Below are positions 1 through 47,981 of a DNA stretch of 47,981 nucleotides, in pieces. Within the stretch, counting starts at the first letter, position 1; every line of letters starts with the position of its first letter. This DNA comes from Campylobacterota bacterium (GTDB lineage Bacteria > Campylobacterota > Campylobacteria > Campylobacterales > Sulfurovaceae), in contig WGAM01000039.1 of assembly GCA_015494795.1 (NCBI GenBank), positions 1 to 47,981 on the forward strand, in the 5' to 3' direction. The notes beneath the pieces were generated by a model that made no database searches, had not been told where the DNA came from, and saw only the letters and a program-made list of their open reading frames with translations. Both the position numbers and the translations under genes were made by a program.

Positions 1-777
1 TTACATGTTATAGGAATGGGTATGAGATGGTATATCTCTGGTCATGCCCCATGGTCAAATGCTTATGAGTCTATTGTATTTATTGCAGGAGCTACTATTG
101 TAGCAGGACTATTTTTTGCTAAAAATTCACCATTTACTCTAGCAGGAACAACTCTTCTTGCAGGTATAACAATGGCTGTAGCACATATGAATTTTGTAAA
201 TCCCGAGATTACAAACTTAGTTCCTGTATTAAAATCATATTGGCTGATGATACATGTAGCTACTATTATATCAGGAGATGGCTTCTTAGGTCTTGGTTCG
301 ATTTTATCATTTTTAGTACTAATTCTATTTATAATAAGAGGAAAAAATAAGAATATAGACCTATCTATTAAAGAGTTAAGCTCTATATCTGAAATGAGCC
401 TAATAGTTGGACTATTTTTACTAACTGTTGGAAACTTTTTAGGTGGAGTTTGGGCTAATGAGAGTTGGGGTAGATATTGGGGTTGGGATAGTAAAGAGAC
501 TTGGGCTGCTGTTACTATTTTGATATATGCCTCTGTATTACATTTAAGATTTATTCCAAAATTCAATAACCCTTTTGTATTTAATGTGGCATCTCTTTGG
601 GCATATAGTAGCGTTATAATGACATATTTTGGTGTTAACTACTATCTATCTGGACTCCACTCTTATGCAGCAGGAGAACCTATACCAATTCCAAATTGGG
701 TATATTATTTTATAGCTACTTTAGCATTAGTCACACTATTAGCGTATAGAAATAGAAAAATATCAAATAGGGTATAG
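1..777 (+). CDS. ccsA: Cytochrome c biogenesis protein CcsA/CcsBA, C-terminal part (5' truncated by window edge)
   Basis: The reading frame is open from the first base (L-H-V-I-G before the first visible Met), so this is the 3' end of a longer gene. The protein is polytopic and carries the tryptophan-rich WWD-type segment 'WGWDSKETWAA' followed by 'LH', typical of CcsA/ResC and of the CcsBA fusions of Campylobacterota. These export and present haem to apocytochromes c at the outer face of the inner membrane. The opening 'MRWYISGHAPWSNAYES' also matches this family. Whether the upstream part is a CcsB domain cannot be seen. The LOG-family gene follows after 4 bp, suggesting co-transcription. 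Confidence 0.88.
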   Translation, partial: LHVIGMGMRWYISGHAPWSNAYESIVFIAGATIVAGLFFAKNSPFTLAGTTLLAGITMAVAHMNFVNPEITNLVPVLKSYWLMIHVATIISGDGFLGLGSILSFLVLILFIIRGKNKNIDLSIKELSSISEMSLIVGLFLLTVGNFLGGVWANESWGRYWGWDSKETWAAVTILIYASVLHLRFIPKFNNPFVFNVASLWAYSSVIMTYFGVNYYLSGLHSYAAGEPIPIPNWVYYFIATLALVTLLAYRNRKISNRV

Positions 778-781
778 AGAA

Positions 782-1393
782 ATGGATATAAACCATATTT
801 TAGAAGATTTAGAAAAGATAGAAAAAGAGCATATAGATATAGGCAGGAGCATTACTATATTTGGAGGTTCAAGATTTAAAGAGAACTCATTTTATTATAA
901 AAAAGCAGAAGAGCTAGGTAGAAAAATTTCAGATTTAGGATACAGCGTAATTACAGGTGGCTCTAGTGGAGTTATGGAGGGAGCAAATAGAGGTGCTATA
1001 ACATCATCTAGGGGTAAATCTATAGGTATTCATATAGATAATCTTCCAACAGAAGAGAAACCAAATATATATATAGATAAAAAGTTAGAGTTTCACTACT
1101 TCTTTACTAGAAAGATAGCTCTAATTGAGTATTCAGATGCCTATATAATAATGCCTGGAGGTTTTGGAACCTTAGATGAATTTTTTGAAATACTAAATTT
1201 AGTAAGAACTAAAAACCATAAACCATCTCCTATTATACTATTTGATAGAAATTATTGGAATGGACTCTACTTATTTATAAAAGAGACTATGTTAGAGTAT
1301 GAGACTATTAATAGAGATGATTTAAACCTCCTCTCATTAGTTAATAGTATAGATGATGTTATAAATATAATTAAAGAGTTTAATAAAGCTTGA
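782..1393 (+). CDS. LOG-family protein (cytokinin riboside 5'-monophosphate phosphoribohydrolase-like, TIGR00730)
   Basis: The 203 aa protein has the Rossmann-like LOG/'lysine decarboxylase-like' fold signature. 'GGSSGVMEG' is the nucleotide-binding loop and 'PGGFGTLDE' matches the PGGxGTxxE signature near residue 125. Family members hydrolyse nucleoside 5'-monophosphates, releasing base and ribose 5-phosphate; the old lysine decarboxylase name is a misannotation. It starts 4 bp after the ccs gene without a strong Shine-Dalgarno, so translation may be coupled. The physiological substrate in this organism is unknown. Family assignment is secure, substrate is not. Confidence 0.85.
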   Translation: MDINHILEDLEKIEKEHIDIGRSITIFGGSRFKENSFYYKKAEELGRKISDLGYSVITGGSSGVMEGANRGAITSSRGKSIGIHIDNLPTEEKPNIYIDKKLEFHYFFTRKIALIEYSDAYIIMPGGFGTLDEFFEILNLVRTKNHKPSPIILFDRNYWNGLYLFIKETMLEYETINRDDLNLLSLVNSIDDVINIIKEFNKA

Positions 1394-1404
1394 TATATCT
1401 CAAC

Positions 1405-1424
1405 CTAAAATATATATATTTTTA
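1405..1424 (+). terminator. Weak AT-only hairpin after the LOG gene
   Basis: A near-perfect inverted repeat (CTAAAATATA / TATATTTTTAG) lies 12 bp past the stop codon. It is AT-only and lacks a clean T-tract, so it could be a weak terminator or chance in AT-rich DNA. Confidence 0.25.
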
Positions 1425-1459
1425 GCTAAAATAGATAAAATCTAAATAAAAGGATATAT

Positions 1460-1909
1460 TTGAGTTGGGAGCTACATATACACTTAATTGCAGCAGTATC
1501 ATGGATAGGTGGTTCTGTTTTTATGTTTATCTTAGGAGTTTCTCTTAGAGATAAGTCTGACCAAAAGGCTGTATATCCAAGAATTGGACCAATATTTGGA
1601 TATTTTGAGATAGGCTCATTAGCTACTTTACTAATTACTGGTACTCTTATGATTATAAATAATGGTTTAATTAATATACTCTTAGATAGCTCTATACATA
1701 ATAAAGCAATAGATGCTTTGCGTCATAAATTAATCTTAGTGGCTATTATGACAATAATTACTACTACTCATACCATTATTGCATTTAAGACTAATAATAA
1801 AGAGAGAACCAAATTGGAGATGATTATATCAAGAGCCTCATCAATGGGAATTTTTATCTTAAATTTTATGGTTCTTCACTATGCTATTGTTATAAGAGAT
1901 ATTATATAG
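1460..1909 (+). CDS. CopD-like/DUF2269-type four-helix integral membrane protein
   Basis: A 149 aa membrane protein with about four predicted helices. 'HLIAAVSWIGGSVF' near the N-terminus resembles the copper resistance D (CopD) domain, where His/Trp pairs sit in the first helix. Further conserved-looking His residues occur around residues 91, 103 and 139, plausible haem or metal ligands. The start is TTG with AGGA 5-8 bp upstream; no ATG gives a better N-terminus. It abuts comFC directly. Substrate and function are not established; membrane topology is clear, family assignment is moderate. Confidence 0.6.
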   Translation: MSWELHIHLIAAVSWIGGSVFMFILGVSLRDKSDQKAVYPRIGPIFGYFEIGSLATLLITGTLMIINNGLINILLDSSIHNKAIDALRHKLILVAIMTIITTTHTIIAFKTNNKERTKLEMIISRASSMGIFILNFMVLHYAIVIRDII

Positions 1910-2482
1910 TTGAGATGTCTAAGTTGTAATAGATTAAGTTTTTCTATTTTTTGCAAAAGGTGTAAAGAAGAGCTATTACAACCCTCTATCTCAAAAAGAG
2001 AAATTGATGGATTGGAAGTTTATAGTTTTTATAAATACCATGATATAGAGGATTTTATCTTAACAAAACATACTCCATTAGGGTTTAGAGTATATCGTGA
2101 GTTAGCAAAGATAACTTTTAAACCTTTTATTAGAGAGTTTATAAAAAATAGTAATAAACCAATCTATATAGTAGGAGTAGATGAGAGAATTGATAGTGGA
2201 TATAGCCATGTAGCTCTTTTAACTCATCAAATGAGATGTAAAGGTGCAGAGGTTTTACATAGTAGTCTAATGTCTCAAAGTAGTGTAAAATATTCAGGAA
2301 AATCTCTTAAATTTAGAGTAGAAAATAGCAGAGAGTTTATATATAGAGGCATAGAAAATATAGATGTAATTTTAGTAGATGATATTATAACAACAGGCAT
2401 AACTCTAAAAGAGGCTAAAAGAGTATTAAGTAAGAGTAGAGTTAATACTCTATTTGCTCTTACTTTAGCCACTTTAGTTTAA
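1910..2482 (+). CDS. ComF-family phosphoribosyltransferase-like protein (ComFC)
   Basis: 190 aa. Two N-terminal CxxC pairs (C3/C6 and C15/C18) form the short zinc-ribbon typical of ComFC, followed by a PRTase domain whose PRPP loop reads 'VILVDDIITTGIT' near residue 155. ComFC supports natural transformation by helping move incoming DNA through the inner membrane. The TTG start immediately follows the stop of the previous gene, so expression is probably coupled. DprA is encoded later in the window, consistent with a competent lineage. The 3' end faces the diguanylate cyclase gene with only 3 bp between stops. Confidence 0.85.
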   Translation: MRCLSCNRLSFSIFCKRCKEELLQPSISKREIDGLEVYSFYKYHDIEDFILTKHTPLGFRVYRELAKITFKPFIREFIKNSNKPIYIVGVDERIDSGYSHVALLTHQMRCKGAEVLHSSLMSQSSVKYSGKSLKFRVENSREFIYRGIENIDVILVDDIITTGITLKEAKRVLSKSRVNTLFALTLATLV

Positions 2483-2485
2483 TTT

Positions 2486-3445
2486 TTAATTTATCACTAC
2501 TCTGTCTCTTCCACTCTCTTTAGCTTTATATAGAGCTTTATCTACTCTATGAAATATATCTATCTGTGTATCATCTATCTTAAAATCTGTAACTCCAAAG
2601 CTACAAGTTACCTTTTTTACTCTATCAAAACTATATTTATTAATCTCTTTTCTTATAGTATTAGCTATCTTATACGCTTCTACTTTTGTCTTGAATTGAA
2701 TTAATATAACAAACTCTTCTCCACCCCATCTACTAAAAACAGTATTTTGTCTAATATTCATATCTTTAATTACAGATTTTATAAGTGCTGTTAACTCAAT
2801 TAAAACTCTATCTCCAATATTATGTCCATAGGTATCATTTATCATCTTAAAGTGGTCTATATCGAATATGATAATAGAAAATCTCTCATTATATTTTAAG
2901 GCTCTATTCATATAGTATGGTAACATCTCATTAAATTTAACCCTATTATATATCTTTGTTAATGTATCATAATCAGCTAATTTTCTAATCATATCTTTAT
3001 CTCTTTCTAATCTTGTAATATCAGTAAAACAGATTAAATATCTATTCTTTTTTATTTTTCCTACATGTAGATAGAAATAGTACTCCATATTATCATTTGG
3101 AGCTTTTAACTTTACTTTTTCTCTACTATTTTTACTTCTATATATATGCTCTAACCATCTTTTACCATTAGAGTGTTTATTAATGCAGTCTTCATCTTCA
3201 AGAAAAAAGTTAGCAAGATTATAATATTTATCATTAAAATCATTTAGATTTTTACAATTAAAAAATTTTAATCCTCTCCTATTTATATATAAAATTTTAT
3301 CTATTGATGAGATAAATATAATATTTGGTTGATTATTCAAGATACTATTAAAAGCACTATTTTTTTTTAAACTATATAATAGTAGTAAAAATAGAGATAT
3401 GGATATAAAAATTAGTAGAGATATTAAGAGTTCATTATCTCCCAT
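2486..3445 (-). CDS. Membrane-anchored PAS-GGDEF diguanylate cyclase
   Basis: 319 aa. One N-terminal transmembrane helix (about residues 6-27), a PAS-like sensor region (about 35-145), then a GGDEF domain with the active-site signature GGEEF at 241-245. It should make cyclic di-GMP from two GTP at the inner membrane. The product-inhibition I-site, normally RxxD five residues before the signature, reads R-Q-N-T (232-235), so feedback inhibition through the usual Asp is probably lost. It lies 7 bp downstream of a TPR protein gene on the same strand, likely one operon. No haem or flavin ligand is obvious in the PAS region. Confidence 0.88.
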   Translation of the reverse strand: MGDNELLISLLIFISISLFLLLLYSLKKNSAFNSILNNQPNIIFISSIDKILYINRRGLKFFNCKNLNDFNDKYYNLANFFLEDEDCINKHSNGKRWLEHIYRSKNSREKVKLKAPNDNMEYYFYLHVGKIKKNRYLICFTDITRLERDKDMIRKLADYDTLTKIYNRVKFNEMLPYYMNRALKYNERFSIIIFDIDHFKMINDTYGHNIGDRVLIELTALIKSVIKDMNIRQNTVFSRWGGEEFVILIQFKTKVEAYKIANTIRKEINKYSFDRVKKVTCSFGVTDFKIDDTQIDIFHRVDKALYKAKESGRDRVVIN

Positions 3446-3452
3446 TTTATAT

Positions 3453-4085
3453 CTATGAAAGCTCTCTTATCATCTTTCTTGCCTCATCTATTGATGGGTC
3501 AATCTCATAAGCTTTTTTATAATTTTCTAGTGCTTCACGCTTTTTTCCTATATGGTATAGAGTATTAGCATAGTTAAAGTAGTGTGGTGCATATAGAGGG
3601 TCTAACTCAATAGCTTTTTTATGATAATCTAAAGATAGTTTATTCTCACCTAGCTTATGATAGATATTAGCTAAAGATACTAATGCAATATCCTCTTTAG
3701 GATTTAACTCTAAAATCCTTATATATATATCTTTTGCCTCATTTAGTCTATTTAAATTAATAAGGATATATCCCTGCTTTAATAACAACTCAATATTATC
3801 TTTATCTAAAATTAATGCACTAGAGATAGCTTTATCTGCTTCAATAAAATCTTTTTTTTCTAATGCTCTATCTGCCATATCTATTAACTGTTCTATTCTT
3901 GATAATTTTGGTGGTGGAGTTGAAAAACTCCTATCCATATTTGTAATATTGCCTATATTACTATTATTTCGCTTCGCCTCAAAATCAACTCCCCGTTTAG
4001 GGAAGTTTCCTGAAAATAGCTGTTTAAAAAATAAAAGAAAAATTATAATTGCAATTATAAAAAGTAAAAATTGAAATATGCTCAT
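3453..4085 (-). CDS. Membrane-anchored tetratricopeptide repeat protein
   Basis: 210 aa. A hydrophobic N-terminal helix (about residues 4-24) is followed by a low-complexity linker and then three to four TPR units from about residue 75. The units carry the A/G-x-Y-P pattern, for example 'DPLYAPHYFNYANTLYHIG'. TPR proteins are interaction scaffolds; the partner is unknown. GGAG precedes the ATG. It shares a likely operon with the diguanylate cyclase, so a role in that signalling unit is possible but only inferred. The linker contains 'PPPK', as in periplasm- or cytoplasm-exposed spacers. Confidence 0.75.
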   Translation of the reverse strand: MSIFQFLLFIIAIIIFLLFFKQLFSGNFPKRGVDFEAKRNNSNIGNITNMDRSFSTPPPKLSRIEQLIDMADRALEKKDFIEADKAISSALILDKDNIELLLKQGYILINLNRLNEAKDIYIRILELNPKEDIALVSLANIYHKLGENKLSLDYHKKAIELDPLYAPHYFNYANTLYHIGKKREALENYKKAYEIDPSIDEARKMIRELS

Positions 4086-4096
4086 ATTGTCTCCAT

Positions 4097-4127
4097 GTTA
4101 GTTAATCGAATAATATGATAAACTAAC
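4097..4127. repeat. Inverted repeat upstream of the TPR/GGDEF operon
   Basis: GTTAGTT (4097-4103) and AACTAAC (4121-4127) form perfect 7 bp arms separated by 17 bp, just upstream of the ribosome-binding site of the TPR gene. It could be an operator or a 5'-leader hairpin. Confidence 0.45.
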
Positions 4128-4153
4128 TTAGAGATGACAAAAAATAGACTCTA

Positions 4154-6727
4154 TTAGCTAATATTTACAATAACTTCTCCATTTTTTATATCAAAATTTA
4201 CAATACTCCCCTCTACTATCTTATCTTCTAAGATTAATTCAGCTAATCTATCCTCAACAACATCATAGAGTGCTCTCTTTAATGGTCTAGCCCCATAAAC
4301 TGGGTCAAATCCTGCCTCTGCAATATAGGCTTTGGCACTATCACTTAATATCACTTTTATATCTCTAGTTGCTAACTTCTTCTCTATATCTCTAAATAGA
4401 ATATCTACTATTTTTGTAATAGCTTCCATATCTAATGGATTAAATATAACTATATCATCTAATCTATTTAAAAATTCTGGTTTAAAATATTTTTTTAATT
4501 CACTATTTACAGCTTTCTCTCTATCTAATGGGTCACGGAACTCCATTATCTTATCACTAGCTATATTTGATGTCATAATAATAATGGTATTTTTAAAATC
4601 TATTGTAACACCCTTATTATCCGTAAGTCGTCCATCATCAAGCACTTGAAGTAGAGTGTTAAATACATCTGGGTGTGCCTTCTCTATCTCATCAAATAGC
4701 ACTACAGAGTATGGTTTTCTTCTAACTGCCTCTGTTAACTGTCCACCCTCATCATAACCAACATATCCTGGAGGTGCTCCTACCAATCTTGATGCTGAGT
4801 GTTTCTCCATATACTCACTCATATCAATTCTAATTAGAGATTTTTCAGAATCAAATAGAAACTTAGCTAGAGTCTTTGCAACTTGTGTCTTACCAACTCC
4901 AGTTGGTCCTAAGAACATAAAACTACCAATAGGTCTATTCATATCACTAAGACCTGCTTTATTTCTCTTTATGGCTCTTGATACGGCTTTTAGTGCTATA
5001 TCTTGTCCAACTACCTCCTCTTTTAAGATTTTTTCAACATTTAAAATCTTATCTTTTTCGCTCTGTAGCATCTTATTTACAGGAATTCCAGTCCAACGGC
5101 TAACAATAGTGGCAATCATCTCCTCATCAACAGAGTTTTTAAGAAGAGTTCCCTCTTTTTGCATCTTTCTCCATTTATCTTCTAACGCTTTTAGTTCTCT
5201 CTCTTTTGCTGGAATTTGTCCATACTGTATCTCTGCAACTTTAGATAGATTTCCCTCTCTTTGAGCTGTTGATGCTTTTATCTTTAACTCTTCAATAGTT
5301 GCTTTTATCTCTGCTATATCATTAAATACAGATTTCTCATTTTCAAATTGACTCTCAAGGGACATTCTTTTCTCTTTAAGGTCTGCTAACTCTTTTTCAA
5401 TCTCCTCTAATCTATTAGCATTTTTATCTCCCTCTTCCATTAGTAGAGCCTCTTTTTCAACCTGAAGTGCTGAAATTAATCTTTTTGTTTTAGCAAGTTC
5501 TGTTGGCTCACTCTCTATCTCCATTTTTAGCTCGGCTGATGCTTCATCTATAAGGTCAATAGCTTTATCTGGTAAAAATCTATCTGTAATATATCTATCA
5601 CTAAGTCTAGCTGAAGCAACTAATGCTGAATCTAATATAGTTACATTATGGTGTGCCTCTAATCTATCTTTAATACCTCTTAAAATCTGTAGAGCCTCAT
5701 TTATGGTTGGCTCATTAACCTGTACTGGTTGAAATCTTCTCTGGAGAGCTGTATCCTTTTCAAAATATTTTCTATACTCTTTTAGAGTTGTGGCTCCAAT
5801 TGTATGAAGTTCTCCTCTTGCTAGAGCAGGTTTTAAGATATTAGCAGCGTCCATACTACCCTCACTAGCTCCAGCTCCTACTATAGTATGTATCTCATCA
5901 ATAAATAGAATTATATTTGATGCACTCTTCACCTCATCAATAACAGCCTTAAGTCTATCTTCAAACTCTCCTCTATATTTAGCCCCTGCTATTAAACGGC
6001 TCATATCTAAAGATACTACTCTCATATTTTGTAAGCTTAAAGGGACTTCCTTATTTACAATCCTTTGAGCTAACCCCTCTACAATAGCAGTCTTTCCTGT
6101 ACCCGGTTCACCTATTAAGATAGGATTATTTTTAGTTTTACGAATTAGAATTTGCATCATTCGCTGAACCTCTTCATCTCTTCCAATAACTGGGTCAAGC
6201 TTACCATCTATTGCTTTTTTATTTAAATCAATTCCATACTGCTCAAGTGCCTCTAAAGCCTCATCGGCACTCTGTGTATCTATACTCTTGCCTCCTCTAA
6301 TAGACTCTAGTGTCTTTTTAAGCTCTATTAAATCTACATATTTTCCAATAGTATCTTTTATAAAAGGCTCTTTAATATTTGCAATAAGCCAAGTATCAAC
6401 AGATAGATATGAGTCTCCATTTGCACTCATCACTCCCTCTGCTTGTTGAAGAGAAGTTACTGTCTTTTGTGATAATCTAATAGTCTCTTTTGTAACAGTT
6501 GATACCTTGGGAAGTCTATTTACGCTACTTTTAACCTCTAACTCTATTGCACTTTTATCTATATTCATCTTATTAAATGCTTGATGTAGTAGTGAGTTTG
6601 TATTGGTTAATAGTGACCATAATATATGGAGTGGGTCAACCTCCTGATTTTTATTATGTAGTGCTAAAGATACTCCTGATTCTATAGATGCACTCATCTG
6701 ATGTGTTAATTTTTCTAATATACTCAC
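4154..6727 (-). CDS. clpB: ATP-dependent disaggregase ClpB
   Basis: 857 aa, full length for ClpB. It has an N-terminal Clp-repeat domain (about 1-145), AAA+ module 1 with Walker A 'GEPGTGKTA' (about 203-211), the long coiled-coil middle domain (about 400-525) and AAA+ module 2 with Walker A 'GPTGVGKTQ' (about 604-612). The middle domain distinguishes it from ClpA/ClpC. ClpB works with DnaK to pull polypeptides out of aggregates in the cytosol. It is transcribed divergently from ctpA, as I recall for the Campylobacter clpB locus. A consensus housekeeping promoter inside an inverted repeat precedes it. Confidence 0.97.
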
Positions 6728-6765
6728 AGTTTATTCCTTTTTTTTAATAATCTTTAATTTTTGAC

Positions 6766-6794
6766 ATTATACATCTTTAGTCCTTTATTGTCAA
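6766..6794 (-). promoter_or_regulatory. Consensus sigma70 promoter of clpB
   Basis: Reading the minus strand, TTGACA (complement of 6789-6794) and TATAAT (complement of 6766-6771) are both perfect and separated by 17 bp. TTGACA also occurs on the plus strand at 6761-6766, making an inverted TTGACA...TGTCAA pair around the promoter core, a possible repressor site. Confidence 0.8.
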
Positions 6795-6832
6795 GGTTAA
6801 TTAATTAATTTTTAAATAAAATTCTAAAATAG

Positions 6833-6838
6833 TATAAT
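6833..6838 (+). promoter_or_regulatory. -10 element for the ctpA-pur-plsC operon
   Basis: A perfect TATAAT lies about 70 bp before the ctpA ATG with no clear -35, as usual for Campylobacterota sigma70 promoters. AGGA at 6892-6895 is the likely ribosome-binding site, although its spacing is long. Confidence 0.5.
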
Positions 6839-6908
6839 ATATTAGAGAACTTTTAGTATTATTTGAATAAAATACAACTTAAAATAATGACAGGATTAGA
6901 TAAATATA

Positions 6909-8225
6909 ATGATAAAAATAGATAAAAAAACTATACTTTTTGGTTTTCTATCAACTGTAACAGCTTCTATGCTTATGGTAAGTAGTGCTAAGGCTGATAA
7001 CTTTTATGATACAAGACCTACTAATGAGACTTCAAAACTTCAAGCATATCTAAAATTTACAAAAATAGTCTCATTAATAGAAGAGCAGTATGTTGATGAT
7101 TTAAATACAAGTGATATTATTGATAAAGCACTAAAAGGGTTACTATCAAATCTTGATGCACACTCATCATTTATGGACGCTAAAGAGTCTAAAGAGCTTG
7201 AGGTGCAGACAAATGGAGAGTTTGGGGGTTTGGGTATTAGTGTAGGTATGAAAGATGGTGCCTTAACTGTCATTGCACCAATAGAGGGGACTCCTGCTGA
7301 TAAGGCTGGAATGAAAGCTAATGATATTATCTTAAAGATTAATGATGAAGCTACTATTGGAATGACAATAGATAAAGCTGTTAGTTTAATGAGAGGTAAA
7401 CCGGGAACTCCTATTAAACTAACAGTAATTAGAAAAGGGGCAATGAAACCATTAATTATCAATATAATTAGAGATATTATTGAGATACAATCAGTCTATG
7501 CTAAGACAATTGGAGATGATATACTATATCTTAGAATTACATCTTTTGACCAAAAAGTTGTAAGTAGTATGAAGAAAGCGATAAAAAAACACCCTAAAGC
7601 AAAAGGTATCATTCTTGACCTTAGAAATAATCCCGGTGGACTCTTAAATCAAGCTATTGGTGTAGTTGATATGTTTGTTGACCATGGTATAATTGTTAGC
7701 CAAAAGGGTAGAGTTGCAAGTGAGAATATAGTATATAATGCTAGAAAGAGAGGAAGTGATACTAAAACTCCTCTTGTTGTTTTAGTAAATGATGGAAGTG
7801 CTAGTGCTAGTGAGATTGTATCAGGTTCACTCCAAGATAATAAAAGAGCTATTATTGTAGGACAAAAAACATTTGGTAAGGGTTCAGTTCAAGTTGTTAT
7901 GCCTATTGGCAATAATGAGGCTCTTCGTCTTACAATTGCAAGATACTATCTTCCAAGTGGAAGAACTATTCAGGCTGTTGGTGTCACTCCAGATATAGAG
8001 GTATCTTATGGTGAGATAAAAAAAGCTGATGAGATAATCTCTATAAAAGAGAAAGATTTGCGAAAACATCTACAGAGTGAACTTGAAAAAGTTAATGGTA
8101 TTAAAAAGATTAAAAAAGATAAAAAGAATAAGAAGATTATAACTGAAGAGCAGATATATAAAGATTTACAACTTAAGAGTGCAGTCGATATTTTAAAAGC
8201 ACTAATTATAAGTAATAAAAAATAA
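6909..8225 (+). CDS. ctpA: Carboxyl-terminal processing protease (S41 family, CtpA)
   Basis: 438 aa. Signal peptide (about 1-29, ending 'SSAKA'), a PDZ domain (about 100-175) and an S41 protease core. The Ser/Lys dyad is visible as S299 in 'GSASASE' and K324 in 'TFGKGSVQ', 25 residues apart as in the cyanobacterial/algal CtpA enzymes. It acts in the periplasm, trimming C-termini of envelope proteins. The C-terminus is lysine-rich (about 388-405). It heads a run with purC, purS, purQ, a membrane protein and plsC, matching my memory of the C. jejuni Cj0511-Cj0516 order. Confidence 0.95.
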   Translation: MIKIDKKTILFGFLSTVTASMLMVSSAKADNFYDTRPTNETSKLQAYLKFTKIVSLIEEQYVDDLNTSDIIDKALKGLLSNLDAHSSFMDAKESKELEVQTNGEFGGLGISVGMKDGALTVIAPIEGTPADKAGMKANDIILKINDEATIGMTIDKAVSLMRGKPGTPIKLTVIRKGAMKPLIINIIRDIIEIQSVYAKTIGDDILYLRITSFDQKVVSSMKKAIKKHPKAKGIILDLRNNPGGLLNQAIGVVDMFVDHGIIVSQKGRVASENIVYNARKRGSDTKTPLVVLVNDGSASASEIVSGSLQDNKRAIIVGQKTFGKGSVQVVMPIGNNEALRLTIARYYLPSGRTIQAVGVTPDIEVSYGEIKKADEIISIKEKDLRKHLQSELEKVNGIKKIKKDKKNKKIITEEQIYKDLQLKSAVDILKALIISNKK

Positions 8226-8234
8226 GGATAGTCA

Positions 8235-8954
8235 ATGAAAAAAGTTAAACTCCTCTATGAGGGGAAAGCTAAAAAAATATGGTCAACAGATGATGAAAAT
8301 CTTCTTATTTCAGAGTTTAAAGATGATTTAACTGCTGGAAATGGGGCTATGAAATCGAGTGAAGAGGGGAAAGGAGCTTTAAATAATAAAATCTCCACAG
8401 CTCTATTTAAACTTCTAAATAGAAAAGGTATCCCTACCCATTTTATAGAACAACTTGATGATAATCTTATGTTACATAAAAAGACAGATGTTATTAAGAT
8501 AGAGGTTATAGTAAGAAATATAGCAACAGGAAGTCTTAGCAGAAATCTAGGGATAGAAGATGGAAAAGAGTTACCATTTACTCTAGTTGAGTTTGATTAT
8601 AAAAATGATGAGTTGGGTGACCCTAAACTAAATGACCAACACTGTATTATTTTAGAGTTAGTTAGAGATAGTGCTGAACTTGATTATATTAGATATATGG
8701 CAAGAAAGATAAACCATATATTAAAAGAGTTTTACGCTAAAAGAGATTTAATATTAGTTGACTTTAAATTAGAGTTTGGTAGAGATAGAGATGATAATAT
8801 TATTCTTATTGATGAGTTGAGTCCTGATAACTTTAGACTTTGGGATAGTAAATCGGGCGAGAAGATGGATAAAGATAGATTTAGACAGGGACTTGGTGGA
8901 CTAAAAGTTGCATATCAAGAGGTTTTAAATAGAGTTTTAAGAGAGGAGAAGTAG
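8235..8954 (+). CDS. purC: Phosphoribosylaminoimidazole-succinocarboxamide synthase PurC
   Basis: 239 aa, the usual bacterial length. 'YEGKAKKIW' (ATP-binding N-terminus), 'SLSRNLGI' and '[12 protein letters not shown]' (SAICAR synthetase signature) are all present. It ligates aspartate to CAIR using ATP, step eight of purine biosynthesis in the cytosol. It begins 9 bp after ctpA and its stop codon shares one base with the GTG start of purS (TAGTG), implying translational coupling with the next two purine genes. Confidence 0.97.
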
Positions 8955-9196
8955 TGAGAGCTATTGTAAATATATTTTTAAAAGAGGGTGTTCTTGACCC
9001 ACAGGGTAAAGCGATACACCATGCATTAGATGCTATGAATTTTGAAGGGGTAGAAGATGTTAGAATGGGTAAGCAGATAGTTCTAAAGCTATCTACTACA
9101 TCTAAAGAGAAGGCTTTAGAAGAGGTAGAGAAGATGGCTCAAGAGATTTTAGCAAATACTGTAATAGAAGATTATACTATTGAGATAGTTGAATGA
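8954..9196 (+). CDS. purS: Phosphoribosylformylglycinamidine synthase subunit PurS
   Basis: 80 aa, the standard size of the small PurS subunit, which bridges PurL and PurQ and helps channel ammonia in the three-component FGAM synthase. 'GVLDPQGKAIHHAL' is the family hallmark. The start is GTG overlapping the purC stop by one base; GAGAGGAG upstream serves as the ribosome-binding site. The stop overlaps the purQ ATG by four bases. PurL is not in the window. Confidence 0.95.
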   Translation: MRAIVNIFLKEGVLDPQGKAIHHALDAMNFEGVEDVRMGKQIVLKLSTTSKEKALEEVEKMAQEILANTVIEDYTIEIVE

Positions 9197-9867
9197 AGAG
9201 TATAGCTATATTACAATTCCCTGGTACAAATTGCGATTTAGATACCAAATATGCTTTTGAGAAGTTGGGTTGTAAAACTCAAATAGTTTGGCATAAAGAG
9301 ACAACTCTTCCTAAAGATATAGATTTAGTAGTAATTGCAGGAGGATTTTCCTATGGAGATTATCTTCGTGCTGGTGCAATAGCGAAATTTTCTCCAATTA
9401 TGAGAGCTGTTATAGAGTATGCAGATAGAGGAGGAAAAGTTTTAGGTATCTGTAATGGATTTCAAATATTAACAGAGGTTGGACTATTAGAGGGTGCATT
9501 AAAAAGAAATGTAAATCTCCACTTTATATCTAAATTTCAAACTCTAAAAGTAATTAATAATAATAATGATTTTTTAAAAAAGTGTCAAAAAGATGAAATT
9601 TTAAATATTCCAATAGCACATGCTGATGGTAATTACTATATTAATGATAGTGGATATAAAAAATTAGAAGAGAATGGACAGATTTTACTTCAATACTCAA
9701 ATAGAAGAGGAGAGAGAGAGATTGTAAATGGTTCTGTTAACTCAATTGCAGGGATTTGCAATAAAAACAGAAATGTATTTGGTCTTATGCCTCACCCTGA
9801 AAGGGCAATTGAGTCTATCTTAGGTAGTAGTGATGGAGTTAAAATGTTAGAGGGACTCATTGCATAA
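9193..9867 (+). CDS. purQ: Phosphoribosylformylglycinamidine synthase glutaminase subunit PurQ
   Basis: 224 aa class I glutamine amidotransferase. The nucleophilic Cys lies in 'GICNGFQIL', and the His/Glu pair is in 'MPHPERA' near the C-terminus. N-terminal 'ILQFPGTNCD' is typical of PurQ. It supplies ammonia to PurL for FGAM formation. It overlaps purS by ATGA and the next gene by one base, so the block is translationally coupled. Confidence 0.96.
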   Translation: MKSIAILQFPGTNCDLDTKYAFEKLGCKTQIVWHKETTLPKDIDLVVIAGGFSYGDYLRAGAIAKFSPIMRAVIEYADRGGKVLGICNGFQILTEVGLLEGALKRNVNLHFISKFQTLKVINNNNDFLKKCQKDEILNIPIAHADGNYYINDSGYKKLEENGQILLQYSNRRGEREIVNGSVNSIAGICNKNRNVFGLMPHPERAIESILGSSDGVKMLEGLIA

Positions 9868-10895
9868 TGAGATACATACCTGCTGTATATCTCTTTTTGT
9901 TATATATAGTACTCCTTACCCTTAATTTATCTGCTAATGATATTGAGTATAGTTTTGTTCCTAAAAAAGTGTATGAAAAACAGGTATTTCCTATTAGTTT
10001 TTTAGGAGCAACAGAAGTAGAAGATAGAATATCTTTTGGCTTTGTTGGGAAAAGTCCCATCTTAAAAAATGCTGTTGTTATTAGGAATGGAACTAAAACC
10101 TTTTATACTTTTTACTTCAAAACAGATAAATCTCCTTTTAATATTCCAAAAGTAATTGTAAATATAAATGGAGAGGAGACTATTCTTAAAGGGGTATCTA
10201 TACCTGTTAAAAAACTTCCATATAGAGAAAATTTTTCAGGTGTAATAGCTTCAGGATTAAAAATAAAGAGTTATCAAGCTTCAATTTATGATGAGAAAAC
10301 TAATCTTATCTCTCTTGTTATAGAGGCACACGATGCCAATTTAGAAGATATTTATATTCCAGATGCCTTAAAAGATGGTATAGAGAATTTAAAAAGAGTA
10401 GGTTCTAAAATAGAGGGCAACTATTATATAGTTTTACCTGCCAACCAAAAGAGATTAACATTTTCATACTTTGATACTATAAAAAATAGTTTTATAAATA
10501 AGAGTATTCCAATAAGTATAGATGATGGCTCTGTTGCAGCACAGACTGATTTAAATCCAAAAGATGATAGTTTTGAACTCTTAAAAAAATATCTACTTAT
10601 TGGAATAGTAATACTATTTTTACTCCTATTTTTATGGAAAAGAGACATTTTTTATCTTGTTTTAGCACTTATTGCATCTATTGCTCTTTTAACATTCTAT
10701 ACACCTCTCTCTAAAATATGTGTAAAAGGTGGCTCTCCACTCTATATTATTCCTACCTATAATAGTACAATTAGTGGATATACAGATAAAAGGCTTATAA
10801 CAACAGAGCTATTTAAAAGAGGAGCATATCATAAGATAGAGTATAAAAATGGGATTATAGGGTGGATAAAAGATGAAGATATTTGCAAAAATTAG
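9867..10895 (+). CDS. Membrane protein with signal peptide and C-terminal SH3-like domain (Cj0515-like)
   Basis: 342 aa. Signal peptide (about 1-23), a periplasmic beta-rich region, two adjacent transmembrane helices around residues 243-280, and a C-terminal SH3-like segment ending 'IIGWIKDEDICKN', typical of bacterial SH3 domains. The position between purQ and plsC matches the putative periplasmic protein at this place in Campylobacter. The layout resembles BatD/oxygen-tolerance-like proteins but I see no decisive motif. Its start overlaps the purQ stop by one base and its 3' end overlaps plsC by 23 bp. Function unknown. Confidence 0.75.
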   Translation: MRYIPAVYLFLLYIVLLTLNLSANDIEYSFVPKKVYEKQVFPISFLGATEVEDRISFGFVGKSPILKNAVVIRNGTKTFYTFYFKTDKSPFNIPKVIVNINGEETILKGVSIPVKKLPYRENFSGVIASGLKIKSYQASIYDEKTNLISLVIEAHDANLEDIYIPDALKDGIENLKRVGSKIEGNYYIVLPANQKRLTFSYFDTIKNSFINKSIPISIDDGSVAAQTDLNPKDDSFELLKKYLLIGIVILFLLLFLWKRDIFYLVLALIASIALLTFYTPLSKICVKGGSPLYIIPTYNSTISGYTDKRLITTELFKRGAYHKIEYKNGIIGWIKDEDICKN

Positions 10896-11583
10896 ATTTT
10901 TATATGGAACATCTATTATAGCAATAGTAGCAGGTGTTATTATGGTGCCTCTTATGTTTCTATTTAGAGATAAAAGTAGTTATATACTACATAAATATAA
11001 CGCTTTGATTATGAAATTAATTGGGGCAAAGATTGAGACTACTGGGAAAAGAGATAATAGTGTTGATATGTTTATTATTAATCATCAAGGTGTTATTGAT
11101 ATTATTGCAATGGAAGCAGAACAACTTAGCAATATAAGATGGATAGCTAAAAAAGAACTTTTTGATATTCCATGGTTAGGTAATCTGCTTAAACTACCAA
11201 ATATGATTAGTATAGATAGAGAAAATAAGGCAGGACTTATTAAACTACTTAGTGATGCAAAAGAGACTAAGAACTCAAAGCCTCATCGTATATTAGCAAT
11301 ATTTCCAGAGGGTACTAGAGCAAAAGAGCAGAAACTAAAAAAGTTTAAGAGTGGAGCTAAGCTTTTAGCAGAAAAACTAAAACTTAAGATACAGCCAGTA
11401 ATCATTACAAATAGTAAAAAGATTTTAAATCAACATGAGTTTATAGGAGGTAGTGGTACTGTATATATTCACTATTTAGAGCCTTTTGTAGTAGATAAGC
11501 TTAATAGAGATTGGTATCAAGATTTGCAAAAATCTATGCAAAAAATAATAGACAATCAAGAGAAAAAAGGAATATATAGATAA
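10873..11583 (+). CDS. plsC: 1-acyl-sn-glycerol-3-phosphate acyltransferase PlsC
   Basis: 236 aa. The acyltransferase HX4D motif is 'HQGVID' near residue 74 and the substrate-binding motif is 'FPEGTRAK' near residue 145. A hydrophobic N-terminal segment (about 9-33) anchors it in the inner membrane. It acylates lysophosphatidic acid to phosphatidic acid. It overlaps the preceding gene by 23 bp and its stop lies 2 bp from the stop of the convergent amidotransferase gene. Confidence 0.94.
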   Translation: MKIFAKIRFLYGTSIIAIVAGVIMVPLMFLFRDKSSYILHKYNALIMKLIGAKIETTGKRDNSVDMFIINHQGVIDIIAMEAEQLSNIRWIAKKELFDIPWLGNLLKLPNMISIDRENKAGLIKLLSDAKETKNSKPHRILAIFPEGTRAKEQKLKKFKSGAKLLAEKLKLKIQPVIITNSKKILNQHEFIGGSGTVYIHYLEPFVVDKLNRDWYQDLQKSMQKIIDNQEKKGIYR

Positions 11584-11585
11584 AA

Positions 11586-12155
11586 TTATATCTTTAAAAA
11601 ATTATCTAATATCTCATGTCCATATTCACTCATAATAGATTCAGGGTGAAATTGTACTCCATATATAGGTCTATCTCTGATTTCAAGTGACATAATCTCA
11701 TTATCATCTTTACTATAAGATGTAACCATAATCGTATCTGGAAGAGTCTTTTTATTTACAGTTAAAGAGTGGTATCTTGTGGCTCTAAACTCTTGAGGTA
11801 AATCCTTAAATATTATACTAGACTCTTTAACCTCTACTTGTGATGTCTTTCCATGCATCATATTTTTAGCTCTAATAACCTCCCCTCCAAAGGCTTGTGC
11901 TATGCTCTGATGTCCTAAACATATACCAAATATTGGTGTAGTATCTGCAAACTCTCTAATAACATCTAGTGTAACTCCTGCCTCATTCGGTGTAGCAGGT
12001 CCTGGAGATATAATAATCTTTTGAGGATTTAACTCCTTAATCTGCTCTATACTCAACTCATCATTTCTAATAACTTTAAGATTAGCTCCAAGCTCTAAGC
12101 AGTATTGAACTACATTATATGTAAAACTATCATAGTTATCTATCATTAAAATCAT
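11586..12155 (-). CDS. pabA: Anthranilate/aminodeoxychorismate synthase glutamine amidotransferase (TrpG/PabA)
   Basis: 189 aa class I amidotransferase, complete. N-terminal 'MIDNYDSFTYN', nucleophile Cys in 'GICLGHQ' (about residue 79) and 'QFHPES' carrying the catalytic His and Glu. It delivers ammonia to TrpE or PabB. No chorismate-binding partner gene is nearby, so the tryptophan and folate roles cannot be separated and it may serve both. Its 5' end overlaps the phosphoribosyltransferase gene by 20 bp, the last gene of a short minus-strand operon begun by nspC. Confidence 0.93.
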   Translation of the reverse strand: MILMIDNYDSFTYNVVQYCLELGANLKVIRNDELSIEQIKELNPQKIIISPGPATPNEAGVTLDVIREFADTTPIFGICLGHQSIAQAFGGEVIRAKNMMHGKTSQVEVKESSIIFKDLPQEFRATRYHSLTVNKKTLPDTIMVTSYSKDDNEIMSLEIRDRPIYGVQFHPESIMSEYGHEILDNFLKI

Positions 12156-12603
12156 CTATATCCTTTAAATCAACACTCCAAAAGAAGTCTATCCACTCTT
12201 TTGTCTCTTTGACATACCAAGTTGGTGCAATTTTAGCAGTTTTTTTATAAAATATAGAGGCAGAGTAGAAGATAATATTGGAATATTTCTCTTTTAATAG
12301 CTCTAATATAGCAAAGAGTGTATCTCCACTATCCACTATATCATCAACTATTAAAACTCTTTTAGAGTTTTTTATATTAGGTATATTAAAAATCTCTATA
12401 TTATCTAGTTTTTCACTATTATTATACCCTATTGTATTTATGCTATAGACTGCTCTAATATTATAATATTCACTTAATATATGAGCAATAGATAATCCAC
12501 CTCTTGCTATTGGAATAATTGTATCAAATGGTTTATTAATAATTTTAGTAAGCCTATATAAATCTTCTATAAATTCACTATATGAATAGTATCTATTTTG
12601 CAT
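12136..12603 (-). CDS. Purine-type phosphoribosyltransferase (Gpt/Hpt-like)
   Basis: 155 aa from the preferred ATG at 12603, which sits one base after the nspC stop (TAATATG). An ATG at 12636 would add 11 residues but lies inside nspC. The PRPP-binding loop reads 'RVLIVDDIVDSGDT' and a second motif is 'IIPIARGGLSIA', as in xanthine-guanine and hypoxanthine phosphoribosyltransferases. It probably salvages a purine base in the cytosol; the base cannot be predicted. It overlaps pabA by 20 bp. Confidence 0.82.
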   Translation of the reverse strand: MQNRYYSYSEFIEDLYRLTKIINKPFDTIIPIARGGLSIAHILSEYYNIRAVYSINTIGYNNSEKLDNIEIFNIPNIKNSKRVLIVDDIVDSGDTLFAILELLKEKYSNIIFYSASIFYKKTAKIAPTWYVKETKEWIDFFWSVDLKDIDDFNDR

Positions 12604-12604
12604 A

Positions 12605-13714
12605 TTATAATCTATCCTTAAAATCTTTATATCCAAACTCTTTAACTATATCTATAGTGCCATCTCTTCTCTTAATGGCAATAGATGGAAGTTTTATCCC
12701 ATTAAATGTTGTAGCTTTTACCATAGTATAGTGTATCTGGTCACAAAATATGACCTTATCTCCAATCTTTAAAGGCTCGTCAAAACTATAATCTCCCATA
12801 ATATCACCTGCTAAACATGTATTTCCTGCAACTCTATAGGTATATTTTTTATCTTTACCACTCCCTTTTACATCTGCTCTATATGGCATAATTACAGTAT
12901 CTAACATATGAGCTTCTGCTGAAGTATCTAAAATAGCTATATCAATACCATTATGAACTATATCAAGAACAGTAGCTACAAGTGTACCAGTCTGCCAACC
13001 AACAGCCTCTCCTAACTCTAAATATATCTCTAAGTGTGGGTATTTACTCCTAAATCTATTTAATATCTCTATTAATCCATCTATATCATATCCATCTTTT
13101 GTGATGAGGTGTCCACCTCCAAAATTTACCCATTTTAAGTTATCAAAATATCTACTAAACTTCTCTTCAAAAATATCTAAAACTCTATTTAGTGCTAAAG
13201 AGTCCTGCTCACATAGTGCATGAAAATGCAAACCTTCTAATCTATCTAATATAGAGCTATCAAAGTTTTTTAGAGTAGTTCCTAATCTTGAATATAATCC
13301 ACAAGGGTTATATATCTCTACAGGTGACTCTGAATACTCTGGATTTACCCTTAACCCTAAGGATATATCTTTGTTTATCTCTTTAGCTAAAGTAGAAAAT
13401 TTTTTAAATTGGTTTGGTGAGTTAAAGACTAAATGGTTAGATATTTTAGCTATCTCTTTAATATCAGACTCTTTAAATGCTGGGCTATATGTATGTGTCT
13501 CTTTTTTAAACTCTTCATTAGATAGTATTGCTTCATGTAGTCCACTAGCACAACACCCATCAAGATATTTTGATACTAAATCAAAACTCTGCCAGAGAGC
13601 AAAACCCTTTAGTGCTAAAAGTATCTTTACTCCACTCCTCTCTTTTACATAAGATAGTATCTTTAAGTTTTTTTCTAATAGCTCCTCTTCAAGTAACCAA
13701 TATGGGGTTTCCAC
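12605..13714 (-). CDS. nspC: Carboxynorspermidine/carboxyspermidine decarboxylase NspC
   Basis: 369 aa fold III PLP decarboxylase. The Schiff-base lysine is K36 in 'LLALKGFALW', and 'CCASGLHEA', 'HFHALCEQ' and 'FGGGHLITKDGYD' match NspC, not LysA. It decarboxylates carboxyspermidine to spermidine in the alternative polyamine route common in Campylobacterota; the partner dehydrogenase is not in view. The start is GTG with AGGAG about 7 bp upstream. It heads an operon with a phosphoribosyltransferase and an amidotransferase. Confidence 0.94.
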   Translation of the reverse strand: METPYWLLEEELLEKNLKILSYVKERSGVKILLALKGFALWQSFDLVSKYLDGCCASGLHEAILSNEEFKKETHTYSPAFKESDIKEIAKISNHLVFNSPNQFKKFSTLAKEINKDISLGLRVNPEYSESPVEIYNPCGLYSRLGTTLKNFDSSILDRLEGLHFHALCEQDSLALNRVLDIFEEKFSRYFDNLKWVNFGGGHLITKDGYDIDGLIEILNRFRSKYPHLEIYLELGEAVGWQTGTLVATVLDIVHNGIDIAILDTSAEAHMLDTVIMPYRADVKGSGKDKKYTYRVAGNTCLAGDIMGDYSFDEPLKIGDKVIFCDQIHYTMVKATTFNGIKLPSIAIKRRDGTIDIVKEFGYKDFKDRL

Positions 13715-13742
13715 TCTCTTCTCCTACTAATTTTTTTCTGAT

Positions 13743-13748
13743 ATTATA
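13743..13748 (-). promoter_or_regulatory. -10 element for nspC
   Basis: TATAAT on the minus strand about 30 bp upstream of the nspC GTG. It is divergent from the nosL -10, with 24 bp between the two hexamers. Confidence 0.5.
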
Positions 13749-13772
13749 TCTATTTTATTAGAGTTAAATAGT

Positions 13773-13778
13773 TATAAT
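13773..13778 (+). promoter_or_regulatory. -10 element for the NosL-domain gene
   Basis: TATAAT about 30 bp before the ATG at 13809, followed by AAGGA at 13798-13802 as ribosome-binding site. Confidence 0.5.
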
Positions 13779-13808
13779 TTGATTTAATTTAAAACTTAAG
13801 GATAGATA

Positions 13809-14891
13809 ATGTTAAAAAGAGTGTTTTTAATACTATTGCTAATATATACAGTAGCAGATGCAGAACCATTTAGTAAAATGGCTACAGTAAAACCTGTTTT
13901 AGTTCAAAAAGGGGCTAAAAAAATGTGGTGTAGTGTTTGTGGAATGAATTTAAAGATGTTCTATAAAACATCATATATTGCAGGAGACAAACAGTACTGC
14001 TCTATTAGATGTTTAGTAGCAGATATGGAGAGTAATAAAATAGATTTAAATAGTATAGAGGTAATTGATGTCAATTCTCAAAAGCCTATTTTAGCAAAAG
14101 ATGCCTATTTTGTAATTGGCTCAGATATTAAAGGGACTATGAGTAGCGTTAGTAAATTAGCATTTAAGAGTAAAGATGAGGCTATTAAGTTTATAAAAGA
14201 GCATGGTGGAAAATTAGCTCAATTTCAAGATGCTCTTAAAGAGGCACAAAAATCACTAGATAGTGATAGCTCTATGGTTAAGGCAAAAAAAGAGAAAAAA
14301 TTATATCCTATGGGTAAAAAGATATTTACTAAAAAGTGTAAAGGTAGCCCAAATTTAGATAAATTTAGTGCAGTAAATGAGTTAAAAGTAGCAATAAAAG
14401 ATAATAATATATGTCAAAATATAAATGAGAAACAGCTCCATGCAGTAGCCATATATCTATGGGATAATAGAGAGATTAAAAATAATAGTTATGATATAAA
14501 CATCTCAAAAAAAGATAAATGTCCTATATGTGGTATGTTTGTATATAAATATCCAAAATGGATAACTCAAATAGTATATAGAGATAAAAATAGACTATCT
14601 TTTGATGGTGTAAAAGATATGATGAAATTCTATTTTGACAGAACAAAATATGGGAAATATGAGACTTTAACTAAAGATAATATCTCTCAAATATTAGTAA
14701 GAGACTACTATAGCCAAAAAGTTATAGATGGGAAAAGTGCATATTTTGTAATTGGTTCAGATATAAAAGGACCTATGGGAGATGAGTTAATTCCATTTAA
14801 AGATAAGATTAGTGCTAAAAGTTTCCTAAAAGACCATAATGGTAAAAAGATAGTTAAATTTAATAAAATATCTATAGAAGATTTAAAGTAA
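13809..14891 (+). CDS. Tandem NosL-domain protein with a degenerate cytochrome-c-like middle domain
   Basis: 360 aa. Signal peptide (1-18), then a first NosL domain starting with 'CSVCGM' (41-46) and a second starting with 'CPICGM' near residue 238. Each ends with the same 'AYFVIGSDIKG' segment. NosL proteins bind Cu(I) through a CxxCxM-type site and deliver copper to nitrous oxide reductase in the periplasm. The middle (about 160-222) looks like a small cytochrome c ('GKKIF' start, 'AVAIYLWD' end) but has no CxxCH, so it should not carry haem c. No nosZ is in the window. Copper chaperone activity is inferred; it may serve cuproenzymes other than NosZ. Confidence 0.85.
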   Translation: MLKRVFLILLLIYTVADAEPFSKMATVKPVLVQKGAKKMWCSVCGMNLKMFYKTSYIAGDKQYCSIRCLVADMESNKIDLNSIEVIDVNSQKPILAKDAYFVIGSDIKGTMSSVSKLAFKSKDEAIKFIKEHGGKLAQFQDALKEAQKSLDSDSSMVKAKKEKKLYPMGKKIFTKKCKGSPNLDKFSAVNELKVAIKDNNICQNINEKQLHAVAIYLWDNREIKNNSYDINISKKDKCPICGMFVYKYPKWITQIVYRDKNRLSFDGVKDMMKFYFDRTKYGKYETLTKDNISQILVRDYYSQKVIDGKSAYFVIGSDIKGPMGDELIPFKDKISAKSFLKDHNGKKIVKFNKISIEDLK

Positions 14892-14901
14892 AATATTAAT
14901 G

Positions 14902-14934
14902 GGTTAAAAAATATTTAATTAAATATTTTTAACC
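14902..14934. terminator. Bidirectional terminator between the NosL and DegP-like genes
   Basis: A long near-perfect palindrome (GGTTAAAAAATATTTAA / TTAAATATTTTTAACC) lies between the two convergent stop codons, with A- and T-rich flanks on both sides. It probably stops transcription from both directions. Confidence 0.65.
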
Positions 14935-14944
14935 ATTTTAATGA

Positions 14945-16381
14945 TTATTTTAAATCATCTGATTTAGTAGATTTAATACTATATCTATAAAGTATCTCTT
15001 TATCTATATTGAGAGCTTTTTTTCTATCTATAATAATTTTAGAGCCATCATCATCTTCTAAGACTATATATTTATCTCTGCTACTCTCTATCATTTTATA
15101 AAAATCTTTAAAATCTTTAAATGCTTTTCCATTAACTTTATCTATCTTCCAAAATCCTATACTATAGTCACCTCTACTTAAACTTGAAGCTAAAACCTTT
15201 AAAAGTAAAACTATCTGCTGTTTATCTTTTGTAGGAAACTTAGTTGCTCCATATCTAAGAGGTAGATTTGGTCGTCTTGATTTTACTAAAAGATTTTGAG
15301 TTAAAGGCACAAAAACATATCCACCAATCATAAAATATGTCGGCATCTTATCATACTCAAATTTAGTAAAGCTAAAACTCTGATATTGTGATTTTTTAGG
15401 AAATCTAACCTTTAAATCCAGTTTTTTACCATCTCTATATACTGTGAGTGTAACCTCATCTCCATATTGATGTACATCTATATAGTATTTAAATTTTGTA
15501 TATTGATTTTCTCTAAACTCTACTGTTCCATCATTCTCTATCTTATGTCCATCAATTGCAGTAATAATATCATACTTTTTTAATATACCTTGAAATGGTG
15601 AGTTATATAGTATCTTTACAACTAATATTCCACCCTCATCTTTTCCTAATTTAAAATACTCCTTTTGTGTAGGATTTTCTAACATCTCTGTATATATTCC
15701 AAGTTGAGGAAAACCATCATATCTACCATCTTCTACATCTTTTAAAAAGTGTCTTACAATAGGAATTGGAACCATATATCCAATATTTTGAGAACGGCGT
15801 ATCTGTTGCATTACAACTCCAACTAACTTACCTTTAGATATTGCAGGTCCTCCACTATTTCCGGGATTAATTGGGGCATCAATCTGAATTGATAAGAAAC
15901 TTTTAGCACTATGAACATATATATTATGCTCAATTCTTGATATAATTCCTGTACTAACACTAATTGTATTTCCACCCATAGGATAACCATATACAGTTAC
16001 CTTATCTTGAATATTTGGTAAATCTCCAAACTCAAGAGGTGTTGTATCTTTAAAAAACTCCTTATCTTTTACCTCTAAAAGAGCTAAATCAACATCATGA
16101 GATACAAATAGAACTTTTGCCTGATACCGTTTTGTATCTCCATACTTTTTCACCTCTATAAAAGTTTGATTTGCAACAACATGAGCATTTGTAAGTATTC
16201 TATTACCTGAAATTATACTACCAGAACCAGTTGAGCGACGAATTGTACTATTCCATGGCTCTAAATAGTTTGGAATTTTAGATACAGTATATATCTTAAC
16301 AATAGATTTATTTATCCCATTTGCATATATTATAGAGCTAAAAAACCCTATCAGTATAAAAAATTTTAATATTTTTCTCAT
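14945..16381 (-). CDS. Periplasmic trypsin-like serine protease with PDZ domain (DegP/HtrA-like)
   Basis: 478 aa. Signal peptide (about 1-20). The S1C catalytic triad is visible: H67 in 'LTNAHVV', D98 in 'HDVDLALL' and S176 in 'NPGNSGGPA'. A PDZ-like region follows (about 245-320), then a long C-terminal region (about 340-478) without a recognised domain. It is closer to the Deg proteases with a divergent C-terminus (plant Deg-like) than to classic two-PDZ DegP. It probably degrades or guards misfolded envelope proteins. It is monocistronic, convergent with the NosL gene and divergent from efp. Confidence 0.88.
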   Translation of the reverse strand: MRKILKFFILIGFFSSIIYANGINKSIVKIYTVSKIPNYLEPWNSTIRRSTGSGSIISGNRILTNAHVVANQTFIEVKKYGDTKRYQAKVLFVSHDVDLALLEVKDKEFFKDTTPLEFGDLPNIQDKVTVYGYPMGGNTISVSTGIISRIEHNIYVHSAKSFLSIQIDAPINPGNSGGPAISKGKLVGVVMQQIRRSQNIGYMVPIPIVRHFLKDVEDGRYDGFPQLGIYTEMLENPTQKEYFKLGKDEGGILVVKILYNSPFQGILKKYDIITAIDGHKIENDGTVEFRENQYTKFKYYIDVHQYGDEVTLTVYRDGKKLDLKVRFPKKSQYQSFSFTKFEYDKMPTYFMIGGYVFVPLTQNLLVKSRRPNLPLRYGATKFPTKDKQQIVLLLKVLASSLSRGDYSIGFWKIDKVNGKAFKDFKDFYKMIESSRDKYIVLEDDDGSKIIIDRKKALNIDKEILYRYSIKSTKSDDLK

Positions 16382-16442
16382 TTAATACCTCTATTTTAAA
16401 TTTTTATAAGTATAGCGAATAAAGATAAACAATATATCAATA

Positions 16443-16451
16443 TGATATAAT
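16443..16451 (+). promoter_or_regulatory. Extended -10 promoter of efp
   Basis: TGATATAAT, a perfect extended -10 (TGnTATAAT), 27 bp before the efp start, with AGGAG at 16466-16470 well placed for translation initiation. Confidence 0.65.
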
Positions 16452-16478
16452 TTCTTAAAATTTTTAGGAGTTGTATAT

Positions 16479-17045
16479 ATGGCAACAATTTCAATGGGTG
16501 ACATTAAAAAAGGTGTTAGATTAGAGTTAGATGGCAATCCATTTAGAGTAGTAGAGTTTCAACATGTAAAACCGGGAAAAGGTGCTGCATTTGTTAGATG
16601 TAAGATTAAAAATTTATCAACAGGAAAAGTGATAGAGAGAACAGTTCATGCAGGTGATAAGTTTCAAACACCAGATTTAGAGCATAAAACTATGCAGTAT
16701 CTATATGATGATGGCGATTTACTACAATTTATGGATACTACTACTTATGAGCAGATTGGTTTAATGAAAGAGCAGGTAGGAAAAGATACATTTGATTTTA
16801 TGGTTGATGGAATGGAGACTGAAATTCTATTTCATAATGGTAAAGCAATCTCTGTTGAAATCCCACAAACAGCTACATATACAGTAGTAGAGACTCCTCC
16901 AAACTTTAAAGGTGACTCTCAAGGTGGTAAAAAACCTGCAAAACTTGATAGTGGTGCCGTTGTTCAAGTTCCATTTTTTATATTAGAGGGTGATAAGATT
17001 AGAGTAGATACAGTTGAAGGTAAATACTTAGAAAAAGCAAAATAG
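16479..17045 (+). CDS. efp: Translation elongation factor P
   Basis: 188 aa, complete, with the three EF-P domains (KOW-like N-terminal, OB and C-terminal OB). The modification loop is '[10 protein letters not shown]' with K34 at the tip, the residue that EpmA beta-lysylates in species that have it; neither EpmA nor EpmB is in view. EF-P rescues ribosomes stalled on polyproline. It leads a four-gene run: a TTG-started membrane protein follows 9 bp downstream, then a lipoprotein. Confidence 0.97.
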
Positions 17046-17054
17046 GAGTATAAA

Positions 17055-17633
17055 TTGAGCATTAAAGATGAGATTAAAGAGGTAAAAGAGGAGTTTTCAG
17101 CTGATGAACAGATGCTTATGTCTGCATTTAAGTTAGAAAAATTCTATAAAAAACATAAGATTAAAATATTTTCTATTATAGCAATAGTCATCTTAGCCTT
17201 TAGTATAAATCAAATTAGTAATTTTATAGAAGAGAGTAGATTAAATAGTGCAAATGAGGCATATTTAAAGCTCCTTAAAGATAGTAAAAATAGTGAAGCA
17301 TTAAATATTTTAAAAGAGAAAAATCCTATACTGTTTGAGCTATATAGCTACAATCAAGCTGTTAAAAAGAGAGATTTAAAAGAGTTAGAGAGTTTAGAGA
17401 AGAGTAAAAATAGTACAATATCTGATATTAGTGGTTACCATTTAGCTGTTATGCAAAAAAGAGATGCTTCTTCAAAACTATATAATGATATGGCAATTGT
17501 AAACAATGCAAATCTACTCATTAAAAGAGGTAAGATGAGTGAAGCTAGAGAGCAGTTATCTCTAATTGATGAAAAGTCACCTCTATATAATATATCAAAA
17601 ATAATAAAACACTATACTATAAAAGGTAAATAA
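17055..17633 (+). CDS. Single-pass membrane protein, YfgM-like (TPR_21-type) candidate
   Basis: 192 aa. A cytoplasmic N-terminus of about 34 residues, one transmembrane helix (about 35-55) and a helical periplasmic part. This is the layout of E. coli YfgM, the SecYEG/PpiD-associated subunit. Starts at TTG with AGGAG upstream. The next gene, overlapping by one base, is a propeller-like lipoprotein, and yfgM-bamB adjacency in Proteobacteria supports the guess. Sequence similarity is too weak by eye to be sure; it could be an unrelated TPR-like anchor. Confidence 0.5.
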   Translation: MSIKDEIKEVKEEFSADEQMLMSAFKLEKFYKKHKIKIFSIIAIVILAFSINQISNFIEESRLNSANEAYLKLLKDSKNSEALNILKEKNPILFELYSYNQAVKKRDLKELESLEKSKNSTISDISGYHLAVMQKRDASSKLYNDMAIVNNANLLIKRGKMSEAREQLSLIDEKSPLYNISKIIKHYTIKGK

Positions 17634-18631
17634 TGCAAAATAGGTTTTTACTCTTAACCTCAATATTAGTTGCTCTTTTTAGTGGTTGTAGTCAAAAACA
17701 GTACTATAGACCTAAAAGTGTAGAGAGTAATTCAAATGTAATAAGCTCAACCTATGAAATAGTCAATTTTAGTAGAGATGGTGCAACTTTAGAGAATAGA
17801 GATATTTTAACTAAAGATGGAAAATTAAAATTAGATATTCCAAAGGATTATCTCTTTATAAATAGAACTCACGAGGGGATAGTTCTAGCTAATAGAGAGG
17901 GAGATTGTAAAATCTTAAAAGGTAATAGTAGTCAAAGTATAAAATTTTCTAAAGCTATAATCGCAGGAACAGTTATAGACAATAAGTTGGTATATCTACT
18001 TAGGGATAATAGTTTTGGAATATATAATCTATCTACAAAATTTATAACTTTTAATAGTAAAGGTGAAAAGACATATAGCATAGATACAAGAGTTGCTAAT
18101 CCTATTAGAGTAGATAAACTAGCCGTTGTCCCACTACTAAATGGTAAGGTAGATATATTAGATTTAAGTAGTAATAAATTAGTAAAAGAGATATTTATTA
18201 GTGGTGAGAAGTCTCTTAATAATATTATTTTTTTAAAACGATTAAAAAATATCTTAATTGTAGCTACTCCACATAAATTAGTCGCTATTAGTACTAAAGG
18301 AAAAAGAGAGTTTAAAAGAGAGATTTCTGAAGTTATAATAGATGGAAATAGCATATTTATATTTACTAAAGATGGAACAATAGCAAGATTAAATGACTCT
18401 TTAATAGTTCAAGATGAAAAAAAATTTAAATTTGCACACTTTTCTATAGCTACAATATATAAAAATAGAGTATATGCACTAGATAAGCAGGGCTATCTAA
18501 TAGTAACTAATAGAGATTTTACTAAACATAGAGTATATAAATTTAGCGAAGTTGATGGATACTCTTTTGTTTCAGGAAAATATATCTATTATAATGGTTA
18601 TAAGATTGATATGGAGAGTTTAAATTATTAA
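17633..18631 (+). CDS. Lipoprotein with beta-propeller-like repeats, BamB-like candidate
   Basis: 332 aa. A lipobox is visible as 'LFSGC' at residues 15-19, giving a mature N-terminal lipidated Cys. The body is beta-rich with repeated short strands ('LVYLLRDNSFGIYNL', 'VDILDLSSNKLV', 'IFIFTKDGTIARLN') typical of PQQ/WD-like propellers. The BamB subunit of the outer-membrane protein assembly machine is such a lipoprotein, and the YfgM-like gene directly upstream matches the proteobacterial yfgM-bamB order. The assignment rests on architecture and context. Confidence 0.6.
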   Translation: MQNRFLLLTSILVALFSGCSQKQYYRPKSVESNSNVISSTYEIVNFSRDGATLENRDILTKDGKLKLDIPKDYLFINRTHEGIVLANREGDCKILKGNSSQSIKFSKAIIAGTVIDNKLVYLLRDNSFGIYNLSTKFITFNSKGEKTYSIDTRVANPIRVDKLAVVPLLNGKVDILDLSSNKLVKEIFISGEKSLNNIIFLKRLKNILIVATPHKLVAISTKGKREFKREISEVIIDGNSIFIFTKDGTIARLNDSLIVQDEKKFKFAHFSIATIYKNRVYALDKQGYLIVTNRDFTKHRVYKFSEVDGYSFVSGKYIYYNGYKIDMESLNY

Positions 18632-18635
18632 AAAT

Positions 18636-18950
18636 TTGATAGATAAACTTCAATCTAAAAATATAGTTTTAAAAAAATTAACACCTATAGATATAAAAAA
18701 AGAGTTTAATAGTCGTAAAAAGATTAAACTATATTTAGGTATTGATTTAGATAGATATTATGTATGTATAATATACATTAAAAAAAAGAGTAAAATTTTA
18801 CAAAAAGAGGCACTAGAGCTTATGGAGTTTCATAAGAGATTAGAGAAATTTAATGATAGTGCAGTTAAGAAAAAATATATCTATATAGAAGCTCCAATAT
18901 GCTCAAAAGCTAAAGAGCTTTTTCAAAAAGAAAAATGGAAAATTTTTTGA
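18636..18950 (+). CDS. Small hypothetical protein
   Basis: 104 aa, lysine-rich and predicted soluble, starting at TTG 4 bp after the lipoprotein gene. I do not recognise a family. Two short strand-helix units ('KLYLGIDLDRYYVCIIYI' and 'YIYIEAPICSKAKELF') suggest an alpha/beta fold. The single-strand operon placement after efp and the BamB-like gene is the only functional clue. No AT-skew change marks it as foreign. Confidence 0.6.
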   Translation: MIDKLQSKNIVLKKLTPIDIKKEFNSRKKIKLYLGIDLDRYYVCIIYIKKKSKILQKEALELMEFHKRLEKFNDSAVKKKYIYIEAPICSKAKELFQKEKWKIF

Positions 18951-18968
18951 TAAATTATCTTTTTTAGG

Positions 18969-18974
18969 TATAAT
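18969..18974 (+). promoter_or_regulatory. -10 element for cbiC
   Basis: TATAAT 33 bp before the ATG at 19008, followed by a T-rich stretch. No -35 is evident and the ribosome-binding site is weak (TGGAAA). Confidence 0.45.
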
Positions 18975-19007
18975 TTTTCCTTAATTTTTTATATAAAATG
19001 GAAAAAT

Positions 19008-19715
19008 ATGTTTATACAAGAAGAACCACCAATTAATATCGGTGCAGATATATCTGTTCGCTCTTTTGAGATAATTTCAGATGAGTTAAAAAAATATCCT
19101 AAGATAGAAGATTTTGACTCTAATGAGATAGAGGTAATATCAAGACTTATTCACACCTCAACATGTTTTGAAGAGGTTTTAAACAATATCTATTTTACAC
19201 CTAATGCAGTTCCTAAAATTCAAGAACTTCTAAAAAGGAGAGCTAAGATTATTGTAGATGTTAATATGATAAAGGTTGGAATTAGCAAATTCTATTTAGA
19301 TACTTATGGAAATGAGGTTATATGTTATATAAATGAGCCTTTTACATATAAGTATGCAAAAAAAAATAGAACAACTAGAAGTTATGGAGCAGTTGTCGAG
19401 GCAATTAAGAGACATAGAGATGAGCCTATGATATTAGCTTGTGGAAATGCACCAACTTTTATATACTCTGCTGTTAATACACTACTAAATGAAAAAGTCA
19501 ATCTTAAAAATGTGGCTTTTATTCTATTTCCTGTTGGATTTGTAAATGTGGTTGAGGCAAAAGATTATGGAAAGAGATTTTGTGAATATTATAATATACC
19601 TGCTATATTAATGGAGGGTAGATTTGGAAGTTCTACCATGACAGTAGCCACTCTTCACGCTACATATAAACTTATTAAAGATTATGATGGAGATAAAAAA
19701 TATAATGGAAAATAG
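19008..19715 (+). CDS. cbiC: Precorrin-8X/cobalt-precorrin-8 methylmutase CbiC/CobH
   Basis: 235 aa. Family marks are 'LIHTST' with the catalytic-type His near residue 48, 'IIVDVNMIKVGI', 'CGNAPTFIY' and 'FPVGFVNVVEAK'. It moves a methyl group from C11 to C12 to give (cobalt-)hydrogenobyrinate in cobalamin biosynthesis. The usual 'TRSAAA'-type motif reads 'TRSYGAVV'. The rest of the corrin pathway is not in the window. Its 3' end overlaps the next gene by up to 32 bp. Confidence 0.9.
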   Translation: MFIQEEPPINIGADISVRSFEIISDELKKYPKIEDFDSNEIEVISRLIHTSTCFEEVLNNIYFTPNAVPKIQELLKRRAKIIVDVNMIKVGISKFYLDTYGNEVICYINEPFTYKYAKKNRTTRSYGAVVEAIKRHRDEPMILACGNAPTFIYSAVNTLLNEKVNLKNVAFILFPVGFVNVVEAKDYGKRFCEYYNIPAILMEGRFGSSTMTVATLHATYKLIKDYDGDKKYNGK

Positions 19716-20142
19716 AGTTAATGATATGGGTTCAGAGGTAGTAGAGGGTTATAGATGTAAACCTAAAAATTATGATGCCAATAGACCAATTATGCACTAT
19801 AAGAGTCTTATATTTATCTGTAATGGAGAGAGGTGTAAAAAGGCAGGAAAGATAGATAAAGCCTCCTACTTAAGAGATATTATAAAAGATATGGGTTTAA
19901 ATAGGGGAAAAAATAGAATTAAAGTAACTAGAACAGGCTGTTATGGAGCTTGTAGATTTAGACAAGTTTGCCATATTACAGAGAATACCCAAATTAATGG
20001 AAATCCTAAAAATAACTCTTTATGGTTAAAACATACACATAATTTTAAAGAGTCAGACTGGAGAAGAGTATTTACTGCACTATCTGAAGATGTAGAATTA
20101 AAAGAGATATTAGATAATTTTATATCCATAAAACTATATTAA
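19684..20142 (+). CDS. (2Fe-2S) thioredoxin-like ferredoxin, probably cobalamin-pathway associated
   Basis: 152 aa at most. A 2Fe-2S thioredoxin-like ferredoxin pattern is present: 'ICNGERCKKAG' and, about 40 residues later, 'GCYGACRFRQVCH'. Four or five Cys are available for a cluster. Ferredoxins of this kind sit next to cbi genes in several anaerobic-pathway clusters (CbiW-like), and here the gene overlaps cbiC. The start is uncertain: ATG at 19684, 19705 (GGAG 12 bp upstream) or 19726. An electron-carrier role in corrin synthesis is inferred from context. Confidence 0.7.
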   Translation: MMEIKNIMENRVNDMGSEVVEGYRCKPKNYDANRPIMHYKSLIFICNGERCKKAGKIDKASYLRDIIKDMGLNRGKNRIKVTRTGCYGACRFRQVCHITENTQINGNPKNNSLWLKHTHNFKESDWRRVFTALSEDVELKEILDNFISIKLY

Positions 20143-20220
20143 CTTATTGAATTAAACAGCAACGATTTAGATTTATATTAGTAAGATTTCACCTTTAATA
20201 TAATATTTAGGACAGATAAT

Positions 20221-21543
20221 ATGCTTATAAATAAACTATTCGATACTGCTATAATAGGTGGTGGTGTAGCTGGAAGCTCACTACTCTTTACACTTGCTAG
20301 ATATACAAATCTAAATAATATCATTCTATTTGAGAAGTATGATGAGGTGAGTCAATTAAACTCTAACCCTAAGGCAAATTCACAAACACTTCATGTTGGA
20401 GATATTGAGAGTAACTACACTTATGAAAAAGCAAAAAAGGTTAAAGAGTCATCTTCTATGGTATCAAACTATATAAAAAGATTTAATGGAGTTGATAGTT
20501 GTGGTTTTGTAAAAGATAAGATGCTCTTAGCAGTAGGTGAAGAGGAGATTATAGAGTTAAAAAATCGTTTTAATGAGTTTAAATCACTATATCCATATCT
20601 TGAACTATGGGATAGAGAGTTCTTAGAAGAGTTTGAACCTAAATTAGTAGAGGGTAGAGATGAGCCTATATTAGCTATGGGGGTTAGAGGAGAGATAACT
20701 ACAGTTGATTATAAAAAACTTAGTGAGAGTTTTATTCAAGAGGCATTAAATACAGAAAAAAATATTCAGATGCGTTATAATGAAGAGGTAATCAAGATAG
20801 AGAAAGAGAATAATATATATAAGATAACAACAGATACAACCTCATTTAAGGCTAAGAGTCTAGTGGTTAATGCTGGTGCATACTCTTTACTATTTGCTCA
20901 ATCTATGGGATATGGAGAAGATTATGCAATATTACCAATAGGTGGCTCTTTCTTCTTTACTAAAGAGAAACTCTTAAACTCAAAAGTATATACTATGCAA
21001 AATCCAAAACTCCCATTTGCCGCTGTCCATGCAGACCCAGATTTAACAGAAAATTGGAATACAAGATTTGGACCTACTGCGTTTGCACTCCTAAAACTTG
21101 AGAGATACCATAAACTTCACCTTAAAGATTTAATCTCTGCTCTTAATATTGATAAGAGTGTAACACAGGTATATCTAAATCTATTTAAAGATAAAAGTAT
21201 TCGCTCATATATATTAAAAAACTTCTTAGAAGAGATACCACACTTTGGAAAAGAGATATTTATTAGAGATGCAAGAAAAATTATACCTTCACTATCTGCT
21301 AGTGATTTAAAATTTGCAGATGGATATGGTGGGATGCGTCCACAGATTATAGATAAGAGAAAGAGAGAGTTACTACTAGGAGAGGCGAAAATTAAAGAGG
21401 ATGGAATTATATTTAATATGACACCAAGTCCGGGGGCTACAAGCTCACTATATATAGCTTGGCAAGATGCTAAAAGTATATGTGAAATTTTAAATGCCTC
21501 TTTTGATAGTGAAAAACATAAATTAGAGATATTAAATAATTAA
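20221..21543 (+). CDS. mqo: Malate:quinone oxidoreductase (Helicobacter/Campylobacter type)
   Basis: 440 aa FAD-dependent oxidoreductase. The dinucleotide-binding GxGxxG-type loop is 'IIGGGVAGSSLL' at the N-terminus, and 'NPKANSQTLHVGDIE' is the substrate-side motif of the Mqo family. It oxidises malate to oxaloacetate and passes electrons to menaquinone at the inner membrane, replacing NAD-dependent malate dehydrogenase. AGGA lies 8 bp upstream. The downstream neighbour is a DASS-family transporter, which could bring in C4-dicarboxylates. The family is clear; other 2-hydroxyacid substrates are possible. Confidence 0.85.
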   Translation: MLINKLFDTAIIGGGVAGSSLLFTLARYTNLNNIILFEKYDEVSQLNSNPKANSQTLHVGDIESNYTYEKAKKVKESSSMVSNYIKRFNGVDSCGFVKDKMLLAVGEEEIIELKNRFNEFKSLYPYLELWDREFLEEFEPKLVEGRDEPILAMGVRGEITTVDYKKLSESFIQEALNTEKNIQMRYNEEVIKIEKENNIYKITTDTTSFKAKSLVVNAGAYSLLFAQSMGYGEDYAILPIGGSFFFTKEKLLNSKVYTMQNPKLPFAAVHADPDLTENWNTRFGPTAFALLKLERYHKLHLKDLISALNIDKSVTQVYLNLFKDKSIRSYILKNFLEEIPHFGKEIFIRDARKIIPSLSASDLKFADGYGGMRPQIIDKRKRELLLGEAKIKEDGIIFNMTPSPGATSSLYIAWQDAKSICEILNASFDSEKHKLEILNN

Positions 21544-21578
21544 TTGAAACATCTTATAGTATATCATAACTTTTAAAG

Positions 21579-21587
21579 TGATATAAT
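21579..21587 (+). promoter_or_regulatory. Extended -10 promoter of the DASS transporter gene
   Basis: TGATATAAT, a perfect extended -10, 26 bp before the start codon, with GGAG at 21603-21606. It suggests the transporter can be expressed independently of mqo. Confidence 0.6.
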
Positions 21588-21613
21588 ATATTAAAAAATA
21601 TTGGAGAATTTTT

Positions 21614-22972
21614 ATGAGTAAAATTATAAATACCTATAGACCTATTATTTATGCTCTTGTTATCGGTTTAGCATTATATATTGTATCGCTTAATTTTTTT
21701 AACAATATACAATCAACTCTAATTGGAGTTGTAGCCTTTTTGGTTACAGTCTGGACAAATGAGGCACTACCTTTAGGGGTAGTATCTCTACTTCCGATTA
21801 TTCTATTTCCAGCCTTTGGAATTTTGGATTTAAATGATACCACAGTAAACTACTCTAAATCTATTATATTTCTATTTTTAGGTGGGTTTATGTTGGCTAT
21901 TGCTATTGAAAAAACTAAACTACATCAATACTTTTCAGCTAAACTATTGAGTTTTTTTCCAAAGACTCCAACAGGAATTATATATGCACTAGCAGTAACA
22001 TCTGCACTACTTAGCTCAATATTATCAAATACCACAATTACACTTCTTCTAATGCCTATTGCTATCTTTTTAAGTGAGAATATAAAACTAAAGATTAGAT
22101 TTCTCTTAGCTACTGCTTATGGTGCTAGTGTAGGTGGTATCTTAACACCAATTGGAACACCTCCAAATCTTATCCTTTTAGGATTTTTAGAAGATAAGGG
22201 ACTTCCTACAGTTGAGTTTGGACAGTGGGTATATATGATGTTGCCTATAGTTGCAATTATGTTACTTATTATCCCTTGGTTACTTGCTTTTAGTGTAAAA
22301 AATGAGTCTGTAAAAGGTATTGGAGATGATAAAATCCCTACTCTAAATCAAGAGCAGAAGAGATTATATATAATTATGGGAGTTTTAGCTCTACTTTTAG
22401 TTATTAATACTTTTACTAAACAGATATTTGGATTTTCATTCAATGAAAAGATAATTCTTTTAGGATTTGGACTATTAATGTTTATGCCAAAGATAGGGTT
22501 TTTGGATTGGGAAGATACAAGAGTTCTACCGTATGAGATTATTTTTCTATTTGGAGCAGGATTTAGCATTGCAAGAGCATTTGGAAGTACAGGGTTAGCT
22601 TCTGATATAGCACATAAATTGAGTTTTATTAGTGATATGCCTCTATTTTGGATGTTCCTACTTGTCTCTTTTGTTGTTGCATTCTCAACAGAGATTACAA
22701 GTAATACTGCTCTAACATCAATAGCAGTACCTATATTTTATGAGTTTGCAAAAAATATGCCAAATGGAGAAGGAATTTTACTATTAATGGTTGCTACTGT
22801 ATCTGCAAGTTACGCCTTTATGTTACCGATTGCGACTCCTCCAAATGCTATTATTATGAGTTCAAAAGTAATCCCTATTAGCACTATGGCAAAAGTTGGA
22901 TTTAAAGCAAATCTTATAGGAATACTCCTTGTAGCTACAGTGGCATACTATCTATGGGGAGTTATGTTATAG
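21614..22972 (+). CDS. DASS/SLC13-family anion (di/tricarboxylate or sulfate) transporter
   Basis: 452 aa, about eleven transmembrane segments. The two DASS signature SNT motifs are present as 'LSNTTITLLL' (about 137) and 'ITSNTALTSI' (about 367), each followed by a 'PPN' loop ('IGTPPNLI' and 'IATPPNAI'), giving the inverted-repeat architecture of sodium-coupled carboxylate and sulfate transporters. Next to mqo, malate/succinate/fumarate uptake is the more likely role, but sulfate cannot be excluded. The stop is 10 bp before dprA. Confidence 0.85.
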   Translation: MSKIINTYRPIIYALVIGLALYIVSLNFFNNIQSTLIGVVAFLVTVWTNEALPLGVVSLLPIILFPAFGILDLNDTTVNYSKSIIFLFLGGFMLAIAIEKTKLHQYFSAKLLSFFPKTPTGIIYALAVTSALLSSILSNTTITLLLMPIAIFLSENIKLKIRFLLATAYGASVGGILTPIGTPPNLILLGFLEDKGLPTVEFGQWVYMMLPIVAIMLLIIPWLLAFSVKNESVKGIGDDKIPTLNQEQKRLYIIMGVLALLLVINTFTKQIFGFSFNEKIILLGFGLLMFMPKIGFLDWEDTRVLPYEIIFLFGAGFSIARAFGSTGLASDIAHKLSFISDMPLFWMFLLVSFVVAFSTEITSNTALTSIAVPIFYEFAKNMPNGEGILLLMVATVSASYAFMLPIATPPNAIIMSSKVIPISTMAKVGFKANLIGILLVATVAYYLWGVML

Positions 22973-22982
22973 AGGAGCTATT

Positions 22983-23762
22983 TTGATAAAAAGAGTAGAT
23001 TGGCATATAGAAGAGTTGGATAGTATGAAAAAGTATCCAAAAGAGCTATACTATATTGGTGACAAGACTCTTCTAAATAGACCAAAAGTATCTATTGTAG
23101 GTTCAAGACGACCTTTAAACTATACAAAACAATTTACATATAAAATAGCAAAAGCTCTAACCGATAGAGGAGTAGCTATTGTAAGTGGTCTAGCTATGGG
23201 TGTTGATGCCATAGCTCACGGTTCTGCTACAGCTAAAAATAGTATAGCAGTTGTAGCAAATAGTTTAGATATTAGATACCCTTCAGTTAACCGTTCTCTA
23301 ATCGAAGAGATAGAAAAGAGTGGTTTAATTTTAAGTCAATTTCCAAAAACATTTAAACCTACACCTTGGAGTTTTGTTGTAAGAAATGAACTTGTTGTAG
23401 CTTTAGGAGATATTTTAATTGTAACAGAGGCAAATAAGAATAGTGGCTCTATGCGTTCTGTTGAGTTTGCCTTAAAAATGGGAAAATCTATATTTGTATT
23501 ACCCCATCGCTTAGATGAGAGTATGGGAACAAATAGACTTATATCTAACGGTTTAGCTCAACCTATATATAATATTGATGAGTTTGCAAATAAATATGGA
23601 GCAGTACCCAAAAATGATAATATCCAAAGAGATGAATTTTTCTATTTTTGTCAAACCTCGCCAACGCTAGATGAGGCTATTAGAAAATTTGATAGTAGAG
23701 TCTATGAGGCTGAATTAGAGGGATTAATCTCTATTGAGAATGGGTTAGTTAAATTAATATGA
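22983..23762 (+). CDS. dprA: DNA processing protein DprA
   Basis: 259 aa, a short form with the Rossmann-like DprA core and a short C-terminal tail. 'GSRRPLNYTKQ' and 'VSGLAMGVDAIAHGSA' are family signatures. DprA loads RecA on incoming single-stranded DNA during natural transformation. The TTG start has AGGAG upstream at 22973-22977. The stop overlaps the ribD ATG by four bases. With ComFC earlier in the window, this supports competence in this lineage. Confidence 0.92.
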   Translation: MIKRVDWHIEELDSMKKYPKELYYIGDKTLLNRPKVSIVGSRRPLNYTKQFTYKIAKALTDRGVAIVSGLAMGVDAIAHGSATAKNSIAVVANSLDIRYPSVNRSLIEEIEKSGLILSQFPKTFKPTPWSFVVRNELVVALGDILIVTEANKNSGSMRSVEFALKMGKSIFVLPHRLDESMGTNRLISNGLAQPIYNIDEFANKYGAVPKNDNIQRDEFFYFCQTSPTLDEAIRKFDSRVYEAELEGLISIENGLVKLI

Positions 23763-24772
23763 GTCACCAAATATATATGAGCCAAGCTATAAAAAAAGCG
23801 TGGGAGTATCAACTTCTAACATATCCAAATCCAGCAGTTGGTGCATTAATCCTATATAATAATGAGATAGTAGCCTTAGAGGCTCATCAGAAAGCAGGAG
23901 GGTCTCATGCTGAAGTGTTAGCTCTTATCTCTGCCTATGAGACTATTTCAAAAAAAAAGATAGAGTTTAATAGATTTAATGCCCATCAAGCACATAAATT
24001 TCTCTATAGTTTACCAAAAGGTTTTTTTTCAAATTGTATAGTTTATATAACACTTGAGCCATGTTCCCATAAGGGGAAAACCCCATCTTGTGCCTCTCTA
24101 TTAGCAGAGTTAAAACCTAAAAAAGTTGTTATTGCTACACTTGACCCTATAGAGGGGCATAATGGGGGAGTAGAACGACTTAAAGAGCATGGAATAGCTG
24201 TTAAGGTTGGAGTTTGCGAAAAAGAGGCAAAAGATTTAATAGAGCCTTTTTTAATTTGGCAAAAGAGAGCCTTTGTTCTATTTAAAATTGCTCAAACCTC
24301 AAATGGAAAGATTGGAGGTGGATATTTAAGCTCAAAAGAGTCTTTAACTCATGTTCATCAGTTACGCGCTCTCTGTAGCAAAATGATTATTGGAGGAAAT
24401 ACCATAAGAGTTGATAGACCAACACTAGATTGCAGATTTATAGATAGTAAAAAAGCACCAGATATTATTATCTACTCTAAAAAAGATAATTTTGATAGAG
24501 ATATTCCTCTATTTAAGATTAAAGATAGAGAGGTTTTAATATCTTCAAATTTAGAATATGAGTTTAAGAGAAAATCTTTTATACTGATTGAGGGTGGAGA
24601 GGGTATGATAAACAGTCTAAAAGATAAGATAGATTGGCTACTTCAATATCAAACCCCTAAACTATCTTCTCATAACTCACACTATAATGTAGATATAGAT
24701 TTAGAGTTTCTACATCAAGATAGAGTAGGAGTTGATTTAAGATTATGGAGTAGAAATATCCCTAACAAATAG
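23759..24772 (+). CDS. ribD: Bifunctional riboflavin biosynthesis protein RibD (deaminase/reductase)
   Basis: 337 aa. The N-terminal deaminase domain has the zinc site 'HAEV' (near residue 50) and 'LEPCSHKGKTPSCA'. The C-terminal part (about 175-337) is the reductase, with 'SNGKIGG', 'GGNTIRVDRPTLDCR' and 'LIEGGEGM'. It carries out steps two and three of riboflavin synthesis. It is slightly shorter than the usual ~360 aa. It overlaps dprA by ATGA, and its last 30 bp overlap the end of the convergent DUF1566 gene. Confidence 0.9.
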   Translation: MSHQIYMSQAIKKAWEYQLLTYPNPAVGALILYNNEIVALEAHQKAGGSHAEVLALISAYETISKKKIEFNRFNAHQAHKFLYSLPKGFFSNCIVYITLEPCSHKGKTPSCASLLAELKPKKVVIATLDPIEGHNGGVERLKEHGIAVKVGVCEKEAKDLIEPFLIWQKRAFVLFKIAQTSNGKIGGGYLSSKESLTHVHQLRALCSKMIIGGNTIRVDRPTLDCRFIDSKKAPDIIIYSKKDNFDRDIPLFKIKDREVLISSNLEYEFKRKSFILIEGGEGMINSLKDKIDWLLQYQTPKLSSHNSHYNVDIDLEFLHQDRVGVDLRLWSRNIPNK

Positions 24773-25303
24773 AGCATGATATTTAAGTTTTTTTGCTCTC
24801 CAATAGTCATATCCTCTACTAAAATCAGCTACCCAAGCATAAGGTTCATTCTCTTCAGATATACTCCAAAAGATACTATCTGTTGGCATAGACTCTAAAA
24901 AATCTTTAATAATATAGTGACTATCTCCATAAGAGTTTACCCTACTCTGCTTTGTAAAAAGAACTTCTAGCTCATCTATTGTAGGAAGTCTCCAACCTCT
25001 ATAGCCTGAAATCTCTAACTTCTCTCCATACTCTATTGCCTCCTGCCAACTATATAGATTTTTATCCAGAAATCGTTGATACATAAGATTATTAAAAAAT
25101 ATAATATTATCAACTTTATATATTTTTCTCTTTTTTACTCTATCTATACTATCTTTAAAGGTAAAATCTCTATCTAACTGTTTTATCTCTAATATCTCTT
25201 TCTCTATTCTGCTCATTTTAGATTTGATATCATCAATCTTTAACTTTACACTCTCTAATTTTTCTGCTCTCTGTTTATACATTCTATTATTATCTATATT
25301 CAT
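24743..25303 (-). CDS. DUF1566 (Lcl C-terminal-like) protein with N-terminal coiled coil
   Basis: 186 aa. Residues about 5-45 form a charged coiled coil. The rest carries the DUF1566 pattern 'WQEAIEYGEKLEISGYRGWRLPT', here split as 'WQEAIEYGEKL' and 'GYRGWRLPTIDEL', followed by 'FWSISEENEPYAWVADFSRG'. Such domains are common in Campylobacterota surface or accessory proteins, with C-type-lectin/FGE-like folds proposed. No signal peptide is visible, so it may be cytosolic. AAGGAG precedes the ATG. Function unknown. Its 3' end overlaps ribD by 30 bp in the opposite sense. Confidence 0.75.
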   Translation of the reverse strand: MNIDNNRMYKQRAEKLESVKLKIDDIKSKMSRIEKEILEIKQLDRDFTFKDSIDRVKKRKIYKVDNIIFFNNLMYQRFLDKNLYSWQEAIEYGEKLEISGYRGWRLPTIDELEVLFTKQSRVNSYGDSHYIIKDFLESMPTDSIFWSISEENEPYAWVADFSRGYDYWRAKKLKYHALFVRDISTP

Positions 25304-25326
25304 AATTATCTCCTTTATAGAGTAGA

Positions 25327-25352
25327 TGTTATTATTAGTTAATATAATAACA
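25327..25352. repeat. Inverted repeat between the DUF1566 and repeat-protein genes
   Basis: TGTTATTAT (25327-25335) and ATAATAACA (25344-25352) are perfect 9 bp arms around an 8 bp centre, located between divergent genes. It is a possible operator, or chance in AT-only DNA. Confidence 0.4.
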
Positions 25353-25410
25353 TAATTAAAAAAAATAATTACTTAAAGTTTAAATTTATTGTTATATGTT
25401 ATGATAAATA

Positions 25411-25419
25411 TGCTATAAT
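25411..25419 (+). promoter_or_regulatory. Extended -10 promoter of the repeat-protein gene
   Basis: TGCTATAAT, a perfect extended -10, 26 bp before the ATG at 25446, with AGGAG at 25435-25439. Confidence 0.65.
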
Positions 25420-25445
25420 AAAAAATAATATTTTAGGAGCTAATT

Positions 25446-26732
25446 ATGTTAAAGAATTTTTCACTACTTGTTATTACTGTTGTATCTATTTTTAGTATGA
25501 AATCTATCTATTTCGATAATGATATTAAAAAAAGTAGTCCAAAAGAGATTACATATAGTACAGAGACTAAAAAGATTATTGAAAAGAGTATTGATATAGA
25601 TAATGAAGTTGAGCCAATAATAAAAATAGATAATAATAAATCAGATATTATAGAAAAAAAGAGTGATATTAATGATATTGAGTTACTTTTTAAAGAGGCT
25701 ACTAATTTAACAAATGAAGAGCATTATAAAGAGGCACTTAATAAATATAATCATATTATTAAGAGATTAAAAGATAGTAGTAGCATAAAAAAGTTAAAGA
25801 GATTTGTAGGGGCAAGTTTTTTAAAGGCGTATATATACAAAACTTATCTTAAAGATAATGAGAGTGCTATTAAAGTTTATGATACTATTATAGACAAATT
25901 TAAAGATAGTAGTAGTATAGAGCTTTTAAAATTGTATGCTAAGGCAGAGAAGTTTAAAGCTAGTCTGCTTGATAGAGATGAGGCTATATATATCTATGAT
26001 GAAATAGTAGATAAATTTAAAGATAGTAGTGATATAGAACTTCTAAAATTATATATTAATGCACAAAATGCTAAAGCAACTCTCTCAACAAATGATAATG
26101 ATACTATTGAGATTTATGATGATATAATAGATAGACTAAAAGATACAAAAGATAAACAACTCTTAAAAGAGGTTGTTGATATAGAATTTTCAAAAGCATA
26201 TTTAATCAATAACAGTGAAGAGTCTATTGAAATTTATGATGATATTATTGAAAAACTTAGCCCTTATGGTGAATTTAAAGATAGAGTTACAGATGCACTA
26301 TTTGCTAAAAGTTATATAATATCAAAAGATGATAAAGAGGCATCTATGGAGATATTAGATAAAATTATTGATAAATATCGAGACAGTAACAATAGAGCCT
26401 CTTCTCAAAATTTTGAATATGCTGTTATAAATAACATCGAATTAGCACTTGTTACTAATAGTGATGATAGAGAGTATAGAGAGTTGGCAAATGAGTCTCT
26501 ATTAAATATACCAGATACAAAACCTCAATTAGAGATGCTTCAAATCCTAAGAGATGCACAAGAGGTAAATCAAGATGAGGCTATGAAGAGATGGAAGAGT
26601 AAATATAAAAATTATAAATTTGAAAATTGGAGTTTTGATACTCTAAATGAGTGGAACAGTCAAATGGAAGATAGCGAAGAGAGAGCTAGAATAAAAAAAT
26701 ATATTGATGAGTTTAGTAAACATAGTAGCTAA
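25446..26732 (+). CDS. Signal-anchored TPR-like repeat protein of unknown function
   Basis: 428 aa. An N-terminal hydrophobic helix (about 5-20) probably exports or anchors the protein. From residue ~94 to ~335 there are about six 38-47 aa helical repeats with the consensus A-I-x-I-Y-D-x-I-I-D-K-x-K-D-S. Units start near 94, 141, 180, 220, 260 and 299. The spacing suits TPR-like helix pairs. The C-terminal ~90 residues differ and are acidic and Trp-containing. No enzyme motif is seen. It stands alone under its own promoter, divergent from the DUF1566 gene. Confidence 0.75.
   Translation: MLKNFSLLVITVVSIFSMKSIYFDNDIKKSSPKEITYSTETKKIIEKSIDIDNEVEPIIKIDNNKSDIIEKKSDINDIELLFKEATNLTNEEHYKEALNKYNHIIKRLKDSSSIKKLKRFVGASFLKAYIYKTYLKDNESAIKVYDTIIDKFKDSSSIELLKLYAKAEKFKASLLDRDEAIYIYDEIVDKFKDSSDIELLKLYINAQNAKATLSTNDNDTIEIYDDIIDRLKDTKDKQLLKEVVDIEFSKAYLINNSEESIEIYDDIIEKLSPYGEFKDRVTDALFAKSYIISKDDKEASMEILDKIIDKYRDSNNRASSQNFEYAVINNIELALVTNSDDREYRELANESLLNIPDTKPQLEMLQILRDAQEVNQDEAMKRWKSKYKNYKFENWSFDTLNEWNSQMEDSEERARIKKYIDEFSKHSS
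25725..26450 (+). repeat. Intragenic tandem repeats (about 114-140 bp units)
   Basis: These encode the repeat units of the preceding entry. The second and third units are also alike in DNA: AAATTTAAAGATAGTAGT recurs near 25896 and 26010, consistent with recent duplication. Confidence 0.6.
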
Positions 26733-26750
26733 TTTAGTTAAAAATTAGCT
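26727..26750. terminator. Hairpin spanning the convergent stops of the repeat protein and rpiB
   Basis: AGCTAATTT and AAATTAGCT are perfect 9 bp arms around a 6-base loop. The hairpin includes both stop codons. It lacks a strong T-tract, so termination strength is uncertain. Confidence 0.45.
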
Positions 26751-27190
26751 CCAAAATTACACCCATCTTCTATCTTATTAACTCTATTTAGATGTCGTCC
26801 TCCCTCAAAAGGTGTATTACAAAAGGCTTCAATCATACTCTCAACAACACCTCTACCAACAACCCTCTCACCAAAAGCTAATATATTAGCATTATTATGA
26901 GCTCTACTCATAGAGGCAGTATAGGCATCATGACATAGTGCGGCTCTTACACCTTTAATTTTATTTGCTGAAATAGAAATCCCAATACCTGTTCCACATA
27001 TTAAAATACCAAAACTCCCCTTATCCTCAACAACAGCATTAGCACACTTTTTAGCAAAATCTGGATAATCCACTCTATCTGCACTATCTGGTCCTAAATC
27101 TATAATCTCATGTCCTAAAGAGCGAACAATATCTTTTGTAAACTCCTTTAGAGCATATCCTGCATGGTCTGTTGCTATATAAAATTTCAT
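26738..27190 (-). CDS. rpiB: Ribose-5-phosphate isomerase B
   Basis: 150 aa, full length. Starts 'MKFYIATDHAGY' with the catalytic-site His9, and has C65 in 'LICGTGIGIS', the RpiB active-site Cys loop, and 'RAHNNANILAFGERV'. It interconverts ribulose 5-phosphate and ribose 5-phosphate in the non-oxidative pentose phosphate pathway. It is the last gene after folD and lepB on the minus strand, 12 bp from lepB, an order I recall from Helicobacter pylori. Confidence 0.95.
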   Translation of the reverse strand: MKFYIATDHAGYALKEFTKDIVRSLGHEIIDLGPDSADRVDYPDFAKKCANAVVEDKGSFGILICGTGIGISISANKIKGVRAALCHDAYTASMSRAHNNANILAFGERVVGRGVVESMIEAFCNTPFEGGRHLNRVNKIEDGCNFGANF

Positions 27191-27202
27191 ATATCCTCCT
27201 AT

Positions 27203-28057
27203 TTAATATCTTGGTTTCTCATATTGAATACTATTTACAAATCTTCCTACTCTATCCCATCTCACCTTTTTAGTCTCATTATCCCATGAGAAGTAGATAA
27301 ACCAAGGTTTTCCAATAACTAAACTATATGGTACAGAACCCCAAAAACGGCTATCATTAGAGTTGTCTCTATTATCTCCCATCATATAATATCTATCTTT
27401 CTCAACCTTTTTATATAGTGCATTTACAGGTCGTCCATCTACTCTAAGAATATCTCCATCTAATCCATCTATATATGTCGGAGTCATATCTATACCATCT
27501 TTACTATATAGATAGCTTTGAATAAGAAGTTTAAATATATTCTCATGTCCATTAGGTCTATATTGAATACCGGGAAATCTATCCATATATGGATTATCTA
27601 CCCATAGTTTTCCATAGAACCTTTTAATCTTATCTTTTGGATAGTTGTCTTTTATATATTTATCACCCTCTTTAAAGTGAATATATAAATGTTTATCTTG
27701 ATATACAATCTCATCTCCACCAGTGGCTACACATCTCTTTACATAGTGAACTTTATTATTATTAGGGTATAAGAAGATAACAATATCACCTCTTTTAGGC
27801 TTGTCCCCCTCTATTAAGTGTCCATTATGATTAAAATCGGGTAGTAGTGGTAGCTCTATCCATGGAAGTTTTGGAATTGGAATACCATATACAAACTTTT
27901 TAGCAAATAGAAAATCCCCTATAAGAAGCGTTCTCTTCATAGAGCCAGATGGAATTACAAATGATTGAATTACAAAAAATATAAGAAATAGTACTATAAC
28001 AATAGTACCTGTCCAAGAGTTAGAGAATTTATAAATTTTTTTTAAAGTATTTTTCAT
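27203..28057 (-). CDS. lepB: Signal peptidase I
   Basis: 284 aa from the ATG at 28057, which shares one base with the folD stop (TAATG) and has GGAGAG upstream. A longer frame to 28162 runs into folD and gives an implausible N-terminus. One transmembrane helix (about 18-36) precedes catalytic S39 in 'PSGSM', and the general base is K107 in 'HYVKR'. 'MMGDNRDNSNDSR' is the conserved box E. It cleaves signal peptides on the periplasmic face. An insertion of about 60 residues (about 140-215) makes it longer than the minimal family, as in other Campylobacterota. Confidence 0.95.
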   Translation of the reverse strand: MKNTLKKIYKFSNSWTGTIVIVLFLIFFVIQSFVIPSGSMKRTLLIGDFLFAKKFVYGIPIPKLPWIELPLLPDFNHNGHLIEGDKPKRGDIVIFLYPNNNKVHYVKRCVATGGDEIVYQDKHLYIHFKEGDKYIKDNYPKDKIKRFYGKLWVDNPYMDRFPGIQYRPNGHENIFKLLIQSYLYSKDGIDMTPTYIDGLDGDILRVDGRPVNALYKKVEKDRYYMMGDNRDNSNDSRFWGSVPYSLVIGKPWFIYFSWDNETKKVRWDRVGRFVNSIQYEKPRY

Positions 28058-28911
28058 TATAAATTCTCTCCAAACTCTTTTGTAGCTTTTAGTGTATTTG
28101 ATAGAAGCATAGCAATGGTCATAGGTCCTACTCCTCCTGGGACAGGAGTGATATATGAGCATTTTGGAGCAACTCTTTTAAAATCAACATCTCCAACTAG
28201 AGAGCCATCTTCTAATCTATTAATACCAATATCAATAACAACTGCTCCATCTTTTACCATATCCTCTTTAATTAGATTAACAACTCCAACACCCACTATT
28301 ATAATATCAGCCTTTTTAGTGTGAGATGCTAAATCTTTGGTATATATATGAGTTATAGTTACAGTGGCATTTCTATTTAGAAGAAGTGAAGCCATAGGTT
28401 TTCCAACAATATTACTAGCTCCTACTACTACTACATCTTTCCCCTCTAACTCAATATTATACTCATCAAACATCTTCATAACCCCTAATGGAGTACATGC
28501 TACAAAACTATCTAAATTTGTAACCATTCGCCCTACATTATAAGCATGAAACCCATCAACATCTTTTTTAGGGTCAATTACCTCTAAGATTTTTGTAGTA
28601 TCTATATGTTTAGGGAGTGGAAGTTGAACTAAAATACCATGAATATGAGGATTATTATTCATCATAGTAATAATCTGAACTATTTCATCTTCAGTTATAC
28701 TCTCTGGCATCTTATGTGCAATAGAGTAGAAGCCTACAGCTTTACAAGCCTTCTCTTTCATTGATACATAAGCATGACTTGCAGGGTCATTACCAACAAT
28801 AATTACAGCAAGACCCGGAACAATATTTTTCTCTCTTTTAAGTTTTTCTACCTCTGCTTTTACAGATAATTGAACCTTTTTAGAGAGTGATTTTCCATCA
28901 ATAATTTGCAT
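28057..28911 (-). CDS. folD: Methylenetetrahydrofolate dehydrogenase/cyclohydrolase FolD
   Basis: 284 aa, full length. 'AYVSMKEKAC' carries the catalytic Tyr and Lys, with 'GILVQLPLPKH', 'KDVDGFH' and 'PVPGGVGPMT' all present. It converts 5,10-methylene-THF to 10-formyl-THF using NADP in the cytosol. Its last base is shared with the lepB start. It is the first gene of the folD-lepB-rpiB set, behind an extended -10 promoter. Confidence 0.96.
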   Translation of the reverse strand: MQIIDGKSLSKKVQLSVKAEVEKLKREKNIVPGLAVIIVGNDPASHAYVSMKEKACKAVGFYSIAHKMPESITEDEIVQIITMMNNNPHIHGILVQLPLPKHIDTTKILEVIDPKKDVDGFHAYNVGRMVTNLDSFVACTPLGVMKMFDEYNIELEGKDVVVVGASNIVGKPMASLLLNRNATVTITHIYTKDLASHTKKADIIIVGVGVVNLIKEDMVKDGAVVIDIGINRLEDGSLVGDVDFKRVAPKCSYITPVPGGVGPMTIAMLLSNTLKATKEFGENL

Positions 28912-28940
28912 TATTTTCTCGTTTTGAATAAATTTTCGCT

Positions 28941-28949
28941 ATTATATCA
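28941..28949 (-). promoter_or_regulatory. Extended -10 promoter of folD
   Basis: On the minus strand this reads TGATATAAT, 29 bp before the folD ATG, preceded by a T-run. It is another TGnTATAAT extended -10. Confidence 0.6.
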
Positions 28950-28979
28950 AAAAATCTTTTATTAAAAGGTATTCCTAAT

Positions 28980-29357
28980 ATGAGGCTTATACTACTTCTA
29001 CTACCAATTTTTCTTATATCTGAAGATAATACTATAAAAGATAGCTTCTTATCTGATTTTGAATATGGAAAGATGCTATATAATAATCCAAGAGGAATAC
29101 CATGTAGTAAATGTCATGGAAAGAGAGGAAAAGGTGGACATAAGATTGCTAAATATTATGATAAATATGGAAATCCCAAACTTCTAAAAGGGAGTAATAT
29201 TACAAAATATACTCTAAAAGAGTTAAAAGATAGTCTATCTAATAGATTTAAAGATAAAAAAAATCATATAGTAAGGCATAAAATTATGCCTATCTACTAT
29301 CTAACAGATGAAGAGATAAGAGCGATATATCTCTACCTAAAAGGTGAAAAAAAGTAG
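28980..29357 (+). CDS. Small periplasmic class I cytochrome c
   Basis: 125 aa. A short signal peptide (about 1-14) leads to a haem-binding 'CSKCH' at 42-46 and a probable distal Met at 103 in 'KIMPIYYLTDEEI', followed by the C-terminal helix 'AIYLYLKG'. This is a monohaem electron carrier of the c553 kind found in Campylobacterota. Haem attachment would need the CcsBA system seen at the left edge. The stop lies 2 bp from the end of the convergent VKOR-glutaredoxin gene. Confidence 0.88.
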   Translation: MRLILLLLPIFLISEDNTIKDSFLSDFEYGKMLYNNPRGIPCSKCHGKRGKGGHKIAKYYDKYGNPKLLKGSNITKYTLKELKDSLSNRFKDKKNHIVRHKIMPIYYLTDEEIRAIYLYLKGEKK

Positions 29358-29380
29358 CTCTATTTAGAGCAATTGCTCTC
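29357..29380. terminator. Overlapping palindromes at the convergent ends of cytochrome c and VKOR genes
   Basis: AGAGCAATTGCTCT (29366-29379) is a perfect 14 bp palindrome, and GCTCTATTTAGAGC (29357-29370) overlaps it, allowing alternative hairpins. It is suitable for bidirectional termination but lacks a long T-tract. Confidence 0.4.
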
Positions 29381-30217
29381 TAATTTATCTAATGTGATAA
29401 ATCCACAACCCTCATCACCACTATCTTCTTTATCATTAGCTAAAAGGTCAATTCCACTATTGGACTCTTCTCCAACAACTGCACTCTCCTCTACAACACT
29501 ATTCTCTTTTACTATTTTTTTATCTTTTTTATTAAAAAACTCAATAATATCCTTATCCCCATTAATAATTTTAATACTTTTATTATCTTTAATAATTAAT
29601 ATAGGTATTGTTTTAAAGTTTAGAAAAGTTGCAAAATTTCTAGCTTCAATATCATCAATACTCAATTTAGTAAATTTAATATTATGCTCTTTAAGATAAT
29701 GTTTCACCTTTTTACAGTGAGGACAAGTTGGAGATTGAATTAGATAGTTTCCACTATTTTTTACAAATATAGCAGATTTAGGAATGGCTAAAAAGCTAAG
29801 AGCTGTAAATATAGATATAGCAAGTGGTGCTACCATAAGAAAATATTTTCTTGTAGATAGAAGTGTAATAACTATTAAGAATGTATATACACCCATACAG
29901 AATTTACACATCTCTGGTGACGCATAAAATTGGTAACCTAACATTATAGTCTCAAATAGAAGTGAAGCAACTAAAACTAAAAAGAATAGTTTTTCGCTAA
30001 CTTTTTTATTAAAACTAAGCACTCCTATAATTAAAATAATAAATGCATCAAAAACACCTATAAAGTTTAAATATATACTATCAAACCTTAGCAGACTATC
30101 GGCTAAAAGACAGCCTGTAGATGCACATAAACTAGAGTGAAATAGTTTTAATACAGCCTCTGTTGTAACATATATAAAAAACAGAGTTGGTAAATAGATA
30201 AATGATATTTTTTTCAT
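29360..30217 (-). CDS. VKOR-like membrane oxidoreductase fused to a glutaredoxin/thioredoxin domain
   Basis: 285 aa. Four to five helices form a VKOR-like core with loop cysteines C31 and C36 and the active-site CxxC 'CKFC' at 104-107. A glutaredoxin-like domain follows with 'CPHC' at 165-168. Bacterial VKOR homologues reoxidise periplasmic DsbA-type proteins, passing electrons to quinone; a fused Trx-like domain is the usual partner. The C-terminal tail (about 230-285) is acidic with no motif. AAGGAG sits 6 bp upstream of the ATG. It is convergent with a cytochrome c gene that needs reduced cysteines for haem ligation. Confidence 0.78.
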   Translation of the reverse strand: MKKISFIYLPTLFFIYVTTEAVLKLFHSSLCASTGCLLADSLLRFDSIYLNFIGVFDAFIILIIGVLSFNKKVSEKLFFLVLVASLLFETIMLGYQFYASPEMCKFCMGVYTFLIVITLLSTRKYFLMVAPLAISIFTALSFLAIPKSAIFVKNSGNYLIQSPTCPHCKKVKHYLKEHNIKFTKLSIDDIEARNFATFLNFKTIPILIIKDNKSIKIINGDKDIIEFFNKKDKKIVKENSVVEESAVVGEESNSGIDLLANDKEDSGDEGCGFITLDKLESNCSK

Positions 30218-30244
30218 AAAATTCTCCTTAGATAATAATCTAGG

Positions 30245-30250
30245 ATTATA
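30245..30250 (-). promoter_or_regulatory. -10 element of the VKOR-glutaredoxin gene
   Basis: TATAAT on the minus strand about 28 bp before the ATG; the ribosome-binding site AAGGAG is the complement of 30224-30229. Confidence 0.45.
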
Positions 30251-30359
30251 ATAAGATTTATATAAGATATTGTTTATTTTTTACTATTAAAAATATATAT
30301 TATTTTTTATATTTTAATAAATATATTAGTTTTTATTAAATAATGTTTAATAAAAATAG

Positions 30360-30368
30360 TGTTATAAT
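30360..30368 (+). promoter_or_regulatory. Extended -10 promoter of the polysaccharide cluster, in a 259 bp AT-rich leader
   Basis: TGTTATAAT, a perfect extended -10, lies 108 bp before the first cluster gene. The surrounding 30218-30476 is almost entirely A/T. A second weaker TATATT/TACAAT region occurs near 30435-30449. AGAGG at 30466-30470 serves the first gene. Confidence 0.55.
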
Positions 30369-30476
30369 TTAAAATAAAAAAAATTACTATTTAATATAAA
30401 ATATTAAATTAATATATTAAATAATTTTTTTTGTTATATTAGATACAATACAATTGTAATTTAAAAGAGGATAACA

Positions 30477-31235
30477 ATGCTTAGAACTATCTTATATATT
30501 TTAATAATATCTAATCTAATAGGTTGTACAACAAAAGAGAATTTTGTACTTTTCAATAAAGCTGATTTAAATCAATCTACAAGGCAAATAGATAATCAAG
30601 AGTTTAAAAATATTAAATTTGAATATAAAATTCTACCACATGATAGAGTATCTCTTATTGTCTATCAACATCCAGAGTTTAGTATATCTACATTAGGAAA
30701 TGGAACAAGTGATAGAGGAATATTAGTCAATTCAAATGGAGATATAAGACTACCTCTCGTTAAATCGATACATATAGCTGGATTAACACAGACAGAGGCT
30801 CAAGAGAAGATAGAGAGTGCCTTTAGAAGATATATTAAATCACCAGATATATATTTTGAAGTTTTAAATAAGAGAGCTTATGTTGTAGGAGAGGTTAATA
30901 GACCAGGAGAGATAAAATTAGATAATGAGCAGTTAAGTCTAATTCAGCTTCTAGCTAAAGCTGGAGATTTAACTGATAGTGCCAATAGAAGAGCTATTAT
31001 GATTTTAAAAAGTGGAGAGGATAGAGTTAATTCTCAAATTGTTGATTTAACAAATTTCAATTCACTTAAAAATGCAAATTTAATGATAAAACCAAATGAT
31101 ATTGTATATGTACTACCAAATGATATGAAACCATTTAATGTTGGAGTAGATGAAATTAATCCTATCTTTAGACTTATAAGTAATGCTCTATCACCTTTCA
31201 TTACTATTAAGTTACTAAAAAATTGGAGTAATTAA
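30477..31235 (+). CDS. Wza-like polysaccharide export lipoprotein (Poly_export/SLBB)
   Basis: 252 aa. Lipobox 'SNLIGC' ends at residue 17. A Poly_export region begins at 'YKILPHDRVSLIVYQHPE', and a soluble ligand-binding beta-grasp (SLBB) domain follows around 140-215 ('AYVVGEVNRPGEIKL'). Wza-type proteins form the periplasmic and outer-membrane channel for capsule or exopolysaccharide. It is shorter than E. coli Wza (~380 aa) and has one SLBB domain. It is followed 2 bp later by the Wzc-like gene, the standard pairing. Confidence 0.92.
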   Translation: MLRTILYILIISNLIGCTTKENFVLFNKADLNQSTRQIDNQEFKNIKFEYKILPHDRVSLIVYQHPEFSISTLGNGTSDRGILVNSNGDIRLPLVKSIHIAGLTQTEAQEKIESAFRRYIKSPDIYFEVLNKRAYVVGEVNRPGEIKLDNEQLSLIQLLAKAGDLTDSANRRAIMILKSGEDRVNSQIVDLTNFNSLKNANLMIKPNDIVYVLPNDMKPFNVGVDEINPIFRLISNALSPFITIKLLKNWSN

Positions 31236-31237
31236 TT

Positions 31238-33541
31238 ATGGAATATAATAATAATTTTCATAAAAAAGAGGAATTGAGATTAAAAGATGTATTTAAAATA
31301 GTTTGGCATCATATACTATTTATTTTTATTATGATAATAATTGGAATTAGTATATCTAGCCTATATCTATATTTCCAACCATCAATATATAGTGCAAATG
31401 GAAGTATGGAAGTTATTACTTATGATAAGAGTAATATGCAGACTAATGATTTACTGCAAAAGACATTCTATGCAAATAAAGAGGTGGACAAAGAGTTAGA
31501 AAAATTATTAACTTATGAGATTAATAGAAAAGTAATTGAAAATATGAATTTATCAACTCAATTTTTTACTAGAGATGGATATAGAGATATTGAATTATAT
31601 GAAGATAAAGTTCCAATAAAAATTGATGTTAAAAGTGTAAAATATAAATTCTTAGGTCGAAAAGTTAAACTTATACCATATAAAGATGGATATAAGTTAG
31701 AGATAGATTATGGCTATATTGAAAAAATATCAAAAGATATATTCAAAAAAAAGATAATAACTATTGATAATAGACTCTTCCCATATAATAAACCTATAAA
31801 AACTAAATTTTTTGAGATAACTATATCTAAAAAAGGTGAATTAAAAGAGCCAATATATTTTAAACTTAATGGAAGTAGTAGAGATATATATGAAAATATA
31901 GTCAAAAAGAGACTCTTTGTTATCCAAAAAAATAAAAATGCTCCAATTATAGATATATCCTATGAAGATAATATACCAAAAAGAGCAACAGAGTATATAA
32001 ATAAGTTACTTTTAGTTTTTCAAAATGAGGGTAGAATTGAAAAGAGTAAAAGAAATAATCAAATATCAAATTTTCTTAGTAAGGAGTTAGCTAAAAATAG
32101 AAAAGAGTTAAAAGAGGCAGAAAGAGCATTAGAAGAGTATAAAATTAGACACAAAGCAGTTAAAACATCTACACAAGCTGATTTAATCATTAGAGATTTA
32201 AATAATATAGATATGGCTATTTCAGATAACCATATAAAAGAGATAATTGTTGATGATATATTAACTAGAGTTCAAGAGGGAGATTTTAAATCTATAGGTT
32301 CTCTATTAGTTCAACTAAATGATAAGGTCAATACCCAATTAATTCAATCACTACAAAAACTTGAACTAGATGAGAGCAGACTTAGCTCTGAATATACTGA
32401 TGAGTATCCAAAACTGATGGTTATTCGTAAACAGATTAATATAACTAAACAGAAGATATATAAAAATATAGAGACTTTAAAAAACTCCTTTATAAATAAA
32501 CGCAGAAATTTACAAAGATTAAAATCTATAAAAGAGAAAGCACTCCAAAGACTACCTATAGATGAGATAAATATTGTTAATTTAAATAGAAAATATAAAT
32601 TAAAAATAGAAATGAATGATTATCTATCAAAAAAACAACAAGCAAATGAGACAATTAAATCAGCTATTATATCTGATTATAGAATAGTTGAGAGAGCATA
32701 TCTTCCAAAAAAACCTATAAAACCTAAAAGAACTCTAATCCATGTTTTAGCAATAGCTACAGCCCTTTTACTCGGAGTTGTTTTATCTCTTCTAAATAAC
32801 TCTTTTAACGGTAAAATTAAAAATATAGATGATATTGAAAATATTACAACAATACCTATATATGGATTACTTCCCATTTTTAAAAAAAATAGAAAACCTA
32901 CTATAAGGGTATTTCAAGAACCTCAATCACCACTAGCTAATAGCTTTAGAGATTTAAGAACCAATTTACAATTTGCACTAAATAGAGATAGCTCAAACAG
33001 TATCTTAATAACCTCAATGTCTCCATTTTATGGAAAGAGTTTAATTGCATCTAATTTAGGTGCGATTTTTCAATTAGCTGGATATAAGAGTATAGTTATA
33101 GATTTAAATCTAAAAAATCCATCTTTAGATAGATTTTTTGATATAGATGGCTCTAATGAAGGTATGAGTAGTTATCTAAGAGGAGATAGCAATATGAGTG
33201 ATATTATATTCCAAACTGAATATCCAAACTTAGATTTTATTCCTGCTGGAAAAAGGGTTATAAACTCTTCAGAGTTAATTTTATCTCATAGATTAGAGAT
33301 AATGTTAAATAAATTAAAAGAGGTATATGACTATATAATAATAGACTCTACAAATTTAATATCATCTAAAGATACACTTTATCTAACTAAATATACAGAT
33401 ATTAATCTTGTTGTTCTAAAAATTAATAGTTCAAGAAAGAAAGATATAAAAAAATTAGAAAAGATGATTAATAGATATAAATTAAAAAATATTGGATTTG
33501 TTATTAATTCTACTAAAAAAAGAGTAGAAAATTATATTTAG
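31238..33541 (+). CDS. Wzc-like chain-length determinant with degenerate BY-kinase domain
   Basis: 767 aa. A Wzz-type periplasmic domain lies between transmembrane helices at about 25-45 and 500-520, with a long coiled-coil middle (about 265-470). The cytoplasmic CpsD-like domain (about 565-767) has a Walker A-like 'SPFYGKS' (K600), a Walker A'-like 'IDLNLKNP' with Asn where many kinases have a second Asp, and a Walker B-like 'IIDSTN' (D703). The usual C-terminal tyrosine cluster is missing: only one Tyr lies in the last ten residues. It pairs with the Wza-like exporter to control polymer length and export. Confidence 0.9.
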   Translation: MEYNNNFHKKEELRLKDVFKIVWHHILFIFIMIIIGISISSLYLYFQPSIYSANGSMEVITYDKSNMQTNDLLQKTFYANKEVDKELEKLLTYEINRKVIENMNLSTQFFTRDGYRDIELYEDKVPIKIDVKSVKYKFLGRKVKLIPYKDGYKLEIDYGYIEKISKDIFKKKIITIDNRLFPYNKPIKTKFFEITISKKGELKEPIYFKLNGSSRDIYENIVKKRLFVIQKNKNAPIIDISYEDNIPKRATEYINKLLLVFQNEGRIEKSKRNNQISNFLSKELAKNRKELKEAERALEEYKIRHKAVKTSTQADLIIRDLNNIDMAISDNHIKEIIVDDILTRVQEGDFKSIGSLLVQLNDKVNTQLIQSLQKLELDESRLSSEYTDEYPKLMVIRKQINITKQKIYKNIETLKNSFINKRRNLQRLKSIKEKALQRLPIDEINIVNLNRKYKLKIEMNDYLSKKQQANETIKSAIISDYRIVERAYLPKKPIKPKRTLIHVLAIATALLLGVVLSLLNNSFNGKIKNIDDIENITTIPIYGLLPIFKKNRKPTIRVFQEPQSPLANSFRDLRTNLQFALNRDSSNSILITSMSPFYGKSLIASNLGAIFQLAGYKSIVIDLNLKNPSLDRFFDIDGSNEGMSSYLRGDSNMSDIIFQTEYPNLDFIPAGKRVINSSELILSHRLEIMLNKLKEVYDYIIIDSTNLISSKDTLYLTKYTDINLVVLKINSSRKKDIKKLEKMINRYKLKNIGFVINSTKKRVENYI

Positions 33542-33553
33542 AAAGGATATATA

Positions 33554-34417
33554 ATGAAAGGAATTATTTTAGCAGGTGGAAGTGGAACAAGACTATATCC
33601 TATTACAAGAGGAGTATCAAAACAATTACTTCCTATATATGATAAGCCTATGATTTACTATCCACTATCGGTCTTAATGTTAGCAGGAATAGATGATATA
33701 TTAGTTATTACTACTCCAAATGATTTAGATAACTATAAAAGGGTTTTAGGTAATGGTTCAAAATGGGGAATATCTATAAGTTATGTGACTCAACCATCTC
33801 CAGATGGTTTAGCTCAAGCCTTTATATTGGGTGAAGATTTTATTGGAGATGATAGTGTATCTCTTATCTTAGGAGATAATATATTTTATGGTCCCGGTTT
33901 AATTCCATTAGTTAAAAAGGCTTCTAAACTAAAGAATGGAGCAATAGTGTTTGGTTATCAGGTAAAAGACCCTGAGCGATTTGGTGTTATTGAATTTGAT
34001 AAAGATAAGAGAGCTATTAGTATAGAAGAGAAGCCCAAAGAACCAAAATCCGATTTTGCAGTTACAGGGTTATATTTCTATAGTAATAGTGTAATTGAGA
34101 TTGCAAAAAAGATTAAACCTTCAAGTAGAGGCGAGTTAGAGATAACATCTATAAATGAGGAGTATCTAAAGAGAGGAGAGCTTAAAGTAGAACTTTTAGG
34201 TAGAGGCTTTGCATGGTTAGATACTGGCACTCACGATACTCTCCTATCAGCTAGTCTATTTGTTCAAACTATAGAGCAGAGACAGGGCTATAAAGTAGCA
34301 TGTTTAGAGGAGATTGCATACAATAGTGGTTGGATAACAAAAGATGATGTATTAAAAATTGCATCACAACTAGATAACAATGGCTATGGATTATATTTAA
34401 GGGATTTAGTAAAATGA
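33554..34417 (+). CDS. rfbA: Glucose-1-phosphate thymidylyltransferase RmlA
   Basis: 287 aa, full length. The nucleotidyltransferase signature is '[11 protein letters not shown]', and '[15 protein letters not shown]' and 'LGDNIFYG' are RmlA motifs. It makes dTDP-glucose from dTTP and glucose 1-phosphate, feeding RmlB. The stop overlaps the rfbB start by four bases. No rmlC or rmlD is present in the window, so the product does not obviously go to rhamnose. Confidence 0.96.
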
Positions 34418-35427
34418 AAAATATTTTAGTAACAGGTGGAGCTGGATTTATTGGTAGTAATTTTATACCATATTTTTTAGATAAGTATGAAGATTACAAA
34501 ATTATAAATTTAGACCTATTAACCTATGCAGGTAGTTTAGAGAACTTAAAAGAGGTTGAAAATAGTATTAGATATAAATTTATAAAAGGAGATATTTGTA
34601 ATAAAGATTTAGTTGAATTTATATTTAGAGAGTATGATATAAGAGGTGTGATACATTTTGCAGCAGAGAGCCATGTCGATAATTCAATCAAAAATCCATC
34701 AATATTTATAGAGACAAATGTCAATGGAACTTTTAATCTTCTAAATAGTGCATATAGATATTGGATGAGTAGTCCATTTAAATATAGAGATGGATATAGA
34801 GACTGTAGATTTCATCATATCTCAACTGATGAGGTATATGGGAGTTTAGGAGATAGTGGACTATTTAGAGAAGATAGCCCTTATGCTCCAAACTCTCCAT
34901 ATAGTGCAAGTAAAGCTAGTGGTGACATGATAGCAAGAAGCTATCACCACACCTATGGATTAAATACAGTAATTACAAACTGCTCTAATAATTATGGAGC
35001 AAAACAGCATAGTGAAAAACTAATTCCAACAATTATTAGAAAAGCTTTAAATAGTGAGCCTATACCGATATATGGAGATGGTAAAAATATTAGAGATTGG
35101 TTATATGTTCTTGACCACTGTTATGGTATAGATTTAGTCTTTCATAATGGAAAAGATGGAGATACATATAATATAGGAGGGAATAATGAGAAGAGAAATT
35201 TAGAGATAGCAGAGATTATATGTGAAATATTAGATAAAACAGTTCCAAAAAAAGAGTCATATAAAAAATTAATAACTTTTGTAGAAGATAGAGCAGGACA
35301 TGATAGAAGATATGCAATAGATGCTACAAAAATAGAAAATGAGTTAGGTTGGAGAGCTAAAGAGAGCTTTGAGAGTGGAATTGAAAAGACAATTAATTGG
35401 TATTTAAATAGAAAGGATAAAAAATGA
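34414..35427 (+). CDS. rfbB: dTDP-glucose 4,6-dehydratase RmlB
   Basis: 337 aa extended SDR. The NAD-binding loop is '[10 protein letters not shown]', the active-site acid is in 'STDEVYG' and the catalytic YxxxK is 'YSASK'. It converts dTDP-glucose to dTDP-4-keto-6-deoxyglucose. It overlaps rfbA and the next aminotransferase by ATGA junctions, so the three-gene block should be translated together and its product handed to the aminotransferase. Confidence 0.96.
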
Positions 35428-36518
35428 CTTATGTAACAAAAATATATATGCCACCAAAAGAGAAATTTAAAAAGTATATAGATGGAATATATGAGAGTGG
35501 TTGGCTTACAAATAATGGACCTTTAGTTCAAGAGTTAGAAAAAAAATTAGAAGAGTATTTAGGGGTAAAAAATCTACTATGTATATCTAGTGGAACAGAT
35601 GCCCTACAGTTTGCATATAGGCTACTCCAACAAGACGGAAAAGAGGTAATTACAACACCTTTTAGTTTTGTATCAACAACAAGTGCAATTGTAGCAGAGA
35701 GATTAACGCCTATATTTGCAGATATTGATAGAGAGACATACAATATAGACCCATCTAATATAGAGGAGCTTATTACAGATAATACTATCGCAATAGCACC
35801 ATGTCATGTATTTGGAAATGCTTGTGATATAGATAGAATAGATAGAATTGCTAAAAAGCATAATCTAAAAGTGATATATGATGCCTCACACGCTTTTGAT
35901 GTTAAATATAAGGGTAAACATATATTAAATTATGGTGATATATCAATTATTAGCTTCCATGCAACTAAGATGTTTCACACTATAGAGGGTGCTGCTATTG
36001 TTATTAAAGATGATGAGTTATATGAAAAGGCGAAGATAGTTAGAAACTATGGGATAGATGCACCTGACTCTGTTGCAATGTTAGGAATTAATGCAAAAAT
36101 CAATGAAGTTGAAGCTGCAATGGGGTTATGCATGTTAGATGAAGAGGAGAGAATTTCTAAAGAGAGAAGAGCTAGTTTTTATTTCTATAAAAGAGAGTTA
36201 AAAGATTATGTTCAACTCCAAAAGAGAAATCCAGATGCAACTCAGAGCTATAGCTACTTTCCTATAGTATTTAGAGATGAAAATGAGATGAAGAGAGTAA
36301 GAGAAGAGCTTTTAAAAGAGAATATTGCTGCAAGACAATATTTTAAACCCTCTCTCGATACTCTACCCTTCGTTAAATCTAAAGTAATGAAAAATTCAAG
36401 AGATATTGCAAGTAGAATTTTAGTAATTCCAATGCACTCTAATGTAGAACCAATAGTTAGTAAGATTATTATTAAAACTCTTGAAGAGATACGAGAAAAA
36501 GAAGAGTGTTTAGTATGA
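35424..36518 (+). CDS. DegT/DnrJ/EryC1-family sugar aminotransferase (probable dTDP-4-keto-6-deoxy-sugar C4 transaminase)
   Basis: 364 aa PLP enzyme. The Schiff-base Lys lies in 'SFHATKMFHTIEGAA', the form seen in C4 transaminases of the VioA/WecE/ArnB type, unlike the C3 enzymes such as FdtB or QdtB where 'PGKNLG' is usual. 'CISSGTDAL' binds the PLP phosphate. With RmlA and RmlB upstream, dTDP-4-amino-4,6-dideoxy-glucose or -galactose is the most likely product. It overlaps rfbB and the WbqC-family gene by ATGA junctions. Confidence 0.88.
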   Translation: MTYVTKIYMPPKEKFKKYIDGIYESGWLTNNGPLVQELEKKLEEYLGVKNLLCISSGTDALQFAYRLLQQDGKEVITTPFSFVSTTSAIVAERLTPIFADIDRETYNIDPSNIEELITDNTIAIAPCHVFGNACDIDRIDRIAKKHNLKVIYDASHAFDVKYKGKHILNYGDISIISFHATKMFHTIEGAAIVIKDDELYEKAKIVRNYGIDAPDSVAMLGINAKINEVEAAMGLCMLDEEERISKERRASFYFYKRELKDYVQLQKRNPDATQSYSYFPIVFRDENEMKRVREELLKENIAARQYFKPSLDTLPFVKSKVMKNSRDIASRILVIPMHSNVEPIVSKIIIKTLEEIREKEECLV

Positions 36519-37207
36519 TAGTTGGAAGTAATCAACCATATCTTTTTGCATATATTGGATATTGGCAACTTATAAATCTTGCAGATGTATATGTTATATC
36601 AGATAGTATGCAGTATATCAAAAAGGGTTATATCAATAGAAATAGTATCTTAGTAGATAATAAAAAACATCTATTTACCTTAGAGGTAATAGGAGTTCAT
36701 GGAGATAGCCTAATAAATGAAGTTAAAGTTGGAAATAACTCAAAAAAGATAATTAAAACTATATTTCATGCCTATAAAAAGGCTCCATATTTTGATGAGG
36801 TATTTCCAATAATAGAAGATATTTTAAGTAATAGAGAGAAAAATTTAGCAAAATATATAGGTTACTCCATTAAAACCATCTCCAACTACTTAGATATAGA
36901 TACTAAGTTTATCTATCTAAGTGATTTACAAGGAGAGACAGAATTAAAAGCACAAGCTAGAACAATTGATATATGTAAAAGGGTTGGTGCTACTAAATAT
37001 GTTAATGCTATCGGTGGACAGAAATTATATAAAAGAGAAGACTTTTTAAAAGAGAATATAGAATTAAATTTTTTAAAAACAGATGATTTTCAATATAGAC
37101 AGTTTAATAGTGAGTTTATACCTCATCTCTCTATTATTGATGTAATGATGTTTAACTCAAAAGATGAGGTAAAAAAGTTATTAAATAGATTTAGTTTAAT
37201 AGAATAG
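36515..37207 (+). CDS. WbqC-family protein
   Basis: 230 aa from ATG 36515, which overlaps the aminotransferase stop by ATGA; a GTG at 36506 is the alternative. 'SNQPYLFAYIGYWQLINLADVY' (here cut to two parts: 'NQPYLFAYIGYWQ' and 'LADVYVISDSMQYIKKGY') is the hallmark of the WbqC-like family (PF08889), found in O-antigen and capsule clusters. Biochemistry is largely unknown; amino-sugar acylation or related tailoring has been suggested by context. It lies between a C4 transaminase and a ThDP enzyme. Confidence 0.82.
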   Translation: MIVGSNQPYLFAYIGYWQLINLADVYVISDSMQYIKKGYINRNSILVDNKKHLFTLEVIGVHGDSLINEVKVGNNSKKIIKTIFHAYKKAPYFDEVFPIIEDILSNREKNLAKYIGYSIKTISNYLDIDTKFIYLSDLQGETELKAQARTIDICKRVGATKYVNAIGGQKLYKREDFLKENIELNFLKTDDFQYRQFNSEFIPHLSIIDVMMFNSKDEVKKLLNRFSLIE

Positions 37208-37222
37208 AAAAAAGGATTATAG

Positions 37223-38962
37223 ATGAAAGTATCAGATTATATAGTAGATTTTTTAGTTGAAAATAAAATAGATAAAGTATTTAGTTATATGGGTAAAAAT
37301 ACACATATTTGTGACTCTATAGATAAAAATAGTAGTATAGAGAATGTATTTACAATACATGAGCAGGGTGCAGGCTTCTCTGCTGAAGCTTATGCAAGAG
37401 TGACTGGTAAAACAGGTGTAGCTACAGTAACTAGTGGTCCCGGAGCTACAAATATAATAACAGCTGTAGCAGATTGTTACTCTGATTCAATCCCAACTAT
37501 TTTTATAGTAGTAGATGTACGACATAGTGAATGTAAACAAGATAGAGATGTTAGACAGTTTGGATTTCAAGAGATAGATATTGTATCTATATGTAAACCG
37601 ATTACAAAATATGCAACAGCCATTAATAGCTTAGATGAGCTTAGATATAAACTTGAGAAAGCATATTTTATATCTCAAAATGGGAGAAAGGGACCAATAG
37701 TTATTAGTCTACCTGAAGATTTACAGTTTGTAATGGATTTTGAGCCTAATAGATATAAATCATTCTTTAATAGTGAAGAGTATAAAAAAGATAAAAATGG
37801 AGATATTAATAGAGATATTAAAAAAACTATAGAGCTAATTAATAGTTCAAAAAGACCTCTAATTTTAGTAGGAGGAGGAGTTAGATTATCAAATAGTGTT
37901 AAAGAGTTGAGAGAGTTTGTAAAAAAAACAGATATTCCAATAGTATATTCTCTTATGGGGAAAGATGCTATTAGCAATGAGTATAAGTATAATTTGGGAT
38001 TTATTGGAAACTTTGGGACTAGATATGCAAATTTAACTATTGCTAACTCTGATTTACTTATAGTTTTAGGCTCAAGATTAGATAATCTTCAGACAGGAAG
38101 AAAGATAGAGACATTTGCAAGGGATGCAAAAATTATTCAAGTTGATATAGATAGAGGTGAACTTGGTATTAGAATGGATATAGACCTTCTTATAAACTCT
38201 GATATTAAAGAGTTTATATCTAAATTAAATAGATTTGATATATCTTTAGATATTAAATCGTGGCAAGATAGAGTTTTAAAATATAAGAGAGCATACCCAA
38301 TTGACTACACTCTAAGTGGAACTAAAAAGATGGGGAACTCTATTATCTCTAAACTATCACAAGAGCTAAGAGATGATGATATTATCTGTGTTGATGTTGG
38401 AGAGCATCAGATGTTAGTAGCACAATCATTAAATACAAAAGATAACCAGAGAGTACTCTTCTCTGGTGGATTTGGAACGATGGGGTTTGCTTTACCATCT
38501 GCAATAGGAGCTACTATAGCTACTAATAGAAGAGCTATTGTTATATCCGGAGATGGTGGATTTCAGATGAATATTCAAGAGTTAGAGATAATAAAGAGAC
38601 GAAACCTACCTATTAAGATATTTATTATTAATAATAATAGTTTACATATGATTAAACTAAAACAAGATGCATATTTAGATGGAAACTATGTAGGCTCAAG
38701 AAAAGACTACTCTGCTCCAAATTTTAAAAAAGTTGGAAAAGCCTATGGGATAGATAGCTATAGAGTATCTAATCTAAAAAATATTAAAAAAATCTTTAAA
38801 GAGAGTCTAAAAACCAATAAGGCTCAAATTATAGATATAGGAATAAAAGCAGATATGACAACTGTTGAGCCACGATTAGATTTTAATAGAGCTTTTGAGG
38901 ATATGACACCACATTTAAGTAGAGATGATTTAAAAAAACAGATGTTAATTGAGTTAGCTTAG
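37223..38962 (+). CDS. Acetolactate-synthase-like thiamine diphosphate enzyme
   Basis: 579 aa with the three ThDP domains in order (Pyr, central, PP). E47 in 'IHEQGAGF' is the cofactor-activating Glu, and 'GDGGFQMNIQEL' near residue 440 begins the GDG...NN metal/ThDP motif that ends with 'IINNN'. It resembles the large subunit of acetolactate synthase, but no small subunit or ilv gene is nearby. In polysaccharide loci, relatives such as YerE transfer an acetyl unit onto a keto-sugar to make a branched-chain sugar. Here that, or making an acyl donor for the amino sugar, is plausible. Reaction unproven. Confidence 0.85.
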   Translation: MKVSDYIVDFLVENKIDKVFSYMGKNTHICDSIDKNSSIENVFTIHEQGAGFSAEAYARVTGKTGVATVTSGPGATNIITAVADCYSDSIPTIFIVVDVRHSECKQDRDVRQFGFQEIDIVSICKPITKYATAINSLDELRYKLEKAYFISQNGRKGPIVISLPEDLQFVMDFEPNRYKSFFNSEEYKKDKNGDINRDIKKTIELINSSKRPLILVGGGVRLSNSVKELREFVKKTDIPIVYSLMGKDAISNEYKYNLGFIGNFGTRYANLTIANSDLLIVLGSRLDNLQTGRKIETFARDAKIIQVDIDRGELGIRMDIDLLINSDIKEFISKLNRFDISLDIKSWQDRVLKYKRAYPIDYTLSGTKKMGNSIISKLSQELRDDDIICVDVGEHQMLVAQSLNTKDNQRVLFSGGFGTMGFALPSAIGATIATNRRAIVISGDGGFQMNIQELEIIKRRNLPIKIFIINNNSLHMIKLKQDAYLDGNYVGSRKDYSAPNFKKVGKAYGIDSYRVSNLKNIKKIFKESLKTNKAQIIDIGIKADMTTVEPRLDFNRAFEDMTPHLSRDDLKKQMLIELA

Positions 38963-38977
38963 AAAAAGGAATATAAG

Positions 38978-40432
38978 ATGAGTAGTATAAAATCAAAAGG
39001 AATAGAGGCTTTTATCTGGGATTTACTTGGTAAAGTTTCTGTTCACGCCTCTAGTTTTATTGTTATGATTATCTTAGCGAGACTATTAACTCCTGCTGAT
39101 TTTGGATTAATTGCTATGATTATGGTAATAGTTGGTATTGCTACAATATTCTCAGATATAGGACTTGGAGGGGCAATAATACAGAGAAGAAGACTCCTCC
39201 AGATACACTATTCATCTGTATTTTTCTTTAATATAACAGCAGGTTTTATATTAACTCTATTAACATTCTTCTCATCTAATCTAATTGCTGATTTTTATAA
39301 TAACAGAGAGCTAATACCAATAGTTCAAGTTATGTCAACTCTTTTTATAATTAGCTCTTTTCATGCACTACAGATGGTAATTTTAAGAAAAGAGTTAAAC
39401 TATAAACTATTAACACAAGTTACTCTTACAGCATCTATATCTAGTGGTATTATAGGAATAATATTAGCATTTTTAGATTTTGGAGTATGGAGTTTAGTAG
39501 CACAGATATTATCTCGTGAACTGATTACTAATATTGTAATTTGGAGAAAAACTGCTTGGATACCATCATTTGCATTCTCATTTAAAGCTCTAAAACAGCT
39601 TTGGGGATATGGATTTAATATGTTTCTATCTGGAGTTATAGATACTATCTATGAGAAATTAGACTATATGATAATTGGTAAACTATTCTCTCCTACTATA
39701 TTAGGATTTTTTCATCAAGCAAAACAGTTAAATCAACTTGTAATTAAATACTCATCTGGAAGTTTAATGTCTGTACTATTTCCAATACTAAGTAAAATAC
39801 AGAAAGATATATCCTATTTTAGAAGAGTTGTTATTAAATCTCTAGGAGTAATATGCTTTATAACCTTTTTCATACTAGGAGAGCTATATGTAACAGCAGA
39901 TGAGTTAATAGTTGAACTATTTGGAGATAAATGGGAAGCAACTATTTACTATTTTAAAATATTAGCCCTAAGTGGATTTGCATACCCTATTAGTGCTTTA
40001 ATGGTAAATATCTTAAGTAGTAGAGGAAAATCTAAAGATTTTTTAAAATTAGAGATATATAAAAAGATAATACAATCTGTTAATCTATATATTCTATATC
40101 TCTATGGAATAGATATTTTTCTATATGGACTAATTATAACATCAATATTAGGAACTTCACTAAATATTAAATTTGCAACTAATGAGATTGGTCTCTCTTT
40201 TATGAGTATTATAAGACCAATTATTATTAGTGCATTAATAACAGCTATAGTTACTCTATCTATACTTTTTATTACAAGCTATATTAATTTAAATGATTTT
40301 TTTATGATTATAATAAAAGGGGGACTCTTTATGGTGCTATATATAGCTATTAATTGGATATTTAGAGTTAAATCATTTGAGTATATTATTGAACAGATAC
40401 AACCTATATTAACAAAAAGGATAATAAAATGA
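38978..40432 (+). CDS. PST/WzxC-type lipopolysaccharide or capsule flippase
   Basis: 484 aa, about 12-14 transmembrane helices. The opening 'LLGKVSVHASSFIVMIILARLL' pattern (start 'GIEAFIWDLLGK', then 'LLTPADFGLIAM') marks the MOP-superfamily polysaccharide translocases of the PST group. It probably flips the lipid-linked repeat unit to the periplasm. It starts 15 bp after the ThDP gene and overlaps the next glycosyltransferase by ATGA. A Wzx role fits with Wza/Wzc upstream. Confidence 0.88.
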   Translation: MSSIKSKGIEAFIWDLLGKVSVHASSFIVMIILARLLTPADFGLIAMIMVIVGIATIFSDIGLGGAIIQRRRLLQIHYSSVFFFNITAGFILTLLTFFSSNLIADFYNNRELIPIVQVMSTLFIISSFHALQMVILRKELNYKLLTQVTLTASISSGIIGIILAFLDFGVWSLVAQILSRELITNIVIWRKTAWIPSFAFSFKALKQLWGYGFNMFLSGVIDTIYEKLDYMIIGKLFSPTILGFFHQAKQLNQLVIKYSSGSLMSVLFPILSKIQKDISYFRRVVIKSLGVICFITFFILGELYVTADELIVELFGDKWEATIYYFKILALSGFAYPISALMVNILSSRGKSKDFLKLEIYKKIIQSVNLYILYLYGIDIFLYGLIITSILGTSLNIKFATNEIGLSFMSIIRPIIISALITAIVTLSILFITSYINLNDFFMIIIKGGLFMVLYIAINWIFRVKSFEYIIEQIQPILTKRIIK

Positions 40433-41436
40433 TAAACAGAACAGAAAAAGATATAATGAAAAATTGGAAAAGTAGTAATATAGTTGTAACTATTAGCTGT
40501 GTTACATATAATCATGAATATTGTATCTCTCAAGCACTCGATAGTTTTTTAATGCAAGAGACAGAGTTTGCTTTTGAGGTAATTATACATGATGATGTAT
40601 CAACAGATAAAACAGTAGATATTATTAAAGAGTATCAGAAAAAATTTCCAAATATTATAAAACCAATATATCAAACTGAAAATCAATTTTCACAAGGGAT
40701 AAATCCTATGTCTTTTATCTTAACAAAAGTTAAAGGTAGATATATGGCATTTTGTGATGGAGATGATTTCTGGACAGATAATAAAAAATTAGAAATTCAA
40801 GTAGATATTATGGAGAAAAATCCAAATATTGATATGAGTTTTCACTCTGTATATGAGTTTGTTAATGGTAAAAAGAGAAGAGTTTTAGCTAAACAGGCAG
40901 ATAGTAATAAGATATTCAGACCAAATGAGATTATATTAGGTGGTGGAGAGTTCTGCCCTACTGCATCTTTAATCTTTAGAACTGAAATAGTCTCAAAAAT
41001 TCCAAAAGATTGGTTTAAAAAGATGATACCCGGAGACTATCCTCTACAGATGATAGGCTCTAGTAGAGGTGGAGCTTTATATATAAATAGATGTATGTCA
41101 GCATATAGAGTTGGAGAAGCATCAGCTTGGAGCAATTTAAATTTTGAAAATTCTCAAAAACAGAAAAAACATTTACTATCTTTTCATAAAATGTTAAATA
41201 GAGTTAATAGATATTTAGATAACAGATTTGACAAAGAGATAAAAGAGATTATATATAGTAGTAGTCTAGCTTTTATAAAGAGAAGAGCTATTGATATATC
41301 TATAAGAGATGAGATATTTAATAGATATAGAGATATTTTTTCTAAAAAACAGAAGATATTATGGTATCTATTATATAGAAATCAAGATTTACATAATAGT
41401 TTAGCGAAAATTAAAAATATGGAATTTTTAAAATAA
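40429..41436 (+). CDS. GT2-family glycosyltransferase
   Basis: 335 aa. GT-A fold: 'VTISCVTYNHEYCISQAL' opens the nucleotide-binding half, 'HDDVSTDKT' follows, and the metal-binding acidic motif is 'FCDGDDFW' near residue 104. No transmembrane helix is evident. The ATG overlaps the flippase stop; an internal Met at residue 10 is an alternative start. It is likely one of the enzymes that build the repeat unit on undecaprenyl phosphate in the cytosol. Donor and acceptor are unknown. Confidence 0.85.
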   Translation: MINRTEKDIMKNWKSSNIVVTISCVTYNHEYCISQALDSFLMQETEFAFEVIIHDDVSTDKTVDIIKEYQKKFPNIIKPIYQTENQFSQGINPMSFILTKVKGRYMAFCDGDDFWTDNKKLEIQVDIMEKNPNIDMSFHSVYEFVNGKKRRVLAKQADSNKIFRPNEIILGGGEFCPTASLIFRTEIVSKIPKDWFKKMIPGDYPLQMIGSSRGGALYINRCMSAYRVGEASAWSNLNFENSQKQKKHLLSFHKMLNRVNRYLDNRFDKEIKEIIYSSSLAFIKRRAIDISIRDEIFNRYRDIFSKKQKILWYLLYRNQDLHNSLAKIKNMEFLK

Positions 41437-41437
41437 G

Positions 41438-42484
41438 ATGAAAAAGATACTATTTATTATTAGCTCATTAAATGTCGGTGGTGCTGAGAAGATTTTAACA
41501 ACTCTTGCAAACCATTTTGATAATATTGGATATAAGGTCACTATATTAATAGCCACTAAAAATAGTGGTTTTTTTCCTCTAAATAAAAATATAGAGGTAG
41601 TAGAATTAAAAAGAGTAAAACCTATCTTTACTTTAATAAATGAGTTAAAAAGAGAGATTTTAGCAATTAATCCAGATATTACTATTAGTTTTATGTCAGA
41701 GATGAATATCTTAGCAACCATCGCATCAAAATTAGCTAATAAACCTATATTAGTATCTGAGAGAAGTGCTTATGATTTTTTAGATATTAAACCTATCTGG
41801 AAAAAGCTTAGAAGAGTTATATATCCATTTGTAGATGGTCTTGTTGTATTAACTAATGCAGATAAGAATAGATACCACTTTGTAAAAAATAGATATATTA
41901 TAGAAAATCCTCTTATATTAAAGCATAATCACTTAAATATTAAAAGAGAAAAGATAGTTTTAGCTGTTGGAAGATTAAATCCTGTCAAGGGATTTGATTT
42001 ACTAATTAAAGCCTTTGCAAAAGTTAAAAATAGAGATTGGAGATTAAGAGTTGTAGGAGATGGAAGAGAGAGAGAAAAACTTGAAAAATTAGTTAAAAAA
42101 TTAAATTTAGAAGAGAGAGTTAAACTTATTGGATTGGTAAAAGATGTAGAGTTAGAGTATAAGAGAGCATCTATATTTGTACTATCTTCGAGAACTGAAG
42201 GTTTTCCGGGGGTATTATGTGAAGCTATGGGATATGGTTGTGCTGTTATATCTTTTGACTCTCCATCAGCACCTAGAGAGATTATAACAGATAAAAAAGA
42301 TGGAATATTAGTTAAACCTAATAGTATAGAAGAGTTAGCCTCTAAAATAGATTATCTAATAGATAATCCTAAAATAAGAGATAATTTAGCACAAAATGCA
42401 CAAAAAATATCTAATAGACTCTCAATAGATATAATTGGAATTAAGTGGTTTAGAGTAATAGATAAAATATTAAGAAGGGGATAA
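41438..42484 (+). CDS. GT4-family glycosyltransferase (GT-B fold)
   Basis: 348 aa. N-terminal 'SLNVGGAEK' glycine loop, then 'AVGRLNPVKGFDLLIKA' and 'SSRTEGFPGVLCEAM', where the ExxxxxxxE pair binds the donor phosphate. These mark retaining GT4 enzymes. It starts one base after the GT2 stop. It probably adds a sugar to the repeat unit in the cytosol; specificity cannot be read from sequence. Confidence 0.88.
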   Translation: MKKILFIISSLNVGGAEKILTTLANHFDNIGYKVTILIATKNSGFFPLNKNIEVVELKRVKPIFTLINELKREILAINPDITISFMSEMNILATIASKLANKPILVSERSAYDFLDIKPIWKKLRRVIYPFVDGLVVLTNADKNRYHFVKNRYIIENPLILKHNHLNIKREKIVLAVGRLNPVKGFDLLIKAFAKVKNRDWRLRVVGDGREREKLEKLVKKLNLEERVKLIGLVKDVELEYKRASIFVLSSRTEGFPGVLCEAMGYGCAVISFDSPSAPREIITDKKDGILVKPNSIEELASKIDYLIDNPKIRDNLAQNAQKISNRLSIDIIGIKWFRVIDKILRRG

Positions 42485-42488
42485 TAAA

Positions 42489-44345
42489 GTGTGTGGAATA
42501 GTAGGATTTAATTGTAAAGATAGCAAAAAATTAGAGAGTATGATGAACTCAATTAGACATAGAGGGCCAGATGATAGTGGTACTTTTGAGAGTAAAAATT
42601 TCTCTTTAGGTCATGTTAGACTCTCTATTTTAGATTTAAGCTCTCATGGACACCAACCAATGCACTATAAAAATCTATCAATGGTATATAATGGAGAGAT
42701 ATATAATTTTAAAGAGATAAAAGAGGAGTTAAAAACTTACGGTTATAAATTTAACTCATATAGTGATAGTGAAGTGGTGCTTAAAGCTTACCATAAATGG
42801 GGGGTAGATGCAATTAATAGATTTATTGGTATGTTTGCAATTGCAATATATGATAATATATCTTTAGAGTTAACTCTTATTAGAGATAGAGTTGGTGTAA
42901 AACCACTATACTACTACTTTGATGGTAGAGATTTTGTTTTTGGTAGTGAATTAAAACCAATTATAGAGTTTTTTAGAGATAAAAAAGAGTTAAAGATTAG
43001 TAAAGATGCACTATTTGAGTATTTTAAAGTTGGATATATCTCTTCAAATCTATCTATTTTTGAAAATTGCTATAAGGTTCCAGCAGGAAACTATCTTATA
43101 TTTAACACTCAAAAATCTAAAATAGAGATAAAAGAGTATTGGTCAATCTTACCATTTTTTAAACTTCCAAAATTCCAAAAGAGTGAAGAGGAGTTAATTG
43201 ATGAGCTTGAGTCTATTTTAATAAAAGCTTTTAGATATAGAATGGTATCAGATGTGCCTGTAGGAATATTTTTGAGTGGAGGAGTTGATAGTAGTATTGT
43301 AGCATCAATTCTACAGAAACATTATGGAAATATTCATACATTTACAATAGGTTTTAAAGAAGAAAAATATAATGAAGCTAAATATGCCAAAGAGGTAGCA
43401 GAGTATATTGGTACAACACATACAGAGAAATATTTAGATATCTCAGGTGCAAAAGATATATTAGATAGATTTGTTGAAATTTATGATGAGCCATTTGGAG
43501 ATAGTAGTGGAATCCCAACAACTCTAGTATCTCAAGTAGCAAGAGATACAGATGTAAAAGTTGTATTGAGTGCAGATGGTGGAGACGAGATATTTTGTGG
43601 ATATAGAAGATATTGGACTATTAATAATATTGGTAATAAAATATTTAAAGTTCCATACACTATTAGAAGAGGAACTAACTCTATTATGAATTTAATAGGA
43701 GATAAAAATATCTCTAAAGTCATAACTAATAGTAATATAGAATTTAAATATAAATTGATACATAAAATTTTAAAAAATAGCAATAGCTGGAGAGATATAT
43801 ATCTAGCACTGACAAGTTATGATATAGATGGATTATTAGATTTTGAAAAAAAGATAGATGAAAATAGTTTTGAAATAGGAGAGAAGATAGCTCCTATGCA
43901 GGGTATGATGTTGTGGGATTATCATAGATATATGGTTGATGATATTTTAACTAAAGTTGACAGAGCCACAATGAGTCTATCTATTGAGGGGAGAGAGCCT
44001 CTCCTTGACCATAATATAGCTGAGTTTATGGCACAAGTACCTTTTGAGATGAAGTATAAAAATGGAGATAGTAAATATCTATTAAAAAAAGTCCTAGAAA
44101 GATATATTCCAAAAGAGATGATATATAGAAAAAAGATGGGGTTTGGAATACCTATATTTGAGTGGTTCAGTAGAGACTTAAAAAAACTATTTGATATATA
44201 TTTTCAAAAATCTAAACTAGCTAAACATAACCTTTTAAATCAAGAGTATATAGATAGAGAGTATAAAAAGATGAGTAAAAAAAATATTGTAAATTTATGG
44301 CATATTTTAATATTTCAAATATGGTATGAAAAGTATATGAGATAG
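42489..44345 (+). CDS. asnB: Asparagine synthase-like glutamine amidotransferase (AsnB family)
   Basis: 618 aa. GTG start followed by the nucleophile Cys2 ('MCGIVGF'); 'RHRGPDDSG' and 'NGEIYNF' complete the Ntn glutaminase, and the synthetase ATP loop is 'SGGVDSS' near residue 260. In a polysaccharide cluster such enzymes usually amidate a uronic acid carboxyl group (WbpS-like role) instead of making asparagine. The heparinase-like gene that begins at the right edge fits a uronic-acid-containing polymer. True asparagine synthesis cannot be excluded. Confidence 0.92.
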   Translation: MCGIVGFNCKDSKKLESMMNSIRHRGPDDSGTFESKNFSLGHVRLSILDLSSHGHQPMHYKNLSMVYNGEIYNFKEIKEELKTYGYKFNSYSDSEVVLKAYHKWGVDAINRFIGMFAIAIYDNISLELTLIRDRVGVKPLYYYFDGRDFVFGSELKPIIEFFRDKKELKISKDALFEYFKVGYISSNLSIFENCYKVPAGNYLIFNTQKSKIEIKEYWSILPFFKLPKFQKSEEELIDELESILIKAFRYRMVSDVPVGIFLSGGVDSSIVASILQKHYGNIHTFTIGFKEEKYNEAKYAKEVAEYIGTTHTEKYLDISGAKDILDRFVEIYDEPFGDSSGIPTTLVSQVARDTDVKVVLSADGGDEIFCGYRRYWTINNIGNKIFKVPYTIRRGTNSIMNLIGDKNISKVITNSNIEFKYKLIHKILKNSNSWRDIYLALTSYDIDGLLDFEKKIDENSFEIGEKIAPMQGMMLWDYHRYMVDDILTKVDRATMSLSIEGREPLLDHNIAEFMAQVPFEMKYKNGDSKYLLKKVLERYIPKEMIYRKKMGFGIPIFEWFSRDLKKLFDIYFQKSKLAKHNLLNQEYIDREYKKMSKKNIVNLWHILIFQIWYEKYMR

Positions 44346-44358
44346 AGGATATATAGTT

Positions 44359-45747
44359 ATGATAGATGAGAAATATTTTATTGATAGTAGATATATTATG
44401 GTTACGCTAATATTTATCCCTATAGTTTCACTATGGGGTGCATATTTAGATAACAATAGTGCTATTTTTACACTCCCTTTTATATTTATAGCTATTGGAA
44501 TTTTATTTATCTCTCTTATTAATAGAGTTGAGAATATTAGAAATAGTATAAATATATTTTTAATATTTTTTCTTATCTATCTTACATATACATTTGTTAT
44601 ACATTTTGGTCTTATAGAGTACTATAACACTTCATATCCATTTGTACAATCAGATGAAGGTCTATTTCATGAAGGAGCTAGAGATGTTGCTAATAAGTTT
44701 AGATTAAGTTATAGGTTTGAAGATATAGCTAAAATTAGAGGTTATGGAGATTTACCAGGTTCAATATATTTTAATGCTCAAATTGCAAGATTATCAGAAC
44801 TTTTTGGAGAACATACATTTTTAGTTCAAAAAGAGGCTGTTACACTAGTATCTGCTCTTATTCCTACTATAATGTATTCTCTTGCTAGATTATATTTTAA
44901 TGAGAAAATATCCACTACAGTGGCTATAGTATATGGACTATTCTCATTTGTTCCATATCTATCTAGTCTCTTACTTCGAGATGCACATATTGCTCTTATG
45001 TACATAACAACTTTTTATATTCTATTAGAGAGAATATCTCTAATTAGATTAACTATTTTAGTTCTCTTCTCTATTGCATCTTACTATTTTAGGGAGCAGA
45101 CAGGTATATTTATGGTAGGATTTACAGTTGTATATTTTTTTCAATTTGTAAATTTAACTGTTAAAAACAATTATACAAGACTATTTGTATATATAATGAC
45201 TCTTATAGTACTTATATTAATTGTACTAAATAATGACTATGTTATGGGAATATATAATCAAACCTTTAATAGTTCAGCAGAACATGTAGCAGAACATACA
45301 GCATCAGGCTCTTTAGGTGCTAAAATTGCAAAATTACCATTTGGATTAAGTTATATAACACTTTTAGGATTTTCTCAAATCCAACCATTTCCTCCATCAC
45401 TAATATTTATCTCTAAAAAAGGTATGTTTCAATTTACATATCTATTAGCAGGAATATCTTGGTATTTTGGCTGGGGATTTCTACTATATGGTATTTTAAA
45501 AAAAAAGATATTAAAAAAAATAGAGCTAAAACTAATAATTATGTTTATATTCTCTATAACCTATTTAGTATTAGTTGCAGTTATAGAATTTAATCAAAGA
45601 AGGCAGATGGCAGTATATCCCATTTTATATATAGTAATGGTATTTAGCTATTTAGAGATGAGTATTAGTGAGAGAACTAAGGTATGGACATTTATGTTTC
45701 TATCTTATGTTGCAATCACATTAGCATTTAATTATATAAAATTATAG
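44359..45747 (+). CDS. Polytopic membrane protein, candidate Wzy polymerase or GT-C enzyme
   Basis: 462 aa with about 11 transmembrane helices and a large outer loop after helix 3 containing 'SDEGLFHEGARD' (about 97-108), an acidic motif of the sort seen near the active site of GT-C glycosyltransferases. No family can be named by eye. In this cluster the missing functions are the O-unit polymerase (Wzy) and possibly a GT-C transferase, so this is the leading Wzy candidate. Located between asnB and a GT4 gene on the same strand. Confidence 0.65.
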   Translation: MIDEKYFIDSRYIMVTLIFIPIVSLWGAYLDNNSAIFTLPFIFIAIGILFISLINRVENIRNSINIFLIFFLIYLTYTFVIHFGLIEYYNTSYPFVQSDEGLFHEGARDVANKFRLSYRFEDIAKIRGYGDLPGSIYFNAQIARLSELFGEHTFLVQKEAVTLVSALIPTIMYSLARLYFNEKISTTVAIVYGLFSFVPYLSSLLLRDAHIALMYITTFYILLERISLIRLTILVLFSIASYYFREQTGIFMVGFTVVYFFQFVNLTVKNNYTRLFVYIMTLIVLILIVLNNDYVMGIYNQTFNSSAEHVAEHTASGSLGAKIAKLPFGLSYITLLGFSQIQPFPPSLIFISKKGMFQFTYLLAGISWYFGWGFLLYGILKKKILKKIELKLIIMFIFSITYLVLVAVIEFNQRRQMAVYPILYIVMVFSYLEMSISERTKVWTFMFLSYVAITLAFNYIKL

Positions 45748-45760
45748 AAAAGAGTTTAAT

Positions 45761-46828
45761 ATGAGGAAAAAAATATTATTTTTTCTACCACTTATGAACA
45801 GTGGTGGAGCAGAGAGAGTTACAATCAATATTATAAAAGAGTTAGATAAGAGATACTATCGTATATACCTTATTTTAGGTTCAGATAAAATAGGAAACTC
45901 ACTACATCTAATTCCTAAAGATATAGTTATATACTCACTTGATGTAGATAGAACTATATACTCTATATTTAAACTAAGAAGAATAATAAAACAGATAGAA
46001 CCAGACATTATATACTCCTCTCTAAATCGTACTCATATAGCTATTAATCTAGCACTTATTGGATTAAATAGACCTAAGAGCATTATGAGAATACCAAGTT
46101 CCCCCAAATTGGTAAATAGATATATTAAACACAGTTTTCTATTTAGTCTGTTTTTAAATAAATCCCTAAAGAGTGCTGATGTAGTAATTGCACAGACTCC
46201 AGAGATGAGAGATGAGGCAGTAGAGTACTATCATATAGATAGAGATAAGATAAAAGTTCTATTAAACCCTTTAGATAGAAATTTGATAGATAAATCTATA
46301 AAAAATCAGAAAAATCCATTTGATAAGAGATATATAAATGTAGTAGCATCAGGAAGATTATCTAAAGAGAAGGGTTTTGATATTCTAATTAGGGCTTTTA
46401 AGATAGTCTATATAAAAAATAGCAATTTTAGACTTCATATTATAGGAATAGATTATAATAATGAGATATATGAATATAGAAAATTAATAGAAAAATTGGG
46501 ACTATTAGGTATAGTAAATTTTTTAGGATTTAAAACTAACCCATATATATACTATAACTATAGTGACCTATTTGTTCTATCTTCAAGACGAGAGGGATTA
46601 CCTAATGTTGTATTAGAAAATATATATTTAAAAAAACCTATAGTAGCTACTAAATGTATTCCATTTATGAGTGAGCTTATTAAAGATGGAAAGAATGGAT
46701 TTTTAGTTGAAGTTGAGAATATAGAGCAGTTAGCAGATGCCATCTTAAGATATAAAGAGCTTAAAGATATAGGCATAGAGGTCTTTAAACAGAGTGATGT
46801 AAATAGTTTTTTTAAAGAGTTAATTTAA
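45761..46828 (+). CDS. GT4-family glycosyltransferase (GT-B fold)
   Basis: 355 aa. 'LMNSGGAERVTINII' at the N-terminus, 'VASGRLSKEKGFDILIRAF' in the donor half, and 'SSRREGLPNVVLEN' with the paired Glu of GT4 enzymes. It resembles the GT4 enzyme at 41438 in layout but is clearly diverged, so the two probably add different sugars. Starts 13 bp after the membrane protein gene. Confidence 0.88.
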   Translation: MRKKILFFLPLMNSGGAERVTINIIKELDKRYYRIYLILGSDKIGNSLHLIPKDIVIYSLDVDRTIYSIFKLRRIIKQIEPDIIYSSLNRTHIAINLALIGLNRPKSIMRIPSSPKLVNRYIKHSFLFSLFLNKSLKSADVVIAQTPEMRDEAVEYYHIDRDKIKVLLNPLDRNLIDKSIKNQKNPFDKRYINVVASGRLSKEKGFDILIRAFKIVYIKNSNFRLHIIGIDYNNEIYEYRKLIEKLGLLGIVNFLGFKTNPYIYYNYSDLFVLSSRREGLPNVVLENIYLKKPIVATKCIPFMSELIKDGKNGFLVEVENIEQLADAILRYKELKDIGIEVFKQSDVNSFFKELI

Positions 46829-46841
46829 TGGATAGAGAGTT

Positions 46842-47909
46842 ATGAAAAAAGATATATTAATATTAGGACCTAGCCCATTTAATAAAAATATAAATCATGC
46901 AGGTGGACAGTTAACTGCCATATCTAATTTAGTAGAATATATGGATAGAGAGTCTATATCTTATGATATTATAGATATTTTTAGAAGCTCATACCCTCCA
47001 CCATCAAATATAGATAAATTAAAGATGTCATGGAGTAGATATAGGGAGTTAAAAGCTATTTTAAAGAAAAATAGCTATAAAGGAGCATTAGTGTTTGCAA
47101 CATTTGGATTAGGATTTTGGGAAAAGCTAATATTTGCTCTTATGATAGAGAATAGAGGAGTAGAGACACTATTTTTTATCCGTTCAGGACACTTTATGAA
47201 CTCTGTTATTAAAAAAGATTACAATATCCCAATTAAAAGATTTTTAATGAATAGATTATCCTATATAGGTCATCAGGGTGGTAAGTGGGAAGAGTTTTAT
47301 AGAAAAGTAGGAGTTAAAAGAGATAAACTAATTAAGATTTTAAACTGGATAGAGATTAGAGATTATAGTAGAGAGTTCTCAGATAATACGACATTCTTAT
47401 ATGTTGGTGCTATAGTAGAAAAAAAAGGTGTAATTGATTTGTTTGATGTTATCTCGAAATATAATGAATTAAAAAAATATAATTTTATATTTGTTGGTGG
47501 AGGTTCACTATTAGATGAGTTGAGCTATAAGAGTAGAAATTTTAAAAATATTAAATTTATGGGGTGGTTAAAACAGGATGAGGTTGCTAAAATATATGAG
47601 AGAGCTGATGTTTTAATATTACCATCTTATGCAGAGGGATTTCCTAATGTAATATCAGAAGCATTAAACTATAGATTACCAATAATCTCTACTAATGTTG
47701 GTGGAATATCAGAGAGTGTAATAGAGAACTTTAATGGTTTTTTAATGAACCCAAAAGATAGACTAAAACTATATAAATCTATTAGAAAATTAGGAGAGTC
47801 TAAGGAGCTAAAAGAGAAATTTTCTAAAAATACTGAAAAGATACTATATAAAAATCACTCTATAGATAATAACTCTAAAAAAATATTTAATCTTTTTAAT
47901 ATTCGGTAA
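46842..47909 (+). CDS. GT4-family glycosyltransferase (GT-B fold)
   Basis: 355 aa. N-terminal 'HAGGQLTAISNLVEY' is the acceptor-side loop; 'FLYVGAIVEKKGVIDLFDVI' and 'PSYAEGFPNVISEAL' are the donor-side GT4 motifs. It is the fourth glycosyltransferase of the cluster (one GT2, three GT4), so a repeat unit of about four or five sugars is likely if all are used. Starts 13 bp after the previous gene. Confidence 0.87.
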   Translation: MKKDILILGPSPFNKNINHAGGQLTAISNLVEYMDRESISYDIIDIFRSSYPPPSNIDKLKMSWSRYRELKAILKKNSYKGALVFATFGLGFWEKLIFALMIENRGVETLFFIRSGHFMNSVIKKDYNIPIKRFLMNRLSYIGHQGGKWEEFYRKVGVKRDKLIKILNWIEIRDYSREFSDNTTFLYVGAIVEKKGVIDLFDVISKYNELKKYNFIFVGGGSLLDELSYKSRNFKNIKFMGWLKQDEVAKIYERADVLILPSYAEGFPNVISEALNYRLPIISTNVGGISESVIENFNGFLMNPKDRLKLYKSIRKLGESKELKEKFSKNTEKILYKNHSIDNNSKKIFNLFNIR

Positions 47910-47913
47910 AATT

Positions 47914-47981
47914 ATGATAAAATATATTAATACTATTAAATTTTTAAAACCAATTCAGATACATTATAGACTATATTATAC
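47914..47981 (+). CDS. 5' end of a probable heparinase II/III-family gene (cut by window edge)
   Basis: Only 22 codons are visible from ATG 47914, 4 bp after the preceding stop. The start 'INTIKFLKPIQIHYRLYY' resembles the N-terminus of bacterial heparinase II/III-like proteins found in O-antigen and capsule loci ('LKPxQIxxRL'). Such proteins act on uronic-acid polymers. The call rests on this short stretch and on the asnB neighbour. Confidence 0.45.
   Translation, partial: MIKYINTIKFLKPIQIHYRLYY

Follow-up and report, generated by a model that had tools for sequence, protein, structure and literature searches.

The window, the whole stretch of 47,981 nucleotides analyzed here, belongs to a Campylobacterota genome of the Sulfurovaceae. 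An open reading frame was confirmed at 13809-14891 on the plus strand, as are all features of the gene given below, and encodes a protein of 360 amino acids arranged as a first NosL domain (NosL1), a module predicted to have a cytochrome fold without haem, and a second NosL domain (NosL2). The gene stands alone, since the upstream open reading frame is divergent and the downstream one convergent. A near-perfect, A+T-rich inverted repeat lies between two convergent genes at 14902-14934 (z -2.06, with 4 of 200 shuffles as good) and, from its sequence, is possibly a bidirectional terminator. Elsewhere in the window, a long run of same-strand open reading frames (33554-47909) reads by eye like a surface polysaccharide cluster.

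Two NosL domains and their putative metal motifs

The first 18 amino acids (13809-13862) read as a signal peptide, with a helix at residues 2-15 in the structural model. A lipobox cysteine is absent, and a lipobox-like pattern occurs in one of 60 homologues. The NosL family PF05573 matched the protein twice (E 4.4e-49, 166.6 bits against a curated cut-off of 24), at 13920-14237 for NosL1 (56.3 bits) and 14496-14879 for NosL2 (114.4 bits), and also matched all 60 homologues. In the genome search each domain separately exceeded the 24-bit cut-off, and the two are the sole PF05573 matches genome-wide, a count that is to be read with the fact that diverged NosL-like proteins can score below the model. 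The original prediction of two NosL domains in one chain was borne out by this double match and by the CxxCGM motifs at C41-M46 and C238-M243.

Both domains carry CxxCGM and a further conserved methionine. In NosL1 the motif lies at 13929-13946 (C41 in 59, C44 in 57, and M46 in 57 of 60 homologues) and the second methionine, M111, at 14139-14141 (57/60). In NosL2 the motif at 14520-14537 (C238, C241, and M243) and the second methionine M323 (14775-14777) are each kept in 60/60. The domains differ in that NosL1 has an additional CSxxC at 13998-14012 (C64 in 55/60, C68 in 57/60), which is missing in NosL2, and NosL2 has a conserved histidine, H343 (14835-14837, 58/60). All eight cysteines of the protein (C41, C44, C64, C68, C177, C202, C238, and C241) are kept in at least 55 of the 60 aligned homologues. 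The extra CSxxC, the conserved cysteine pair of the module, and the ABC transporter partner described below had been missed by the original prediction. Among 95 full-length proteins, 84 have both CxxCGM motifs and 11 have one (78 and 11 of the 89 distinct sequences).

NosL2 matched the NosL structure 7og7 with a Z of 17.2. In the whole-protein model the NosL1 region matched only MerB (Z 6.3), which, going by the title of a reference, is a structural relative of NosL. In the accessible text of PMC6530538, CXXCXM and a second methionine are tied to Cu(I) binding in clade II NosL. By analogy, the two NosL-type sites of the present protein would each bind Cu(I). An alternative is that NosL1 is a structural or sensing C4 site, perhaps zinc-like, and that only NosL2 handles copper; this fits the rest of the copper-carrier explanation that we prefer below, and the odds of the two overlap. 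NosL1 has four conserved cysteines (41, 44, 64, and 68) against two in NosL2, and it is eroded in some lineages, whereas CxxCGM and the second methionine of NosL2 are present throughout the homologues. However, NosL1 keeps C44, M46, and its second methionine in 57 of 60, as does clade II NosL, and we consider a C4 site somewhat unlikely.

Distribution and genomic partners

A match to the whole protein is encoded in 64 of 100 genomes, that of the window included, and the module profile matched 125 of 347 genomes of the phylum, each at least 90% complete. The nearest named records, at 84% and 82%, place this phylum as Campylobacterota. The best 80 of a larger number of matches include named records from Sulfurimonas, Sulfurospirillum, Campylobacter showae, Malaciobacter, and several Deferribacteraceae, as well as metagenome-assembled genomes whose bin labels are Bacteroidetes, Ignavibacteriales, and Acidobacteria. 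Some genomes have the protein split in two genes, encoding NosL-module and module-NosL. In a tree of the NosL2 domain, single module-NosL genes fell in several places among full-length proteins, with 8 changes, at least 5 of them forced by supported branches. Because the labels were assigned from patterns, a contig end truncates one short row or more, and the bootstrap is unsettled, we claim from these sequences only that the split forms are scattered across the tree.

Downstream of the gene, many relatives encode an ABC transporter. Among 122 loci, which include contig-end cases and some duplicates and come from partly overlapping locus sets, 86 had the permease cluster and 75 the ATPase cluster; 64 encoded a membrane protein of about 320 amino acids, 45 a small protein, 11 another kind of small protein, and 45 a membrane-anchored NosL-like protein. 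Counting only loci where the gene is full-length and has 2.5 kb or more of sequence after it, the permease lay on the same strand within 700 bp downstream in 43 of 61 loci of named records and in 11 of 15 further loci, with 4 genes common to both sets. In the other 18 of the 61 it was not downstream; it lay upstream in L113 and on the other strand in L158. The membrane protein matched no Pfam or NCBIfam family. In many relatives, the gene of the small single-TM protein separates the NosL gene from that of the permease. The anchored NosL-like protein (about 167 amino acids, L063 13094-13594 and relatives) matched PF05573 at E 0.011, below the cut-off; its gene closes the ABC operon and, in some nos clusters, is found between those of the ATPase and NosY as well. 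A DsbD_2 (PF13386) protein was encoded in the same run in 11 cases, and 22 of the 60 homologues matched the heavy-metal-binding domain PF19335 at E 0.01.

The genome of the window has this operon on another contig (C100), unlinked to the window gene, and in G016, G006, and G017 the gene likewise does not adjoin the transporter. C100 encodes an intact small protein, permease, ATPase, and membrane protein together with a CRP/FNR-like regulator, and no anchored NosL-like gene was seen in this operon. The small protein (L074 6706-6999) has about 100 amino acids, a single transmembrane segment, conserved LPDL and RHR motifs, and no family match; the membrane protein (L074 8848-9804, about 319 amino acids) has conserved PGAMC, VSCC, and HCPFC motifs and is a frequent member of the operon. 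A permease homologue in L036 matched PF02687 (FtsX) and PF12704 (MacB_PCD). The permease on C100 matched lolCE at E 1.5e-13, below the cut-off of that model, and has four hydrophobic segments in a LolCE/MacB-like 4-TM topology, a periplasmic domain, and no cysteines. From its sequence, the partner is thus assigned to the LolCE/MacB type of ABC permease. In the literature searched, which left most subscription papers outside, we found no description of this protein architecture or of the operon as a copper system.

The gene and the permease occur together. Among the 66 genomes at least 95% complete, 36 had module and permease, none had the module only, 2 had the permease only (G067 and G080), and 28 had neither, giving a Fisher p of 1e-16 that ignores the kinship of genomes and is too small because they are related. 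This main table leaves out the 34 of 100 genomes below 95% completeness; over all 100, the counts were 50, 1, 5, and 44. The module was scored at E <0.01, the permease at about E 1e-49 or better, and nosZ at 150 bits or more with fragments included, and these thresholds were fixed after the lists were inspected.

Association with nosZ was at most weak. Among the same 66 genomes nosZ was scored in 17 of 36 with the module and in 9 of 30 without it (17, 19, 9, and 21 genomes with both, the module only, nosZ only, and neither; p 0.21). Over all 100 the corresponding counts were 24, 27, 14, and 35 (p 0.066, odds ratio 2.2), and the permease was associated with nosZ at p 0.04. A partnership with NosZ as a general rule was rejected by this co-occurrence, with the weak tendency over 100 genomes remaining.

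The clade II nosZ model had no match in the window, in keeping with the original prediction that no nosZ lies nearby. A search of the genome, which had been proposed as a check, found a single nosZ match, a C-terminal piece on contig C50 (L073, 484-1367, 140 bits with the clade II model), which falls below the 150-bit threshold and was scored absent; nosD was not found in the genome. The piece is 90.7% identical over 884 bases to the nosZ of G016, which is intact and whose contig also carries a separate single NosL. The 483 bases before the piece and the 393 bases that follow have no match in any of the five nos loci used for comparison. The break in nosZ may be real, or may reflect a chimeric contig or an assembly gap, since the contig begins 483 bases upstream of the piece.

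The window gene itself reads as intact and constrained. Against G016, dN was 0.078 and dS 0.326, a pairwise dN/dS of 0.24 that covers more than the time since nosZ broke. A three-point estimate gave about 0.33 for the branch of the window genome and 0.17 for that of G016, so some relaxation of constraint here is possible. As the gene is kept intact and constrained while nosZ is broken, a role beyond NosZ can be argued with caution.

An alternative explanation is that the protein is a maturation factor specific to NosZ, a NosL of larger size that supplies CuZ or CuA of nitrous oxide reductase with copper, retained here as a leftover. The weak tendency over 100 genomes is in its favor, as is the placement of the gene in the same run after nos genes in L051, L061, L107, L146, and L159, with the permease also in the run in L051, L061, and L146; in L155 the gene and permease lie upstream of nosZ. 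According to the accessible part of PMC6530538, NosL is a CuZ chaperone in Paracoccus. In the accessible part of PMC4794192, the nos cluster of Sulfurospirillum cavolei is said to contain an inserted ABC permease and ATPase; these may be the present operon, and the NosL architecture is not described there. In opposition, the link to nosZ was not significant among the 66 genomes, where 19 of the 36 module-bearing ones had no scored nosZ, the window gene is intact where nosZ is broken, and G016 has a separate single NosL on the contig of its nosZ. We consider a role confined to NosZ unlikely.

Another enzyme is suggested by five distinct loci in which mcc-cluster genes precede the gene and its ABC operon: G058 (the same as L045 and L164), G069 (the same as L047), L150, L152, and L162. 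The genes upstream encode an FKBP isomerase, an Fe-S protein, an NrfD-like protein (two short frames at this position in L162), and a fusion of ResB with a cytochrome c assembly protein, with families assigned from one member per cluster. One to four genes, Sel1-repeat proteins among them, separate the mcc genes from the carrier operon. Where the reductase is in view (L047 and L162) it has seven CxxCH motifs and one CX15CH; that of L162 matched the solved MccA structure 4rkm with an E of 0, and G058 and G069 also match 4rkm. MccA is counted as a copper enzyme in the accessible part of PMC7558416. It was found in 2 of the 100 genomes searched and would be a client in some lineages only, since the other 98 lack it. 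MccA as the client in the genome of the window was rejected, as it was not found there. A Wolinella gene, mccL, has reportedly been named and studied.

The copper enzymes searched for in the genome of the window were NosZ, MccA, and CcoN. A cbb3 oxidase is present, as it is in nearly every genome, which puts a cbb3 partnership beyond the reach of a co-occurrence test. The original prediction had suggested copper handling for another cuproenzyme; the at most weak link to nosZ, the broken nosZ here, and the MccA cluster near the operon in five loci agree with the direction of this suggestion. Its other suggestion, copper relay between the two sites, is hypothetical.

The protein could instead serve in defense against copper or thiol-binding metals, sequestering excess periplasmic Cu(I) which the ABC machine helps to expel. 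Two thiol-rich sites per chain, the PF19335 matches, the ABC partner, and the DsbD_2 genes in the same run would suit such a role. Yet the 4-TM, LolCE/MacB-like permease without cysteines is unlike a metal pore, and the nos and mcc respiratory reductase clusters near some loci point to supply, making defense a doubtful explanation.

The middle module

The module between the NosL domains spans amino acids 157-225 (14277-14483, with a profile match at 14283-14471) and comprises about 65 residues without a CxxCH. By eye, its sequence resembles the start and end of a small cytochrome c. No Pfam or NCBIfam family matched it above curated cut-offs, and in the 60 homologues no Pfam cytochrome family was matched at E 0.01. 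An hhalign comparison with 36 local families (3 chosen for CxxCH, one of which, cluster 9, is an Fe-S protein, and 33 controls) gave a best probability of 4%, to a haem family, over 30 columns away from its CxxCH.

An AlphaFold model of the whole protein, built on a 60-sequence alignment, had a mean pLDDT of 94, and the module folded alone had 82. The best match to the module in the whole-protein model was cytochrome c6 (1ls9; Z 6.9 over 64 residues, 2.6 A), and every row covering the module at Z 4 or above was a cytochrome c or cytochrome domain; below Z 4, two unrelated chains also fell on the module (7wtx_R at 3.7 and 4i3h_B at 3.5). For the module alone, the top 20 rows were cytochromes c or cytochrome domains, from Z 6.3 (cytochrome c6) to 4.0, with unrelated chains from rank 21 on. 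The tool warns that a Z below 8 may reflect a merely common arrangement, and the argument lies in the consistency of the family. Foldseek by itself gave weak matches, with E near 1.2 and 1.3 and probabilities of 0.66 and 0.72. The models thus agree with the original prediction of a haem-less, cytochrome-like middle, whose stated refutation, a middle region without structural likeness to cytochrome c, was not observed.

A loss of haem, which the original prediction also asserted, was not supported. None of 150 family members from 118 loci contains CxxCH; they comprise 95 full-length proteins, 40 split forms, and 15 of other kinds, not all of which have the module, and represent 143 distinct sequences. 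A haem-bearing ancestor is therefore not demonstrated; the proposed alignment of homologues uncovered none. When the module profile was run over 100 relatives, all of its matches at E <1e-3 but one coincided with whole-protein matches, and the exception (G053:C8) is a 43-amino-acid frame at a contig end.

Two cysteines of the module are conserved. Judged from the motif, C177 (14337-14339, 60/60) is close to where the first haem cysteine would be, and C202 (14412-14414) is kept in all 59 readable homologues. By DSSP these were the only strand or bridge residues of the module in both models (32 and 57 in the fragment). A C177-C202 disulfide is likely, given the bridge residues in both models and the conservation in homologues, and in the modelled cytochrome fold it probably stands where haem would. 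Unconventional binding of haem or another cofactor by the module is very improbable, for all its cytochrome c fold and the ResB and cytochrome c assembly protein encoded near mcc loci, as CxxCH is absent from the 150 members and it has no conserved histidine (position 211 is histidine in 6/60) or methionine (M168 in 36/60).

Proposed function and known systems

With moderate confidence, we propose by analogy that the protein is a soluble two-site Cu(I) carrier for ABC-driven copper loading, parallel to NosDFYL. Because the gene accompanies the ABC transporter far more than nosZ, it probably feeds copper to another enzyme. The carrier would be periplasmic. Its cytochrome c-fold module, haem-less and pinned by the C177-C202 disulfide, would act as a rigid spacer with a NosL-type Cu(I) site at either end. 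Its partner machine would consist of the single-TM small protein, the 4-TM permease with a large periplasmic domain, a LolD/FtsE-like ATPase, and the cysteine-bearing membrane protein, joined in part of the loci by the anchored NosL-like protein. Much as NosL docks on NosDFY, the carrier may by analogy bring Cu(I) to this machine, which would use ATP to drive its release into a periplasmic cuproenzyme. The client could be MccA sulfite reductase where it is adjacent and NosZ in loci whose operon is part of a nos cluster; in the genome of the window cbb3 oxidase would be the client only as the remainder once nosZ and MccA are excluded.

A wider possibility, which we raise tentatively, is a second general ABC-powered machine for periplasmic copper loading, with a two-site chaperone in which a cytochrome fold with a disulfide in place of haem provides rigidity or docking; the machine would serve MccA, NosZ, or other respiratory cuproenzymes according to lineage. 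If the mechanism is true, it provides a supply route for haem-copper enzymes such as MccA. The module would also exemplify a cytochrome fold that persists after the loss of haem, or that never had it, and in which a disulfide takes the place of the cofactor. Proteins annotated as NosL are easily taken as a sign of N2O reduction, and here the label can mislead, because this architecture, common in the phylum, marks an ABC system at most weakly tied to nosZ.

Among known systems, class I cytochrome c (cytochrome c6, 1ls9 and 9krd) and the modelled module have their helices arranged alike, with about 64 residues superposed at an rmsd of about 2.6 A, whereas the module has neither CxxCH nor axial histidine or methionine, has a probable C177-C202 disulfide, and shows no detected sequence homology. 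The cluster of the haem-copper sulfite reductase MccA (4rkm) is followed by the carrier and ABC operon in the five loci, although MccA occurs in 2 of 100 genomes and not in that of the window. The NosDFYL machine would share, by analogy, the logic of a chaperone and an ABC transporter; the present system has another ABC type of permease and ATPase, an extra membrane protein, and a small protein, and its genome lacks nosD. The characterized NosL copper chaperones (PF05573; 7og7, 2hpu, and the NosL chain of 7osf) have a lipid-anchored N-terminal cysteine and a place in a nos cluster with nosZ, of which the former is absent from the window protein and the latter from its genome. The window protein further differs in its two domains around a third fold, the CSxxC added in NosL1, the lack of a lipobox, and a LolCE/MacB-type ABC partner instead of NosFY with at most a weak link to nosZ. 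It shares with them the family, the fold (Z 17.2 for NosL2), CXXCXM with a second methionine, the export signal, and an ABC partner.
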